Part shown: positions 1 through 59,348 of the stretch, piece by piece
Layout: every line of letters begins with the position of its first letter
Numbering within the stretch: the stretch's first letter is position 1
Origin: an uncultured Cytophagaceae bacterium
GTDB taxonomy: Bacteria; Bacteroidota; Bacteroidia; Cytophagales; Spirosomataceae
Length of the DNA stretch: 59,348 nt
Assembly: GCA_903933935.1 (NCBI GenBank)
Contig: CAIZMB010000064.1
Span: 1 to 59,348 of the forward strand
Reading direction: 5' to 3'
The notes under the pieces: generated by a model
Seen by the model: the letters and a program-made list of their open reading frames with translations, nothing else
Told to the model about the DNA's origin: nothing
Database searches by the model: none
Position numbers and translations under genes: made by a program

Positions 1-179
1 TTAATACTTTCTCCTCATCTATTGAGAGTGAATTGATGGAATTTTTTATTTTACCCTTAGTTAACATTCGATTTTTTTCCCAGAAAATCTGCAAAACAAT
101 TCAAGCAGTACGCTCTCCTTATTTAACTTAAGTTTTTTTGGAGTGTAGATCGACTTAAATCAATATTTACCTGATATAG

Positions 180-213
180 TTGAATAGGATTTTTAAAGAA
201 AAAGTATATTTTT
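180..213 (+). promoter_or_regulatory. Candidate promoter of the oxidoreductase gene
   Basis: TTG at 180-182 is followed after 22 bases by TATATTTT at 205-212. This resembles the Bacteroidota -33 TTTG and -7 TAnnTTTG arrangement, with the last base of the -7 box off consensus. It lies 24 bases before the ATG at 237. The TTG could be misread as a start codon. Confidence 0.4.
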
Positions 214-236
214 ACAAAATAATTAACCTATTAAAC

Positions 237-1559
237 ATGAAAAATTCATTACCACAATCCGTTAAAAGACGCGATTTTCTTGCCAAGGCTAGTCTTGCAT
301 TTGGTTCGTTTTTAATTGTCCCACGCCATGTGTTAGGAGGTAAACGTCCAGATGGATCGCTTTATTTGGCTCCAAGTGACATCATGAACTTAGGGTTTAT
401 TGGCACAGGAAAACAAGGAAAAGGCCTATCCAATTCATTTTTGAATACGGGTGAAGTTCGAATCACGGCCATTTCAGAAGTATACCAAGCAAAAGCTAAG
501 CAGTTTGTAGATCGCGTAAAAGATATTTATGCAAAAACTCCTTCTTTGGGTAACTATTCTGAAATACCTAACTATCAAGATTTTCGAGAATTATTAGCGC
601 TTAAAAATGTAGATGCAGTGGTCATCGCAAGCCCTGATCATTGGCATGCAGCTATGTCGGTTCGTGCAGCAGCAGCAGGAAAAGATATCTATTGTGAAAA
701 ACCTCTTTCATTAACGGTAAAAGAGGGACGCGCAATGGTGGATGCTACTAGAAAAAATAAGCGTGTGTTTCAAACCGGATCGATGCAACGTTCTTGGCCT
801 GAATTTAGACAAGCCGCCGAATTAATTCGCAATGGATATATAGGAGAAGTGAAATCAATTAAAGTGAATGTGGGTCCACCTCCCATCGCCTATGATTTAG
901 CTGCTGAAGAAATGCCCATGGGACTCGATTTTGAAAAGTGGCTAGGACCAAATAGTGCGGTCCCATTTAATTCAGAATTGGCTCCGCCATTATCCAAAGA
1001 TGTATTCCCAAATTGGCGTAAATACAAAGAATTTGGTGGAGGCGGTATGACGGATTGGGGTGCGCACATGTTTGATATCGTCCAATGGGCGCTCGACATG
1101 GATGGAAGTGGTCCAGTAAAAGTAGACGCTCCTAAAACCAACGGCAATGAATTTTTAACCTACACTTATGCCAATGGCATCACCATGACGCATCAGCCAT
1201 GGGAGTGGAATAATGGAATTGAATTTTTAGGCACCGAAGGCACTTTACGTGTTCAAAGAAAGAAACTAGAAACTTCAAAGCCGGAGTTAAAAGATCGGAT
1301 CATTGGAGCGAACGAGAAGCATGTATACGCCAGCGACAATCATTACAAAGATTTCTTAAACGCTATTCGTAATCGGTCAATGCCTATTTGTGACGTGGAG
1401 ATTGGTCATAGAACGGCCTCTGTATGCAACATAGGAAACATTGCCTACGCACTAAATAAATCATTAACTTGGAATCCTAAATCTGAGAAATTCAATGATG
1501 CCGCGGCAAATGCTTTGCTGGGTAGAAAAATGAATGCTCAATGGGGAATTAAACTTTAA
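237..1559 (+). CDS. Tat-exported Gfo/Idh/MocA family oxidoreductase
   Basis: This is a 440-residue NAD(P)-dependent sugar oxidoreductase. I chose ATG 237 over the in-frame TTG at 180 because the protein then opens with a short twin-arginine signal (RR at residues 11-12, followed by DFLAK and a hydrophobic stretch). A Rossmann motif GFIGTGKQG follows near residue 53, and the family EKP motif is at 154-156 with the Gfo/Idh C-terminal domain after it. Tat export fits a cofactor-loaded enzyme folded before secretion. The next gene, 23 bases downstream, encodes a DUF1080 protein. In Bacteroidota these two families often pair for oxidising and then cleaving glycosides through 3-keto intermediates. 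The exact substrate cannot be read from the sequence. Confidence 0.88.
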   Translation: MKNSLPQSVKRRDFLAKASLAFGSFLIVPRHVLGGKRPDGSLYLAPSDIMNLGFIGTGKQGKGLSNSFLNTGEVRITAISEVYQAKAKQFVDRVKDIYAKTPSLGNYSEIPNYQDFRELLALKNVDAVVIASPDHWHAAMSVRAAAAGKDIYCEKPLSLTVKEGRAMVDATRKNKRVFQTGSMQRSWPEFRQAAELIRNGYIGEVKSIKVNVGPPPIAYDLAAEEMPMGLDFEKWLGPNSAVPFNSELAPPLSKDVFPNWRKYKEFGGGGMTDWGAHMFDIVQWALDMDGSGPVKVDAPKTNGNEFLTYTYANGITMTHQPWEWNNGIEFLGTEGTLRVQRKKLETSKPELKDRIIGANEKHVYASDNHYKDFLNAIRNRSMPICDVEIGHRTASVCNIGNIAYALNKSLTWNPKSEKFNDAAANALLGRKMNAQWGIKL

Positions 1560-1582
1560 ATCAAATCTAAACTTAATAAATA

Positions 1583-2203
1583 ATGAAAAATGTAATTGTA
1601 GTATTCTTGGTTTTAATGACTTTGCAAGTATCAGCTCAAGGAAAAAAATGGGTTGAATTGTTTGACGGGAAATCGTTAAATAATTGGAAAATTAATGAAA
1701 GTCCAGCCTCTTTTAGAGTTGAAAATGGCTCTATTATTATTGAAGGACCTCGTGGTCATTTGTTTTATGATGGCCCAGTGGGTGATCATAATTTCAAAGA
1801 TTTTGAAGTTCAAGCAACAGTAATGACATTCCCTGGCTCTAACTCTGGATTGTATGTATGTACAGATTTTTTACCTGTAGGCTTTCCTTCAGTAGGATAT
1901 GAAGTGCAAGTAAATAACTCGCATACAGATTGGCGCAGAACAGCTTCTTTGTATAATATCGTGGATACATCGGAGCGTTTTGTCAAAGATGAAGAGTGGT
2001 TTGATTTGAATGTGACCGTTAAAGGAAATCGAATCGTAACTAAAATAAATGGAGTAACTGTGGTGGATTATACCCAACCAGAGAATCCTTTACGTAGCAA
2101 AGGCCAAGAACAACGCTTAATCAAAGCCGGAACAATTGCCCTTCAGGCGCATGATCCTAAAAGTAAAGTAGCTTATAAGAGCATTAAAGTTAGATCTCTA
2201 TAA
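1583..2203 (+). CDS. Secreted DUF1080 protein, possible 3-keto-glycoside hydrolase
   Basis: This 206-residue protein has a signal peptide (residues 1 to about 18, ending VSAQG) and one concanavalin-like DUF1080 fold. Typical motifs are GKSLNNWKI near the N terminus, SNSGLYV in the middle and IALQAHD near the C terminus. Members of the family have been reported to hydrolyse 3-keto disaccharides and glucosides. The gene lies 23 bases after the Gfo/Idh/MocA gene and should share its transcript, which suggests oxidation then cleavage of a sugar outside the cytoplasm. A bidirectional terminator follows. The hydrolase role is inferred from family and neighbour. Confidence 0.85.
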   Translation: MKNVIVVFLVLMTLQVSAQGKKWVELFDGKSLNNWKINESPASFRVENGSIIIEGPRGHLFYDGPVGDHNFKDFEVQATVMTFPGSNSGLYVCTDFLPVGFPSVGYEVQVNNSHTDWRRTASLYNIVDTSERFVKDEEWFDLNVTVKGNRIVTKINGVTVVDYTQPENPLRSKGQEQRLIKAGTIALQAHDPKSKVAYKSIKVRSL

Positions 2204-2230
2204 TTGAAATTGATTTTTAAGGCATAAAAA

Positions 2231-2254
2231 AAGAGGAGCTCTAGCTCCTCTTTT
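2231..2254. terminator. Bidirectional intrinsic terminator
   Basis: A ten-base stem AAGAGGAGCT / AGCTCCTCTT (2231-2240 and 2243-2252) is flanked by an A-run on the left and TTTT on the right. It sits between convergent genes, the DUF1080 gene and lpdA, and can serve both strands. Confidence 0.85.
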
Positions 2255-2273
2255 GCTTTACTTCCGGGTCAGA

Positions 2274-3668
2274 TTATAAATCTACCGCCTCTCCATAAGC
2301 TGCCTCCGTCGCACCTTTAAATGCCTCTGACATTGTTGGATGTGGATGAATGGATTTCATGATTTCGTATGCAGTGCTTTCTAATTTCCTGACCACGACG
2401 GCCTCGGCAATTAATTCAGTTACGTTATATCCAATCATGTGGGCGCCAAGTAATTCACCATATTTGGCATCATAAATGACTTTAACAAATCCGTCTCTAG
2501 CTCCGGCGGCTGTTGCTTTACCTGAGGCCACAAAAGGGAATTTCCCCACTTTAATTTCATATCCAGCTTCGATCGCTTTTTTCTCCGTCATTCCCACGGA
2601 AGCGATTTCTGGGGTACAATAGGTACAACCCGGTATGTTGCTATAATCCAAAGCTTCTGTCTTGTGACCCGCGATTTTCTCCACACAAATAATTCCCTCC
2701 GCTGACGCTACGTGAGCCAAAGCAGGTCCCGGTGTTACATCTCCTATGGCATAATATCCTGGAATATTGGTTTCGTACCATGCATTAACGGGAATTTTAC
2801 CTTTATCCACAATAATACCTACTTCCTCCAAGCCGATGTTTTCAAGATTTGAAATAACACCTGCCGCGGATAAAACAATATCACATGATATTTCTTGATT
2901 TCCGGTAGGCGTTTTAATGCTTACTTTGCAACCTTTTCCTTTGGTATCTACTTTCTCAACACTTGAATTGGTCAAGATATCGATCCCCATTTTTTTATAT
3001 TGCTTGGCCAACTCTTTGGAAACATCTTCATCTTCCACAGGCACAACATTCGGAAGAAACTCAACAATAGTCACTTTAGTGCCCATCGCAGCATATACAT
3101 AAGCAAATTCTACACCTATGGCTCCAGAGCCGATGATGACCATCGAATCTGGACGTTTTGCCAAACTCATTGCTTTACGGTATTCAATCACTTTTTCTCC
3201 GTCTATGGGGATATTTGGCAAGGCACGTGCACGTGCGCCGGTGGCTATCATGATGTATTTTCCATCGTAAACGGCCGACTTACCTTCTGAATCTATCACC
3301 TCAACTTTTTTACCGGTTTTGATTTTCCCAGTTCCCATGATGACGTCAATTTTATTTTTTTTCATCAAAAATTGCACGCCTTTACTCATGCTATCAGCTA
3401 CTCCACGTGAACGTGAAATGACAGCTGAGAAATCAGCTTCGGCTCCTTTGACTGTAATTCCATAGTCAGAGGCATGTTTGATGTATTCAAAAACTTGGGC
3501 AGATTTCAAAAGTGCTTTAGTAGGTATACATCCCCAGTTTAGGCATATTCCCCCTAAGGATTCTTTTTCGATTACCGCACATTTTAAACCTAATTGAGAA
3601 GCTCGGATAGCTGCTACATAACCTCCAGGGCCTGAGCCTACCACGATCAAATCGTAAGATTGCGCCAT
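2274..3668 (-). CDS. lpdA: Dihydrolipoyl dehydrogenase (E3)
   Basis: This is the 464-residue flavoprotein that reoxidises the dihydrolipoyl groups of 2-oxoacid dehydrogenase complexes and the glycine cleavage system, passing electrons to NAD+. The FAD-binding motif GSGPGGYVAA is near residue 11. The redox-active disulfide is in GGICLNWGCIPTKAL, two cysteines five residues apart near residue 45. The NAD-binding motif GSGAIGVEFAYVYAAMG lies near residue 180, and the C-terminal HPHPTMSE supplies the active-site histidine. The length is normal. It is divergent from prfB with 80 bases between starts and is not next to E1 or E2 genes here. Confidence 0.97.
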   Translation of the reverse strand: MAQSYDLIVVGSGPGGYVAAIRASQLGLKCAVIEKESLGGICLNWGCIPTKALLKSAQVFEYIKHASDYGITVKGAEADFSAVISRSRGVADSMSKGVQFLMKKNKIDVIMGTGKIKTGKKVEVIDSEGKSAVYDGKYIMIATGARARALPNIPIDGEKVIEYRKAMSLAKRPDSMVIIGSGAIGVEFAYVYAAMGTKVTIVEFLPNVVPVEDEDVSKELAKQYKKMGIDILTNSSVEKVDTKGKGCKVSIKTPTGNQEISCDIVLSAAGVISNLENIGLEEVGIIVDKGKIPVNAWYETNIPGYYAIGDVTPGPALAHVASAEGIICVEKIAGHKTEALDYSNIPGCTYCTPEIASVGMTEKKAIEAGYEIKVGKFPFVASGKATAAGARDGFVKVIYDAKYGELLGAHMIGYNVTELIAEAVVVRKLESTAYEIMKSIHPHPTMSEAFKGATEAAYGEAVDL

Positions 3669-3717
3669 TTTATTAATGATTTATATGAATGAGGCCGCAA
3701 TTTAGCACAAAATCGGG

Positions 3718-3725
3718 TATATTTG
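3718..3725 (+). promoter_or_regulatory. -7 promoter element of prfB
   Basis: TATATTTG matches the Bacteroidota -7 consensus TAnnTTTG and lies 23 bases before the prfB ATG. I found no convincing TTTG at the -33 position. Confidence 0.5.
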
Positions 3726-3748
3726 CACTTTATAAAGAAGAAAATCAC

Positions 3749-4823
3749 ATGACTAAGGACAGGTTCAATGACCTGAAAGCCAGAATAGAGGCTTTAAGGA
3801 GGTATCTTTGACTACGATCACAAAAAATATTTAATTTCAGAATTAGAAACGGTCACGCTGGATCCGGCATTTTGGGATAATCCTACAAAGGCTGAAACCA
3901 CCATGAGGGAGATGCGGGGACTGAAGTTTTGGACCGACGGCTTTGACCAATTATCCAATGCCCAAGGCGATCTAGAAACCATCTGGGAATTTTACGAAAT
4001 GCAGGAAGCCACCGAAGCGGAAGTAGATGCGGAAGGTGAAAAACTAGAGGCGAAGTTAGAAGCTTTAGAATTTCGTAAGATGATGTCTGATGAGGGGGAT
4101 AATATGAGTGCTGTACTCGAAATTAATGCGGGCGCAGGAGGAACAGAATCACAAGATTGGGCGTCTATGTTGTTACGAATGTATCAAATGTGGTCCGAGA
4201 AAAATGGATTTAAAATTCGCTTGGTTGATCAAAATGATGGAGACGTTGCAGGTATAAAATCAGTTACCATCGAAGTAGATGGAGAGTTTGCCTATGGAAA
4301 TTTAAAATCTGAAAATGGTGTTCACCGCCTCGTTCGTATATCACCTTTCGACTCAAATGCGCGTCGGCATACCTCATTTGCTTCTGTATATGTGTGTCCT
4401 TTAGCGGATGATACGATTGAAATTGACATTAATCCTGCTGATATTGATTGGGATACTTTTCGTTCAGGTGGTGCTGGGGGTCAAAATGTCAATAAAGTAG
4501 AAACAGCCGTGCGTTTAACTCACAAGCCTTCTGGGATTATCATTGCGTGCCAACAAGAACGTTCGCAGTTGATGAATAAGGAAGTAGCCCTCCGATTATT
4601 GAAGTCTAAACTATACCAAATCGAGATTGATAAACGCAATGCTGCTCGCGCTGAGGTGGAGGCAGGTAAAAAGAAAATCGAGTGGGGTTCTCAAATCAGA
4701 TCTTACGTATTAGATGACCGACGGGTGAAAGACCATCGGACAAACCACCAAACGTCAAATACCGATGCGGTGTTGGACGGTGAAATCAATGATTTTATTA
4801 AGGCGTATTTAATGGAAAATTAG
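3749..4823 (+). CDS. prfB: Peptide chain release factor 2, +1 programmed frameshift
   Basis: RF2 releases the finished protein at UGA and UAA stops. The gene is split in the genome. Codons 1-20 run from ATG 3749 to a UGA at 3809-3811, and the rest is read in the +1 frame from GAC at 3810, giving 357 residues. The shift site is the textbook one: internal SD-like AGGAGG (3797-3802), then TAT, CTT, TGA, C. RF2 thereby controls its own synthesis, because scarce RF2 favours slippage. Past the shift, the stop-reading motif SPF is at residues 198-200 and the catalytic GGQ at 243-245, close to E. coli spacing. A start at ATG 3903 would lose the N-terminal domain. Confidence 0.97.
3797..3812 (+). promoter_or_regulatory. 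RF2 programmed +1 frameshift site
   Basis: AGGAGG, three bases, CTT and then TGA C reproduce the canonical prfB recoding element. The SD-like hexamer pairs with the 16S 3' end and pushes the ribosome from CTT to TTT, bypassing the stop at 3809-3811. Both flanking reading frames match RF2. Confidence 0.95.
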
Positions 4824-4834
4824 TCCTTTTTATT

Positions 4835-4925
4835 TTTGCTTTTTTTGATGGGTCGGGGTGCATTTTAGCTTTACTAACTTTTCAAAAGTTAGTAAAGCTT
4901 GCTGAAAGCGCTACAAAAAAGCAAA
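4835..4925. repeat. Nested inverted repeat after prfB
   Basis: The inner arms are a perfect 15-base palindrome (4867-4881 and 4885-4899) with a three-base loop. The outer arms, TTTGCTTTTTTTG (4835-4847) and CAAAAAAGCAAA (4914-4925), are also complementary apart from one extra T. It fills the space between convergent genes. There is no T-run directly after the inner stem, so it is not a standard intrinsic terminator. It could be a termination or mRNA-stability structure, or a small mobile-repeat remnant. Confidence 0.7.
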
Positions 4926-4941
4926 CGTTTGAGATTTTGAT

Positions 4942-5274
4942 TTATTGTTCTTTTGATACCGATTCTTCCTCGAGATTTTTGAGATAATCAACTAACTTAT
5001 CTTTTGCCATTGATAGCGCGACGGCTAACAAATAGGATTTAATGGCTGATCCTAAAAATGACGATTCGTTTTTCCCTTCCTTTTTAGATTCGCTACCTCC
5101 CGAGAAAAGGGAATAGATCAAATAACTTCCAGCAACAATTCCTCCGGCAATTAAAATTTGATTGCCGCGCTCTTTCGCTATTTTTTTCAAATCGTCCATT
5201 TCTAACGAAATATTTGATTTTACTTCATTTGCTTGCACTTCTAATGCTTTACGTTTATTCTCTAAATCAGTCAT
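4942..5274 (-). CDS. Small membrane protein of unknown function (YtxH-like layout)
   Basis: This is a 110-residue protein. I start it at the second methionine (MTDLENK), because that ATG overlaps the stop of the upstream holin-like gene by eight bases (ATGACTGA), a typical coupling arrangement. It has an N-terminal charged coiled region (about 1-40), one hydrophobic segment rich in Gly and Ile (about 43-58), a charged linker and a second, weaker hydrophobic stretch (about 77-93). The layout recalls YtxH-like envelope proteins, but no firm family match can be made by eye. It is the last gene of a three-gene operon. Confidence 0.72.
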   Translation of the reverse strand: MTDLENKRKALEVQANEVKSNISLEMDDLKKIAKERGNQILIAGGIVAGSYLIYSLFSGGSESKKEGKNESSFLGSAIKSYLLAVALSMAKDKLVDYLKNLEEESVSKEQ

Positions 5275-5629
5275 GATCGTTCTCGATGGCATTTATAAAT
5301 TCGTCAACTTCCTCCACATCGTTCAATGGAGTATCTGGAGTTTTTTTATTCAAGGAATAAATAATGATGAAGCTAATGATCAGCGCTATTCCTGACACAC
5401 TCATATATCCAATAAAGGAACTTTTAAAGTAGTCATTCAGCAAATTTGCTAGTCCCAGTAGTAAAAATAAAAGGGTAATCCCAACCGCAAATGCGGCTAA
5501 TATAAATTTGAAAACTCTTGATAATAATTCTTCTAAGCGTTCTTGGATGTCCAATTTCACCAACTCCAATTGAGTTTTGATGTATTTTGTGACCAAGTCT
5601 ACAAGTTTAGAATTATCAAAAATCCCCAT
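5267..5629 (-). CDS. Phage-holin-family (Holin-X/DUF1469-like) membrane protein
   Basis: This 120-residue protein has an amphipathic N terminus (about 1-37), two transmembrane helices (about 40-65 and 75-95) and an acidic C terminus. It resembles the chromosomal holin-superfamily proteins common in bacterial envelopes. No lysis module is present, so a phage role is unlikely. Its ATG follows the stop of the DksA/TraR-like gene with no gap (TAAATG), and its own end overlaps the next gene by eight bases, so the three should be translationally coupled. Confidence 0.75.
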   Translation of the reverse strand: MGIFDNSKLVDLVTKYIKTQLELVKLDIQERLEELLSRVFKFILAAFAVGITLLFLLLGLANLLNDYFKSSFIGYMSVSGIALIISFIIIYSLNKKTPDTPLNDVEEVDEFINAIENDHD

Positions 5630-6013
5630 TTATCGTTGTTTTAATTTTGCCTCAATGGAATGTTGCGTATGCGGAACTAAACGTAAACGCTCTTTCGAAA
5701 TTAATTTTCCAGATTCTACGCATACGCCATATGTTCCATTCTTAATTCTCATTAATGCTTTTTCAAGACTTCCAATGAATTTTTGTAATCGAACGGCCAA
5801 TTGGTTCATGTTTTCTTTTTCGGCAGTTTCAGCCCCATCTTCCATGACTTTTGAATTACCCGAGGTTTTATCCGTTCCGCTGTCGTTCTTTTTTGAAAGT
5901 GTTTCTCTTAAATAAGTTAATTCGGATCTTGAGTCTTCTAGTTTTTCTAAAATTATTTGTTCAAATTCTTTTAACTCCTCCGCTGAATAGCGTTGTTTTT
6001 CTTCGTTTCCCAT
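5630..6013 (-). CDS. DksA/TraR-family protein, zinc site mostly lost
   Basis: This 127-residue protein starts at MGNEEKQRYS rather than 12 codons upstream. A coiled-coil region fills about residues 8-100, and the C terminus keeps the family signature (YGVCVESGKLISKERLRL, then SIEAKL). Only one cysteine remains where DksA-type proteins usually have a four-cysteine zinc finger, as I recall for many Bacteroidota homologues. Such proteins may bind RNA polymerase through the secondary channel, but that role is inferred from family only. It is the first gene of an operon with two membrane proteins, so an envelope-stress link is possible. Confidence 0.82.
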   Translation of the reverse strand: MGNEEKQRYSAEELKEFEQIILEKLEDSRSELTYLRETLSKKNDSGTDKTSGNSKVMEDGAETAEKENMNQLAVRLQKFIGSLEKALMRIKNGTYGVCVESGKLISKERLRLVPHTQHSIEAKLKQR

Positions 6014-6155
6014 AATAAATATCGAATGATTAAGAATGGTAAATATCAAAGATTTTACTCAAAACGCTTGAATATCAAACCTTTAAATATTTTTAGTTAA
6101 CATTTTTACAAAGATAATTTTATATGATTGATTTAGGTAATTATTGATATAAAAT

Positions 6156-6719
6156 CTATGACAATTTTTTTTTCCAAGTATAAAATCCTCTAAAAGCAAA
6201 AATTAGGAAGATGACGTAAAGTATTGCTGTTTCATTCATTCCCTTATATAGATAGATTCCGATGTAAATAATATTCACAAAAATCCATACCAGCCAGTTT
6301 TCAATTTTTATTTTAGCCGCCAAATAAGTACCCCAAATGCTAAAGCCTGTTAGTGTCGCATCTAAATATGGGAAGGAAACATTGGAAAGGTCATGATGTA
6401 AATAGCCTGAGATTACCCCAAAAAGAACAGATCCTCCGATGCCGATTATCAGGTTTGAACCACTCGACTCACTTACTTCTAACAACTGAGAAGGTTGATT
6501 CCATTGCACAAATCCATAAATTGCCATGGCCATAAATATTCCCTGCAATTCCATGTCGGAGTAAAGACCTACCTGATAAAAAAGAATGCCGTAGATAAAG
6601 GAAGCGATAAAATTCCAAACCCAGGCAATTTTACGCTGTTTAGTGGAATAAAAAACACCCAAAAGAGCCGTGATTATACCTGCATATTCTAAGCCATGTA
6701 ATTGGATGAATTCGATCAT
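6156..6719 (-). CDS. pnuC: PnuC-family nicotinamide riboside/vitamin transporter
   Basis: This 187-residue inner-membrane protein has about seven hydrophobic segments. PnuC proteins facilitate uptake of nicotinamide riboside, and relatives carry other vitamins such as thiamine. The N-terminal region with a Trp-Asn pair (AWVWNFIASFIYGILFY), a mid-protein Trp-Gln-Trp context (FVQWNQP) and a late ENWLVWIFVNIIYIGIYL segment fit the family. Its ATG overlaps the stop of nth by four bases (ATGA), so the two are coupled. No TPP or NAD-type riboswitch is visible upstream, so the substrate stays open. Confidence 0.85.
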   Translation of the reverse strand: MIEFIQLHGLEYAGIITALLGVFYSTKQRKIAWVWNFIASFIYGILFYQVGLYSDMELQGIFMAMAIYGFVQWNQPSQLLEVSESSGSNLIIGIGGSVLFGVISGYLHHDLSNVSFPYLDATLTGFSIWGTYLAAKIKIENWLVWIFVNIIYIGIYLYKGMNETAILYVIFLIFAFRGFYTWKKKLS

Positions 6720-7357
6720 TTTATTTTTTCAAAATGAGCACAAAAATGACTGATTTCACAAACTTGGCATTTGGGCGTTCTGGCCAAGCATATGTACCTT
6801 CCATGCAAAATTAACCAATGGTGGGCTACTGGAATGATGTCGTCTGGTAAATGTTTGATAATGGAGAGCTCGACTTTTAGGGGTGTGTTTGCCGTTTTTG
6901 GAACGAGTCCTAGTCGGCGAGAAACCCTAAAAACATGTGTATCCACGGCCATGGTGGGCTGGTTGTAAATTACGGAGGCAATTACATTAGCTGTTTTACG
7001 GCCCACACCTGGCAAACTTTGTAAATCTTCCATCGTTTCTGGAACTTGACCCTCGAATGAATCGACCATTCGTTGGCCCAAACCTAATAAGTGTTTCGCC
7101 TTATTATTAGGGTAAGAAACTGATCTAATGTAGGAAAAAATTTCATCTACGGATGATTCTGAAAGCGCCTTTGCATCCGGAAATCGCTTAAATAGGGTAG
7201 GGGTAATTTGGTTGATTCGCTTGTCGGTACATTGAGCCGACAAAACTACAGCCACCAAAAGTTCAAATGGATTTGAATAATGAAGTTCCGTTTCCGCCGT
7301 AGGAAAACGGGTCGAAAAATGGGAAATAAAAGCTTGAAATCGTTCTTTCTTTTGCAT
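6716..7357 (-). CDS. nth: Endonuclease III
   Basis: This is a 213-residue bifunctional DNA glycosylase/AP lyase that removes oxidised pyrimidines. The helix-hairpin-helix LPGVGRKTANVI includes catalytic Lys121, and VDTHVF provides the catalytic Asp about 18 residues later. The C terminus carries the four-cysteine Fe-S loop pattern (CLARTPKCQVCEISHFC). I start at ATG 7357, not TTG 7375, because the TTG is part of the -7 box TACCTTTG and the ATG gives near-E. coli numbering. It is coupled to pnuC downstream. Confidence 0.96.
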   Translation of the reverse strand: MQKKERFQAFISHFSTRFPTAETELHYSNPFELLVAVVLSAQCTDKRINQITPTLFKRFPDAKALSESSVDEIFSYIRSVSYPNNKAKHLLGLGQRMVDSFEGQVPETMEDLQSLPGVGRKTANVIASVIYNQPTMAVDTHVFRVSRRLGLVPKTANTPLKVELSIIKHLPDDIIPVAHHWLILHGRYICLARTPKCQVCEISHFCAHFEKIK

Positions 7358-7372
7358 CAAATGTGCTTTGAA

Positions 7373-7380
7373 CAAAGGTA
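7373..7380 (-). promoter_or_regulatory. -7 promoter element of nth-pnuC
   Basis: On the minus strand this reads TACCTTTG, matching TAnnTTTG, and lies 15 bases before the nth ATG. The upstream -33 box is not recognisable. Confidence 0.45.
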
Positions 7381-7407
7381 AGAATTATTTTAAGATTGTT
7401 TTTCCGC

Positions 7408-7620
7408 TCAGGAATGTAGGGCCGACTTAATTTTAGAATAAGCTAAAATAGCCTCTACAGATCGATTAGAGGGCTCCGTTAAGGCCTCTTCTAATTTATC
7501 TTTTACCTTTTGAAAAGATGCTAACTCCGAGCATTCTTCAGAATTTAAAAGCTGATCGAGCCCTGCTTTAGGCTCATATAAGATTTTAATAAGGTCATTT
7601 GGGGTAAAGTTTTGCGTCAT
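7408..7620 (-). CDS. Small protein overlapping an ECF sigma gene, function unknown
   Basis: This 70-residue acidic, helical, soluble protein (from MTQNFTPN) has no membrane segment and no cysteines except one near residue 30. Its start lies inside the 3' end of the ECF sigma gene, a 26-base overlap in a different frame. That position suggests coupled synthesis and perhaps a regulatory partner, but it does not look like a classical anti-sigma factor. I do not recognise a family. Confidence 0.65.
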   Translation of the reverse strand: MTQNFTPNDLIKILYEPKAGLDQLLNSEECSELASFQKVKDKLEEALTEPSNRSVEAILAYSKIKSALHS

Positions 7621-8194
7621 AGGCACTCTCTTGTTTTTCTATCATTTTTCTTAGGTTGATCAAGGCATACCTCATTCTCCCTAAGGCCGTATTTATACTA
7701 ACTCCCGTTTGTTCGGCAATTTCTTGGAAACTTAATTCCTCATAATGCCTCAAAACTAAAACTTCTCTTTGCTCTTCGGGTAGTTTTTTGATCATCTCCC
7801 TAACATTAGCGATTTGATCGGATTTCATTTGCAAATCCTCAGCTGAGTCTTCCGCAAAATCAAAACTGTTAAACACCTTCGAACCATCTTCTAATACAAT
7901 CGTAGGATATCTTTTTTCCTTACGAAAATAATCAATGGCTAAATTGTGAGCTATGCGAGCAACCCAAGGTAAAAATTTCCCCTCTTCGTTGTAGCGCCCC
8001 GATTTAATCACATCGATCGCTTTAATATATGTTTCTTGAAGCAAATCTTCCGCTACATAACGGTCTTTTACGATCAAGTATATACTGGTAAATACCTTTG
8101 ATTTACTACGCTTGACTAATGTCTCAAACGCTTTGTCTTCCCCTTGGATGTACGCTGAAATTAACGCTGCATCGCTAACTTGAATTTTAATCAT
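7595..8194 (-). CDS. ECF-type RNA polymerase sigma factor
   Basis: This 199-residue sigma-70-family protein has region 2 near residues 25-95 (including AEDLLQETYIKAID and a WVARIAHNLAIDYFRK stretch) and a region 4 helix-turn-helix near 130-185 (LPEEQREVLVLRHYEELSFQ onward, then GVSINTALGRMRYAL). Regions 1.1 and 3 are absent, as in ECF sigmas. No membrane anti-sigma gene is adjacent; instead a 70-residue protein gene overlaps its 3' end. The regulon is unknown. Confidence 0.92.
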   Translation of the reverse strand: MIKIQVSDAALISAYIQGEDKAFETLVKRSKSKVFTSIYLIVKDRYVAEDLLQETYIKAIDVIKSGRYNEEGKFLPWVARIAHNLAIDYFRKEKRYPTIVLEDGSKVFNSFDFAEDSAEDLQMKSDQIANVREMIKKLPEEQREVLVLRHYEELSFQEIAEQTGVSINTALGRMRYALINLRKMIEKQESAYDAKLYPK

Positions 8195-8404
8195 AAATTC
8201 TAATTATTGTTAACGTAGAGTTTTATTCCATATTGCGTCTCCTATCGATTTTATTTTGGGCGAATTGATTTTAATTCCTTTCGGGAGTGCCAAATTAAGT
8301 AAAACAATTTAAATTCAAAATGGCTTAACAAAAAATAACAAGAAAATGATATTTTTAAATTCAATTTTAGCCAATTAATATATTAGAAATAATTAAAAAA
8401 CAAT

Positions 8405-8412
8405 TAGTTTTG
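8405..8412 (+). promoter_or_regulatory. Candidate -7 element of the secreted repeat protein gene
   Basis: TAGTTTTG fits TAnnTTTG and lies 23 bases before the ATG at 8436. The rest of the 241-base gap from 8195 is AT-rich, with no other structure I can support. Confidence 0.4.
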
Positions 8413-8435
8413 TCAAAACCTAAAAATAAATTAAA

Positions 8436-9059
8436 ATGAAAAATCCACGTTTTTTAACTGTTTTAGTAGCCATAGTTTTATTTTCAATAAATACTTTTGC
8501 TCAAGTAGCCTCTAATGATGAATTTTCTGGTTCTTACAAAATGCAAGAAAATCCATATGTTAAGGTTTTAAAAGTAAATGTCAAAGAAGGCAAAGTAATT
8601 CTTTCAGCAGAGGGCTTGCCTGATTCTGAATTAGCAAAAGGTAAGACAGGAGATGAGTTTGTTCTTGAATCTATGAGCGCTACGATTACTTTTACGCGCG
8701 AATGGGGTAAAGTGAAAGGATTGAAAATCGATGCCCAGGGTAATACATTAATGGGAGAGAAAGAAGGTGCAAGTTCTGCTGCTTCTATTGACGAATATGC
8801 AGCTACTTTCAAGATGGCTGATAATGAGTATGTTAAAAAAATGATGGTGAATGTGAAAGAAGGAAAATTATTAATTTCTTCGGATACAAACCCAACAGAA
8901 GGGGCAGTTTTGAAAGCTTCAAATACTCCTGACGTATTTACAACAGCTATTCAAGGTTATGATGCAGATATCATTTTTTCTCGTTCTGGTGGAAAAATTA
9001 GTTCAGTAAAAATTTCAGTGGCTGGAGGCCAGGTAGTATTGACTGGCGAAAAGGAATAA
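8436..9059 (+). CDS. Secreted protein with two DUF3471-like repeats
   Basis: This is a 207-residue protein with a signal peptide (about residues 1-22, ending NTFAQ). The mature part is two tandem copies of one beta-rich unit of about 85-90 residues. Both carry VNVKEGK (KVNVKEGKVILSAEG; MVNVKEGKLLISSDT), then an F-T/S-R-x-x-G-K step, and end in GEKE. The unit resembles the DUF3471-type domain found after beta-lactamase-like enzymes, here without an enzyme domain. It is a single-gene unit closed by a strong terminator. The function is unknown. Confidence 0.8.
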   Translation: MKNPRFLTVLVAIVLFSINTFAQVASNDEFSGSYKMQENPYVKVLKVNVKEGKVILSAEGLPDSELAKGKTGDEFVLESMSATITFTREWGKVKGLKIDAQGNTLMGEKEGASSAASIDEYAATFKMADNEYVKKMMVNVKEGKLLISSDTNPTEGAVLKASNTPDVFTTAIQGYDADIIFSRSGGKISSVKISVAGGQVVLTGEKE

Positions 9060-9087
9060 GTATTATTTTATCGGATTAGATAAAAAG

Positions 9088-9118
9088 AAAAGAGGCACAT
9101 ACATTGTGCCTCTTTTTG
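9088..9118. terminator. Bidirectional intrinsic terminator
   Basis: A twelve-base perfect stem AAAAGAGGCACA / TGTGCCTCTTTT (9088-9099 and 9105-9116) has a five-base loop and T/A runs on both sides. It separates the secreted repeat protein gene from convergent pdxJ. Confidence 0.9.
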
Positions 9119-9133
9119 TTTGCTAAGAGCTTG

Positions 9134-9850
9134 TTATTTTAGTTGGCGTTTGTACAACTGAATCGTGTTTTCCAATCCATAATACAAAGCATCGCAAATG
9201 AGCGCGTGGCCAATCGACACTTCATCTAAGGGGGTGACATTTGCTTTGAAATATGCTAAATTTTCTAAACTTAAATCATGCCCCGCATTGACCCCTAGGC
9301 CTAATTGATGCGCTCTAAAAGCAGCTTTACGGTAATTTGTTACCGCATCCACGGGATTACTTTCAAAGTTTGTTGCATAAGGTTCCGTATACAGTTCCAC
9401 TCGGTCCGCTCCTGTTGACGCCGCCGCCTCTATCATTTCCAAAACCGGATCTACAAAAATTGATACGCGTATACCCGCCTCCCGGAAAGGACGAATTATT
9501 TTGATTAATAGGGCTTGATGCTCAATGGTATTCCAACCATGATTCGACGTGAGTTGGCCCAAGGCATCAGGTACTAAGGTCACTTGTTCTGGTTTTACCG
9601 ACAAAACAAGGTCGACAAAGGATGCCTCAAGCGGATTTCCCTCAATATTAAATTCAGTAGTGACTATTTTTTTTAAGTCATAGACATCTGCATATCGAAT
9701 ATGTCGCTCATCGGGCCTCGGATGGACCGTAATGCCATCAGCTCCATATCGCTCACAATCTTTGGCTACGTCCAATAAATTTGGATTGTCCCCTCCGCGC
9801 GAATTTCGCAAAGTGGCAATTTTATTGATATTGACACTAAGTCTTGTCAT
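9134..9850 (-). CDS. pdxJ: Pyridoxine 5'-phosphate synthase
   Basis: This 238-residue TIM-barrel enzyme condenses 1-deoxy-D-xylulose 5-phosphate with 3-amino-2-oxopropyl phosphate to make pyridoxine 5'-phosphate, the last ring-forming step of de novo vitamin B6 synthesis. Typical motifs are the N-terminal [32 protein letters not shown], and the C-terminal [15 protein letters not shown] followed by [12 protein letters not shown]. Length is normal. It is the last gene of a run with fau, an unknown exported protein and asd, 29 bases after asd. Confidence 0.97.
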
Positions 9851-9879
9851 AGCCTGAAATGAGAATATTATTCGATAAA

Positions 9880-10872
9880 TTAAATCAATTGATTTTTTGC
9901 CAAATATTCCGCTATTTGAATGGCATTGGTCGCCGCTCCTTTACGTAAGTTATCAGCTACAATCCATAAGTTCAACGTATTTTTTTGACTCTCATCTCTG
10001 CGAATTCTACCCACAAAAACTTCATCTTTTCCATGCGCAGTGATCGGCATTGGGTATAAAAAATTCTTAGGATCATCTTGAACAATTACACCTTCCTCAT
10101 GTTCCAAAATATTTCGTACTTCTGCCAAATCAAAATCATGTTCAAATTCAATATTTACCGCTTCCGAATGTCCGCCGATCGTAGGTATACGTACAGTGGT
10201 TGCCGTAACCTGAATCGAATCATCCATCATGATTTTCTTAGTTTCCAAAATCATTTTCATCTCTTCTTTCGTATATCCATTGTCCAAGAAAACATCAATA
10301 TGAGGCAATACATTTAGATCAATCTTGTGTGGATATACCCGAGCTATATTTTCTTTTCCTGCTCGCTCATCAAATAATTGGTCCACGGCAGCTTTTCCAG
10401 TACCGGTCACCGATTGATACGTCGAAACCACTACACGCTTAATTTTATATTTTTTATGCAATGGATTTAAAATAACCACCATTTGAATCGTCGAGCAATT
10501 TGGGTTGGCAATAATTTTATCCTCCTTGGTCAAGGTATAGGCATTAATTTCAGGTACCACTAATTTTTTGGTGGGATCCATGCGCCATGCGGATGAATTG
10601 TCAACAACCGTTATTCCTGCCGCGGCAAATTTAGGTGCCACCTCTAATGAGGTACCCCCGCCTGCTGAAAAAATTGCCACATTAGGTTTCATGGCGATGG
10701 CCGTTTCATAGCCAACGACAGAGTAATCAACCCCTTTGAAGTTTATTTTTTTTCCAATAGACCGCTCGGAAGCAACTGGAATTATTTCAGTGACAGGAAA
10801 GTTTCTTTCCGCTAATACTTTTAAAATTTCACCACCTACTAATCCCGTGGCGCCTACAATCGCAACTTTCAT
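9880..10872 (-). CDS. asd: Aspartate-semialdehyde dehydrogenase
   Basis: This is a 330-residue enzyme that reduces aspartyl phosphate to aspartate semialdehyde, feeding lysine/diaminopimelate, threonine and methionine synthesis. The Rossmann motif [14 protein letters not shown] is at the N terminus. The catalytic cysteine is in NPNCSTIQM (near residue 126), and the substrate-binding region includes [15 protein letters not shown]. Length and motif order are normal. It lies between the unknown exported protein gene (12-base gap) and pdxJ. Confidence 0.97.
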
Positions 10873-10884
10873 TTTTTGTTTTAA

Positions 10885-11385
10885 TTAAAATTTATAATGC
10901 CAAACTAAACCTACCGACGAACCAAAACGATCATCCGTTGAATACTTAAAACTCATTTTTGATCCATCATTCGCTAATTCGTTATATCGATTTAACGCTC
11001 GTCTAAAGTGACGAACACTAACAGATCCAAAATATAAATTAGCCACCGCACTTCCTCCCACCACGGACCAATAAAAACCATCCGAAACAGCATCTTTTTT
11101 TAGTAAGGTATAAAATGAAAGTAAGGCTGTTATTCCCGAAATCCATTTTATGTGACTTTGCTGTCTTTTATAAATCAAAAATTCCCGGCTAACCAAAGGA
11201 TCTTGTGCCTCCAAAAGAGGGATTTGCAAGGCCAATGGGTTGTCGATTAATTGCCGTTTGTAAACAAACTGTTTTCTAAATCCAGTTTGAGTTTCGCCGA
11301 TTGGAAATAATTCTTTTTTCAATTCTTTTTGACCTAAAATAGGCCCAGAAATTACAATAAAGAATAACAATAGCTTCGCCTTCAC
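10885..11385 (-). CDS. Exported protein of unknown function
   Basis: I place the start at GTG 11385, which gives a 166-residue protein whose first 19 residues form a signal peptide (LLLFFIVISGPILGQ). An upstream start at 11511 would overlap fau and bury the signal. The mature part is basic, with a moderately hydrophobic segment (about 95-110), a GGSAVANLYFG stretch and a C-terminal aromatic end (WHYKF), as in some outer-membrane beta-strand proteins. I do not recognise the family. It lies between fau and asd. Confidence 0.65.
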   Translation of the reverse strand: MKAKLLLFFIVISGPILGQKELKKELFPIGETQTGFRKQFVYKRQLIDNPLALQIPLLEAQDPLVSREFLIYKRQQSHIKWISGITALLSFYTLLKKDAVSDGFYWSVVGGSAVANLYFGSVSVRHFRRALNRYNELANDGSKMSFKYSTDDRFGSSVGLVWHYKF

Positions 11386-11455
11386 CAGATGGAAATTATT
11401 TAATCCTGTAAAATTAGGGCTTAAATTTTGATTCGAAATCTTTTTTGTAAATAAA

Positions 11456-12040
11456 TCAACGAAAACGATAGACTGATTTTGGCGTGATGGCAAAATCCAA
11501 AGCAATATCAAAGGGATTCAAGTCTTCAATAGGTTCAATGGGTTCCTCGAGACCTAAACCAATTTTAATCAGGTCCGGTTTAGTGTTCGCTAAAAATCGA
11601 TCGTAAAACCCTTTTCCATACCCAACTCGATGTCCCTGTGTGTCCACGGCCAATAAAGGAATGAATATTAAGTCGATATCTTTAGGGTTTAACTGGATCG
11701 AGGTATCATTCGTCGGTTCTAAAATCCCCCAGTCAGATCGAACAAATATTGATTTTTTATCTGTCAAGTAGGGAATTAATTGGCTCGTGCTTTTCACAAC
11801 TTTAGGAAAAATCAATTGGTGATAATAGGGTTCATTGAGTAATATTTCATGTAATTGGGCCGTCATGATTTCTCGATGTTGTTCCATACTATGAAAACTC
11901 ATGAGCATCAAATTTCTAGGCAGAGGCTGTATGAACGCTTGAATTTGATTCAATAATTGTGCATTTTTTGATTCAAATTTTTTTTGAGACCAACTTTTTC
12001 TTTCCGACAAGGCCTTTTCTCTAATTTCAGATTTTTTCAT
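11456..12040 (-). CDS. fau: 5-formyltetrahydrofolate cyclo-ligase
   Basis: This 194-residue enzyme uses ATP to convert 5-formyl-THF to 5,10-methenyl-THF, returning a stored folate to the one-carbon pool. The signature is VDTQGHRVGYGKGFYDRFL near residues 130-150, and the N-terminal basic helix starts KKSEIREKALSERKSW. The length is typical. It is the first gene of a minus-strand run toward asd and pdxJ, and divergent from ileS. The symbol varies in databases (fau, ygfA). Confidence 0.93.
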   Translation of the reverse strand: MKKSEIREKALSERKSWSQKKFESKNAQLLNQIQAFIQPLPRNLMLMSFHSMEQHREIMTAQLHEILLNEPYYHQLIFPKVVKSTSQLIPYLTDKKSIFVRSDWGILEPTNDTSIQLNPKDIDLIFIPLLAVDTQGHRVGYGKGFYDRFLANTKPDLIKIGLGLEEPIEPIEDLNPFDIALDFAITPKSVYRFR

Positions 12041-12155
12041 AGGAAGGGTAATTGCTTGATCGGATGTAACTCAATGTTCATTTTATTAAATGGCTTGTCT
12101 CAACATTTACGCGATTGCAGGAGAGGTGCATCGTCACCTTTCCATTATTTTTTCT

Positions 12156-12163
12156 TATTTTTG
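12156..12163 (+). promoter_or_regulatory. -7 promoter element of ileS
   Basis: TATTTTTG fits TAnnTTTG and lies 40 bases before the GTG at 12204. It is downstream of the in-frame ATG at 12090, which argues against that ATG as the ileS start. No clear -33 box. Confidence 0.45.
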
Positions 12164-12203
12164 CCTCAATTTTGCCGATTATTTCATAAAAAACAAAAAC
12201 ACT

Positions 12204-15200
12204 GTGGCCTTCAAAGAATATAAAAATTTAGATTATGCTGTATTAGCAGAAGAAATTTTAAACTTCTGGAAAAATAACGACATTTTCGAAAAATCAATTT
12301 CTAGTCGGGAAGGAAAACCAAGCTATACTTTTTATGAAGGGCCACCTTCTGCCAACGGAACTCCGGGGATCCATCACGTGATGGCAAGGGCGATTAAAGA
12401 TATTTTTTGCCGTTACCAAACGCTGAAAGGGAAGCAAGTGAAGCGAAAAGGGGGTTGGGATACCCACGGTCTTCCAGTCGAATTACAAGTAGAAAAAGAG
12501 TTAGGAATCACCAAAGAGGATATCGGAAAAACAATTTCCGTCGAAGAATATAACCAGCGTTGCCGTGAAACTGTGATGAAATTCACAGATCAGTGGAATG
12601 ATTTAACAGAGAAAATGGGGTATTGGGTCGACCTTTCTTCCCCATATGTGACCTATCAGACACCTTATATTGAAAGCGTTTGGAACTTATTAAAACGCCT
12701 TTATGACCAAGGATTATTGTATAAAGGCTATACGATTCAGCCTTATTCCCCCGCAGCCGGAACGGGTTTATCCTCCCATGAGTTAAATCAGCCTGGTTGT
12801 TACAAAGATGTAAAAGACACTTCTTTGACTGCTCAGTTTAAAGCAAAAAAGACGAGTAAATCCGCATTTTTGTTTGATCATTCAAATCAGGAGCCTGTTT
12901 ATTTGCTTGCTTGGACCACCACGCCTTGGACTTTGCCTTCCAATGCAGCCCTTACGGCAGGAAAAAATATTACCTATGTTTTGGTTAAGACTTTTAACCC
13001 CTATACTTTTTTACCTGTCCATGTAGTTTTAGCTAAGGATTTAGTGAAAAACTATTTCCAAGCTGCGGCTGAAAATGGTGATTTCCAAGCGTATGTCGAC
13101 GCCGACAAAAAGCCTAGTGCAATTCCTTATCAGATTGTGGCTTCGTGTAAGGGTTCTGATTTAGAAGGGGTTGAATATGAAGCTTTGATGTCCTACGTTT
13201 CACCTAAGGAACCAGCTTTCCGAGTTATTTTAGGGGATTTTGTTACGACGGAAGATGGTACTGGGATGGTTCACACTGCGCCAACTTTCGGAGCGGATGA
13301 CTTTCGGGTAGCCCAACAAAATGGAATTCCAGCCATTTTGGTTCAAGATGAAAATGGGAAAGATGTACCCTTAGTAAATCGTCAGGGACGCTTTGTCAAA
13401 GAAGTGACGGATTATGCCTTGGAGCCCGTGAAAGAAGCTTATTTGACAGATGAAGAAAAAGAAGAGGCTAGAATCAAACAAGGAAGAGATAAGTATTTGT
13501 CGGTGGATGAACGAATTGCGATCCAATTAAAAACCGAAAATAAAGCGTTTAATGTTCAGAAATTTGATCACCCCTATCCCCATTGTTGGCGTACGGATAA
13601 ACCCATTCTATACTATCCTTTGGACTCATGGTTCATTAAAACGACGGCTGCCAAAGATAAATTAATTGCCTTAAATAAGACGATTGAATGGAAGCCTGAA
13701 TCCACTGGAACAGGTCGTTTTGGAAACTGGTTGGAGAATTTAGTGGACTGGAATTTATCTCGCTCACGTTACTGGGGAACCCCACTGCCCATCTGGAGAA
13801 CAGAAGATGGATCTGAGGAAATTTGCATTGGCTCATTGGCACAGTTGGCCGATGAGATCAACCTCGCAAATGCATCAGGGAAATTATCCGAGAAACAATT
13901 AGCTGGAAATGCGGCATTCCAAATTGCCCTTGAAAATGGGCAAGCTGATTTACACAGACCTTTTGTGGATGAGATTTATTTGTTGAGTCCAGCGGGTCAA
14001 ATACTTTCTCGAGAGTTAGATTTGATCGATGTTTGGTTTGATTCGGGTGCCATGCCTTTTGCCCAATGGCACTATCCATTTGAGAATCAAGAAATATTTA
14101 AGAAATCGTATCCTGCTGATTTTATATCGGAAGGAGTGGACCAAACGCGTGGTTGGTTCTTCACTTTACATGCAATTTCAGCCATGGTGGAGGATTCGGT
14201 CGCCTTTAAACATGTTGTTTCCACCGGTTTAGTGCTGGATAAAAATGGAAACAAAATGTCCAAAAGACTCGGTAATGCGATCGATCCTTTCGACACTTTA
14301 TTGAAATACGGCGCTGATCCTACACGTTGGTATATGATTACCAACGCTCAGCCATGGGATAATTTGAAATTTGATTTGGCCGGAATTACTGAAGTACGAA
14401 ATAAGTTCTTTGGCACGTTAACGAATACCTATAATTTCTTTGCGCTTTATGCCAATCTAGATGGTTTTGATGCCTCAAATGTTCGTGTCGAAGAGGAAAA
14501 TTTATCGGAATTAGATCGATGGATTTTATCTAAATTGATGAATTTAATTGCTGAGGTGGATGAGTCTTTTGAAACCTATGAGCCCACAAAAGCGGGTCGG
14601 GCGATACAAGATTTTGTGTGCGATCATTTGTCGAATTGGTATGTTCGTTTATCAAGACGTCGTTTTTGGAATCCTGAGGCGAAAGAGTTAGGCTTAAGCG
14701 CAGATAAAAAAGCGGCTTATCAGACGCTGTATACTTGTTTGGAAACGGTGGCCCAACTGATGTCACCCATCGCACCGTTTTATGGAGAGTGGTTGTATAA
14801 AAATTTGACTCAGAAGGAATCAGTTCATTTGACAGATTTTGTCCAGGTTAATTCAGCTTGGAAAAACGAAAATCTGGAGACTTCGATGGAATTAGCTCAG
14901 CGAATTTGCTCTTTGGTACACTCGATTCGTAAGGTGCATAAATTAAAGGTGCGCCAACCGTTAGCCCAAGTTTTGGTACCGGTATTACAAGAAAATGTGC
15001 GCGAGCAAATTAGACGTGTTGAAGACTTAATTAAATCTGAAGTTAATGTTAAGCAGGTGAATTATTTAAATGATGCTTCTGGTGTTTTGAGTAAGCGGGT
15101 TAAACCGAATTTCAAAGCTTTGGGACCAAAGTTTGGAAAGGACATGAAAGCTGTCGCTGATCTTATCACGGGTATGTCAACAGATGATTTATCCACGGTG

Positions 15201-15605
15201 GAATCGAATGGCACGGTTAATCTGCACGGATTTGAGATAGGAATGGGTGACATAGAAGTGATGACAGAGGATATGCCAGGTTATTTGACAGCCAGTGAAG
15301 GGGGATTAACTATTGCATTAGACAATACACTAAGTCCGGAATTGATTCGAGAAGGGATGGCTCGTGAGTTTGTAAACCGTGTCCAAAATTTAAGGAAAGA
15401 CCTAGGTTTTGATGTGATTGATAAAATTCATATTTCGATTCAAGAGAATACCAGTGAATGGAAAGAAAGTTTGACAGAATTTAAAGGATATATATCCCAA
15501 GAAGTTCAGGCTCTTTCGATCAATTGGGTGAAGGAAATAGGAGATGATTTTTCTGAAGTGAGCATAGATGATATAAATTTAAATGTCCGTTTGACCGTTG
15601 CATAA
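12204..15605 (+). CDS. ileS: Isoleucyl-tRNA synthetase, type 2, with GIHH signature
   Basis: This 1133-residue class Ia enzyme charges tRNA-Ile. I start at GTG 12204 because family similarity begins there (FKEYKNLDYAVLAEEIL) and a -7 box precedes it. The ATP-site signature, normally HIGH, reads GIHH at residues 55-58 (PPSANGTPGIHHVMAR), and KMSKR is at 684-688. A CP1 editing domain (TTTPWTLPSNAAL, then GTGMVHTAPTFGADDF) and the anticodon-binding domain follow. The long C terminus and sequence style fit type 2 (eukaryote-like) IleRS. The swapped H/G pair recalls a GXHH variant described in a few strongly mupirocin-resistant IleRS2 enzymes. The AlgI-like gene starts 12 bases later. Confidence 0.96.
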   Translation: MAFKEYKNLDYAVLAEEILNFWKNNDIFEKSISSREGKPSYTFYEGPPSANGTPGIHHVMARAIKDIFCRYQTLKGKQVKRKGGWDTHGLPVELQVEKELGITKEDIGKTISVEEYNQRCRETVMKFTDQWNDLTEKMGYWVDLSSPYVTYQTPYIESVWNLLKRLYDQGLLYKGYTIQPYSPAAGTGLSSHELNQPGCYKDVKDTSLTAQFKAKKTSKSAFLFDHSNQEPVYLLAWTTTPWTLPSNAALTAGKNITYVLVKTFNPYTFLPVHVVLAKDLVKNYFQAAAENGDFQAYVDADKKPSAIPYQIVASCKGSDLEGVEYEALMSYVSPKEPAFRVILGDFVTTEDGTGMVHTAPTFGADDFRVAQQNGIPAILVQDENGKDVPLVNRQGRFVKEVTDYALEPVKEAYLTDEEKEEARIKQGRDKYLSVDERIAIQLKTENKAFNVQKFDHPYPHCWRTDKPILYYPLDSWFIKTTAAKDKLIALNKTIEWKPESTGTGRFGNWLENLVDWNLSRSRYWGTPLPIWRTEDGSEEICIGSLAQLADEINLANASGKLSEKQLAGNAAFQIALENGQADLHRPFVDEIYLLSPAGQILSRELDLIDVWFDSGAMPFAQWHYPFENQEIFKKSYPADFISEGVDQTRGWFFTLHAISAMVEDSVAFKHVVSTGLVLDKNGNKMSKRLGNAIDPFDTLLKYGADPTRWYMITNAQPWDNLKFDLAGITEVRNKFFGTLTNTYNFFALYANLDGFDASNVRVEEENLSELDRWILSKLMNLIAEVDESFETYEPTKAGRAIQDFVCDHLSNWYVRLSRRRFWNPEAKELGLSADKKAAYQTLYTCLETVAQLMSPIAPFYGEWLYKNLTQKESVHLTDFVQVNSAWKNENLETSMELAQRICSLVHSIRKVHKLKVRQPLAQVLVPVLQENVREQIRRVEDLIKSEVNVKQVNYLNDASGVLSKRVKPNFKALGPKFGKDMKAVADLITGMSTDDLSTVESNGTVNLHGFEIGMGDIEVMTEDMPGYLTASEGGLTIALDNTLSPELIREGMAREFVNRVQNLRKDLGFDVIDKIHISIQENTSEWKESLTEFKGYISQEVQALSINWVKEIGDDFSEVSIDDINLNVRLTVA

Positions 15606-15617
15606 AACAAGGTAGAC

Positions 15618-17027
15618 ATGGTTTTCAATTCATTGCAGTTTTTGGTGTTTTTTGGAATTGTGACCAGTGCTTATTTTTTATTAGCTCACAAGTACAGGTG
15701 GGCCTTATTGCTTTTAGCTTCTTGTTATTTTTATATGGCTTTTGTTCCCATTTATTTAGGAATTTTAGGTCTGACTATAGTGATCGATTATTTAGCTGGA
15801 ATCTATTTGGAACGGTTTCAGGGGAGTGCGAAAAAAATATTTTTGGGATTTAGTTTGTTGGCCAACTTAGGTGTTTTGGCCATTTTTAAATATTATTTTT
15901 TTTTCACGGACAACTTTAATTCCCTAGCCAATTATTTCTCCGTCCCTGTTCAATTCCCGGTTTTTAATTTTTTACTTCCTATCGGCTTGTCGTTCCATAC
16001 GTTTCAAGCCATGAGTTATACAATCGAGGTGTATCGTGGGAACCAAAAGGCGGAACGGAATTTTGGGATTTATAGTCTTTATGTGATGTTTTATCCACAG
16101 TTGGTGGCCGGTCCCATCGAAAGGCCACAAAATTTGATTCATCAGTTTCGCGAAAAGCATGTTTGGGATACGGACCGAGTAAAATCAGGCTTATTGCAAA
16201 TGATGCAAGGTTTTTTCAAAAAAGTAGTCATTGCGGACCGACTAGCGATGGTGGTTGACCCAGCCTATGCTAATCTGTCAAGCCAAAGTAGTTTGAATTT
16301 AATTATTGCCAGTATCTTTTATTCATTTCAAATCTATTGCGATTTTTCAGGTTATTCGGATATCGCTATTGGTGCATCTAAGGTGATGGGTTTCAAATTG
16401 ATGAATAATTTTAATGCACCCTATTCGGCCACATCTATTCCAGATTTTTGGCGCCGTTGGCATATTTCCCTTTCCACCTGGTTTAAAGATTATGTGTATT
16501 TTTCCTTAGGGGGTAACCGAGTTTCCGTACCCCGCTGGTATATCAACATTATGATTGTCTTTATTTTATCAGGCTTTTGGCATGGAGCTAGTTGGAACTT
16601 TGTGATTTGGGGAGCTTTACACGGACTGTTCCAATTAATTGGCCTAACACTTAATCGATTTTTCCCTAATTTGGCGGCTAATCAGCGCAACACAGTGGCT
16701 GGAATTTGGTTGTACCGATTATTCACATTTTTATTGGTGACGATTGCTTGGGTGTTTTTTAGAATTCCAAAATTTGGGGATATACAGATTTATTTCCGTC
16801 AACTCGCTCAAGGCACATTTTCCGACCCGATATCATTAGCTTTTAACACCAATGAACTGCTATTTTCTATGTTGTTGATGATTGGATTATATCTTTTTGA
16901 TTTAAAAAGGGACAAAATAAAGGTGGATTCGGTTCAATTATTTTGGCCCATTATGGTGGGATTGGTATTTTTGATTTACTTTTTTGGGGTCTTTAATATG
17001 AAACAGTTTATCTATTTTCAGTTTTAA
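15618..17027 (+). CDS. MBOAT O-acyltransferase, AlgI-like
   Basis: This 469-residue protein has about ten membrane segments. MBOAT proteins of this type move acetyl groups across the inner membrane for O-acetylation of exported polysaccharide. Signatures are MFYPQLVAGPIERPQNLI, an FWRRWHISLSTWFKDYVY segment, and the catalytic-histidine region SGFWHGASWNFVIWGALHG. The following gene, three bases away, encodes an AlgX/AlgJ-like SGNH partner that would transfer the acetyl in the periplasm. It is probably co-transcribed with ileS. Confidence 0.93.
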   Translation: MVFNSLQFLVFFGIVTSAYFLLAHKYRWALLLLASCYFYMAFVPIYLGILGLTIVIDYLAGIYLERFQGSAKKIFLGFSLLANLGVLAIFKYYFFFTDNFNSLANYFSVPVQFPVFNFLLPIGLSFHTFQAMSYTIEVYRGNQKAERNFGIYSLYVMFYPQLVAGPIERPQNLIHQFREKHVWDTDRVKSGLLQMMQGFFKKVVIADRLAMVVDPAYANLSSQSSLNLIIASIFYSFQIYCDFSGYSDIAIGASKVMGFKLMNNFNAPYSATSIPDFWRRWHISLSTWFKDYVYFSLGGNRVSVPRWYINIMIVFILSGFWHGASWNFVIWGALHGLFQLIGLTLNRFFPNLAANQRNTVAGIWLYRLFTFLLVTIAWVFFRIPKFGDIQIYFRQLAQGTFSDPISLAFNTNELLFSMLLMIGLYLFDLKRDKIKVDSVQLFWPIMVGLVFLIYFFGVFNMKQFIYFQF

Positions 17028-17030
17028 TCG

Positions 17031-18118
17031 ATGCAAAAATTACTCGCATTTCTTGTGTTTATTTTTTGTGCACTCACCTTGTATTTGACTAGTTCAAATA
17101 CGGGTATGAAGTGGGTTACTCGTGATCGTTACAGTCGAATAGGGGCTTTGGGAGCAGATAAATATTTGTATGGCGATCTGTATGGATTGACGTATTTAAG
17201 TAAATTTAAAAAGGTAAAAGACACTAATTTTGTTTCACTGCCGGCGATAGTTCAAAAAGCAAATAGCGATACGGCTAAGCTTTTTATTCTTGGTGATAGT
17301 TATTTGTACAGTTTTTTCAAAGAGGATCCTCGCTATTATGTGGGGATAAATCAAGTCCAGTTTATTCGTTGGTCTGTCGCAAATCCCGTGGAAATCAATC
17401 CTTCTAAAAACAAAAAAATATCTTGTTGATCGAATCGGTCGAGCGAAATATGTCGGGTCTACTTAATTTAAATTCCGTGAAAGCAAGATTGGATAAGGAG
17501 GAGGCCACAAACTCTGAACTCACTATGCGTCAGAAAATAGCATTTTTCACTTCCGAAATAGACCGGGTGATTAAGGAAAACTTATATCATCAATCTCTTG
17601 AGGCGAATATTGAATTTGCTTGGTTTAATTTTGGTTTTTGGGAACCATTGAAGGAATTTAAAGCTGATTTTAATTTAAATTTCTTTGGTAGAGTTGATAA
17701 GGAAGTTGCGATTTCAAAGGATCAAAACTTTTTGTACTTAGCTGAAACGATTAACCCCGCACATGTGGGTAGCTCATTTTCGGACATAAGTGAAGCACAA
17801 ATAAAAACTCAAGTGACCGAATTAAATGCCATCCAGGATTATTACAAAGCAAAGGGCTTCGATGAGGTCCTCTTTTCTATTATTCCGAATCCTGTTTCGG
17901 TACTGAGGACAGAGAATAGGCCAGATAATCAGCTTATTCAAAGGATAAAATCGCATCCTGATTTTAAGGGAAAATTAATGGATGCGACGGAAGGCTTGTC
18001 AAAAAATGCCGCATCCAATTTCTTTACCTCTGACTCACATTGGAATCAACGAGGTGCAAAAATTTGGTTAGACCAGTTGAATACTCAGCTTAATCGTTTT
18101 GTTTATTTAGGAAATTGA
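17031..18118 (+). pseudogene. AlgX/AlgJ-like SGNH acetyltransferase, frameshifted
   Basis: Two reading frames make one protein. The first (17031-17429) has a signal anchor (residues 1-20) and the nucleophile motif ILGDSYLYSF, then ends early at TGA. The second (from about 17413 to 18118) carries the middle of the protein and the SGNH C-terminal motif TSDSHWNQRGA with its Asp-His pair. Adding one base to the A7 tract at 17412-17418 fuses them into 362 residues and restores NKKNILLIESVERNMSGLL across the join. It could be a sequencing indel, a real pseudogene, polymerase slippage or a -1 shift. The intact protein would be the periplasmic partner of the AlgI-like gene. It overlaps the convergent amidohydrolase gene by 16 bases. 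Confidence 0.8.
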
Positions 18119-19218
18119 GTTTTATCTAGCTTAGGTAAAAGGTGTAAAGCATTTTTATAATACACTTTTTTGAGTACTTCATCCGGAAGTTCTAATCCAT
18201 AAATTCTCCAGAATGCATGTCTTTTTCGGTAGTATGGAAAGTATTCGTCGGCGGTTTCCAGTAGACGGAAATAGGTATAGTATTCAGAAGTAGTCCAAAT
18301 GTCTTTTCCAAAAAGGACTCGGTCTTGATATTTCATCATGAAAGCGCGGGCAGTTTTTGGTTGGCGTCCGAGTTCATGAATCACTGCTCCGATCTCCGTG
18401 TACATATTGGGATAAAGATCCATTAATCGGCCTAATTCGGATAAATTATTTCCGAGCCAAGCTAAATGCGCACTGATAAATTTGGTATTAGGATGTCTTT
18501 TGATAATATCAAATTGTTCATCCATGATTGTTTTCCAAGAGGGGTATTTGGACGAAGGTCTTGCTCGGCTTGGAAATTGTTTAAGTTCAAGCCAGCGCTC
18601 ATTGGTTTTATCGTGCACGTCGAAAAATGCGATGGGTTCTCCTGTATGAATCAATATGGGAATATTTAATTCACCGCATTTAGCCCAAATGGGATCGAGT
18701 CTTGGGTCATTTGTGCGTAACCTATTTCCTTTTGTGTCTTTAACTTCTAAGCCTAAGTCTTTAAATATTTTCAATCCCATCGCCCCGCCTTTTACTTCTT
18801 TTTCTAAAGCCTTGACTGTTTCGGCAGACCAATTTGGGTTATCGATATCACTAAAATTCAAGTTGGTAAAAACGATTACCCGACCATCAGCTTTTTCTTT
18901 TCCTGCATTGACGGATCGAATTAAAAAATCAGTTCCTTGTTCTCTTGCACCACTTCTATAGGATCCTTTTCCGCTTAAGTTGATCATGAATTTCATATTA
19001 AGACTATCCATCTGTTTCACTAAATAGCCTAAATTTTGAGTTGGCATATTGTTTTGATGATTGTGGATGTCGATGAAAGGATATTTTGCCTTTTTAACGA
19101 GATGTTCAGGGACAACGAGTGTTGATACAGGATCATATTCTTCGAATTCCATGGTTTTTTCTTGAGCGAATGAAGGCAAACTTAGCAGGATGCAGAGTGG
19201 TAGCAAGTATTTTATCAT
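18103..19218 (-). CDS. Secreted amidohydrolase-family protein
   Basis: This 371-residue protein has a signal peptide (LLPLCILLSLPSFAQE). The mature part is a TIM-barrel metal hydrolase of the amidohydrolase-2 type. An HxH-like motif is in FIDIHNHQNN (near residue 50), a metal/base histidine in PILIHTGEP, and another in FISAHLAWLG. FGKDIWT near residue 310 may supply the conserved Asp. The substrate is unknown. Its last 16 bases overlap the end of the convergent SGNH gene, so there is no room for a terminator. Confidence 0.85.
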   Translation of the reverse strand: MIKYLLPLCILLSLPSFAQEKTMEFEEYDPVSTLVVPEHLVKKAKYPFIDIHNHQNNMPTQNLGYLVKQMDSLNMKFMINLSGKGSYRSGAREQGTDFLIRSVNAGKEKADGRVIVFTNLNFSDIDNPNWSAETVKALEKEVKGGAMGLKIFKDLGLEVKDTKGNRLRTNDPRLDPIWAKCGELNIPILIHTGEPIAFFDVHDKTNERWLELKQFPSRARPSSKYPSWKTIMDEQFDIIKRHPNTKFISAHLAWLGNNLSELGRLMDLYPNMYTEIGAVIHELGRQPKTARAFMMKYQDRVLFGKDIWTTSEYYTYFRLLETADEYFPYYRKRHAFWRIYGLELPDEVLKKVYYKNALHLLPKLDKTQFPK

Positions 19219-19297
19219 GTGCTTATTGGGTTAATTCAGCGAATCTATTGAATATATTTTAAAATTGATAATTCAAAATGGTATATTCGCTCTATTT

Positions 19298-21007
19298 ATG
19301 AAAATTCGGGTTTATATCTTTTTCTTGGTTTGCTTCTCTTTGAGTCCAATCTTTGGGCAAAAGAAAAAGAAGGATATTTCTACTTTGACAAGTGCTCAGT
19401 CGGAAGAGTTAATGACTGAAGGTATGAGGCATTATATCAAAGATGATTTTGACGAAGCTATTTTAATTTGGGAACATTTGATTCTTGAAGTTCCTAATGA
19501 GCCCTCTATTTATTATTACCTTGGAAAGGCCTATTTGGCTCAAAATAAGAATTCTTTGGCTTTTCAAAATGCGGCAGAAGCTTGGAGACTATCCCCTCAT
19601 TCAATGGATTATGGGTTATTCTATGTGGACATTGCTTTGGATTTACGAAAAATAGATGAGGCTTTGGAAGCGCTTCATAAAATGTCAGAATTTGATGCGA
19701 TTCAGCCTGAAATTGGATTACGTTTAGCTCAGGCCTATTTATGGAAAGAAAATGGGAAGGAAGCGTTGAATGCATTAAAAAGGGTCGAGTTGTGGTTAGA
19801 AGATTTCCCAGAAATTGTTCGAACAAAGCAGTTTATTTATTTAAAGGAAAAAGACGTTTTAGGTGCTATGGGAGCTGGTTTTAGTTTAATTGAAAATTCG
19901 CCTGATGAATTATTATTTACCTGGGATCAGATGGAAACGGTTTGGGATTTGGTCACTGGGAAGACTTTGCAAGATGAAATTCGCCCGTTAAAATCTAAAT
20001 ATCCGAGTCAGGGGCAGTTGAATTTAATGAGTGCCAAATTATTTTTGGAGGCAAAAAATTTGGATTCTACTTGTACAGAAATTTTGCATGCAGCCTCAGA
20101 TTCACGAATGAGTTCGGAGATTTTGGGCCAATTAACTATCCAAATTTTAGCATTAATTCAGACCAAAGAAGATTGGCAAACGGTCTATGAAATGGTTTTA
20201 GAATTAAAGGGCTTATATCCTGTAGATCCAAGGTTTTCTGCACTTGAAGGAGATTTGTGGGCGAATATATCCAAGTTCAAAGAAGCGCAAGTTTCGTATT
20301 TATATGCGGCAAGAATGGGTAATTCTAAGTTTGAAGTTTGGGCTCGAATTATTCAATTAGATTACGAGATGAACTTATTAGATAGCGCGACGATACATGC
20401 GGAAGAGGCGCTTGTTCTTTTCCCAAATCAAGGTTATTTATGGTTCCAAAAAGGCTTTGCGGAATATTTGAATGGAAAAATAAGTGAATCCATTCGCTCA
20501 TTTGAGGGCGCAGTCCCCATGGCTAATAGTCGGGATGGCTGGTACACGCAATTGTATGGTTTAATGGGCGATGCATACCATTCGAAAGGCCTTTATAAGC
20601 AATCCGATGCCAGTTTTGAAAAGGTTTTAGTTGTAAATCCCATGGAGGAGCATGTCTTAAATAATTATAGTTATTATTTATCTCTGAGGCGTGATCGTTT
20701 AGATAAAGCCGCTTTAATGTCGAAGAAATTGGTGGATAAATTTCCTACTAATGGAACTTATTTAGATACGTATGCATGGGTCTTGTTTCAAAAGGGTGAT
20801 TACCTCGAATCATTGCTCTATATTGAAAAAGCCTTGAAGGATGAAAAGCAAAATAGCGCAACGGTTTGGGAACATTATGGAGACGTTCTATACAAAAATG
20901 GACGCATAGATGATGCCGTTAAGGCTTGGAAAACAGCTAATTCACTGGAAGGAGCTAGTAATAAATTGGATAAAAAGATTGAAAATAAACGAATTATCGA
21001 AAATTGA
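19298..21007 (+). CDS. TPR-repeat protein, exported
   Basis: This 569-residue protein starts at ATG 19298 (the upstream TTG at 19265 would bury the signal peptide, residues 1 to about 20, ending PIFGQ). Nearly all of the mature part is helical TPR units, for example EPSIYYYLGKAYLAQNK, GYLWFQKGFAEYLNGK and ATVWEHYGDVLYKNGRIDD. TPR proteins act as binding scaffolds. The following genes, a DUF4292 lipoprotein and an EnvC-like protein, suggest a cell-envelope role. I recall this trio as common in Bacteroidota. Confidence 0.85.
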   Translation: MKIRVYIFFLVCFSLSPIFGQKKKKDISTLTSAQSEELMTEGMRHYIKDDFDEAILIWEHLILEVPNEPSIYYYLGKAYLAQNKNSLAFQNAAEAWRLSPHSMDYGLFYVDIALDLRKIDEALEALHKMSEFDAIQPEIGLRLAQAYLWKENGKEALNALKRVELWLEDFPEIVRTKQFIYLKEKDVLGAMGAGFSLIENSPDELLFTWDQMETVWDLVTGKTLQDEIRPLKSKYPSQGQLNLMSAKLFLEAKNLDSTCTEILHAASDSRMSSEILGQLTIQILALIQTKEDWQTVYEMVLELKGLYPVDPRFSALEGDLWANISKFKEAQVSYLYAARMGNSKFEVWARIIQLDYEMNLLDSATIHAEEALVLFPNQGYLWFQKGFAEYLNGKISESIRSFEGAVPMANSRDGWYTQLYGLMGDAYHSKGLYKQSDASFEKVLVVNPMEEHVLNNYSYYLSLRRDRLDKAALMSKKLVDKFPTNGTYLDTYAWVLFQKGDYLESLLYIEKALKDEKQNSATVWEHYGDVLYKNGRIDDAVKAWKTANSLEGASNKLDKKIENKRIIEN

Positions 21008-21043
21008 GATAATTTTGTAGAAGCTTACCCCTTTAATTTTAAG

Positions 21044-21895
21044 ATGCGCCTATCCATCCTTTTTTTATTCATGGCAATTAGTATTTTTTCTTGCGGAAAA
21101 AAGGTGGTCGTTTCTAAAATACCTGCGACATTATTTACATCAAACATTGATACCCTAGCTAAAAAGGAAGTTCCGTCCATTGACACAATGGCGAAGAAAG
21201 TCATGGAGCCTCCGAAAATAGACGATGCTGAATTAAAATTAGTCACGGATGATTTAAATTTTAATTATTTGAAAGCGAAGTCTAAAATCGTGTGGAAGAC
21301 TCAACAAAGCCAAGATACCTACACGGTTGATATTCGCATGAAAAAGGATAGCTTGATTTGGGTTAATATTTCTCAAACAGGGATTACTGGGGCAACAGGT
21401 TTATTTTCTAAAAGTAAGGTCCAATTTTATCAAAAAATCAATGGAGAATATTTTAATTTAACCTATGATAGTGTCAGTGTTGTGATGGGTTTTAAGGTAG
21501 ATTATTTGATTCTCCAGTCGCTTATTGTCGGGAATCAGCCTTATAAAAAGAACAATTCAAGAGTTATTCGGGAGAATGAAAATATTATTTTAAAGCAGCA
21601 AGAGGGGAGAATTAATATTGATAACATGGTGGGTCCTAACCGAAAATTAAAAAAAATATTAGTTAATGACGTTCCTACGAGCAACAAGATGACCATGGAT
21701 TTCGAGGAGTTCACCATGTTGAATCAAGTGCTTTTTCCTTTTTCTAGCCAAATTAATTTAGATGTTAAGGATAAGGATAATAAAAATGTGAATACTTTAA
21801 TTACCATTAAATACTCTAAAGTAGAGCTTTTAGATACACCTTTGGAATTCCCATTTAAGGTTCCGGAAAAATTATTGAATCCTTTACGTAAATGA
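21044..21895 (+). CDS. DUF4292 lipoprotein
   Basis: This 283-residue protein has a lipoprotein signal (FMAISIFSC, Cys near residue 17). After a Lys/Pro linker there is a beta-rich LolA/LolB-like region (about 70-280) with KSKIVWKTQQSQDTYTVDIR and DSLIWVNISQTGITGATGL. DUF4292 proteins probably bind lipid or lipoprotein tails at the outer membrane, but this is family inference. It is 36 bases after the TPR gene and overlaps the EnvC-like gene by four bases. Confidence 0.85.
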   Translation: MRLSILFLFMAISIFSCGKKVVVSKIPATLFTSNIDTLAKKEVPSIDTMAKKVMEPPKIDDAELKLVTDDLNFNYLKAKSKIVWKTQQSQDTYTVDIRMKKDSLIWVNISQTGITGATGLFSKSKVQFYQKINGEYFNLTYDSVSVVMGFKVDYLILQSLIVGNQPYKKNNSRVIRENENIILKQQEGRINIDNMVGPNRKLKKILVNDVPTSNKMTMDFEEFTMLNQVLFPFSSQINLDVKDKDNKNVNTLITIKYSKVELLDTPLEFPFKVPEKLLNPLRK

Positions 21896-23289
21896 AATTA
21901 TACACTATAAGTTTATTGATTGCTCTTTTTATTGGTTTTGAGATGTATGCTCAAGTGGATAAAAAAACTCAGTTGGAGCAACAAAAGAATGATAATTTGG
22001 TCAAAATAAAAGAGCTGAATTCCATTATTTCAAAAACATCAAAAAAGAAAAAGGTATCAATTGGTAAATTAAATGTACTCAAGGAGCAGATTGTTGTTCA
22101 GAAAAAGCAAATTAATATACTGAATGAAAATCAAAATTTATTAGCGTCTGAAGCCAAAATATTAACGCAAGAAAGTGATAAGCTAGCAGTCAAATTAGAG
22201 CGATTAAAAAAAGCTTATGCAAAGATGTTATATGAAGCTGAGAAAGTGTCGACGGTCAATAACAAATTAAGTTTTTTGCTTTTATCATCTGATTTGGGAG
22301 AGTTTGTTCGTCGGTTTGATTTTTTAAAACAATATACCACCAATCGGAAAGGGCAGGCTAAAAAGATTTTTGAGACTCGTCAAGACTTAATGACTAAAAA
22401 ACAGCAAGTGATTTTCAAAAAAAATGAGGAGAAAAAAGTGTTGGTTGTCAAGGAAAAAGAAAAGGTGAAGTTGGAGGTCATGAAAACGAAAGAGGCAAAG
22501 GTGGTGACGGTATTGACCCAACAAGAGAAAAAATTGAAGATTGAGTTGGAGCGTAAAAAATTAGCGATCCGAAAATTAGATAATTTAATTGCGGGCATTG
22601 TTCAGCGGGAGATTCAAAAAAGTATGGAGCGTGAGCGCCGATTACGTATGGCGGCGCAGGCTAAGAAATTAGAAGTCAACAAGCCAGAGCTACCCAAGCC
22701 TAAGCTTGAAGAAGGGCTCGTAAAAAAATATGAAAAGCCTGCTGATAAGGTGGAAGAAATTTCGAAACCTGAATCCAAAAAGGAAATTGCCAAAGAAAAG
22801 CCTGTTGCCAAGCAAGTGGTTGCAGAACCAGTCTTAGAGAAAAATACGTATTACATGAATGCTGATGAGGCTAAATTAGCTGGTTCATTTGCAGCCTTGC
22901 GCGGTAGAATGCCTTTCCCTGTACCATCGGGATTTATCTCAGATCATTTTGGCGTTCATAAACATCCCATTTTAAAGGGGGTGATGATTAATAACAATGG
23001 AATTGATATTCAAACCTCCGCTGGTTCTGCTGTTCATACGGTATATGACGGGATTGTTCAGTCGGTGGTTAATATTCCTGGGATTAATACGGTGGTTGCG
23101 ATCCAACATGGTGATTATTTTACTGTATATAGCAAGTTAGACAATGTGTCGGTTTCCATGGGCCAACGGGTACGCACGGGACAGCGAATAGGAACTGTAG
23201 CATCAGATGAGGATGGAACGGCGGAAATTAATTTCCAAGTTTGGAAGAATACGGTTCGGCAAAATCCTGAATCTTGGCTTAAAAGATAA
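21892..23289 (+). CDS. EnvC-like murein hydrolase activator, degenerate LytM domain
   Basis: This 465-residue exported protein has a signal peptide (ending EMYAQ), a long coiled coil (about 22-230), a Lys/Pro/Glu-rich linker and a C-terminal LytM/M23 domain (about 330-465). The zinc site is broken: the first histidine position is Asn (NNGID instead of HxGxD), and the YxH position is Lys (YSKLD); only the IQHG histidine remains. As in E. coli EnvC, it should activate an amidase rather than cut peptidoglycan itself. It overlaps the DUF4292 gene by four bases. Its stop codon abuts the convergent TonB receptor stop. Confidence 0.88.
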   Translation: MKLYTISLLIALFIGFEMYAQVDKKTQLEQQKNDNLVKIKELNSIISKTSKKKKVSIGKLNVLKEQIVVQKKQINILNENQNLLASEAKILTQESDKLAVKLERLKKAYAKMLYEAEKVSTVNNKLSFLLLSSDLGEFVRRFDFLKQYTTNRKGQAKKIFETRQDLMTKKQQVIFKKNEEKKVLVVKEKEKVKLEVMKTKEAKVVTVLTQQEKKLKIELERKKLAIRKLDNLIAGIVQREIQKSMERERRLRMAAQAKKLEVNKPELPKPKLEEGLVKKYEKPADKVEEISKPESKKEIAKEKPVAKQVVAEPVLEKNTYYMNADEAKLAGSFAALRGRMPFPVPSGFISDHFGVHKHPILKGVMINNNGIDIQTSAGSAVHTVYDGIVQSVVNIPGINTVVAIQHGDYFTVYSKLDNVSVSMGQRVRTGQRIGTVASDEDGTAEINFQVWKNTVRQNPESWLKR

Positions 23290-25623
23290 TTAACTGAAGC
23301 GGTAAGTGGCTCTGAAACTTACGTTTTGTCCTTGGTCATCGGCAAAATATCGGAATCGATTTAAGTAATCCCGATATGCTAGGTTGAATGCATTGGTGAC
23401 TGAAACCCCAAAGTCAAATTTATTTAATGAGATTCCCCAATGTACTTGCCCCAACACATATCCTTTTGGTGGTGGGGTAAAATCAGAATTTTTTTCAACC
23501 CTTTTTTGAGTGGAGATTTGAGTCAGGCCCCAACTTACATACTGATTGTATTTTTTGAATTGATAACGAATCAGGTATTCAAATCGGTCAGGTGGAATAT
23601 TGACCAAGTAGGCTTTATTTAATTCATCGTAAGCCCGAACAATACTCGTTTTTTGCTGAAGACTCCATGAATCAGAAATAATGTAGGACACTTGTCCGTC
23701 CATTCCTTTAAAACTAGCATCAATTTGTTCATAGGTAAATGAAGGGAAACTACCCCGTACTGTGGTAATAAACACGGGATTACCTTGTTCCATTAAAGGC
23801 TTCAGATAAATAAAATGTTGAATGTTATTGTTATACAAGCCAAATTCTACCTCTAATTTCCCAGTTCTATATACCGAGTTTAGACTTACATTGTAGGCGG
23901 TTTCACCTTTTAAGAGTGGATCCCCTATTTCGTATGCTCCTGCGCCGTGATGAACCCCATTAGAAAATAATTCGTTAGGACTTGGCGCTCTAAATGCTCT
24001 AGCGATGATCAAGTGGTTTTCGAAGTTTTGTGTCCAATGGTATTTTAAACCCAAACTTCCCGAAAGACCTAGGTAATTATTTAATTCACTTTTTATAATG
24101 GGGGAATAATTTTGTGTAGGTCGGTGAGTTTCAATGTCTTTTGAATCTAATCTGAGCCCCATATCGATTTCCATCACTTGATTCACATACCTTTCTAAAG
24201 CAAAAATTCCTACGTTGGTCTGAAAATAATTAGGAAGTAAACTAGATGTTAACGTGGGTTGATTTACACGAGTACCCGATGTTCGATTTCCTTGAGTTAA
24301 AAATGTTAGGCCAAATTGTCCTTTCCATAATTTTGAGGAGTTGGTCTCATCCATTAAAATTTCAGAACTTAAGGTCTCAAGATTGAAACTTAATGTGTTG
24401 ATGTTTTTTCCTAATCGCATTACGTCAAATTCTAGTCGTTCATTATCTTGATACGCCAGATTCATTCTAAATGTTTTGTTTGTAAGATTAAGGTGGGCTT
24501 TTAGTTTGGCCAATGAATGCGTGATGTCTTGGTTGGGACGCTCCACTACTCGAATAAAATTTGTAGGCGTATAAATCTCAAATGGCCGCTCGCTGGCGAT
24601 AGCTGATTTGAGGTCATTGATATTTCCAATGTGGGATCCAGCATAAATGCCTACGACAGAGTGGAAGCGACTGATAAACAAATCGGTGCCCATTTTTTGA
24701 TTTTTGTATCCAAGCGCCGTAGAAAAATTTTGTTCTTCGACCCCCGTATTGGCTAAATTGTAATTAGCTGTTTTTGTGTTTCCCCCATTTTTTAAGGTTC
24801 CTTGAACTCTCCATCCCCAGCCATTAGCATTTTTGATCCCCCCTTCTAGCATGCCTGAAGTGACGAATTGTCTTCCGTTGGTAAAGAATATGGTTTGAGC
24901 CTCGCCCTTGATTCCGCTAGTGTCAGGTAAGGTATTGGGTTCCATTAAAATAATACCTCCGATCGCATCGCCTCCATATCGAAGCCCTGCAGGCCCCTTA
25001 ATCACTTGTATGTTTTTTGAAACGAATGGATCAACTTCCGGCGCATGTTCACTTCCCCATTGTTGGCCCTCCTGCCTAACGCCTTGATTTAAAATGATGA
25101 CCCGAGAAGAGTGCATTCCATGAATGATGGGCTTTGAAATACTGCTTCCTGTTTGCAAACTTTGTACGCCTGATATTCCTTTTAACATTTCACCAAGGCT
25201 TAACCCATTTCTTTGGGAACGTTCTTCAGCGCTTAATTCTCCTTTTAGTTGGGCAGTATTTACCGTTTTTTTTCCGGTGACCAATACCTCCATGAGATGC
25301 TCATCGTGCGTCTCTAAGCTTAAATTTTCAGTTAGTTCATCATGGTCTTTTAACGTAATAGATGTTTCTATTTTGTTGAAACTGCTCATTTCGCAAACCA
25401 AGGTATATGTACCCGGGCAAATTTTTTCTAATCTGAAATTTCCCTTTTCATCCGTTTGTGCATTTATTTTTTGGCCTTTCAAATAAATATAGGAACCTGA
25501 AATTACCTCGCCACTCTCTTTAGAAATCACTTTGCCCCTTAATGTACAATTGCATGCCGTTTGAGAGATGCCTTGATACGCTAAGAGTAAAAAAATAAAA
25601 AAAAGATTTTTGGGTGATATCAT
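23290..25623 (-). CDS. TonB-dependent outer-membrane receptor, substrate unknown
   Basis: This 777-residue receptor starts at ATG 25623 (an upstream TTG at 25674 gives a poor leader). A signal peptide leads to a CarboxypepD_reg domain (about 25-105) with a CNC pair at its start and two further cysteines (EKICPGTYTLVCEMSS). The plug carries VLVTGKKTV, RVIILNQGVRQEGQQWGSEH and KGPAGLRYGGDAIGGIILMEP, and the barrel ends with FRATYRFS. The HAPEVD stretch resembles a receptor group sometimes tied to metal uptake, but nothing here proves it. It diverges from an ECF sigma gene. Confidence 0.92.
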   Translation of the reverse strand: MISPKNLFFIFLLLAYQGISQTACNCTLRGKVISKESGEVISGSYIYLKGQKINAQTDEKGNFRLEKICPGTYTLVCEMSSFNKIETSITLKDHDELTENLSLETHDEHLMEVLVTGKKTVNTAQLKGELSAEERSQRNGLSLGEMLKGISGVQSLQTGSSISKPIIHGMHSSRVIILNQGVRQEGQQWGSEHAPEVDPFVSKNIQVIKGPAGLRYGGDAIGGIILMEPNTLPDTSGIKGEAQTIFFTNGRQFVTSGMLEGGIKNANGWGWRVQGTLKNGGNTKTANYNLANTGVEEQNFSTALGYKNQKMGTDLFISRFHSVVGIYAGSHIGNINDLKSAIASERPFEIYTPTNFIRVVERPNQDITHSLAKLKAHLNLTNKTFRMNLAYQDNERLEFDVMRLGKNINTLSFNLETLSSEILMDETNSSKLWKGQFGLTFLTQGNRTSGTRVNQPTLTSSLLPNYFQTNVGIFALERYVNQVMEIDMGLRLDSKDIETHRPTQNYSPIIKSELNNYLGLSGSLGLKYHWTQNFENHLIIARAFRAPSPNELFSNGVHHGAGAYEIGDPLLKGETAYNVSLNSVYRTGKLEVEFGLYNNNIQHFIYLKPLMEQGNPVFITTVRGSFPSFTYEQIDASFKGMDGQVSYIISDSWSLQQKTSIVRAYDELNKAYLVNIPPDRFEYLIRYQFKKYNQYVSWGLTQISTQKRVEKNSDFTPPPKGYVLGQVHWGISLNKFDFGVSVTNAFNLAYRDYLNRFRYFADDQGQNVSFRATYRFS

Positions 25624-25786
25624 TAAACAGAAACAAAAATAAATAAGAGAGTAAAAATATAAATAAAGTGTCAAAAAAGAGCATTTATTGAAATCAAATG
25701 GATTTATCGGACAAGTTCGATGTTAAATGATCGAAATAGATAGATTAAATTTTTTTGGAAAATATATTTTTTGTTTAATCTTTTTA

Positions 25787-25794
25787 TATATTTG
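25787..25794 (+). promoter_or_regulatory. -7 element of the ECF sigma gene next to crtI
   Basis: TATATTTG in a context (GTTTAAT...TATATTTGTTAA) similar to that upstream of crtI. It lies 26 bases before ATG 25821. No clear -33 TTTG at the usual distance. Confidence 0.45.
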
Positions 25795-25820
25795 TTAAAC
25801 AAAATAAAACAAACACGTTT

Positions 25821-26324
25821 ATGACTGCGCTAGAATTTTCTTACCAAGTAGGTAATTTTTCTAAGTTTTTGAAGCCATTTGCTTTGCGTTTGACTAGGGA
25901 TTCAGATGATGCAAATGATTTGGTTCAGGATACTTTGGTCAAAGCCTACACCAATCGTGAAAAATATTCGGATGGAACAAACCTGAAAGCATGGTTATTT
26001 ACCATCATGAAAAATACGTTTATCACACAATACCAACGAATGGTCCGAAGAAATACTTTTATCGATACCACGGAAAATTTACATTTTATAAATTCAAGTG
26101 ATTCTTTACAAGAAAATAATGCGGTTAACCATTTTATTAAGGAAGATATAGACAAGGCACTTTGCCTAACAGAAGAAATTTACCGAGTTCCTTTCTTGAT
26201 GTATTTTCAGGGATTTAAATACCATGAAATTGCTGAAGAGCTTGATTTGCCGATCGGAACCGTTAAAAATAGAATACACATTGCAAGAAAACTTCTTAAA
26301 AGTTCGCTTAAAATGTACGCATAG
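25821..26324 (+). CDS. ECF-type RNA polymerase sigma factor
   Basis: This 167-residue protein has a compact region 2 (about 10-75; DSDDANDLVQDTLVKAY and LKAWLFTIMKNTFITQY) and region 4 (about 115-165; YRVPFLMYFQGFKYHEIAEE, then LPIGTVKNRIHIARKLL). There is no anti-sigma gene nearby. A terminator separates it from crtI, but the two promoter regions look alike, which suggests it may drive crtI-crtB, as carotenoid sigmas do in some other bacteria. That link is inference. Confidence 0.9.
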   Translation: MTALEFSYQVGNFSKFLKPFALRLTRDSDDANDLVQDTLVKAYTNREKYSDGTNLKAWLFTIMKNTFITQYQRMVRRNTFIDTTENLHFINSSDSLQENNAVNHFIKEDIDKALCLTEEIYRVPFLMYFQGFKYHEIAEELDLPIGTVKNRIHIARKLLKSSLKMYA

Positions 26325-26360
26325 AGTTTTATAGTTTTTTGGTTAACAGATTAGAATAGT

Positions 26361-26390
26361 AAAAAGTCAGATATTGTCTGACTTTTTCTT
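26361..26390 (+). terminator. Intrinsic terminator after the ECF sigma gene
   Basis: An eleven-base perfect stem AAAAAGTCAGA / TCTGACTTTTT (26361-26371 and 26377-26387) with a five-base loop, followed by further T-rich sequence. It ends the sigma transcript before crtI. Confidence 0.88.
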
Positions 26391-26419
26391 TTTATCAAAA
26401 TTGAAACGTTAAAATTTAA

Positions 26420-26427
26420 TATATTTG
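26420..26427 (+). promoter_or_regulatory. -7 element of the crtI-crtB-tauE operon
   Basis: TATATTTG fits TAnnTTTG. The in-frame TTG at 26425-26427 is part of it and should not be taken as the crtI start. The leader would be only about ten bases to ATG 26443. A TTG at 26401 is 16 bases upstream, closer than usual. Confidence 0.5.
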
Positions 26428-26442
26428 TCTAATCCTTTTTTG

Positions 26443-27918
26443 ATGAATAAGAGCAAAAAAATAATTGTCATTGGCGCCGGATTTTCCGGACTATCTACCG
26501 CCACAGCCTTAGCTGATTTAGGCTATCAAGTTGAAATTTTTGAAAAAAATGAAATGGCGGGTGGCCGTGCGCGCGTGTTTTCTGAAAAAGGATTCATGTT
26601 CGATATGGGGCCAAGTTGGTATTGGATGCCCGATATTTTTGAAACTTATTTTGCGCGCTTTGGGAAAAAACCATCAGATTATTATGATTTAATTCGACTT
26701 GATCCGTCCTATTCAGTTATTTTATCCAAAGACGAGGTGATCGACTTGCCTGCCAATTATTCAGATTTACGTGATCTTTTTGAAACGTATGAAAAGGGAG
26801 CAGCTCACTCATTAGATCAGTTTTTAGATCAAGCCTCCTACAAATATAAAGTGGGTATTCAGAAGTTTGTTTGGAAGCCTTCTCGCAAAATCACCGAATT
26901 TTTAAGCATTGGCTTGTTGATCGATGTGTTAAGATTAGATGTTTTTCAATCTTTCTACACGCACATCAGAAAATTCTTTAAGTCGTCTACGCTTTTAAAA
27001 TTAATGGAATTCCCCATCTTATTTTTAGGGGCGATTTCTCAAAATACACCGGCGATGTATAGCTTAATGAATTTTGCCGAAATTAAATTAGGAACCTGGT
27101 ATCCGATGGGTGGAATGCATTTAATTGTCAAAGGCATGGTTTCGCTAGCAGAAGAAAAGGGAGTTAAAATTACCTATAATGCTGAAGTCAGTTCATTTGA
27201 GATGGATGGATCTAAGGTCAAAGGGGTTTACACAAAATCAGGATTTCATGAGGCCGATGCTGTTGTGGCCAGCGCAGATTACCACCATGTAGAAGAAGTG
27301 TTGGGCGAAAACTACCGCAATTATGATGAAAGTTATTGGGATAAAAGAGTGATGGCACCGTCTTCTTTATTGTTTTATTTAGGTGTTTCTAAACGTATTC
27401 CTCGATTAAAACACCATAATTTATTTTTTGACCGCGATTTTAAAATTCACTCACACGAGATTTATACGGATCCACAATGGCCTTCTGATCCCTTATTTTA
27501 TGTTTCAGCGCCTTCAGTAACAGATCCTTCGGTAGCTCCGGAGGGTTGTGAAAATATATTTTTATTAATTCCCGTAGCACCCAATTTAGAGGATAATGAA
27601 GAGGTGAGAGAGAAATATTTTGACCAATTGATGGACCGACTAGAGGAATATTGTGGTGTCAGCATTCGGGATTCTATTGTCTACAAGCGCTCTTATGCTC
27701 ATAAGGACTTTAAAAATGATTACCATGCTTTCAAGGGAAATGCCTATGGTTTGGCCAATACGCTCATGCAAACAGCGATTTTGAAGCCCTCTTTGAAAAA
27801 TAAAAATCTTAAAAATTTATATTACACGGGCCAATTGACCGTTCCGGGACCCGGAGTTCCCCCATCCCTCATTTCAGGATTGGTGGTAGCCTCAGAAGTG
27901 CATAAAGAATTAAATTAG
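26443..27918 (+). CDS. crtI: Phytoene desaturase
   Basis: This 491-residue FAD enzyme introduces double bonds into phytoene on the way to lycopene. I start at ATG 26443, directly before the dinucleotide-binding motif IIVIGAGFSGLSTATALA. The N-terminal GGRA motif (AGGRARVF) and C-terminal YYTGQLTVPGPGVPPSLISG are CrtI hallmarks. Five bases downstream lies crtB, then a TauE-like gene. No lycopene cyclase or hydroxylase gene is in the window, so the final pigment is unknown. Confidence 0.96.
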   Translation: MNKSKKIIVIGAGFSGLSTATALADLGYQVEIFEKNEMAGGRARVFSEKGFMFDMGPSWYWMPDIFETYFARFGKKPSDYYDLIRLDPSYSVILSKDEVIDLPANYSDLRDLFETYEKGAAHSLDQFLDQASYKYKVGIQKFVWKPSRKITEFLSIGLLIDVLRLDVFQSFYTHIRKFFKSSTLLKLMEFPILFLGAISQNTPAMYSLMNFAEIKLGTWYPMGGMHLIVKGMVSLAEEKGVKITYNAEVSSFEMDGSKVKGVYTKSGFHEADAVVASADYHHVEEVLGENYRNYDESYWDKRVMAPSSLLFYLGVSKRIPRLKHHNLFFDRDFKIHSHEIYTDPQWPSDPLFYVSAPSVTDPSVAPEGCENIFLLIPVAPNLEDNEEVREKYFDQLMDRLEEYCGVSIRDSIVYKRSYAHKDFKNDYHAFKGNAYGLANTLMQTAILKPSLKNKNLKNLYYTGQLTVPGPGVPPSLISGLVVASEVHKELN

Positions 27919-27923
27919 CGAAT

Positions 27924-28742
27924 ATGGATTTATATTTAAAGGTATCGCTTGCTTCTAGTAAATTATTAACTCGGGCATACTCCACTTCCTTTTCATTGGG
28001 AATACGGACCTTGGATACGAAAGTTCATGATGCCATTTATGCCATTTATGGCTTTGTACGATTGGCCGACGAGATTGTGGATACTTTTCACACACATGAT
28101 AAAAAGGAATTATTAGCCCGATTTAAAGCGGATACATTTCAATCGATCGAGGAGAAAATCAGTCTAAATCCCATTTTGCACTCATTCCAGTGGGTTGTCA
28201 ATGAATTCAACATGGAGCATGATCTCATCGAGGCTTTTTTGTATTCCATGGAAATGGATTTAACAGAAACCCATTATAATCCTGAGGAATATAAACGCTA
28301 TATTTATGGATCAGCCGAGGTCGTAGGGTTAATGTGCCTACGAGTTTTTTGTGCTGGAAATCCCTCCGAATATGAAGCACTTAAATCAGATGCTTGTGCC
28401 CTAGGTTCCGCATTTCAAAAAATAAATTTCCTTCGTGACATCCGTTCTGACTATGAGGAGCGGGGACGTGTTTATTTCCCAAATATCGATTTTAATACGT
28501 TTACCGATGAGGAAAAACGCGAAATAGAAGACGATATTCAGCTGGATTTTGATGCCGGTTTACGAGGAATCAATGGCCTTCCCGAAGTCGCAAAGAAGGG
28601 AGTTCTACTAGCCTTTGAATATTACATTCGTTTATTTGAAAGAATAAAAGCCTTACCTGCCGCAAGAATCAAAGAAGAGAGAATTCGTGTTCCCGACTGG
28701 GAAAAATTTTATATTTATGTCAAATTATTGTTGCGTAAATAA
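27924..28742 (+). CDS. crtB: Phytoene synthase
   Basis: This 272-residue enzyme joins two geranylgeranyl diphosphates head to head to form phytoene. The first Asp-rich motif is in VRLADEIVDTFH (near residue 50) and the second in INFLRDIRSDYEERGRVYFP (near residue 175). The N terminus has the expected SYSTSF-like stretch (AYSTSFSLGIRTL). Length is slightly short but usual for Bacteroidota. It sits between crtI (5-base gap) and the TauE-like gene (6-base gap). Confidence 0.95.
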   Translation: MDLYLKVSLASSKLLTRAYSTSFSLGIRTLDTKVHDAIYAIYGFVRLADEIVDTFHTHDKKELLARFKADTFQSIEEKISLNPILHSFQWVVNEFNMEHDLIEAFLYSMEMDLTETHYNPEEYKRYIYGSAEVVGLMCLRVFCAGNPSEYEALKSDACALGSAFQKINFLRDIRSDYEERGRVYFPNIDFNTFTDEEKREIEDDIQLDFDAGLRGINGLPEVAKKGVLLAFEYYIRLFERIKALPAARIKEERIRVPDWEKFYIYVKLLLRK

Positions 28743-28748
28743 TACATC

Positions 28749-29498
28749 ATGCCCCCATTATTGTTTGATTTCGCGTTTCAATCAGAGTCGCTAATTCTGT
28801 TATTGGCCATTATGGCCTTTTTATATGCATCTGTTGGCCACGGTGGTGCAAGCGGTTATTTGGCCGTGATGGCTATTTTTGCCATTGCTCCTTCCATCAT
28901 GAAACAGACAGCTTTGCTTTTAAATCTTGGTGTTTCCCTGATGTCTTTTATTGCATTTTTCCGCCAAGGTTTTTTTAAATGGAAGCTTTTTTGGCCTTTT
29001 GCTTTAGGATCCATTCCGGCTGCATTTTTTGGGGCAAAAATTCCTTTGACAGATTCTACTTACAAACAGATTTTAGGATTTTGCTTGTTGATGGCGGTGT
29101 TTCGAATGGTATTCCAACTAAAGGAACAAAAATCAAATCCATTTATTCCTGTTTTTGGAGTATTCAGCGGCGGAATCATCGGATTGTTATCCGGTATGAT
29201 TGGCATCGGTGGGGGAATAATCTTAAGCCCATTATTATTGCTATTTCGTTGGGCTAGCCTTAAAGAAGCCGCGGCCGTATCCGCTTTATTTATTTTTGTA
29301 AATTCCGTCTCTGGCTTAGCAGGTCTGAAAACTTGGATTCCGCTAGATCAATCTCAAATGATGTATTGGCTCATCGCCTCATTGATTGGCGGATTCATCG
29401 GTGCGAGTTGGGGCTCTAAAATAGCCTCAAATCAAAAAGTAAAATGGATTTTAGCTTTGGTTTTAGTGATTGCGTCCTTAAAACTTTGGTTTGTTTAA
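28749..29498 (+). CDS. TauE/SafE-family membrane transporter
   Basis: This 249-residue protein has about eight membrane segments in two related halves. The family signatures are ASVGHGGASGYLAVMAIF near residue 27 and IGLLSGMIGIGGGIILSPLL near residue 140. Members export sulfite, sulfoacetate or other small organosulfur anions. Here it follows crtB with a six-base gap and is inside the carotenoid operon, which is odd. The substrate is not readable. Confidence 0.9.
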   Translation: MPPLLFDFAFQSESLILLLAIMAFLYASVGHGGASGYLAVMAIFAIAPSIMKQTALLLNLGVSLMSFIAFFRQGFFKWKLFWPFALGSIPAAFFGAKIPLTDSTYKQILGFCLLMAVFRMVFQLKEQKSNPFIPVFGVFSGGIIGLLSGMIGIGGGIILSPLLLLFRWASLKEAAAVSALFIFVNSVSGLAGLKTWIPLDQSQMMYWLIASLIGGFIGASWGSKIASNQKVKWILALVLVIASLKLWFV

Positions 29499-29502
29499 AC
29501 AT

Positions 29503-29541
29503 AAAAGCGCCTGAAATTAGATCAACTTCAGGCGCTTTTAA
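29503..29541. terminator. Bidirectional intrinsic terminator
   Basis: A 13-base stem AAAAGCGCCTGAA / TTCAGGCGCTTTT (29503-29515 and 29527-29539) with an 11-base loop. It separates the tauE-like gene from the convergent M1 peptidase gene. Confidence 0.9.
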
Positions 29542-29553
29542 ATCAAATTATTT

Positions 29554-31911
29554 TTAGTTCTTCGAACCAGTTACCGCTCCAGCTGCTTCTTTGGCTTTTT
29601 TCGCATCCTGCATAGGATTACTATCAAGCGAGTAAGATCTTTTTTGTTCTTTAAATAGTTGAACTTTGGTCGGTTTTGCCGGTTCCCGTGGGAATGCATT
29701 GTCATCGGTATCGATATCGGCAATTTCATAATAAGGATCCAAGGTCCACTTAACCACTTTTTTGCTTGTAGGAATTATTTTTTTAGCTTCAACATCGTTC
29801 AATCTCCATACTTCAGCTGGAAATCTCAAGACCTCTTCAGTACCATCTTCATAATTCAATTTAATGATGACTGGCATAGGTAAACCTCCCTTATTTTTGA
29901 AATTAACCACATAAAAGTTCTTTCCTTGTGCCACTAATTTTTTTTCATCGTCATTTAAAGAAGCTATATAATCTTCATACTTTTTCTTGTCGGCATCCGT
30001 GGGCGCAAAACGATCATACGTATTATAGAAATCAGTAAGGTCCGGATTCTCTTCTACAACGGTTGATTTAATATCTGTTTTATTTCGAATGCTTGAAATG
30101 GTTTGACGCTTAGCTTGAGCCGCTGCTTTATCCCCCGCTTTTTTAACTACTGGATCTTGCGTGTCAATACCAAACCATTCAACCGTTTCGATGGATTGAT
30201 TCACTGGCTCAGTGCCGTAAAACCAACCTTTCCAAAACCAATCTAAATCGACACCCGAGGCATCCTCTAAAGTTCTAAAGAAATCAGCTGGATAAGGTTG
30301 CTTGAATGCCCATCTGCGCGCATACTCTTTGAAGGCATAGTCAAATAATTCTCTGCCCATAACTGTTTCGCGAAGGATATTTAATGCAGTCGCGGGTTTT
30401 GCATAGGCATTGTTCCCAAAATCCATAATATTTTCCGAGTTAGCCATAATAGGAACCTGGTTTTTGGCATCTAAACGCATGTAAGGAACAATGTCTTGCG
30501 GCTCTCCACGGCGCGCAGGGAAGTTGCGATCCCATTCCATTTCTGCTAAATACTGACAAAACGTATTTAAACCCTCATCCATCCATGACCATTGGCGCTC
30601 ATCCGAATTGATAATCATGGGGAAAAAATTATGTCCAACCTCATGAATGATCACGCCAATCATCCCATTTTTTGTATTTTCTGTATATGTTCCATCCGTT
30701 TCTGGTCGGCCCCCATTAAATGAAATCATCGGATATTCCATTCCACCTCCTAAAGTAGCATGGCAAGAAATAGCCACGGGATACGGATAGGCAATGGTTC
30801 TTTTCGAATAAGATTTTAGCGTATGAGCTACCGCCATCGTGGAGTATTTTTCCCAAAGTGGATTTCCTTCTTTGGAATAATAGGACATGGCCCATACTTT
30901 TTTACCTTCAACATCCACTTGCATCGCATCCCAAATGAATTTGCGGGAGCTTGCAAATGCAAAGTCACGTACATTGTCAGCTTTATAAATCCATGTCTTT
31001 TTGCCATTAGGCTTATTTTTTTCAGCTTTTTCAGCTTCCGCTTGAGTCACAATGACCACGGGTCTAACCGCTGTTTTTGCTTGCTCCCAACGTTTTAATT
31101 GGGTTGCGCTCATCACCTGCGATGCGTTTTGTAATTCGCCTGAAGCACCGACCACATGGTCATTGGGTACCGTAATGGCTACTTTATAATTACCAAAATT
31201 CAAGGTAAACTCTCCTTGGCCTATGAATTGTTTGTGTTGCCAACCGTATACATCGTTATAAACGGCTAAGCGAGGAAACCAATGGGCAATAAAATAATTT
31301 GAATTTCCGTCTTTTGCAAAAAGTTCATAGCCTGACCGGCCGTAATACTCAGTAATTAAATAATTCCAGTCGATGGAGAAACTTATATTTCCACCTGATT
31401 TTAACGGTGTAGGCAAGTCAATGCGCATCATCGTTTGATTAATCGTATGCTTCAGAGGGTTACCTTTGATATCCTTGACCGCCGTAATTTTATATCCGTA
31501 TTCCCTTGGGTCTGTTAATTCCTCAAACATACTTGCACTGATCCCCTTTTTAATATCTCCCGTAGCTGAGGACTTTTTAATTGTCCCTTTTTCGAAAATA
31601 TTTTGGTCTAGTTGAATCCAAATGTAAGGTAATTCGTCTGGTGAATTATTGAAATAGGTAATCGTTTCGGAACCTATGATTTTGCGGTTGACGTCATCTA
31701 GCTCAACTTTAATGTCATAATCTGCACGTTGTTGCCAATAATCCTTTCCAGGAGAACCGCTCGCAGTACGATACGAATTAGGGGTGGGTAAGGTGGATTC
31801 TAACTGCTCGAAGCGATTGTTTGCATTGTAAGTAGAGCCCGAAGGACCTTGGGCATTTAATTGCAAAACGGATAAAACAACGAATGCGATGGCTATTATT
31901 CTTTTTAGCAT
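29554..31911 (-). CDS. Secreted M1-family metallopeptidase
   Basis: This 785-residue protein starts at ATG 31911 (MLKRIIAI), giving a signal peptide that ends LQLNAQG. The upstream TTG/ATG extension lacks that form. The zinc motif HEVGH is at residues 423-427, with the third ligand Glu at 446 (HExxH-x18-E, in WMDEGLNTF). Before it, GGGMEYPMISF corresponds to the GxMEN exopeptidase motif, with YPM in place of EN. The C-terminal half contains charged linkers. It probably trims peptides in the periplasm or outside. Confidence 0.92.
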   Translation of the reverse strand: MLKRIIAIAFVVLSVLQLNAQGPSGSTYNANNRFEQLESTLPTPNSYRTASGSPGKDYWQQRADYDIKVELDDVNRKIIGSETITYFNNSPDELPYIWIQLDQNIFEKGTIKKSSATGDIKKGISASMFEELTDPREYGYKITAVKDIKGNPLKHTINQTMMRIDLPTPLKSGGNISFSIDWNYLITEYYGRSGYELFAKDGNSNYFIAHWFPRLAVYNDVYGWQHKQFIGQGEFTLNFGNYKVAITVPNDHVVGASGELQNASQVMSATQLKRWEQAKTAVRPVVIVTQAEAEKAEKNKPNGKKTWIYKADNVRDFAFASSRKFIWDAMQVDVEGKKVWAMSYYSKEGNPLWEKYSTMAVAHTLKSYSKRTIAYPYPVAISCHATLGGGMEYPMISFNGGRPETDGTYTENTKNGMIGVIIHEVGHNFFPMIINSDERQWSWMDEGLNTFCQYLAEMEWDRNFPARRGEPQDIVPYMRLDAKNQVPIMANSENIMDFGNNAYAKPATALNILRETVMGRELFDYAFKEYARRWAFKQPYPADFFRTLEDASGVDLDWFWKGWFYGTEPVNQSIETVEWFGIDTQDPVVKKAGDKAAAQAKRQTISSIRNKTDIKSTVVEENPDLTDFYNTYDRFAPTDADKKKYEDYIASLNDDEKKLVAQGKNFYVVNFKNKGGLPMPVIIKLNYEDGTEEVLRFPAEVWRLNDVEAKKIIPTSKKVVKWTLDPYYEIADIDTDDNAFPREPAKPTKVQLFKEQKRSYSLDSNPMQDAKKAKEAAGAVTGSKN

Positions 31912-31934
31912 ATATTTATGGGGTGTAATGTTTT

Positions 31935-31942
31935 CAAAAATA
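31935..31942 (-). promoter_or_regulatory. -7 element of the M1 peptidase gene
   Basis: The minus strand reads TATTTTTG, 23 bases before ATG 31911. No -33 match was found. The remaining gap up to 32034 is AT-rich and without other recognised structure. Confidence 0.35.
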
Positions 31943-32034
31943 AGAAAAAAATATGATTTAGCTGACTTTGACTTTAGCATTGGTGTTGAATCAAGTAATT
32001 GAAATTTAAACTTGCCAACTAAATATATAATGGT

Positions 32035-32068
32035 TTTGTTATTTTTTTGGGGAGAATTTGTAGTTTTG
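32035..32068 (+). promoter_or_regulatory. Promoter of xylA
   Basis: TTTG at 32035-32038, then 22 bases, then TAGTTTTG at 32061-32068. It is one of the two best matches here to the two-part Bacteroidota promoter, and lies 32 bases before the xylA ATG. Confidence 0.6.
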
Positions 32069-32100
32069 AGATTACAAATAACATTAACGCATTAATCATT

Positions 32101-33429
32101 ATGGGTATCATATTAGGTCAAAAAGAATATTTCAAAGGCATTGGTCAAATTAAATTTGAAGGTGCGGAATCGGACAATCCGTTTGCTTTTCGTTATTACG
32201 ATGAAAATAGGATCATTGCCGGAAAAAGCATGAAAGAGCACTTGCGTTTTGCCATTGCGTATTGGCATTCGTTTTGTGGAAATGGTGCTGATCCATTTGG
32301 CCCTGGAACCCATCATTATCCTTGGGATGTCGCAAGTGATGTACGTCAAAGAGCCTCCGACAAAGCAGATGCAGCTTTTGAGTTTATCACTAAAATAGGT
32401 GCACCTTTTTATTGTTTCCATGATGTGGATGCGATCGATCAAAGTAATGATCCCAAAGAATTTACAAGTCGAGTAGAATTTATTTCTGACATTTTTGCGA
32501 AAAAACAAGCTGAATCCGGAGTTAAATTATTGTGGGGAACGGCCAACTTATTTTCGAATGAACGTTATATGAATGGTGCTTCTACGAATCCGAATTTTGA
32601 GGTTGTCGCGCATGCCGGGGCTCAATTAAAAGGAGCGATTGATGCAACAATCAAATTAGGTGGAGATGGATATGTTTTTTGGGGAGGTAGAGAAGGTTAT
32701 ATGACTTTATTAAATACGGACATGAAACGTGAGCGCGAGCATTTTGCTCAAATGCTTCATACCTGTGTGGAATATGCTAGAAAAAATGGATTTAAAGGTA
32801 AATTTTTCATAGAGCCTAAGCCTTGCGAGCCCACTAAACATCAATATGATTATGATGCGGCTACTGTGATCGGGTTTTTGAGGGAGTTTAATTTGCTTTC
32901 TGAATTCGGTTTAAACTTAGAGGTTAATCACGCTACATTGGCTGGACATACGTTTGCACATGAATGCCAAGTGGCCTCTGATGCTGGAATGCTTGCTTCT
33001 ATTGACGCAAATCGTGGCGATTATCAAAATGGCTGGGATACCGATCAGTTCCCAATTGATATTTATGAGTGGGCAGAAGCAATGGCCATTATTTTAAAGC
33101 AAGGGGGATTAGCAGGAGGAGGAATAAATTTTGATGCGAAGCGCAGAAGAAATTCTACGGATGCGGCTGATTTATTTTATGCACATATTGGCGGAATGGA
33201 TACGATTGCAAGAGCTTTAATTATTGCGGATAAATTAGCCAAGCATGGTGAATTGGATCGCTTAAAAGCAGCTCGTTATGCTAGTTTTGATTCGGGTAAA
33301 GGAGCTGACTATGAAGCGGGTAAGCTGAAATTAGAGGACTTATACCAAATTGCAGTAGAACTAGGCGAACCTGCCATGATCTCTGGCAAACAAGAATATT
33401 TAGAAAATTTATTAGGTCGTTTTGTTTAA
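32101..33429 (+). CDS. xylA: Xylose isomerase
   Basis: This 442-residue TIM-barrel enzyme interconverts D-xylose and D-xylulose (and glucose and fructose). I start at ATG 32101 after a good promoter. The active-site histidine is in [11 protein letters not shown], the metal-binding residues in [17 protein letters not shown] and [15 protein letters not shown], and the C-terminal [20 protein letters not shown] is standard. No xylulokinase, XylR or pentose transporter gene is adjacent. Instead a GH106-like glycosidase gene follows 19 bases on, so the isomerised sugar may be one released by that enzyme. Confidence 0.97.
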
Positions 33430-33448
33430 TAAAAATCAATACAGAGGC

Positions 33449-36112
33449 ATGAAATCATTAAGATTCATCCTCATTTTTGTCATATTTATTTCTTTGAAAA
33501 CGGCAGGATCTTCGGATCCTGTCGTTTTTTCTACCACTAAGCCTTGGGTTTATTGGTGGTGGCCTGGAAGTGCAGTGACAGAAAAGGGGATTACTCACAA
33601 TTTGGAAGCATTTGCCAAAGCAGGTTTTGGCGGTTTGCATATCATCCCAATTTATGGGGCTAAAGGCTTTGAATCATCTTTTCAGAATTATTTAGGTGCT
33701 GGTTGGCAGCAAAAATTCGCCTTTGTTTTAAAGGAAGCGAAGCGATTGCACTTGGGCATCGATATGACCTTAGGAACGGGTTGGCCTTTAGGCGGTCCGC
33801 AAATCACGAAGACCGAAGCGGCCAAAGCCTATAAAATTGATGAAATTGTCTTAGGTCCGAATCAATCTTGGCAAATCCCAACAGGTGACATCCAAGCTGT
33901 TTCTGTCTATGTGGAGGGTCAATTCACTCAAGAGCTTATCAGTCAAAAAAAGATTCAATTCCAAGCAGGAAGTTCGGGTGCTAAATTGTATATGTTGAGC
34001 CAAAATTTAACGAATCAAAAGGTTAAACGTGCTGCGCCAGGAGGCGAAGGTCTCGTGATAGACCATTTTTCCAAAACGGCATTTGAGCATTATCGAGAAA
34101 CTTTTGTGCCCTTATTGAAAAAGGCTCATGCTCCATTAAGGGCTTTATATAACGATTCATATGAGGTGTATGGGGCAAATTATACGGCTGGACTTTTTGC
34201 AGAATTCATCCGTTTAAATCACTATGATTTAAGAAAACATTTGGATGTGTTGGCAAAACCAAAAGCTGAAACGGAAAGTGAAAATTTAATTTGGGCGGAT
34301 TATCATCGGACTTTATCTCAATTATTGCTAAGCCAGTTTTCTAATCCATTTGCTGATTGGATTAAAATGATGGGTTTTCAAAGTAGAAATCAAGCGCATG
34401 GTTCACCGGGGAACCTCATTGATATCTATGCGGCAGTTGATATACCTGAAACTGAGTTTTTTGGAAGTAAACCGTTTGATATACCGGGTTATCGGGTAGA
34501 TCCTGATTATGATTCGGTGCGATATGGAATACCCGACGTTCGCAATTTGAAATTGGCCTCTTCTGCGGCTAATTTAATGGGCAAGAAATTGGTTTCTGCG
34601 GAGACTGCTACTTGGCTCGGAAATCATTTTAAGGTTTCCTTGGCCCAGATAAAACCTGTCGTAGACCAAGTGTTTATTGGCGGTGTCAATCACCTGTTTT
34701 TCCACGGGGCGACTTATTCTCCCCCAGAAATCGCGTGGCCGGGTTGGTTATTTTATGCGAGTACTAACTTTAATCCCCAAAGTCATTTTTGGGAAGCCTT
34801 GCCAGAACTAAATAAGTACATTGACAAATGTCAAGCCATGTTGCAAAAGGATCCGACGGATTCTGATGTATTGATGTACTTCCCGATGGAAGATATTTGG
34901 CATGAAAGAAATGGAAAAGGTAAAATTCATTTGCTCGATTTACATGCCAATAGTCGAGACTGGATGATCAATACATCGTTTGGAAAATGGTCGGAGCACA
35001 TGCAAAATAAGGGATACCAATTGGACTATATATCGGATGATTTAATGAAATCTTTGAAAGTAACCTCCAGAAGAACTTGGAAATCAGTGTCGGGAAATGA
35101 GTATAAAATTTTACTTATTCCCGCACCTCATTATGTATCCTTAGAAACGATGGAGTTATGGGCGAAATGGGTGAAGCAAGGGCTGCCTGTTTATTTCTTG
35201 GAACATATGCCATTGAATCCAAATTCTTTTGGTCTTACAGAAGAGGAAAAAGCGCGTTGGGATGCAGCCAAACAAACGGTATTAATGCGCTGGGTTTCGG
35301 ATCCGATCAATGTGTTGGAACGTTTTAAAATTAACCGTGAAAGTATAGCGGATTTGAATTTATCGTTTTTACGGAAGAGGTCTCCTGAAGGGGCCAAATA
35401 TTTCATAGCTAATCTATCTAAGAATTTTTCTGAGGGAATGATCAATTTATCTAAAACGGTATCAGATGTGGAAATAGAAGATCCGTTAACTGGCAAAATT
35501 TGGAAGGAGCACTTAAATAAACAAAAGCAATTTTTCATGTCTTTAGCGCCTGGCCAAAGCGTCATTGTTCGGTCAGCTAAGGCCGATAAAAAAGCTTTAG
35601 CTAAATCGGCTGTTCCTAAGGTATTTGTACCCTTGGAGCCAAGTGAAAAAATTTCGCTCTCTTTTCCGAAGCAATTGTTCAAGTCCCAGCAATTAGATGC
35701 CATCTCATATTGGACGAATGATTCTTCCACGCATGATTATTGGGGCAAGGCTACTTATGCCTTTAATTTTGACTTAATGCCTGAACAGATAAAGGCGTGT
35801 CAAATATTGCATTTGGATCAGGTTCGAGATTGGGTTCGAATAAAAATAAATGGGCAAGATTTGGGTATCGTTTGGTCATTGCCGTATCAAATAAATATAC
35901 CCAAAGGAGTTTTGAAGGACAAAAATCATATTGAGTTGGAGGTGATGAATGTTTCGGCCAATCGAATTAGGAAGTTGGATAGAGAAAAAATTCCTTGGAA
36001 GAATTTTTATGAAATCAACTTTGTGGATATTCAATACAAACCATTTGATGCTTCGAAATGGGGGGTTACTGATAGTGGTTTAAAAGGTGAGCTTTATTTT
36101 TCAAATCGATGA
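33449..36112 (+). CDS. GH106-like glycoside hydrolase, possible alpha-L-rhamnosidase
   Basis: This 887-residue protein has a signal peptide (IFVIFISLKTAGSSD) and opens with WVYWWWPGSAVTEKGI, followed by GFGGLHIIPIYGAKG and MTLGTGWPLGGPQI, all characteristic of GH106 and related enzymes. A glycosidase core fills about residues 20-650. The C terminus (about 780-880) is a galactose-binding-like jelly roll (VRIKINGQDLGIVWSLPYQI). Rhamnosidase activity is a family expectation. Start is ATG 33449. It overlaps the next gene by four bases. Confidence 0.85.
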   Translation: MKSLRFILIFVIFISLKTAGSSDPVVFSTTKPWVYWWWPGSAVTEKGITHNLEAFAKAGFGGLHIIPIYGAKGFESSFQNYLGAGWQQKFAFVLKEAKRLHLGIDMTLGTGWPLGGPQITKTEAAKAYKIDEIVLGPNQSWQIPTGDIQAVSVYVEGQFTQELISQKKIQFQAGSSGAKLYMLSQNLTNQKVKRAAPGGEGLVIDHFSKTAFEHYRETFVPLLKKAHAPLRALYNDSYEVYGANYTAGLFAEFIRLNHYDLRKHLDVLAKPKAETESENLIWADYHRTLSQLLLSQFSNPFADWIKMMGFQSRNQAHGSPGNLIDIYAAVDIPETEFFGSKPFDIPGYRVDPDYDSVRYGIPDVRNLKLASSAANLMGKKLVSAETATWLGNHFKVSLAQIKPVVDQVFIGGVNHLFFHGATYSPPEIAWPGWLFYASTNFNPQSHFWEALPELNKYIDKCQAMLQKDPTDSDVLMYFPMEDIWHERNGKGKIHLLDLHANSRDWMINTSFGKWSEHMQNKGYQLDYISDDLMKSLKVTSRRTWKSVSGNEYKILLIPAPHYVSLETMELWAKWVKQGLPVYFLEHMPLNPNSFGLTEEEKARWDAAKQTVLMRWVSDPINVLERFKINRESIADLNLSFLRKRSPEGAKYFIANLSKNFSEGMINLSKTVSDVEIEDPLTGKIWKEHLNKQKQFFMSLAPGQSVIVRSAKADKKALAKSAVPKVFVPLEPSEKISLSFPKQLFKSQQLDAISYWTNDSSTHDYWGKATYAFNFDLMPEQIKACQILHLDQVRDWVRIKINGQDLGIVWSLPYQINIPKGVLKDKNHIELEVMNVSANRIRKLDREKIPWKNFYEINFVDIQYKPFDASKWGVTDSGLKGELYFSNR

Positions 36113-36765
36113 GTTTTATTGACGCCATTAGGGATGCTTTTTTTGCCTTAGAAAATGTGGAAAATGCGCATTGGATGCGTCAATATATGCGCAATAAATA
36201 TCTGTTTATTGGAATCAAGAAGCCTGAACAAGCTTTGGTCTTTAAGGATATTTATAAAAAATATGGCAAGGCAGAGGATTGGTATGAAGTCAGTTCAGAG
36301 TTGTTTGCAATGCCTGAACGCGAATTCCAATATGTGGCGATGGAGTATTTATTGAAGGCAAAAAAGTCCTGGGACGCCCGCGTTCCTTTGTTGGTCCATC
36401 GCTGGGTGGATGAAAATTCATGGTGGGATGTGGTGGATGTCTTGGGACCCAAAGTTTTGGGTTTGTATTTTCAACGCTTTCCTCAGGAGTTATCCGAATG
36501 GATTCCAATATGGATGAAATCGAATAATTTTTGGCATCAACGTTTATGCATTTTATTCCAGTTGGGTTACAAAAAACAGACAGATTTGACACGATTGTCC
36601 ACCATCATTTTATCTTTAAACACATCTAAAGAATTTTTTATTCAAAAGGCTATTGGTTGGTCTTTGCGCCAATATGCGAGAACAGATCCTGAATGGGTAT
36701 TGAATTTTGTCAACCATCATCCATTAATGCCCCTTTCAAAGCGGGAGGCTCTAAAGCATTTATAA
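36109..36765 (+). CDS. AlkD-like DNA alkylation repair protein
   Basis: This 218-residue protein is built of HEAT-like helical repeats. It carries the AlkD-type segments RVPLLVHRWVDENSWWDVVD near residue 100 and an IQKAIGWSLRQYARTDPEWV stretch near residue 180. The family excises bulky or charged alkylated bases by a non-flipping mechanism. The conserved Trp and Asp residues appear present. It overlaps the GH106-like gene by four bases (ATGA), a strange partner for a repair enzyme and probably only a shared transcript. Confidence 0.88.
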   Translation: MSFIDAIRDAFFALENVENAHWMRQYMRNKYLFIGIKKPEQALVFKDIYKKYGKAEDWYEVSSELFAMPEREFQYVAMEYLLKAKKSWDARVPLLVHRWVDENSWWDVVDVLGPKVLGLYFQRFPQELSEWIPIWMKSNNFWHQRLCILFQLGYKKQTDLTRLSTIILSLNTSKEFFIQKAIGWSLRQYARTDPEWVLNFVNHHPLMPLSKREALKHL

Positions 36766-36773
36766 GCGATCGT

Positions 36774-38591
36774 TTACTTTTTCAAAACAGCAAGTTCGTG
36801 TGCGGTATCGTAGCAGCCCCTTAAATTAGACCAGTCAAAAGTATCTGCGATACTTTCTACCCGGTTTCTCTGAAGTATACGATCTCGTTGGGATTGCTGA
36901 GCAAACTTAAATAATAGGGTAGCTAAATGTTCAGCTGATTCCTGATAGGTTTGAGATTTCCTATTGACCACGCTGACGCCCCACTGATCATAATCGCGCA
37001 TAATTTGCATCATATAATCGCCAAAACCAGATAAATCTGAAGTAATCGTAGGAACGCCTCTGGCCATACATTCTAAAGGAGTGTAACCCCAAGGTTCATA
37101 ATAGCTTGGGAAAACACCTAGGTGGCAACCGCGAACAAATTGGCCATAATCTAAACCAAATAATGGGTTTGTCGAGACAATAAAATCAGGGTGATAGACA
37201 ATTTTGACTTTATCGTCTGGGTTATTGGTTAATCCTGTTCGAGCCAGATTACGAATGATGTCGTCCTCATTTTTTAATAAATGGGTGACTACTTTCGGTT
37301 TTGTATTTGTCTTCCAGGTTTGAACGGTCCTGCGTAAACGCATCCGCCAATATTCGTCCACAAAATTATTTAAATCGGGAATTTGTAAGTCTTTGGATGC
37401 GGCGGAGGCTTGAAATAATTTCTCGCCCACCGACTTTTCTATCGCCAAACAATTTTCTCTTATCTCGTTTAAGACGGCCCTAGATTGCAAAACTTCGGGG
37501 TCTATGCTATGGTATGGCTGTTTGGTAATGAAAAACATGACCACCGTTTTTTTAGAACCGGCGTCTTTCAATTTCTGATTTAGTATTTTCAGGGCATCCA
37601 AGGTCAGGTCGTATCCTTTGTTGGTATACTCGAATCTCCCCGACGTAAATAAATATAAAGTTTGTTCTAAATCGAAAGGTTGATTTTGGAAAAAATGCCC
37701 CATGACAAAATCTGAAATACTTTCTTTGTATTTTGAATGAAGATTTTGATGCTCATGAAGCGCTGCAAATCGTTGAATATTTAAGCCATTGGGCAGTATT
37801 AATTCTGGAATTCGGCCTAAAAAGTATTGGCATTCTTTGGCGGTAATGTCGGAAACTGTCGTCAATACATTTGCTTTTTGGGCAGCTGCTCTTTCGAAAC
37901 TAACTTGCGCTTCTATTCCATAGTGTCTGGCTTCTTTTAACCAGTCGAACTGGTCGATTACGTCGTAAAAATTAGGGACATTCCCAGCTAAATAACGCCC
38001 TAGCATGGTTGCATGAGTCGTAAAGACGGTTGATATTTTTACTTTATCTTTCCGTAAATCAGGCAAACAGGTGGAGGCCATCCATTCATGAAAATGAACG
38101 ATGATGTCTTTTTTTGATTTATTTTCGAGGGCTAATTCCGTGATGAATAGTCGGACCATTTCGCCAAAAGCGATTGTTTGATTCACTAATTCTTCAACCC
38201 CTAACGTTGATATTTTATGATTTTCCCAAATTCTCCCTTTGATTGTGTCGATTTGGGTATATAAGGAATCAATATCGAATAAAATAATTTTTGGCTTTCC
38301 CGTGATGAGCCAATGGCCATAATGTACTTTTAGGCCTTGCGATCTTAAGGTACGGATGGAATTGATGAGTGGCGAATCTTCCTCAGGTAATTCGAGTGGC
38401 TCAAATTCTGCAGCGGCAGTATGGGTGAAATATGGGCCTAATAAGGCATAGTCATTGCCCCATTTTTCTACCATGGAGGGAACTTTGGTTCGAATAACGG
38501 TATATATTCCACCAACTTGGTTACAAGTTTCCCAGGCTACCTCAAAGAGAAATTGCTTTTTACTAGCCGATTTTTTAACGATTTTTTCCAC
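36774..38591 (-). CDS. GT3-family glycogen synthase
   Basis: This 605-residue enzyme extends alpha-1,4-glucan from a nucleotide sugar. It is the eukaryote/Bacteroidota type (GT3) rather than the bacterial GlgA type: the N terminus reads FEVAWETCNQVGGIYTVIRTK, and the C-terminal nucleotide-sugar motif is YYEPWGYTPLECMARG, an E-x7-E pair. HFHEWMAS and FTTHATMLGRYLAG are also conserved. It lies 18 bases after the asparaginase-family gene on the same strand. No other glycogen genes are here. Confidence 0.93.
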   Translation of the reverse strand: MEKIVKKSASKKQFLFEVAWETCNQVGGIYTVIRTKVPSMVEKWGNDYALLGPYFTHTAAAEFEPLELPEEDSPLINSIRTLRSQGLKVHYGHWLITGKPKIILFDIDSLYTQIDTIKGRIWENHKISTLGVEELVNQTIAFGEMVRLFITELALENKSKKDIIVHFHEWMASTCLPDLRKDKVKISTVFTTHATMLGRYLAGNVPNFYDVIDQFDWLKEARHYGIEAQVSFERAAAQKANVLTTVSDITAKECQYFLGRIPELILPNGLNIQRFAALHEHQNLHSKYKESISDFVMGHFFQNQPFDLEQTLYLFTSGRFEYTNKGYDLTLDALKILNQKLKDAGSKKTVVMFFITKQPYHSIDPEVLQSRAVLNEIRENCLAIEKSVGEKLFQASAASKDLQIPDLNNFVDEYWRMRLRRTVQTWKTNTKPKVVTHLLKNEDDIIRNLARTGLTNNPDDKVKIVYHPDFIVSTNPLFGLDYGQFVRGCHLGVFPSYYEPWGYTPLECMARGVPTITSDLSGFGDYMMQIMRDYDQWGVSVVNRKSQTYQESAEHLATLLFKFAQQSQRDRILQRNRVESIADTFDWSNLRGCYDTAHELAVLKK

Positions 38592-38609
38592 GTAAAATTT
38601 TTGAGTTTT

Positions 38610-39563
38610 CTAGGACATGTAGGAAGCACTTTCAATTACTTGAGTGATACCGTTCTTTGTAATGGTGAAATTAAATCCTTTTTGAATAGAATAAGCGCCA
38701 TATTCTCCTTTTTTATTTAACGCCAAATATCCAACTTGGAAATCCTGGTATTTATATCGCTTGACTATACGCATGATGGCTTCTTCGCAGGCTTTTTGTG
38801 GGGACATTCCTTGCCTCATAAATTCTACAATTAAAAATGAACCCAAGGTTTTCATGACAAATTCGCCTAAACCTGTGGCGCAGGCGCCGCCGACTTCGTC
38901 ATCACAAAACACAGCTCCACCGATAATGGGTGAGTCGCCGACGCGACCATGCATTTTATACGCTAATCCACTGGTGGAACAAGCTCCTGCTATTTCACCC
39001 GCTTTTCCAATGCCTAAAAGACCGATGGTATCATGGTTTTCAATGTTGACGATCGGCTTATATTTTGATTCTTTTTTCCATTCCTCCCAGGCTTTTTTTG
39101 ATGCGGGTGTAAGTAAGTTTTGCTTTTTGAATCCTTGATCCAAGGCAAATTTCAATGCGCCGGCACCCGAAAGCATCACATGGGGTGTTTTTTCCATTAC
39201 GGCTCTTGCCACTGAAATGGGATGCATAATGCCTTCTAAAAATGTGACGGCCCCCGCATTACCCAAGTGATCCATGATGCAAGCATCTAAGGTTACGTGT
39301 CCATCTCGGTCTGGAAGTCCTCCGTAGCCTACGGATGTTTCGTTGGGGTCAGCTTCTGGAACCCATGCTCCGGCTTCAACTCCATCTAAGGCTCGGCCCG
39401 TTTGCATCATTTTATCCCATCCGGATTTAGTGCCTTTTTCGTTTTTCCAAGTGGCTATGATGATGGGCTCGGTGGCAATTGTGGTTTGTTCCAAGGAGGG
39501 GCTTTTTAAGATTGTTGCTGAGCCAATCAATCCAGATGTTTGGAGGAATTTTCTTCTTTTCAA
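38610..39563 (-). CDS. Glycosylasparaginase / isoaspartyl peptidase family protein
   Basis: This 317-residue Ntn hydrolase is made as a precursor that cuts itself before Thr179 (ENHDTIGLLGIG), which becomes the nucleophile. Downstream motifs GACSTSGLAYKMHGRVGDSP and GACATGLGE match N4-(beta-N-acetylglucosaminyl)-L-asparaginase. The N terminus (MKRRKFLQTSG plus hydrophobic stretch) is Tat-like, so export is expected. It probably cleaves glycosylated or modified asparagine. It diverges from the penicillin acylase gene. Confidence 0.92.
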   Translation of the reverse strand: MKRRKFLQTSGLIGSATILKSPSLEQTTIATEPIIIATWKNEKGTKSGWDKMMQTGRALDGVEAGAWVPEADPNETSVGYGGLPDRDGHVTLDACIMDHLGNAGAVTFLEGIMHPISVARAVMEKTPHVMLSGAGALKFALDQGFKKQNLLTPASKKAWEEWKKESKYKPIVNIENHDTIGLLGIGKAGEIAGACSTSGLAYKMHGRVGDSPIIGGAVFCDDEVGGACATGLGEFVMKTLGSFLIVEFMRQGMSPQKACEEAIMRIVKRYKYQDFQVGYLALNKKGEYGAYSIQKGFNFTITKNGITQVIESASYMS

Positions 39564-39690
39564 GTTTTAAAATCTTTTAGGGATTAAAAATATAAATTAT
39601 TTGGGCATTATGTCACAAATGTGTAAAATTGTCTTTTTAAAATAAAATAAAATCTTCGAATTTTTATTTAAATCTTTTGCATCATTTTTC

Positions 39691-42138
39691 ATGAAATACA
39701 TTAAATCTATTTTCCCCCTCGCCTTAGCCATTATTTGGACTTATGCCTTGCACAATTCATGGGGAACCCTTCCGCCTTTGGGTAAATTAATGAGTCCGTT
39801 TCATGGATTTTGGGTGAATGCGGAAGTTCCAGAATCTGCTGAATTATCCGAAGAAAATTTGCAAATACCAGGTTTGGAAAAAACAGTTACTGTTGTTTAT
39901 GATGAAATGGGCATACCTCATGTATTTGCGGAAAATGACCATGATTTATATGTAGCGCAGGGTTATTTGACGGCGAAAGATCGTTTGTGGCAAATGGAAT
40001 TTCAAACCCATTTTGCTGGAGGTAGAATTTCTGAGATCGTGGGTGAGAAGGGGATGGTTTCGGATCAGTTCCAAAGAAGGATGGGGGCTGTTTATGGAGC
40101 AGAAAAATCTTTTGAGGGAATGAAAGAAGATCCGAAAGCGACTGAAACTTTGCAAGCATATTCAGATGGGGTCAATGCTTATATTGAAAGTTTGACGGAG
40201 CGAAATTATCCGTTGGAATATAAATTATTGAATTATGCGCCTGAAAAATGGACTCCGATTAAAAGCGCACTTTTCTTAAAGAATATGTCTTTTGTGCTTG
40301 CTTCGGGCACGGATGATTTAAAGATGACTAACATCCTTAGAAAATATGGAAAGAAAGTTGCCGAAGATTTATTTCCCAATTACCCATTTGTGGAAAGCCC
40401 AATTATTCCGGTGGGTACGCCTAAAGATTTTAAGCCTGTGCCTATTCCAGAAAGTCCAATAGATTTTATTGGCTTGGGCAGTGCGATGAAAACCCCTGAA
40501 AAAGATCCCAATATTGGTTCTAATAACTGGGCGGTTTCAGGTAACAAAACGGTTTCGGGATTGCCTATGCTAGCTAATGATCCGCACTTAACCTTGTCGT
40601 TGCCTTCTATATGGTACCAAATGCAATTAGTGGCGCCGGGAGTAAATGTCTATGGTTCTACGATGCCGGGAACGCCAAATGTTATTGTGGGTTTTAATAA
40701 AAATGTGGCTTGGGGTGTTACTAATGTAGGATCTGACATTTTGGATTGGTATCAGGTTAAATTCAAGGATGCATCTAAAGCAGAATATTGGCATGATGGG
40801 AAGTGGAAGAAGACAACGATGCGTATTGAAAAATTCAACATTAAAGGGAAGGAAAGTTTTGTGGACACGGTATTTTTTACACATCATGGACCTGTGGTTT
40901 ATTTAAGTCATGAAAAGCCATTTAAGTCTAATATCCCGGTGGGTCATGCATTGCGTTGGATTGCACATGAAAAATCACAGGAGTTGACCACTTTTTATAA
41001 GTTGAATCGTGCGGCAAATTATGCCGATTATGCGCAGGCATTGACTTATTATTCTGCGCCAGCCCAAAATTTTATTTTTGCTAGTAATCAGGGGGATATT
41101 GCTTTGTGGGTGAATGGGAAGTTCCCATTGAAATCGTATACTCAGGGAAAATATCTTTTAGATGGAACGGATCCAAAGGCGGATTGGACTGGTTTTATTC
41201 CACAATCACACAATCCGCATGCTAAAAATCCCGTTCGTGGGTTTTTAAGTTCTGCTAATCAAAGTTCTGTGGATCCTAGTTATCCTTATTACATGGGTTG
41301 GCAATATGCGCCCAGTGAGCGTGGTCGTCGAATCAATGAACGTTTAGAAGCGATGTCTAAAATTACGATGGATTCGTTGCGAGGTTTACAAAATGATAAC
41401 TTCAATATTAGAGCGCGAACTTTATTGCCTCTTTTGATGGCTAAATTAAAGTCACCCGCGGGAGGAGTTTATGGCCAAGCGGTGAATGAATTACAGCGAT
41501 GGAATTTACAAAACGCTGCGGATTCAAAGGGCGCTACCATATTTGAAAATTGGGTTTTGTTATTACACGAAGCTATTTGGGCGGATGATTTTTCAGCCGA
41601 TGAAAATGTGCCAATGAATAGTCCTTCTATGGATCGAACGATTAAAATGATGCAGGATGAACCACAGTCGGCCTGGTGGGACAATGTAAAAACAAAGAAC
41701 AAAAAAGAGAGTATGGAAGAAATTATTTCTGGTTCATTCAAGGCTTCCATTGATACGTTGGTCAAAAAACATGGTCCACTAGGATCTGAGTGGGCATGGT
41801 ACAAACATAAGCAAACAGGAATTAGGCATTTAATTCCGGGTATGGACGCGTTAAGTAGGTTGAATATTCCTATGGGTGGCGGTGGAACCATTGTGAATGC
41901 AACCACAACAAAGACAGGTCCTTCTTGGCGTATGATTGTTGAACTTTCAAAGGAAGGAAGACCTAAAGCGCATGGAGTTTATCCAGGGGGTCAGTCTGGA
42001 AATCCGGGTAGTGCTCATTATGATGATTTGATTGACACATGGGCTAAGGGTGAACTTAGGTCCTTGTTATATTTAGAAAAACCTGAGGATGCAACGGGGC
42101 GTTTGCGTAAGAAAATTATATTATCAATAAAAAAATAG
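39691..42138 (+). CDS. Penicillin acylase family protein
   Basis: This 815-residue Ntn hydrolase is exported (hydrophobic N terminus to about residue 20) and should self-cleave before Ser277 (IGSNNWAVSG), giving alpha and beta chains. The alpha part has YDEMGIPHVFAENDHDLYVAQGY-type family sequence, and the beta part DPHLTLSLPSIWYQM and SSANQSSVDPSYPYY. Relatives hydrolyse penicillins, cephalosporins, N-acyl homoserine lactones or lipopeptides; which applies here is unknown. A small membrane-protein gene follows after two bases. Confidence 0.93.
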   Translation: MKYIKSIFPLALAIIWTYALHNSWGTLPPLGKLMSPFHGFWVNAEVPESAELSEENLQIPGLEKTVTVVYDEMGIPHVFAENDHDLYVAQGYLTAKDRLWQMEFQTHFAGGRISEIVGEKGMVSDQFQRRMGAVYGAEKSFEGMKEDPKATETLQAYSDGVNAYIESLTERNYPLEYKLLNYAPEKWTPIKSALFLKNMSFVLASGTDDLKMTNILRKYGKKVAEDLFPNYPFVESPIIPVGTPKDFKPVPIPESPIDFIGLGSAMKTPEKDPNIGSNNWAVSGNKTVSGLPMLANDPHLTLSLPSIWYQMQLVAPGVNVYGSTMPGTPNVIVGFNKNVAWGVTNVGSDILDWYQVKFKDASKAEYWHDGKWKKTTMRIEKFNIKGKESFVDTVFFTHHGPVVYLSHEKPFKSNIPVGHALRWIAHEKSQELTTFYKLNRAANYADYAQALTYYSAPAQNFIFASNQGDIALWVNGKFPLKSYTQGKYLLDGTDPKADWTGFIPQSHNPHAKNPVRGFLSSANQSSVDPSYPYYMGWQYAPSERGRRINERLEAMSKITMDSLRGLQNDNFNIRARTLLPLLMAKLKSPAGGVYGQAVNELQRWNLQNAADSKGATIFENWVLLLHEAIWADDFSADENVPMNSPSMDRTIKMMQDEPQSAWWDNVKTKNKKESMEEIISGSFKASIDTLVKKHGPLGSEWAWYKHKQTGIRHLIPGMDALSRLNIPMGGGGTIVNATTTKTGPSWRMIVELSKEGRPKAHGVYPGGQSGNPGSAHYDDLIDTWAKGELRSLLYLEKPEDATGRLRKKIILSIKK

Positions 42139-42140
42139 GG

Positions 42141-42506
42141 ATGAAAAAGTCGTTAAGTTTTTCGTATCAAGTAGCCATCGTTTTAGTAATGGTTGTCATT
42201 GGGGCCATTTCAGGCCTATATTTGCCTTGGTATACATTAGGTATTTTGTTTGCATTGTTGGCTTATATTTTACGAATCCCAACGGGACGTGCGTTTGCTT
42301 TAGGCTTAGTGTCTGGCTTTTTATTATGGGCTGTTTCGGCTTTTTGGATTGATGGCCAACATCCGAGTTCTTTGCCTGAAAGAATGGCACATTTGTTTCC
42401 ATTGGGTGGAAGTGTCGTAGGTCTTTACATCGTTACAGGTGTTTTAGGAGGATTGACAGGCGGTTTGTGGGCATGGGCTGGTGCGAATTTAAGATTCAAT
42501 AAATAA
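42141..42506 (+). CDS. Small four-helix membrane protein, unknown function
   Basis: This 121-residue protein has about four transmembrane helices (roughly 10-30, 30-48, 53-70 and 90-113) with a polar loop near 71-86. I do not recognise a named family. Its start is two bases after the penicillin acylase stop, so the genes are co-transcribed. Confidence 0.75.
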   Translation: MKKSLSFSYQVAIVLVMVVIGAISGLYLPWYTLGILFALLAYILRIPTGRAFALGLVSGFLLWAVSAFWIDGQHPSSLPERMAHLFPLGGSVVGLYIVTGVLGGLTGGLWAWAGANLRFNK

Positions 42507-42534
42507 ATTTTTAGGACAATCAAAATAGACCTTG

Positions 42535-42542
42535 TATATTTG
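42535..42542 (+). promoter_or_regulatory. -7 element of the OmpH/Skp-like gene
   Basis: TATATTTG matches TAnnTTTG, with a T-rich near-match (TTTA at 42510-42513) 21 bases upstream. The in-frame TTG at 42540-42542 is its last part, so I reject that TTG as the start and use GTG 42573. Confidence 0.5.
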
Positions 42543-42572
42543 TCCCCGTTACCATTTAAAAAACGAATACAC

Positions 42573-43157
42573 GTGAAAAATTTACCTTATGTTTGGCTGG
42601 GCATTTTAACAGTTGCCATTGCATTTTTGTTTTTGAAGCCTGCAGGATCTGTTGGTTCAGGTTTAGGTGCTTCTACAGCTGATGGAAAAAGGATCGTTTT
42701 TGTTAATTCTGATTCATTATTAAATAATTATCAGTTTTATAAAGATGCTCAAAAAGAGTTTGAAAATAAAGGATACCGCTTGCAAGTTGACCTAGGTCAA
42801 AAAGAGCGTGCTCTTCAATCTGAATTGCAAGCTATTCAGCAACGTGCTTCTGCGATGACGCAAGCTGAGTTACAAGCGGCAGATATGACCTTGAAGAAAA
42901 AGGGATCTGAATTGCAACAATATAGCCAACAAAAGCAAGCGGAACTAGGTCAAGAGCAGGCAAAGAAAAACGAGGAATTATACAATAACATTCGTGAGTA
43001 TGTGGGCAAAGTAAATAAGGAGAATAAGTACGAATTTGTATTAGGGTATTCGAAAATTGGTGGTGGGATTTTATTTGCGGATGAGTCGGTTGACGTAACC
43101 CAAAAAATGATTGAGGGATTGAATAAAGAATATGCTGCGAAGAAAGGCGATAAATAG
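42573..43157 (+). CDS. OmpH/Skp-family periplasmic chaperone
   Basis: This 194-residue protein starts at GTG 42573 (VKNLPYVWLG). The N terminus is one hydrophobic segment (about 5-22) that may be an anchor or uncleaved signal. The body is two long charged helices with the family opening IVFVNSDSLLNNYQFYKD and a Gln/Lys/Glu-rich coiled coil (about 65-130). Skp-like proteins hold unfolded outer-membrane proteins in the periplasm. No bamA gene is nearby. Confidence 0.88.
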   Translation: MKNLPYVWLGILTVAIAFLFLKPAGSVGSGLGASTADGKRIVFVNSDSLLNNYQFYKDAQKEFENKGYRLQVDLGQKERALQSELQAIQQRASAMTQAELQAADMTLKKKGSELQQYSQQKQAELGQEQAKKNEELYNNIREYVGKVNKENKYEFVLGYSKIGGGILFADESVDVTQKMIEGLNKEYAAKKGDK

Positions 43158-43176
43158 ATTTTAATTTTTAGAGGAG

Positions 43177-43206
43177 GCCACGCAGTTCGACTGTGTGGCT
43201 TTTTTT
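43177..43206 (+). terminator. Intrinsic terminator
   Basis: The stem GCCACGCAGT / ACTGTGTGGC (43177-43186 and 43190-43199, one G-T pair) with a TCG loop is followed by seven Ts (43200-43206). It ends the OmpH-like transcript just upstream of smpB. Confidence 0.92.
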
Positions 43207-43218
43207 ATGTAAGAGAAA

Positions 43219-43680
43219 ATGGGAAAGGATAAGATTCTTAAGACGATTGAAATTAAAAACCGACGGGCTTCCTTTGAATATACATTCATTGATACGTTTA
43301 CGGCGGGCATGGTTTTGATGGGCACTGAGATTAAGTGTATCCGTCAAGGAAAAGCTAATTTGACGGATTCTTATTGCTTATTTTTTCAAGGGGAGTTGTT
43401 TGTTCGCAACATGCATATTTCTAAATATGATGAGGGAACTCATTTTAATCATGACCCGCTTCGAGATCGCAAATTGTTGTTATCAAAAAGGGAATTAGGG
43501 AAGTTGCAGAAGGAATTAAAGAATGTGGGTTTGACCATTATTCCTACTCGTTTATTTATTTCGGACAATGGCTATGCAAAATTGAATTTTGCTTTGGCTA
43601 AAGGAAAGAAGTCTTTTGATAAGCGGGATGACATCAAGGAAAAAGATGTGAAGCGCGAAATGGATCGTTCCCTTAGTTAG
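43219..43680 (+). CDS. smpB: SsrA-binding protein SmpB
   Basis: This 153-residue RNA-binding protein carries tmRNA into stalled ribosomes for trans-translation. Typical motifs are the N-terminal NRRASFEYTFIDTFTAGMVL, GTEIKCIRQGKANL, HISKYDEGTHFNHDP and the Lys/Arg-rich C terminus GKKSFDKRDDIKEKD. The tmRNA gene itself is not in the window. Its last eight bases overlap the end of the convergent hemJ gene. Confidence 0.97.
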   Translation: MGKDKILKTIEIKNRRASFEYTFIDTFTAGMVLMGTEIKCIRQGKANLTDSYCLFFQGELFVRNMHISKYDEGTHFNHDPLRDRKLLLSKRELGKLQKELKNVGLTIIPTRLFISDNGYAKLNFALAKGKKSFDKRDDIKEKDVKREMDRSLS

Positions 43681-44230
43681 ATTTTTCTCTAATTTTTTTC
43701 ACGATTTTCACGGCTGACATGATGGCTATGGCGAAGGCAACAAAGCCTAAAAGTCCATATACCCAATCAAACGTATTTTTGGCTACTACGATAAATACGA
43801 CTGCGACAAGGAGTATCGTTGCAATTTCATTAAAGAGTCTTAATTGGTTTCCAGAAAGAATGAAATTTTGATTTCTGAAGCTGCGGATCAGGTGTCTACA
43901 ATAGAAGTGATAGATCGTGACACAAACAACAAAAGTTAATTTCAGGTGCAACCAGGGTTGTTGGCCAAAAGTATCCCACCAAACCAAATAGATAAGTGAA
44001 ATCCCTGAAATCCAGGTAAGCCAAAGTGCCGGTATCATGATGGCATTGAAAAGAATTTTCTCCATTTTCTCGAACTGTTTGGAAAGAATGGTTTTTTCTA
44101 ATTCGGGTTTATCCTGAGCTTCAGCATGGTAAACGAGTAAACGGGGTAGGTAGAAAAGTCCGGCAAACCAGGAGGTGACAAGAATGATGTGCACCGACTT
44201 TATCGTTTGGTAGAGTGCTGCGTCGCTCAT
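43673..44230 (-). CDS. hemJ: Protoporphyrinogen IX oxidase HemJ
   Basis: This 185-residue membrane protein with four to five helices oxidises protoporphyrinogen IX in haem synthesis. The first helix has the family signature SVHIILVTSWFAGLFYLPRLLVYHAE (His14). Other conserved parts are KMEKILFNAIMIPALWLTWISG, and HLKLTFVVCVTIYHFYCRHL. The ATG overlaps the GT2 stop by four bases. The family was formerly UPF0093 or CopD-like. Confidence 0.88.
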   Translation of the reverse strand: MSDAALYQTIKSVHIILVTSWFAGLFYLPRLLVYHAEAQDKPELEKTILSKQFEKMEKILFNAIMIPALWLTWISGISLIYLVWWDTFGQQPWLHLKLTFVVCVTIYHFYCRHLIRSFRNQNFILSGNQLRLFNEIATILLVAVVFIVVAKNTFDWVYGLLGFVAFAIAIMSAVKIVKKIREKSN

Positions 44231-45006
44231 GATGCTCGGTGATATCGGTTAAATAAGCTATTTATTTTGAGTTGGATTACACCAAAAATCGCTTCTTTGA
44301 ATATGTTGGCGGACATTTTGCTTGTACCTTTTGTTCGATCGGTAAAGATAATAGGTACTTCCATGATGTTGAACTTGTATTTCCACGTTGTGAATTTCAT
44401 TTCTACTTGGAATGCGTAGCCAATAAATTTTATTTGATCTAGGGGGATTGTTTCTAGCACCTTTTTCCGGTAGCAAACAAAACCTGCGGTAGCGTCTTGA
44501 ATGGGCATTCCGGTGATGAATCGAACATAGAATCCGGCGAAATAGGACATTAATACTCGACCCATGGGCCAATTCACCACATTGACCCCATTGATATAGC
44601 GAGATCCGATGGACATGTCGGCGGATAAGGCGTGTGCGGGATCAATTTTTTCGGATTTTAAATCTTCGGGACTTGCGCAGGCGTAAAACAATCGGATAAG
44701 GTCTTCAGGATTATGTGAAAAATCGGCATCCATTTCAAAAATGAAATCGTAATTGTTTTCAATGGACCATTTGAATCCTGCGATATAGGCGGTTCCGAGT
44801 CCCATTTTCCCTTTTCTTTCGATGATAAAAATACGGGAAGGGTTTTCTTTTTGGGCTAATTTGACAGCATTGGCCGTACCATCAGGTGAACCATCGTCGA
44901 CGATCAAAACATTGAAATGCGGTTTCAGGCTCAACACCTTTTCGATGATGGCTGTGATGTTTTCGATTTCGTTGTAGGTCGGGATAATGACTATCCTGTT
45001 ATTCAT
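44227..45006 (-). CDS. GT2 polyprenol-phosphate glycosyltransferase (DPM1-like)
   Basis: This 259-residue enzyme transfers a sugar, often mannose, from a nucleotide donor to polyprenyl phosphate on the cytoplasmic face. Visible motifs are IIPTYNEIENI, NVLIVDDGSPDGTANAV, FEMDADFSHNPEDL (metal-binding DxD) and a C-terminal TKGTSKMSANIF. It lacks the extra membrane domain of full-length DPM fusions. It overlaps tag upstream by eight bases and hemJ downstream by four. Confidence 0.92.
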   Translation of the reverse strand: MNNRIVIIPTYNEIENITAIIEKVLSLKPHFNVLIVDDGSPDGTANAVKLAQKENPSRIFIIERKGKMGLGTAYIAGFKWSIENNYDFIFEMDADFSHNPEDLIRLFYACASPEDLKSEKIDPAHALSADMSIGSRYINGVNVVNWPMGRVLMSYFAGFYVRFITGMPIQDATAGFVCYRKKVLETIPLDQIKFIGYAFQVEMKFTTWKYKFNIMEVPIIFTDRTKGTSKMSANIFKEAIFGVIQLKINSLFNRYHRAS

Positions 45007-45574
45007 GGTTGTTTTTTGGGTGGCAAAAGCAATCTAATGTGTGATCTATGGTCATTCCAGAGGCTTGCATAAAAGAATAACAGATGGTCGGGCCGACAAA
45101 TCGGAAACCATGTTTCTTTAGTGATTTACTCATGTTCTCGGAAATTTCGGTACTGACAGGTAAATCCTTTAGGCTATGGAAATGGTTTAGGATGGGATTA
45201 AAGTCCACAAATTCCCAAATATATCGATCAAAGCTACCAAATTTTTCCTGAATTTTCATGAAGGCGATTGCATTCGTTTTTACGGATTGTATTTTGAGTC
45301 TATTTCGAATAATGTTTGGGTTTAAGAGCGCTTCGTTTTGCTTTTCCTCAGTCCAGTGGGCCAGTTTGGTGTAGTCAAAATTTTCGAATTGCGTTCTAAA
45401 ATGGGTTCTTTTTCTTAAAATCGTAATCCAACTTAACCCTGATTGAAATCCTTCCAGGCTTAAGAGTTCAAAAAGTGCTTGGTCGTCGTGCATTTCTTTT
45501 CCCCACTCCGTATCATGGTAATCTTGGTAAAGGGTGTCATTTGAACACCAGGCACATCTTATTTGATCAGGCAT
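44999..45574 (-). CDS. tag: DNA-3-methyladenine glycosylase I
   Basis: This 191-residue base-excision enzyme removes 3-methyladenine. I start at ATG 45574, directly before RCAWCSNDTLYQDYHDTEWG, as in characterised Tag proteins; an upstream ATG at 45640 would add 22 residues. The zinc ligands are in CAWC, the early His and the C-terminal TIDHTLDCFCHPK. GFQSGLSWITILRKR is the family signature. It is coupled to the GT2 gene by an eight-base overlap. Confidence 0.95.
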   Translation of the reverse strand: MPDQIRCAWCSNDTLYQDYHDTEWGKEMHDDQALFELLSLEGFQSGLSWITILRKRTHFRTQFENFDYTKLAHWTEEKQNEALLNPNIIRNRLKIQSVKTNAIAFMKIQEKFGSFDRYIWEFVDFNPILNHFHSLKDLPVSTEISENMSKSLKKHGFRFVGPTICYSFMQASGMTIDHTLDCFCHPKNNHE

Positions 45575-45704
45575 TTGCTTTTTTATTGATGAGGCAATTA
45601 GCTTAGATTTTTCGAGAAATGGAACTTTTTGATGGATCATTTTAAATTTTATCAGGATGTTGATTAAATATAAATACGGTTTTTTTATGCGTAATAATTC
45701 GTTT

Positions 45705-45712
45705 AGCTTTGC
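45705..45712 (+). promoter_or_regulatory. -7 promoter element before the cobalamin riboswitch
   Basis: TAGCTTTG matches TAnnTTTG and lies just before the riboswitch begins near 45720, so transcription should start at about its first base. Confidence 0.5.
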
Positions 45713-45719
45713 AACAGTT

Positions 45720-45887
45720 TAGGGTGTGTGCTTCTTTTCAAAAAGTAGTAAACACATAATAGGGAAGCTAGTTAAAATCTAGCACTGTCCCCGCAACTGT
45801 AAATTTTTGTAATGCTTTTCTAATAGACCACTGGGCAACTGGGAAGGTAAGAAAGGTAATAAAAATGAGTCAGGAGACCTGCCTTAA
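45720..45887 (+). ncRNA. Cobalamin (AdoCbl/B12) riboswitch
   Basis: The aptamer is recognised by its conserved blocks: ATAGGGAAGCTAG near 45760, ACTGTCCCCGCAACTGTAA near 45785, CCACTGGGCAACTGGGAAGG near 45830 and the B12 box GAGTCAGGAGACCTGCC at 45867-45883. It precedes the btuB-like receptor gene, where B12-bound aptamer should lower expression. Downstream sequence to the start codon holds a possible translational switch (see findings). Confidence 0.93.
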
Positions 45888-45953
45888 ATGATACTTAATC
45901 TTGGACTACGGAGGATGGGCTAAGGTTGAGCGTTCGATTTATTTCCATTTTTT

Positions 45954-45970
45954 ATGGCCCTGAAATGGGC
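45954..45970 (+). promoter_or_regulatory. Hairpin before the btuB-like start codon
   Basis: GCCC (45957-45960) pairs with GGGC (45967-45970) eight bases before ATG 45978. A second copy, GATGGGC at 45914-45920, can compete for the same GCCC. It is a candidate expression platform of the riboswitch. Confidence 0.4.
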
Positions 45971-45977
45971 ATGATGT

Positions 45978-48062
45978 ATGTTTTCTGTTAAAAAAGTGCA
46001 AGGTTTTGCACGGATGACCGTTGTGTTTTTGCAACAGTATAGTTCTATGTTGGCTGTTGCGTTTATGCTACAGTCTGGTTCTGTATTGGCAAACACGTTT
46101 CTCTTAAAGCCTATTAATGCTTCTTTGAGGGATCCCGATTCGGCTCCCTTAACTGATCTATCACTTAAATCAGGAAGAGACACGGTGACGATTTTAGAGG
46201 AAGTGGAAGTCTCCGCGCCTAAATTGGCGGGGAAGTTGGCCCGCTCGGGCAAAGTCCTAACGCTCATTACCAAGGAACAGATACGTGCGAGTTTGGGCAA
46301 AAGTTTGGGTGAATTATTGCAGGAGCAGGTGGGGATCTCGGTCGTAGGCGCGCGCAGCGCGCCGGGTTCAAACCAAGAAATTTACATTAGAGGTGCCAAT
46401 ACGGGTCATGTGTTACTGTTGATGGATGGATTTCCATTAAATGACCCTTCGCATATAAGCCAAGTGATGGATTGGAATTTAATTAATTTGGCCAACATCC
46501 AAAAAATTGAAATTATTAAAGGGGGACAATCTACTTTGTACGGTTCTGATGCGATGTCGGCTGTCATTAACTTAGTCACCAAAAAGTCTGATAAGGACGT
46601 GACCCATGGGTCATTATTGGTTCAGGGAGGTGGATTTGGGACGCATGCGGCACAGGTTCAAGTCAATACGCGTTTGGCAAAAAATAGGTTTGGGATTTCT
46701 TTGCAGAATTATTCTACGGAGGGTTTTTCTGCGGCGAGGGATAGTCTTAAAAAAGGGGAAAATGATGGGATGCGCCAACAATCCATTTCGGCGACTTGGT
46801 CTAGGCCCATCGGCAAAAGGTCGTTGGTCGACGTAAATTATCAAGCCTTATTTTACCAAGGAAATTTGGACGCGGGACCTTTTATGGATGATCGGGACTA
46901 TACATCAAACGCTAAATCTAATTCCATTCGATTGCAATGGCAATATCAGCTAAAGCATGGAGACCTTTTTGTTCGAGGTTTTCATGATGTGATCGACCGA
47001 GTTTTTCGAAATGATTCTACCTATATTCCGTTAAATGCCTGGTCGAATTATAGTGAATCTACGTATAAGGGAGTTAATCAAGGGGCTGAGGCTTATTTGA
47101 AGGGAACATTTTTATCGCAAATCGAATATGTTTTTGGGGCTGAATACAAAAATCAGGCGACCCAACAATCTGACTTTTCCGTTAGCGGATATGGTCGGTA
47201 TGATTCTCCCAAATTAGCTGAAAGCATTGCAAATCAATCCATTTTTGGCGCTTATTTGACCATTCAAAAAGAGTGGAATTCAAATGTAGGGGTGGAAATT
47301 GGCGGCCGATGGAATCGTCAATCAACTTTTGGGGATTTTTCTACGGTCAACATAAATCCATATTGGAAATTTGCGAAATCTGGCAAAGCCTTTTTTAATT
47401 ATTATACGAGCTTTAAAACTCCATCCTTGTATCAATTATTTTCTCCTTATGGAAATTTAACTTTAAGGCCGGAGCAAGGAAAAACCTTTGAATTAGGGCT
47501 TGAGCAAAACATGGGTGATTTCCATGCTCGATTAGTCGGGTTTCAAAATGAGGTAAAAGATGGAATCGTATTTCAATCAATCTCGGTGGAGCCTTATGGG
47601 AAATATGGAAATGTATCCCAGCAAAATACTCGGGGCATTGAAGCGGAGTTGAGTTTTACAAAAAATAAATGGACGGGAAATGTCTCTTACACGTATTTAA
47701 GTGGGACGATGTTCAATAAAGTGGATGGGAAAGATTCTACTTATTCTTCTTTAATAAGGCGACCTACGAATCAATTGCAAGCTCGAGTTATTTTCAATGC
47801 TAATTCAAAATTAAATTTTTCATTCATGGCACAGTTTGTTGGCGAGCGCAAGGATTATTTTTATGATGAATCCACTTACTCAACGGTCCCTAAGGTCTTG
47901 AAAAATTATCTTTGGACGGAATTGCAAGTAGGGTATCAAATTAGCAAAAACTTGAATGCTTCGCTCATGGTTAAAAATCTCTTGGGCCAAGAAATCGTTG
48001 AATTATATGGGTACTCGGGACAAGGGAGAAATATTCAAGCGAGTTTGTTCTGGAAGTTTTAA
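45978..48062 (+). CDS. btuB: BtuB-like TonB-dependent cobalamin receptor
   Basis: This 694-residue outer-membrane receptor is assigned to vitamin B12 mainly by the riboswitch in its leader. The N terminus (about 1-38) is a long signal. The TonB-box region is EEVEVSAPKL, and the plug shows KSLGELLQEQVGISVVGARS, LLLMDGFPLNDPSH and KGGQSTLYGSDAMSAVINLV. The 22-strand barrel ends in SLFWKF. There is no CarboxypepD_reg domain, unlike the other receptor in this window. No btuCDF genes are nearby. Confidence 0.93.
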   Translation: MFSVKKVQGFARMTVVFLQQYSSMLAVAFMLQSGSVLANTFLLKPINASLRDPDSAPLTDLSLKSGRDTVTILEEVEVSAPKLAGKLARSGKVLTLITKEQIRASLGKSLGELLQEQVGISVVGARSAPGSNQEIYIRGANTGHVLLLMDGFPLNDPSHISQVMDWNLINLANIQKIEIIKGGQSTLYGSDAMSAVINLVTKKSDKDVTHGSLLVQGGGFGTHAAQVQVNTRLAKNRFGISLQNYSTEGFSAARDSLKKGENDGMRQQSISATWSRPIGKRSLVDVNYQALFYQGNLDAGPFMDDRDYTSNAKSNSIRLQWQYQLKHGDLFVRGFHDVIDRVFRNDSTYIPLNAWSNYSESTYKGVNQGAEAYLKGTFLSQIEYVFGAEYKNQATQQSDFSVSGYGRYDSPKLAESIANQSIFGAYLTIQKEWNSNVGVEIGGRWNRQSTFGDFSTVNINPYWKFAKSGKAFFNYYTSFKTPSLYQLFSPYGNLTLRPEQGKTFELGLEQNMGDFHARLVGFQNEVKDGIVFQSISVEPYGKYGNVSQQNTRGIEAELSFTKNKWTGNVSYTYLSGTMFNKVDGKDSTYSSLIRRPTNQLQARVIFNANSKLNFSFMAQFVGERKDYFYDESTYSTVPKVLKNYLWTELQVGYQISKNLNASLMVKNLLGQEIVELYGYSGQGRNIQASLFWKF

Positions 48063-48137
48063 TGATGATGGGGGGAGAGATTTTATTTCCTCCCCAATTC
48101 ATTTGATGGCAATAATGAAAAATTTATAAAATAGGAA

Positions 48138-48674
48138 TTAAGGCTTAAAACGTTCGTAGACGTCTTTGTTTGTCAATTCATCTTTCCCAAACAATTCGAT
48201 ATAATTTACAACAGGGGTAAAACCAGACTCATCCACACTAACAAAAACACGTTCTAAAATCTGAAGTTTCCCGTTGATCGGAAACAGGGCGATCGCTTGA
48301 TTTTTAGTGTTTAATTTGACAACAAATTTCCGTTTTCGGTAGGCTAAAAAATACCCCTCAAAGCTATTGATTTCATCTTTGATTTTATTGGTATATAAGC
48401 CATAGGCCAGCGTTCTTTGAATTAAATTCAATTCTTCTTTTTGGCCTTTATCTGCATAGCGAATCCAATAAGTATGAACGGGCTGGTTGGGATTCAGGGA
48501 TTTGTTGGGTAAAATATTCGCATCATAGATAACGGTATTAGCGTTTGAGCTTCTTTGTATGTAAAAGAGGCGATTAGCTGATGCCGGTGGGATTGGAAAA
48601 CGTTCTGTAGGAAATGCAACTGCGCTTTGGAGAAACCAAAGGCAAGAAAACATAATCAAGAACGAACGTATCAT
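48138..48674 (-). CDS. Exported DUF4833 protein
   Basis: This 178-residue protein has a signal peptide (ending QSAVAF). The mature part is one DUF4833 domain, with RLFYIQRSSNANTVIYDAN, PVHTYWIRYADKG and LAYGLYTNKIK. The function is unknown. It is six bases downstream of fabI on the same strand and probably shares its transcript. Confidence 0.82.
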   Translation of the reverse strand: MIRSFLIMFSCLWFLQSAVAFPTERFPIPPASANRLFYIQRSSNANTVIYDANILPNKSLNPNQPVHTYWIRYADKGQKEELNLIQRTLAYGLYTNKIKDEINSFEGYFLAYRKRKFVVKLNTKNQAIALFPINGKLQILERVFVSVDESGFTPVVNYIELFGKDELTNKDVYERFKP

Positions 48675-48680
48675 GAGGAA

Positions 48681-49502
48681 TTATTTTAGGCCTTGTTCCA
48701 TTTTTTCTACGATTTCTTCTGAAATACCTACGCAAGAAAATCCTCCATCATGGAAAAGATTTTGCATTGTAATTTTTTTAGTTAAATCAGAAAATAAGGT
48801 AATAACATAGTCGGCACAATCATCTGCGGTTGCGTTTCCTAAGGGTGACATTTGGTTTGCATATTCATAAAAAGCATTGAAACCACTAATTCCGGTTCCA
48901 GCTGTTGTTTTGGTTGGCGATTGAGAAACGGTATTAACTCGAACCCCTTTGGCTTTTCCGTAATGATATCCGTAAGAGCGCGCAATAGATTCTAGCATGG
49001 CTTTTGCTTGCGCCATATCGGTATAATCGGGGAATGATCGTTGGGCTGCGATATAGGAAAGGGCTACTACAGAACCTCCCTGTGCAATAGCATCTTTTTT
49101 CTGAGCGACTTGCATCATTTTATGAAAAGATAAAGCTGAAACGTCGAGTGATTTTAGGAACCATTCGTAGTTCAAATCGCTGTATTCACGGCCTTTTCGG
49201 ATGTTTGTACTCATGCCGATGGAATGCAAAACAAAGTCAACGGGACCACCCAAAAATTCCAAAGATTCATCATACAGGTTTTCTAATTCCTCAATGGACG
49301 TAGCGTCTGCGCCGATGATCTTGGCACCGGTTTCTTCAGCTAGTTTATTGATTTCGCCCATACGCATGGCTAGGGGAGCATTTGTTAATGTGAAAGTTGC
49401 GCCTTCTTCATGCGCTCTTTGTGCAATTTTCCAAGCAATCGAATCTTCGTTTAATGCTCCTGAAATAATACCTCGTTTCCCTTTTAATAAGCCGTACGCC
49501 AT
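48681..49502 (-). CDS. fabI: Enoyl-ACP reductase (NADH)
   Basis: This 273-residue short-chain dehydrogenase performs the last reduction of each fatty-acid elongation cycle. I start at ATG 49502 (MAYGLLKGKRGIISG); an upstream start at 49646 adds 48 residues with no family match. The NAD motif GKRGIISGALNEDSIAWKIA and catalytic YTDMAQAKAM (Tyr-x6-Lys) are clear, and SPTKTTAGTGISGF is the substrate loop. It is the usual triclosan-sensitive type by sequence. DUF4833 follows. Confidence 0.96.
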   Translation of the reverse strand: MAYGLLKGKRGIISGALNEDSIAWKIAQRAHEEGATFTLTNAPLAMRMGEINKLAEETGAKIIGADATSIEELENLYDESLEFLGGPVDFVLHSIGMSTNIRKGREYSDLNYEWFLKSLDVSALSFHKMMQVAQKKDAIAQGGSVVALSYIAAQRSFPDYTDMAQAKAMLESIARSYGYHYGKAKGVRVNTVSQSPTKTTAGTGISGFNAFYEYANQMSPLGNATADDCADYVITLFSDLTKKITMQNLFHDGGFSCVGISEEIVEKMEQGLK

Positions 49503-49609
49503 AGTGTAAAAATTTTCTTGTGTAATCTTGTGATTTTGACATGCAATTAACGAATAATTTCTTAAAAAATGATCAACATTTTGTACGCAAAAGGGGTGAT
49601 AATGGATAA

Positions 49610-49643
49610 TTTGTTGGTATTTTGAAATATTTACGTATCTTTG
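49610..49643 (+). promoter_or_regulatory. Promoter of rimP-nusA-infB
   Basis: TTTG at 49610-49613, then 22 bases, then TATCTTTG at 49636-49643. Spacing and sequence match the xylA promoter. Start of transcription is expected near 49650. Confidence 0.62.
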
Positions 49644-49663
49644 CATTTGTAATTTGAGAAATG

Positions 49664-49692
49664 AAGAGGGGTTTTAATCCCTCTTTTTGTTT
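49664..49692 (+). terminator. Terminator-like hairpin in the rimP leader
   Basis: The stem AAGAGGG / CCCTCTT (49664-49670 and 49679-49685) with an eight-base loop is followed by TTTGTTTT. It lies between the promoter and the rimP start, and no upstream plus-strand gene exists for it to end (fabI is divergent). It may be an attenuator of this operon. Confidence 0.7.
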
Positions 49693-49707
49693 TCTAGCCC
49701 TAGAGAG

Positions 49708-50184
49708 ATGAGTGATTTGAATCAAAAAATTAAAGTTTGGATTGATGATTATGTAGGGAAAGGGCCTATTTTTTTGGTTGACTTACAAGTTACCATAGGC
49801 GCTAGGAGAACGTTAATTTCGATATTAGTGGATACTGAGGAGGGGGTGACGATTGAAGAATGCGCTTTATTGAGCAGGAAGTTGGGTCATCACATGGAGG
49901 AGAATGAATGGATTGAGGAGGCTTATAATTTAGAGGTTTCTTCGCCGGGTTTAGATTATCCATTGACTCATGGCTGGCAGTTTAAGAAAAATGTGGGCCG
50001 GCAAATTAAAGTATGGTTAGTAGGAGAGGATCCGGTGATAGGAGTTTTAATGGGTTATACGGATGTGGCGGTGGAAGTTTTATTAGAAAAAATGGTAAAG
50101 CATAAAAAAGTGGTTGCCAAAGAATCTTCATGGATTCCGTTGGCGGCGGTAGATAAAATAAAAGTACAGGTAACATTTCAATAA
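49708..50184 (+). CDS. rimP: Ribosome maturation factor RimP
   Basis: This 158-residue protein helps assemble the 30S subunit. I start at ATG 49708 (MSDLNQKIKVW); an upstream in-frame TTG at 49687 lies in the hairpin tail. The typical N-terminal alpha/beta domain includes RRTLISILVDTEEGVTIEEC and NLEVSSPGLDYPLT, followed by an SH3-like domain. It heads an operon with nusA and infB, as in most bacteria. Confidence 0.95.
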   Translation: MSDLNQKIKVWIDDYVGKGPIFLVDLQVTIGARRTLISILVDTEEGVTIEECALLSRKLGHHMEENEWIEEAYNLEVSSPGLDYPLTHGWQFKKNVGRQIKVWLVGEDPVIGVLMGYTDVAVEVLLEKMVKHKKVVAKESSWIPLAAVDKIKVQVTFQ

Positions 50185-50202
50185 AAAAACGTAAAGATAG
50201 CA

Positions 50203-51450
50203 ATGAACAGTGTTGAATTAATTTCGTCATTTTCGGACTTTGCTCGAGATAAGAACATTGACAAACCGACGATGATTTCTGTTTTGGAGGAAGTTTTCAG
50301 AACGATGATTCGTAAGAAATTTGGATCAGATGAGAATTTTAATGTCATTATCAATCCTGAGAGTGGTGATTTGGAGATGTGGCGAACTCGTGAGATTGTT
50401 GACGATAACTCGGAAGACATCTGGGATTTTGATAAAATTCCATTGGCTGAGGCTAAATTAATCGAGCCAGATTTTGAAATTGGAGAAGAGGTAGCTGAGT
50501 TGATTAAGCTGGAGGACTTTGGTCGTCGGGTGGTTCAAACGGCTCGTCAAACTTTGATTCAAAAGATTAAAGATATTGAGAAGGAAAGTTTGTATGACAA
50601 ATACAAGGATTTGGTTGGCGAGTTAGTTACTTCCGAAGTATATCAAATTTTAGGTCGCGAATTGATTTTGTTGGACAATGATGACAATGAATTGATTTTG
50701 CCTAAGACAGAGATGATTTCAAAAGATCGTTTTAAAAAGGGTGAGACGATTCGTGCGATTATTCACAAAGTGGAAATGGCGAATGGAACACCTAGAATTA
50801 TATTATCTCGAATTTCCCCGGTGTTTTTGGAGCGTTTATTTGAGCAAGAGATTCCTGAAATTTATGATGGAACAATCTCGATTCGCAAGATTGTGCGTGA
50901 ACCGGGCGAGCGTGCTAAAGTAGCTGTTGAGTCTTATGATGACCGAATTGATCCAGTTGGAGCTTGTGTAGGTATGAAAGGTTCTCGTATTCATGGAATT
51001 GTTCGTGAATTGCAGAATGAAAATATAGATGTAATTAATTTTACGGAAAATTTAGAGTTGTTGGTTGCTCGTACATTAAGTCCTGCGAAGTTGAATTCGA
51101 TGACGATTGACAAGGAGCGCCGACGTATTTCCGTATTTTTGAATTCTGACCAAGTGTCCATGGCGATTGGTCGTGGGGGACAAAACATTAAGTTGGCCGG
51201 TAAATTAGTCGGTTATGAAATAGATGTCTTCCGTGATGTGCCTAAGGATGAGTTGGATGATGAGGATGTTGAATTGTCGGAATTCTCAAATGAGATTGAG
51301 GCTTGGGTATTAGCGGAGCTTCATAAAATTGGTTTGGATACGGCTAAGCAAGTATTAGCTTTATCTAAAGAAGAATTAGAGCGTAGAACAGAATTAGAGG
51401 AAGAGACGATTGAGGATATTTTATCTATTTTGCGTTCTGAGTTTGAATAG
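50203..51450 (+). CDS. nusA: Transcription termination/antitermination factor NusA
   Basis: This 415-residue RNA-polymerase-binding protein has the N-terminal domain (1-130), an S1 domain (about 130-200; VGELVTSEVYQILGRELI) and two KH domains (about 230-345; VGACVGMKGSRIHGIVREL and VSMAIGRGGQNIKLAGKLVG). A short C-terminal helical piece follows, without the repeated acidic domains of E. coli NusA. The start is 18 bases after rimP. It also makes a natural candidate for control of the leader hairpin. Confidence 0.97.
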   Translation: MNSVELISSFSDFARDKNIDKPTMISVLEEVFRTMIRKKFGSDENFNVIINPESGDLEMWRTREIVDDNSEDIWDFDKIPLAEAKLIEPDFEIGEEVAELIKLEDFGRRVVQTARQTLIQKIKDIEKESLYDKYKDLVGELVTSEVYQILGRELILLDNDDNELILPKTEMISKDRFKKGETIRAIIHKVEMANGTPRIILSRISPVFLERLFEQEIPEIYDGTISIRKIVREPGERAKVAVESYDDRIDPVGACVGMKGSRIHGIVRELQNENIDVINFTENLELLVARTLSPAKLNSMTIDKERRRISVFLNSDQVSMAIGRGGQNIKLAGKLVGYEIDVFRDVPKDELDDEDVELSEFSNEIEAWVLAELHKIGLDTAKQVLALSKEELERRTELEEETIEDILSILRSEFE

Positions 51451-51494
51451 GTTTTAGATTAAATTAGATTTATTACATAGTATTTTAATTTTTT

Positions 51495-54275
51495 ATGGCA
51501 GAAGAAAAGACAATGCGGTTAAGCCTTGTAGCAAAACAAATAAACGTGGGAACGTCTACGATCCTTCAGTTTCTTTCTGCTAAGGGCCATAAAGTCGACA
51601 ACAATCCGAATGCGAAATTAAATTTCGAGCAATTGACTTTATTGGCCAATGAATTTGGCGCTAACCAACTTTTGGAAACTCGAGAGGTAGTAAAGCCTGT
51701 GGAGGTAGTTGCCGAAATTCCGGTAGCAGAACCGATCATTGAGAAGGTTCCTGAGCCTATTGTTGAGGAGAAAAAGCCTGAACCGGCGCCTGCTCCTGTC
51801 GCGGTAGAAGCCTTTGTGGAAATTCCCGTTGTTGAGGCTCCTAAGGTCGAGGCTCCTGTGGTCGAGAAACCTAAAGAGGTAGAGAAACCAATAGGTTTAA
51901 AAGTTTTAGGAAAAATAGAATTAGATAAAAAGGGACATCCGGTGGCGCCTAAGCCAGTGGCTGAGGTGAAAAAATCTGAGCCAGACCCAGTTGAAAATCC
52001 TGTAGAAGCGATTGTCGATAAGGTGGTTGAGGAGCCAGTGAAGGAAGTTGCCCCAACGATCGACCCTGTTGTAGCTGAGCCAGAAATACTTGATATCCAA
52101 TTAATTGAAGCGAGAGGAGAGACTTTACGAGGTTTAACCGTTTTAGGTAAAATTGAATTGCCGGTTGAAAATGATCGTTCAGGTGGTGGGCATAAGCATA
52201 AGCGTAAGCGAATTATTAAGGAGGAGAAAAAACCATTAGCTAATGATGGAGGAAATCGTCCTGCACCTGCAGGTGGAAACACTCAGAATAAGGGAAAAGA
52301 TTTTGGTAAAAAACCAGCTGTAGCTGCTCCGGGAGCTAAGCCTCTTTCTAAAGAGGAGTTGTCCGACAAAGATATTCAGGAGCAAATTAAGGCTACGATG
52401 GCACGTCTACAAGGCGCGTCGGCGAAGCAAAGTTTTGGTGCTGAGAAGAGAAAAGAGAAGCGTAAAGGTCGTGCAGAGGCAGAGGAGGCGCGTTTGATGG
52501 CTGAGGATGAAGAGGCAAAAGTTTTAAAAGTAACTGAATTTATTTCGGCAAGTGACTTGGCTTCATTGATGGATGTATCAGTGAATGAGGTGATTTCGAC
52601 GTGTATGAGTTTGGGTATGTTTGTGTCGATCAACCAGCGTTTGGATGCGGAGGCTATTACGGTCATTGCGGATGAATTTGGTTTTGAGGTAAGTTTTGTG
52701 TCTGCGGAAGAGGAGATTGATGCAGTGGAAGTGGAAGTGGAAGATTCCCCTGAAGATTTATTGCCACGTGCGCCGATTGTCACCATCATGGGACACGTTG
52801 ACCACGGTAAGACATCTTTGTTGGATTACATCAGAAGAGCAAAAGTAGCGGCTGGAGAGGCTGGAGGGATCACCCAACATATTGGTGCTTACTCCGTGGA
52901 GACTGATTCAGGGAAAAAAGTTACGTTTTTAGATACACCAGGTCACGAGGCTTTTACAGCCATGCGTGCGCGTGGGGCTAAGGTTACGGATATTGTTATC
53001 ATTGTAATTGCGGCGGATGATTCGGTCATGCCACAAACGAAGGAGGCAATTAATCATGCGATGGTGGCTGGGGTTCCGATCATTTTTGCTTTTTCTAAAG
53101 TGGATAAGGACGGGGCTAATACGGACAAGGTACGTGAGGAGTTGGCGGCCATGAATATGTTGGTGGAAGACTGGGGTGGAAAATACCAAAGTCAAGAAAT
53201 TTCATCTAAATCTGGATTAGGTATTAATGATTTGTTGGAAAAGGTATTATTAGAAGCTGAATTGCTTGAGTTAACTGCTAACCCAAATAAAAAGGGAGTC
53301 GGCACAGTGATTGAGGCAGAATTAGATAAGGGTCGTGGATATGTGACTACTTTGTTGATTCAGGCGGGTACTTTGAAAATAGGTGATATGATGTTGGCGG
53401 GTGATAATTATGGTCGTGTAAAAGCGATGTTTGATCATTATGGCCAAAAAATTAAGAAGGCGGGTCCTTCGACGCCAGTCCAAGTATTAGGTTTGAATGG
53501 AGCGCCACAAGCTGGAGACAAATTATTGTGTTTAGAAAATGAGCGTGAGGCACGTGAGATTGCCAATAAAAGAGAGCAGATTTTACGTGAGCAAACCTTG
53601 CGTACACGTAAGCATATAACTTTAGAGGAGATTGGTCGTCGGAAGGCAATCGGTACTTTTAGGGAATTAAACGTAATCGTAAAAGGTGACGTGGATGGTT
53701 CCGTGGAGGCCTTGTCAGATTCGTTGATGAAGTTGTCGACGGAGGAAGTCCAAGTTCGAATTATTCATAAAGGAGTGGGACAGGTTTCTGAGTCAGATGT
53801 GGCGTTAGCGTCAACATCGGATGCGGTGATCATTGCATTCCAAGTTCGTCCTTCTCAAAATGCTAGGAGATTAGCTGAGAATGAGCAAATTGAAATACGT
53901 AATTATTCCATTATTTATCAGGCTATTGATGAAATCAAGGCCGCGATGGAGGGTATGTTGGCGCCAACGTTCGAGGAGGTCATCACATCCAATATTGAGG
54001 TGAGGGATGTATTTAAAATCACGAAAATTGGTACTGTGGCTGGATGTTATATCTTAGATGGTACAGTTAAGCGTGCACATAAAATTAGGGTGATTCGTGA
54101 TTTTGTGGTTATCCACGAAGGAGAGATATCTGCCTTGAAGAGATTTAAGGATGATGTGCAGGAAGTCAAATTTGGTTATGAGTGTGGTTTGTCTGTGAAG
54201 AACTTCAATGATTTAGAGGTGGGAGATAATTTAGAGTGCTACGAAATGAAGGAAGTGAAACGTACATTGAAATAA
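51495..54275 (+). CDS. infB: Translation initiation factor IF-2
   Basis: This 926-residue GTPase brings fMet-tRNA to the ribosome. The first half is a low-complexity linker (about 60-280; Pro/Glu/Val repeats such as [15 protein letters not shown]). A typical IF2_N module comes before the G domain near 430. Motifs are [11 protein letters not shown] (G1), [11 protein letters not shown] (G3) and AFSKVDKDG, where G4 is SKVD rather than the common NKxD. Domains II to IV follow with [20 protein letters not shown] and the C-terminal initiator-tRNA domain. It is 44 bases after nusA. Confidence 0.97.
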
Positions 54276-54294
54276 AGATTAACGATATAAAATG

Positions 54295-54326
54295 AAAAGG
54301 CCAAATCGATGATTTGGCCTTTTTTA
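54295..54326. terminator. Intrinsic terminator after infB
   Basis: The stem AAAAGGCCAAATC / GATTTGGCCTTTT (54295-54307 and 54311-54323) with a three-base loop, flanked by A and T runs, can work for infB and for the convergent Wzz-like gene. Confidence 0.92.
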
Positions 54327-54402
54327 TGTTGTTGTCCCGTCCTAAAATAAGTTGAAAAAAAATCGACTTTTGAAAAAGATATTAACAGAGGTTATTGAAT
54401 TC

Positions 54403-55518
54403 TTAGCTTAACAGTTCCTTTGAGGTCACTGATTTAAAGAAGACATAAATTAACACTAAAAATAAACCAAAAAGGATGAATCCAACCGTGATCAACAAGC
54501 GATTTGGGCTACTTTTTCCGTAATTCACCTGCGCTGGCTCAAGGACCTTGAATAGCGGAGTTTCTTTTTGAATTCGAATTTTAACTTCGTTTAATTGAGT
54601 CGTTAATGTCGAATAAATGCTAAACGATAAATCCACTTCATATTGCAATTTCTTCTCTTGGTCCTTCGCTACATTTAAGAATGGATTTCTATTTTGATCT
54701 TTATAATTGGATAGGGTAAACAATGACTGATCGTATCGTTTTCTTGCTTCATCTTGTCTTTCTTGTAAAAAACGCATCTCTTTATTTGCTTTCTCGGTTC
54801 GATAGCTAATCACATATTTGGTTAGTTGGGCCTGCACGATACTCGTCATATTTGCTGCTATAATGGGATTTGACATTTTTGCAGAAATCAATATAGCAGG
54901 CGATTTTTTGTCGGTCTCAATTTTGATCGCTGCTTTTAGTAGTCCAATGGCTGAAGCTTCTCTATCAGACATTGTCAATAAATCGGGTTCAAATCCGATT
55001 TTTGATTTAACAGATGGGGTAATTTTTGTTTGAGTGATTTTTTCTTCTCCTGATAGGATTTTCGAGAAATTCAATGGCGCATTCTCATTTTTCTCATTCA
55101 AATAATCTAAAATGGTCTGCCACTTTTTTAAATTCGGGTTATATATTTTGGATTTAATTAGCTCTAATAAGAAAGGGGAACTCTCAACAAGATTTGGGTA
55201 AAGGCTTGGATTAATAATGTCCATATTTGAGTTTGCCCCACCAATATTTATCCCGGCTAGTCCTGCTAATCCTGCCAAACCTCCCAAATTTGCAGATTGA
55301 TTATTGGCCTGATTTGCCTCTGGCAATAATTTCACCACAGATGAATATTCATTATTTAGTGTTAATGAATAAATGGCACCTATACTTCCAAATACCAAAG
55401 CGATTAAGGCAATGGTTAATTTAAATTTATTGAGGGCACGAAATATTTCACCAAAATTAATTGAAATTTCGCCACTGTCTTCAATGCTGTTCGGCCTGTT
55501 ATTTTCAGAATTTGACAT
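54403..55518 (-). CDS. Wzz-like chain length determinant protein
   Basis: This 371-residue inner-membrane protein has a cytoplasmic N terminus, TM1 near 32-52, a periplasmic coiled-coil domain and TM2 near 345-365. The Wzz/GNVR signature includes EYSSVVKLLPE after TM1 and the proline-containing VLEPAQVNYGKSSPNRLL before TM2. Residues near 78-90 form a Gly-Leu-Ala repeat (GGLAGLAGLAGIN). There is no C-terminal tyrosine-kinase domain. It works with the SLBB protein six bases upstream in polysaccharide export. Confidence 0.9.
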   Translation of the reverse strand: MSNSENNRPNSIEDSGEISINFGEIFRALNKFKLTIALIALVFGSIGAIYSLTLNNEYSSVVKLLPEANQANNQSANLGGLAGLAGLAGINIGGANSNMDIINPSLYPNLVESSPFLLELIKSKIYNPNLKKWQTILDYLNEKNENAPLNFSKILSGEEKITQTKITPSVKSKIGFEPDLLTMSDREASAIGLLKAAIKIETDKKSPAILISAKMSNPIIAANMTSIVQAQLTKYVISYRTEKANKEMRFLQERQDEARKRYDQSLFTLSNYKDQNRNPFLNVAKDQEKKLQYEVDLSFSIYSTLTTQLNEVKIRIQKETPLFKVLEPAQVNYGKSSPNRLLITVGFILFGLFLVLIYVFFKSVTSKELLS

Positions 55519-55523
55519 GGGAA

Positions 55524-58154
55524 TTATTTTGGTAAATTATTAACTAAAGTTAAAATCGCAAAGGATACTGATACTAAGCTTGATGTCAAGCCTATCGCCT
55601 CTGCTGCTGTTAAGCCTTTTTTAGCCCCTGCTGAATTTACAGGAACTACAATTTCTGCCCCAGGACTGATTAATGGATTTTTCTTGAAAATCAAGAACCT
55701 CCTAATTTGATTCGAAATTCCATTTGCATATGTTACATAAGTTTTCTTTTTATCCGCATTGTCGGAGTAACCTCCCGCCTCCGCAATGTAATCTCTAAGC
55801 GTAAAACCTTCTTTGTAGGATACAGCTACTGGATTTTGAATGGCACCGGTTAATTTAATTGTTTGCAATAATCGAGGAATGATTAGTTCATCACCCGCCA
55901 TCAATTGCAGATTTTCTTGTGATTCAGGATTTTTAAGAATCTCTTTTAAATTCACGCCGACTGTCGTTGAATCACGAATCAATTTAGCTCCTTCTAAATA
56001 ACCTTCAGCTCTTAATCCACCGGCTCTCAATAAAATATCTGAAATTTTCTGTTTGTTATTTTGAATCGCATAACTTCCTGGGTAATTAACCATACCGATC
56101 AATTTAACAGATCTCTGTTCCTCATAGTTAGGTGCTCTTCGGATGGAAATAATGTCGAATGGCTTTAACGTCAATTGGCTTCCTTCATTACTTAATTTCA
56201 AGCTTCCATCCACTTCAAAGGTGATAATTTCAATTTTATTGGTTAAAATCTCCCCATTTCCATGGTTGATAATTCTACGGGCTAATTCTAAATTGGCAAA
56301 ACTAGCCGACTCTTTAAATCCTTTCGCGAGCAATATCAAATCCCCAACTCTCATACCATCCTTAAACTCAAATTCACCAGGTTCATTTACTTCTCCCAAG
56401 ATATTTACAAATCTTTTCTCTCGTAAATTGGAAATTGAAAAGACCTTCAGGTTATCTTCTCGCTGTAGAGTGATGTCGGGGCTTTCCCCCCGCATGATTT
56501 TTCCTAAATCGATGGATAGGATTTCAGGGTCAAAATTCTCTTTTCTTCTGGTCAAACTAGCCCTTCCTAAAAAAGCATCTTCTCTTAAACCTTCTGCTTT
56601 TTTAATTAGTTCTTTAACACTATTCAAACCATTTTCCAGCGCATACATTCCAGGACGGAAAATAGCACCTTCTATTTCTACTTTATTCTCAAATCGTTCA
56701 ATAATGGTTCCAACTGAATATTTATCACCATTTTGGGGCAAGAACGTTGACACTTCTTCTTGCGTAATATTCAAGAGCTTCAATTCTCTAGAAGTGTTTC
56801 TACGAACATTAATTGTATACGTGTATGCCTTTTCAGTAAATCCACCCGCAAACCTTAATACATCTTTGAATGTTTCTCCTTTAATGGATTCAAAAATCAT
56901 AGGTCTCTTTACTTCCCCAGTCATCTCAATCCTATTTTCATAATCTGCAATGCGGATGATATCCTGGTCTTGAAGATGAATATTATCTTTTTGATCTGCT
57001 CGTAATAAGAAGTCGTAAAGGTCTAAAGTTCTAATAATTTTATTTCCTCTGATAACCTTAATGTTTCGATAAGAACCATTTTCGCTAGGACCTCCCGCAA
57101 CATATAAAGCATTAAATACGGTGGCTAATGAGGAAACAGTATAGGTTCCTGGGAATTTAACCTCACCGGTAAGAACAACTTTGATACTTCTTACGCTACC
57201 TAAGGTAACCTGGGCAGACGACCCACTTCCTGGTTTATTTAAGCCTTGATATAATTGGCGTAAGCGACTAATAATTCTATCCGAAGCCACATCAACGGTC
57301 AAACCATTAATGTATATAGGTCCAAGATTCAGAATTTTAACTGTTCCTTCTGGACTCACTTTGACTTTGAAGTTATCTAAAACATCGCCATAAATATGAA
57401 TATTTAATTCATCATCAGGACCAATTTGATAACTTTTAGGTGTAGCAATTCTTAAGTCAGGCTCAAATGTTAATTTTTCATTATTAAATAAACTTGAACC
57501 AAAAATCGTTTTTTCTAAACTCCTTGATAAACGCAATTGCAATGCTTTGTATTCTTTAACCAAACTATCATTGTAAATATCTAATGGAAGTATTAATAAT
57601 TTTCTTTCTTCTAAGGTTAAAGGAATCTCTTTTTCATTCCCAAATTCATCATATAATTTTAATGCGTTATTTTGAATTACACCATTCGAATTCTCTTCCT
57701 GATTGAATAAATTAATTTTACCTAAATTATTTTTTCCAATGATTGGATTCGTTTTTTTCTTGTTGCTTAATTTACCTTTAGTTGTTCTACTACCATCATC
57801 ATCTTTCGCGTTGTTTTTATCATAGGGATCATTTGAATTAGCTATTTCTTCGTCCCCACCATTGACTGAAATATCTCCAGCTGTTTGTGTGCTTGCGATC
57901 CTACCCCTAATTTTTGCAATATCTGACGGTGTATATCCTTGGGCCTTAGCTGCTTTTTCGATTTGCATTTCTGTCATCCCGCTCGACTGTGCCCTTTCTA
58001 AAAATAAAGTAATTTCGTCATCCGTTAAATCACCTACGTTTCTCTTGGGTGCATTAGTTTGTGCTATGGATACATTAGCCAAGAGGGTAAACATTAAAAC
58101 AAGGGAAAGGAATATAGTACGTATAACGCTATTCGAAAATTTCATATTATTCAT
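55524..58154 (-). CDS. Wza-like SLBB polysaccharide export protein
   Basis: This 876-residue protein has a signal peptide (ending NVSIAQ), a helical region (about 40-85), an Asn/Lys/Asp-rich linker (about 95-160), the Poly_export domain (about 240-320; PKSYQIGPDDELNIHIYGD), then six SLBB repeats (for example VVLTGEVKFPGTYTV, IEMTGEVKRPMIFES, VNILGEVNEPGEFEF, VKLIGMVNYPGSYAI and IKLTGAIQNPVAVSY). A C-terminal hydrophobic segment (about 850-870) may anchor it. No lipobox is seen, unlike E. coli Wza. It is much longer than Wza, as is usual in Bacteroidota. MKFSNS three codons in is an alternative start. Confidence 0.92.
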   Translation of the reverse strand: MNNMKFSNSVIRTIFLSLVLMFTLLANVSIAQTNAPKRNVGDLTDDEITLFLERAQSSGMTEMQIEKAAKAQGYTPSDIAKIRGRIASTQTAGDISVNGGDEEIANSNDPYDKNNAKDDDGSRTTKGKLSNKKKTNPIIGKNNLGKINLFNQEENSNGVIQNNALKLYDEFGNEKEIPLTLEERKLLILPLDIYNDSLVKEYKALQLRLSRSLEKTIFGSSLFNNEKLTFEPDLRIATPKSYQIGPDDELNIHIYGDVLDNFKVKVSPEGTVKILNLGPIYINGLTVDVASDRIISRLRQLYQGLNKPGSGSSAQVTLGSVRSIKVVLTGEVKFPGTYTVSSLATVFNALYVAGGPSENGSYRNIKVIRGNKIIRTLDLYDFLLRADQKDNIHLQDQDIIRIADYENRIEMTGEVKRPMIFESIKGETFKDVLRFAGGFTEKAYTYTINVRRNTSRELKLLNITQEEVSTFLPQNGDKYSVGTIIERFENKVEIEGAIFRPGMYALENGLNSVKELIKKAEGLREDAFLGRASLTRRKENFDPEILSIDLGKIMRGESPDITLQREDNLKVFSISNLREKRFVNILGEVNEPGEFEFKDGMRVGDLILLAKGFKESASFANLELARRIINHGNGEILTNKIEIITFEVDGSLKLSNEGSQLTLKPFDIISIRRAPNYEEQRSVKLIGMVNYPGSYAIQNNKQKISDILLRAGGLRAEGYLEGAKLIRDSTTVGVNLKEILKNPESQENLQLMAGDELIIPRLLQTIKLTGAIQNPVAVSYKEGFTLRDYIAEAGGYSDNADKKKTYVTYANGISNQIRRFLIFKKNPLISPGAEIVVPVNSAGAKKGLTAAEAIGLTSSLVSVSFAILTLVNNLPK

Positions 58155-58243
58155 AAATGGGTAAAAAATAATAGTAAAATTAATAATTTTTTTGTTATTG
58201 TCTCTATTTCGGGGGCCAACTATTTATTCTAAGGCTACACGTT

Positions 58244-59299
58244 TTAAAATTTAGGGCAGGATAATGAACGCTTGATTTTTAAGTATGGCTTTTTGATCGA
58301 TATGTCTAAGTCAAATAAGTAGGCAATCGATATTTCATGCGCCCCCCCAGAGGGTAATCCTAAATTTGAAATGGTCATGTCATACGAATAGCCAATGGAA
58401 AAATTGTCTTGTCTGTATCCCAACAAAGCAACAAAAGCCTCTCTTGCCGAAGCATTACGGCTATTCTTCAAAGGAATTCCTCGATACCAAGCGCCTATGA
58501 CTAATGGCGATAAAGTCAAATAAGCCCCCAAATCCATTTGATCAAAGGATCCCTGATGTTTATAATGCATCACTGGACTTATACTCTTTTCCCTATTTCG
58601 CTCACTCGCGGAATTTTGCTCATAATAGGAATCCTCAAATAAAATTTTCGTTCCTAATTGAACACTATATTTAGTCTGTAAAATATCATTGCTACCACTG
58701 ATCAAGGACTTATTTGGAGCATTTAAGTGATGCGCCGAAACCCCTAGCCAAGTGTTTTTTAAATTAAATAAAGCCCCCGCCGATAAATCTACATAATTTA
58801 CATTGGGTTTAAATTGGCTCAATATTGGATCCGTTGACGTTCCCAAACTCCCCCCACTGACCAAGGAACTTACTTGGTCCCCAAACACCAAACTCGAATA
58901 ATCAATTCCTTTGTTCACATAAGCCCCCTCCATACCAAATGAAACGGAACTTTCTTCCGCCAAAGTCAAATGGTATGCATATTGGAGTCCCAATGTAGTG
59001 GTCTTTAAATTGGAAAATTGTTTGTCGGTCGTAGCAATAAACCCAAATCCACTATTAATATTAGCCACACTGATATCAGCCGTTATGGATGAAAATTGAT
59101 AATTGGCATTCAAATTAGGCCACTGATTTCGGTGATTGAAATTAACTTTGGAAATTTGATTGACTCCCGCAAAAGCCGGCGAAATTAATAGGGGTGCCGC
59201 GTAAAATTGTGACAAAGTAGGGTCCTGTCCACGAACAACCCAAGGGCTCAAGGTAACAAGGGTACATAAACATGAAAAAATCAAAACGATTTTTCTCAT
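58244..59299 (-). CDS. PorP/SprF-family type IX secretion membrane protein
   Basis: This 351-residue outer-membrane beta-barrel protein has a signal peptide (ending VVRGQ). The family start DPTLSQFYAAPLLISPAFAGV is clear, followed by NHRNQWPNLNANYQFSSIT, FGFIATT and the late GYSYDMTISNLGLPSGGAHE. PorP/SprF proteins attach to or help secrete type IX substrates, often a gliding adhesin encoded upstream, but the window ends 49 bases beyond the start. It does not share an obvious operon with the export genes downstream. Confidence 0.93.
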   Translation of the reverse strand: MRKIVLIFSCLCTLVTLSPWVVRGQDPTLSQFYAAPLLISPAFAGVNQISKVNFNHRNQWPNLNANYQFSSITADISVANINSGFGFIATTDKQFSNLKTTTLGLQYAYHLTLAEESSVSFGMEGAYVNKGIDYSSLVFGDQVSSLVSGGSLGTSTDPILSQFKPNVNYVDLSAGALFNLKNTWLGVSAHHLNAPNKSLISGSNDILQTKYSVQLGTKILFEDSYYEQNSASERNREKSISPVMHYKHQGSFDQMDLGAYLTLSPLVIGAWYRGIPLKNSRNASAREAFVALLGYRQDNFSIGYSYDMTISNLGLPSGGAHEISIAYLFDLDISIKKPYLKIKRSLSCPKF

Positions 59300-59348
59300 A
59301 ATTTTGCGCTTAGCCCCGCAATTTAACGCTTAGCTTTTCAAAAACCAA

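Follow-up and report, generated by a model that had tools for sequence, protein, structure and literature searches.

A single isoleucyl-tRNA synthetase with an exchanged class I motif in a freshwater Aquirufa, and the occurrence of the exchange across Bacteroidota

The DNA analyzed here (the window, 59,348 nucleotides in its full length) comes from a freshwater bacterium of the genus Aquirufa and carries a gene for isoleucyl-tRNA synthetase (IleRS), ileS, whose features are collected in Table 1. The whole protein scores 972.4 bits with the NCBIfam model TIGR00392 (ileS) against a cut-off of 621.4, which identifies it as an isoleucyl-tRNA synthetase. The longest open reading frame (ORF) at this place runs from an ATG at 12090 and encodes 1171 amino acids. 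However, the GTG at 12204 is the likely start, since the ileS homologue of Aquirufa antheringensis begins with GTG and with first residues (MSFKEYKNLDY) closely similar to those of the window protein. Numbered from this GTG, codons 55–58 read GGG ATC CAT CAC, in frame, and encode Gly-Ile-His-His (GIHH) in place of the class I signature HxGH. Bases and translation thereby bear out what had been read at these codons from the sequence alone. The DNA around the motif is CCT TCT GCC AAC GGA ACT CCG GGG ATC CAT CAC GTG ATG, with GGG at 12366 and the end of CAC at 12377, and the translation across it is PPSANGTPGIHHVMAR.

Table 1. The ileS gene of the window and its features (positions of the window)
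Feature	Position	Strand	Remark	Basis
ileS, type 2 isoleucyl-tRNA synthetase	12204..15605	+	1133 amino acids, probable GTG start, stop included	TIGR00392 and matches to solved structures
Ser49, aligned with Tyr59 of E. coli IleRS	12348..12350	+		ORF alignment; role of the Tyr59 position from PMC4861432
GIHH replacing HxGH	12366..12377	+	codons 55–58, tip of the first catalytic helix	sequence
HYPFE, marker of eukaryotic and eukaryote-like (type 2) IleRS	14070..14084	+	residues 623–627	marker from PMC4861432
KMSKR, second class I signature	14253..14267	+	last Ser replaced by Arg	sequence
C-terminal region PF19302 (DUF5915)	15021..15596	+	without the type 1 Cys-4 zinc cluster	domain search and Cys positions

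Judged by its sequence, the window enzyme is a type 2 IleRS, because it matches IleRS2 structures, contains HYPFE, lacks a C-terminal Cys-4 cluster, and bears a Ser at the Tyr59 place. According to the text of PMC4861432, HYPFE occurs in type 2 enzymes, and Tyr59, NKIL, and SSL are markers of type 1 IleRS. HYPFE is present in the window enzyme, and the places of the type 1 markers Tyr59, NKIL, and SSL read Ser49, ARAI, and TLH in the alignment. Its last Cys is residue 902 of 1133, so that the C-terminal zinc cluster is absent; E. coli IleRS1 carries CPRC and CGRC within its last 150 residues. The combination of HxGH and a C-terminal zinc cluster that defines type 1 IleRS is thus missing, and GIHH shows the Gly or Ala in the first and the His in the third position that define the G/AxHH subgroup. 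The closest solved sequences are four entries of Priestia megaterium IleRS2 (808–821 bits), and P. megaterium IleRS1 scores 281–289 bits. A Foldseek search with the predicted structure (mean pLDDT 80.1) likewise places P. megaterium IleRS2 at ranks 1–4 and the first type 1 enzyme at rank 13; the best match superposes at 10.6 Å rmsd over all domains, and the motif helix, spanning residues 56–74, is loose there (pLDDT about 71). P. megaterium IleRS2 is the best match by either criterion, with the GVHH mutant 8c8w leading by sequence and 8c8v by predicted fold. The wild-type P. megaterium enzyme, in contrast, reads HVGH where the window enzyme reads GIHH, and the two are 36–37% identical over the structural alignments.

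The sequence-only reading had pointed to a GXHH exchange in some type 2 IleRS of extreme mupirocin resistance, and such enzymes are indeed in print. G/AxHH was found in 86 of the 163 IleRS2 of the published tree and in no IleRS1 (Brkic et al. 2023, PMC10485003). For the IleRS2 of Deinococcus radiodurans (ALHH), a mupirocin Ki of 6.6 mM was measured, and an exchange to HVGH lowers this value 823-fold (PMC10485003); a Ki of up to 10 mM has been reported for the IleRS of Streptomyces griseus (SgIleRS; PMC4861432), whose motif is also non-canonical (PMC10485003). The helix tip of P. megaterium IleRS2 is shifted, which displaces the backbone of the third position by 1.7 Å; crystal structures of a mutant reveal that a third His fits without displacing the adenine and assumes the role of the first His, and the clash of this third His with mupirocin is a model (PMC10485003). 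The D. radiodurans enzyme and the IleRS2 of S. griseus resemble the window enzyme in being type 2 with positions 1 and 3 of HxGH exchanged. They belong, however, to other phyla, and the window enzyme has KMSKR and a Ser at the Tyr59 position. By analogy with these two enzymes and with the P. megaterium mutant, from which we infer its behavior, His57 in the third position would assume the missing first His's role in amino acid activation, and a bulky third motif residue would clash with mupirocin. Hyper-resistance of the window enzyme, with a Ki in the mM range, would therefore be expected by homology. Since the Ki values of two type 2 enzymes lie 10^4-fold apart (PMC4861432), other residues matter as well. 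A literature search found no mupirocin Ki or MIC for any member of Bacteroidota; a model predicts that mupirocin raises Bacteroidaceae diversity in culture (PMC13085705). Bacteroidetes or Bacteroidota are not named in the main text of PMC10485003, the figures, source data, and supplements of which may well include such sequences, and terms beginning with Bacteroid- are absent from the text of PMC4861432.

The window belongs to a draft genome of 2.89 Mb in 198 contigs (98.87% complete), and among the matches listed a single place in this genome lies above the ileS cut-off. The profile search yielded no second ileS among the matches listed, which agrees with the earlier proposal of a housekeeping enzyme in place of an acquired second copy. 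The other class Ia places of the genome belong to valS, leuS, metG, and cysS, each above its NCBIfam cut-off; HxGH is kept in the first three (HMGH, HVGH, and HIGH, respectively), and cysS reads HLGN. All 118 genomes searched, the window's included, have one ileS above the cut-off each among the matches listed, although in two genomes this ileS is entered as two parts of a single frame. Several congeners show ileS as fragments only, and in one congener (G014, 81% complete) no ileS was detected.

These counts bear on the alternative that the gene is an acquired resistance determinant; it would then be, like staphylococcal mupA, a second ileS obtained by horizontal transfer, and the housekeeping copy with a canonical motif would lie elsewhere. 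Plasmid records lend this idea some substance, as 244 of 72,556 match the window IleRS, 160 of them over at least 80% of the query, and 143 of the 244 are from Staphylococcus. The nine best plasmid rows are Bacteroidota filed as plasmids (Riemerella, Parabacteroides, Bacteroides, Phocaeicola, and Prevotella; 50–58% identity). All nine encode a whole IleRS, and four of them are Riemerella anatipestifer records of about 102–105 kb. MupA and MupB, encoded on staphylococcal plasmids, are likewise type 2 IleRS linked to mupirocin resistance. However, they are acquired extra copies, and the window protein falls far below the cut-offs of their models (771.3 bits for MupA and 760.2 bits for MupB against NCBIfam exception cut-offs of 1900). 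With one ileS in the draft genome among the matches listed, and with a protein tree in which the window IleRS groups with those of Aquirufa, Arcicella, Siphonobacter, and Dyadobacter, horizontal gain is very improbable.

The tree comprises 42 hand-chosen rows, 37 of which are Bacteroidota (the window and 36 loci). These 37 cluster together with a support of 95/92. The next branches are Nonomuraea (GVHH) and Acetoanaerobium (GIHH), relatives with GxHH from Actinomycetota and Clostridia. Paenibacillus IleRS2 (HIGH) falls outside with modest support (91/78), in a tree where long branches meet and whose root serves for drawing only.

Scoring of the motif in relatives, a check proposed along with the sequence-only reading, was extended to the phylum by drawing 296 genomes evenly and searching them with the DNA pattern NG-x-P-G-x-H-H. 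The pattern is present in 295 of the 296 genomes, mostly as a single match, including 292 of 292 high-quality genomes and 140 of 140 genera; the same pattern reversed matches 8 of the 296, as read from the table, which rules out chance as the source of the matches. Wherever both places were listed (57 genomes), a match lies inside ileS (57 of 57), and four extra matches lie elsewhere. In the sole genome without the pattern (G328, 88% complete), the best ileS piece scores 147 bits, which is below the cut-off, and lies at a contig edge. This piece covers profile positions 689–857, so the motif region falls outside that contig, and the miss seems to stem from an ileS cut at the contig end. The canonical counterpart, NG-x-P-H-x-G-H, detects HxGH only behind that lead. 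It gave 24 matches in 23 of the 296 genomes, all of which were read, and by our reading none of them is a canonical HxGH in an IleRS of the phylum. Ten of the 24 are in ORFs of 546–675 amino acids with RFPPEPNG[FY]PH[IL]GH, which we take to be probable glutaminyl-tRNA synthetases; the other 14 lie in frames of 14–316 amino acids that look unlike IleRS or have a stop within the pattern (two cases).

Full-length proteins and a further set of loci gave the same picture. The motif was read in 144 ORFs of more than 1000 amino acids (139 distinct, the window included, some genomes being represented twice) with a pattern that allowed G, A, or H in the first and H or G in the third position: 143 have GIHH (one of them, L097, read separately) and one has GVHH. 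HYPFE is present in 108 of these 144 and missing in 36. In the locus set, 109 of 115 loci could be read; those missed are four ValRS or LeuRS places (L002–L005), a 3′ fragment (L032), and L088, where GIHH is present behind a different lead. The record titles of motif-bearing genomes name habitats from freshwater ponds to the ruminant gut. In the phylum as sampled, the GxHH exchange is the normal state, one not peculiar to the window organism, and the census suggests that it is old and fixed. What is new here is this census, together with side observations on the Tyr59 position and KMSKR; the exchange itself is already known.

The same data dispose of the concern, raised with the sequence-only reading, that a base-call or assembly error in the window misreads a canonical HIGH, an explanation of negligible probability. 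A small draft error may lie nearby, at a gene (17031–18118) that is split in the window and whole in two close relatives. An error in the motif, however, would need two codons changed, and all independent relatives for which a motif could be read have GIHH or GVHH. The IleRS of three genomes that are 99% (G017), 97% (G010), and 96% (G001) identical to that of the window all carry GIHH. A base-call error is thus excluded because close relatives and the phylum show the same motif.

The explanation that we consider very probable is that the gene encodes the one IleRS of an Aquirufa species, a housekeeping enzyme of type 2 with the published G/AxHH motif, in which His57 would have taken over the catalytic role and which, to go by its relatives, would be hyper-resistant to mupirocin. 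Natural resistance as a housekeeping state, as first proposed for this organism, thus holds in so far as a single ileS carries a known resistance motif, the resistance itself being deduced from relatives. The state is not special to this organism, given that the pattern occurs in 295 of 296 sampled genomes of the phylum.

Why the exchange persists is a separate question. It may be a structural state fixed in the lineage and kept for catalysis, for editing, or for want of a cost-free way back, with resistance as a by-product, an explanation that we regard as rather unlikely. Its near-universal occurrence in the sampled phylum, from freshwater ponds to the ruminant gut, speaks for it, as does the Tyr59 position, which is occupied by Ser (121) or Thr (22) in all 143 readable Bacteroidota ORFs: SgIleRS, non-canonical in its motif (PMC10485003), is without pre-transfer editing (PMC4861432). 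Conservation alone, however, cannot separate selection for resistance from inertia, and a way back exists, as Deinococcus-Thermus has naturally reverted to HxGH (PMC10485003). The link to editing is weak too, because Tyr59 is replaced in eukaryotic and eukaryote-like IleRS generally and yeast IleRS, by its group an enzyme without this Tyr, retains pre-transfer editing (PMC4861432). A more far-reaching view, which we hold to be less likely than not, is that GxHH became fixed at the base of Bacteroidota or earlier, with very few losses since, or none; the whole phylum would then live on a hyper-resistant housekeeping IleRS, and present mupirocin exposure would not be what maintains it.

Returning to the housekeeping enzyme with the G/AxHH motif, if its relatives are a guide, the motif predicts target-level tolerance to mupirocin in the phylum. 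If so, an ileS flagged in Bacteroidota as a mupirocin determinant would be a housekeeping gene. The census also provides a set of genomes in which to ask what cost or benefit besides resistance an exchanged class I motif entails.

The second class I signature varies within the phylum. KMSKR was found at 99 of 109 loci and KMSKS at six, with four unread by the pattern. Since these six loci combine GIHH with KMSKS, KMSKR is ruled out as a strict partner of GIHH. Among 30 ileS loci (the best 30 of 118), all with GIHH, the eight from the window's class all have KMSKR, and the 22 from outside this class have KMSKS (21) or KMSKT (1). KMSKR is typical of the window's class but not elsewhere in the phylum.

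Two further observations concern the neighborhood of ileS. Just downstream of a gene for an MBOAT acyltransferase, the gene at 17031–18118 (forward strand) is present as two ORFs of 132 and 231 amino acids in the window and as one ORF of 362 amino acids in two close relatives (L214 and L216), which represents either a break of recent date or a minor error in the assembly. An amidohydrolase gene lies with the MBOAT gene and the split gene at 15618–19218, a block that separates ileS from a TPR-like gene. An insertion or deletion of this block within the genus is probable, because in Aquirufa antheringensis (L036) a gene that by eye resembles the TPR-like gene directly follows ileS.
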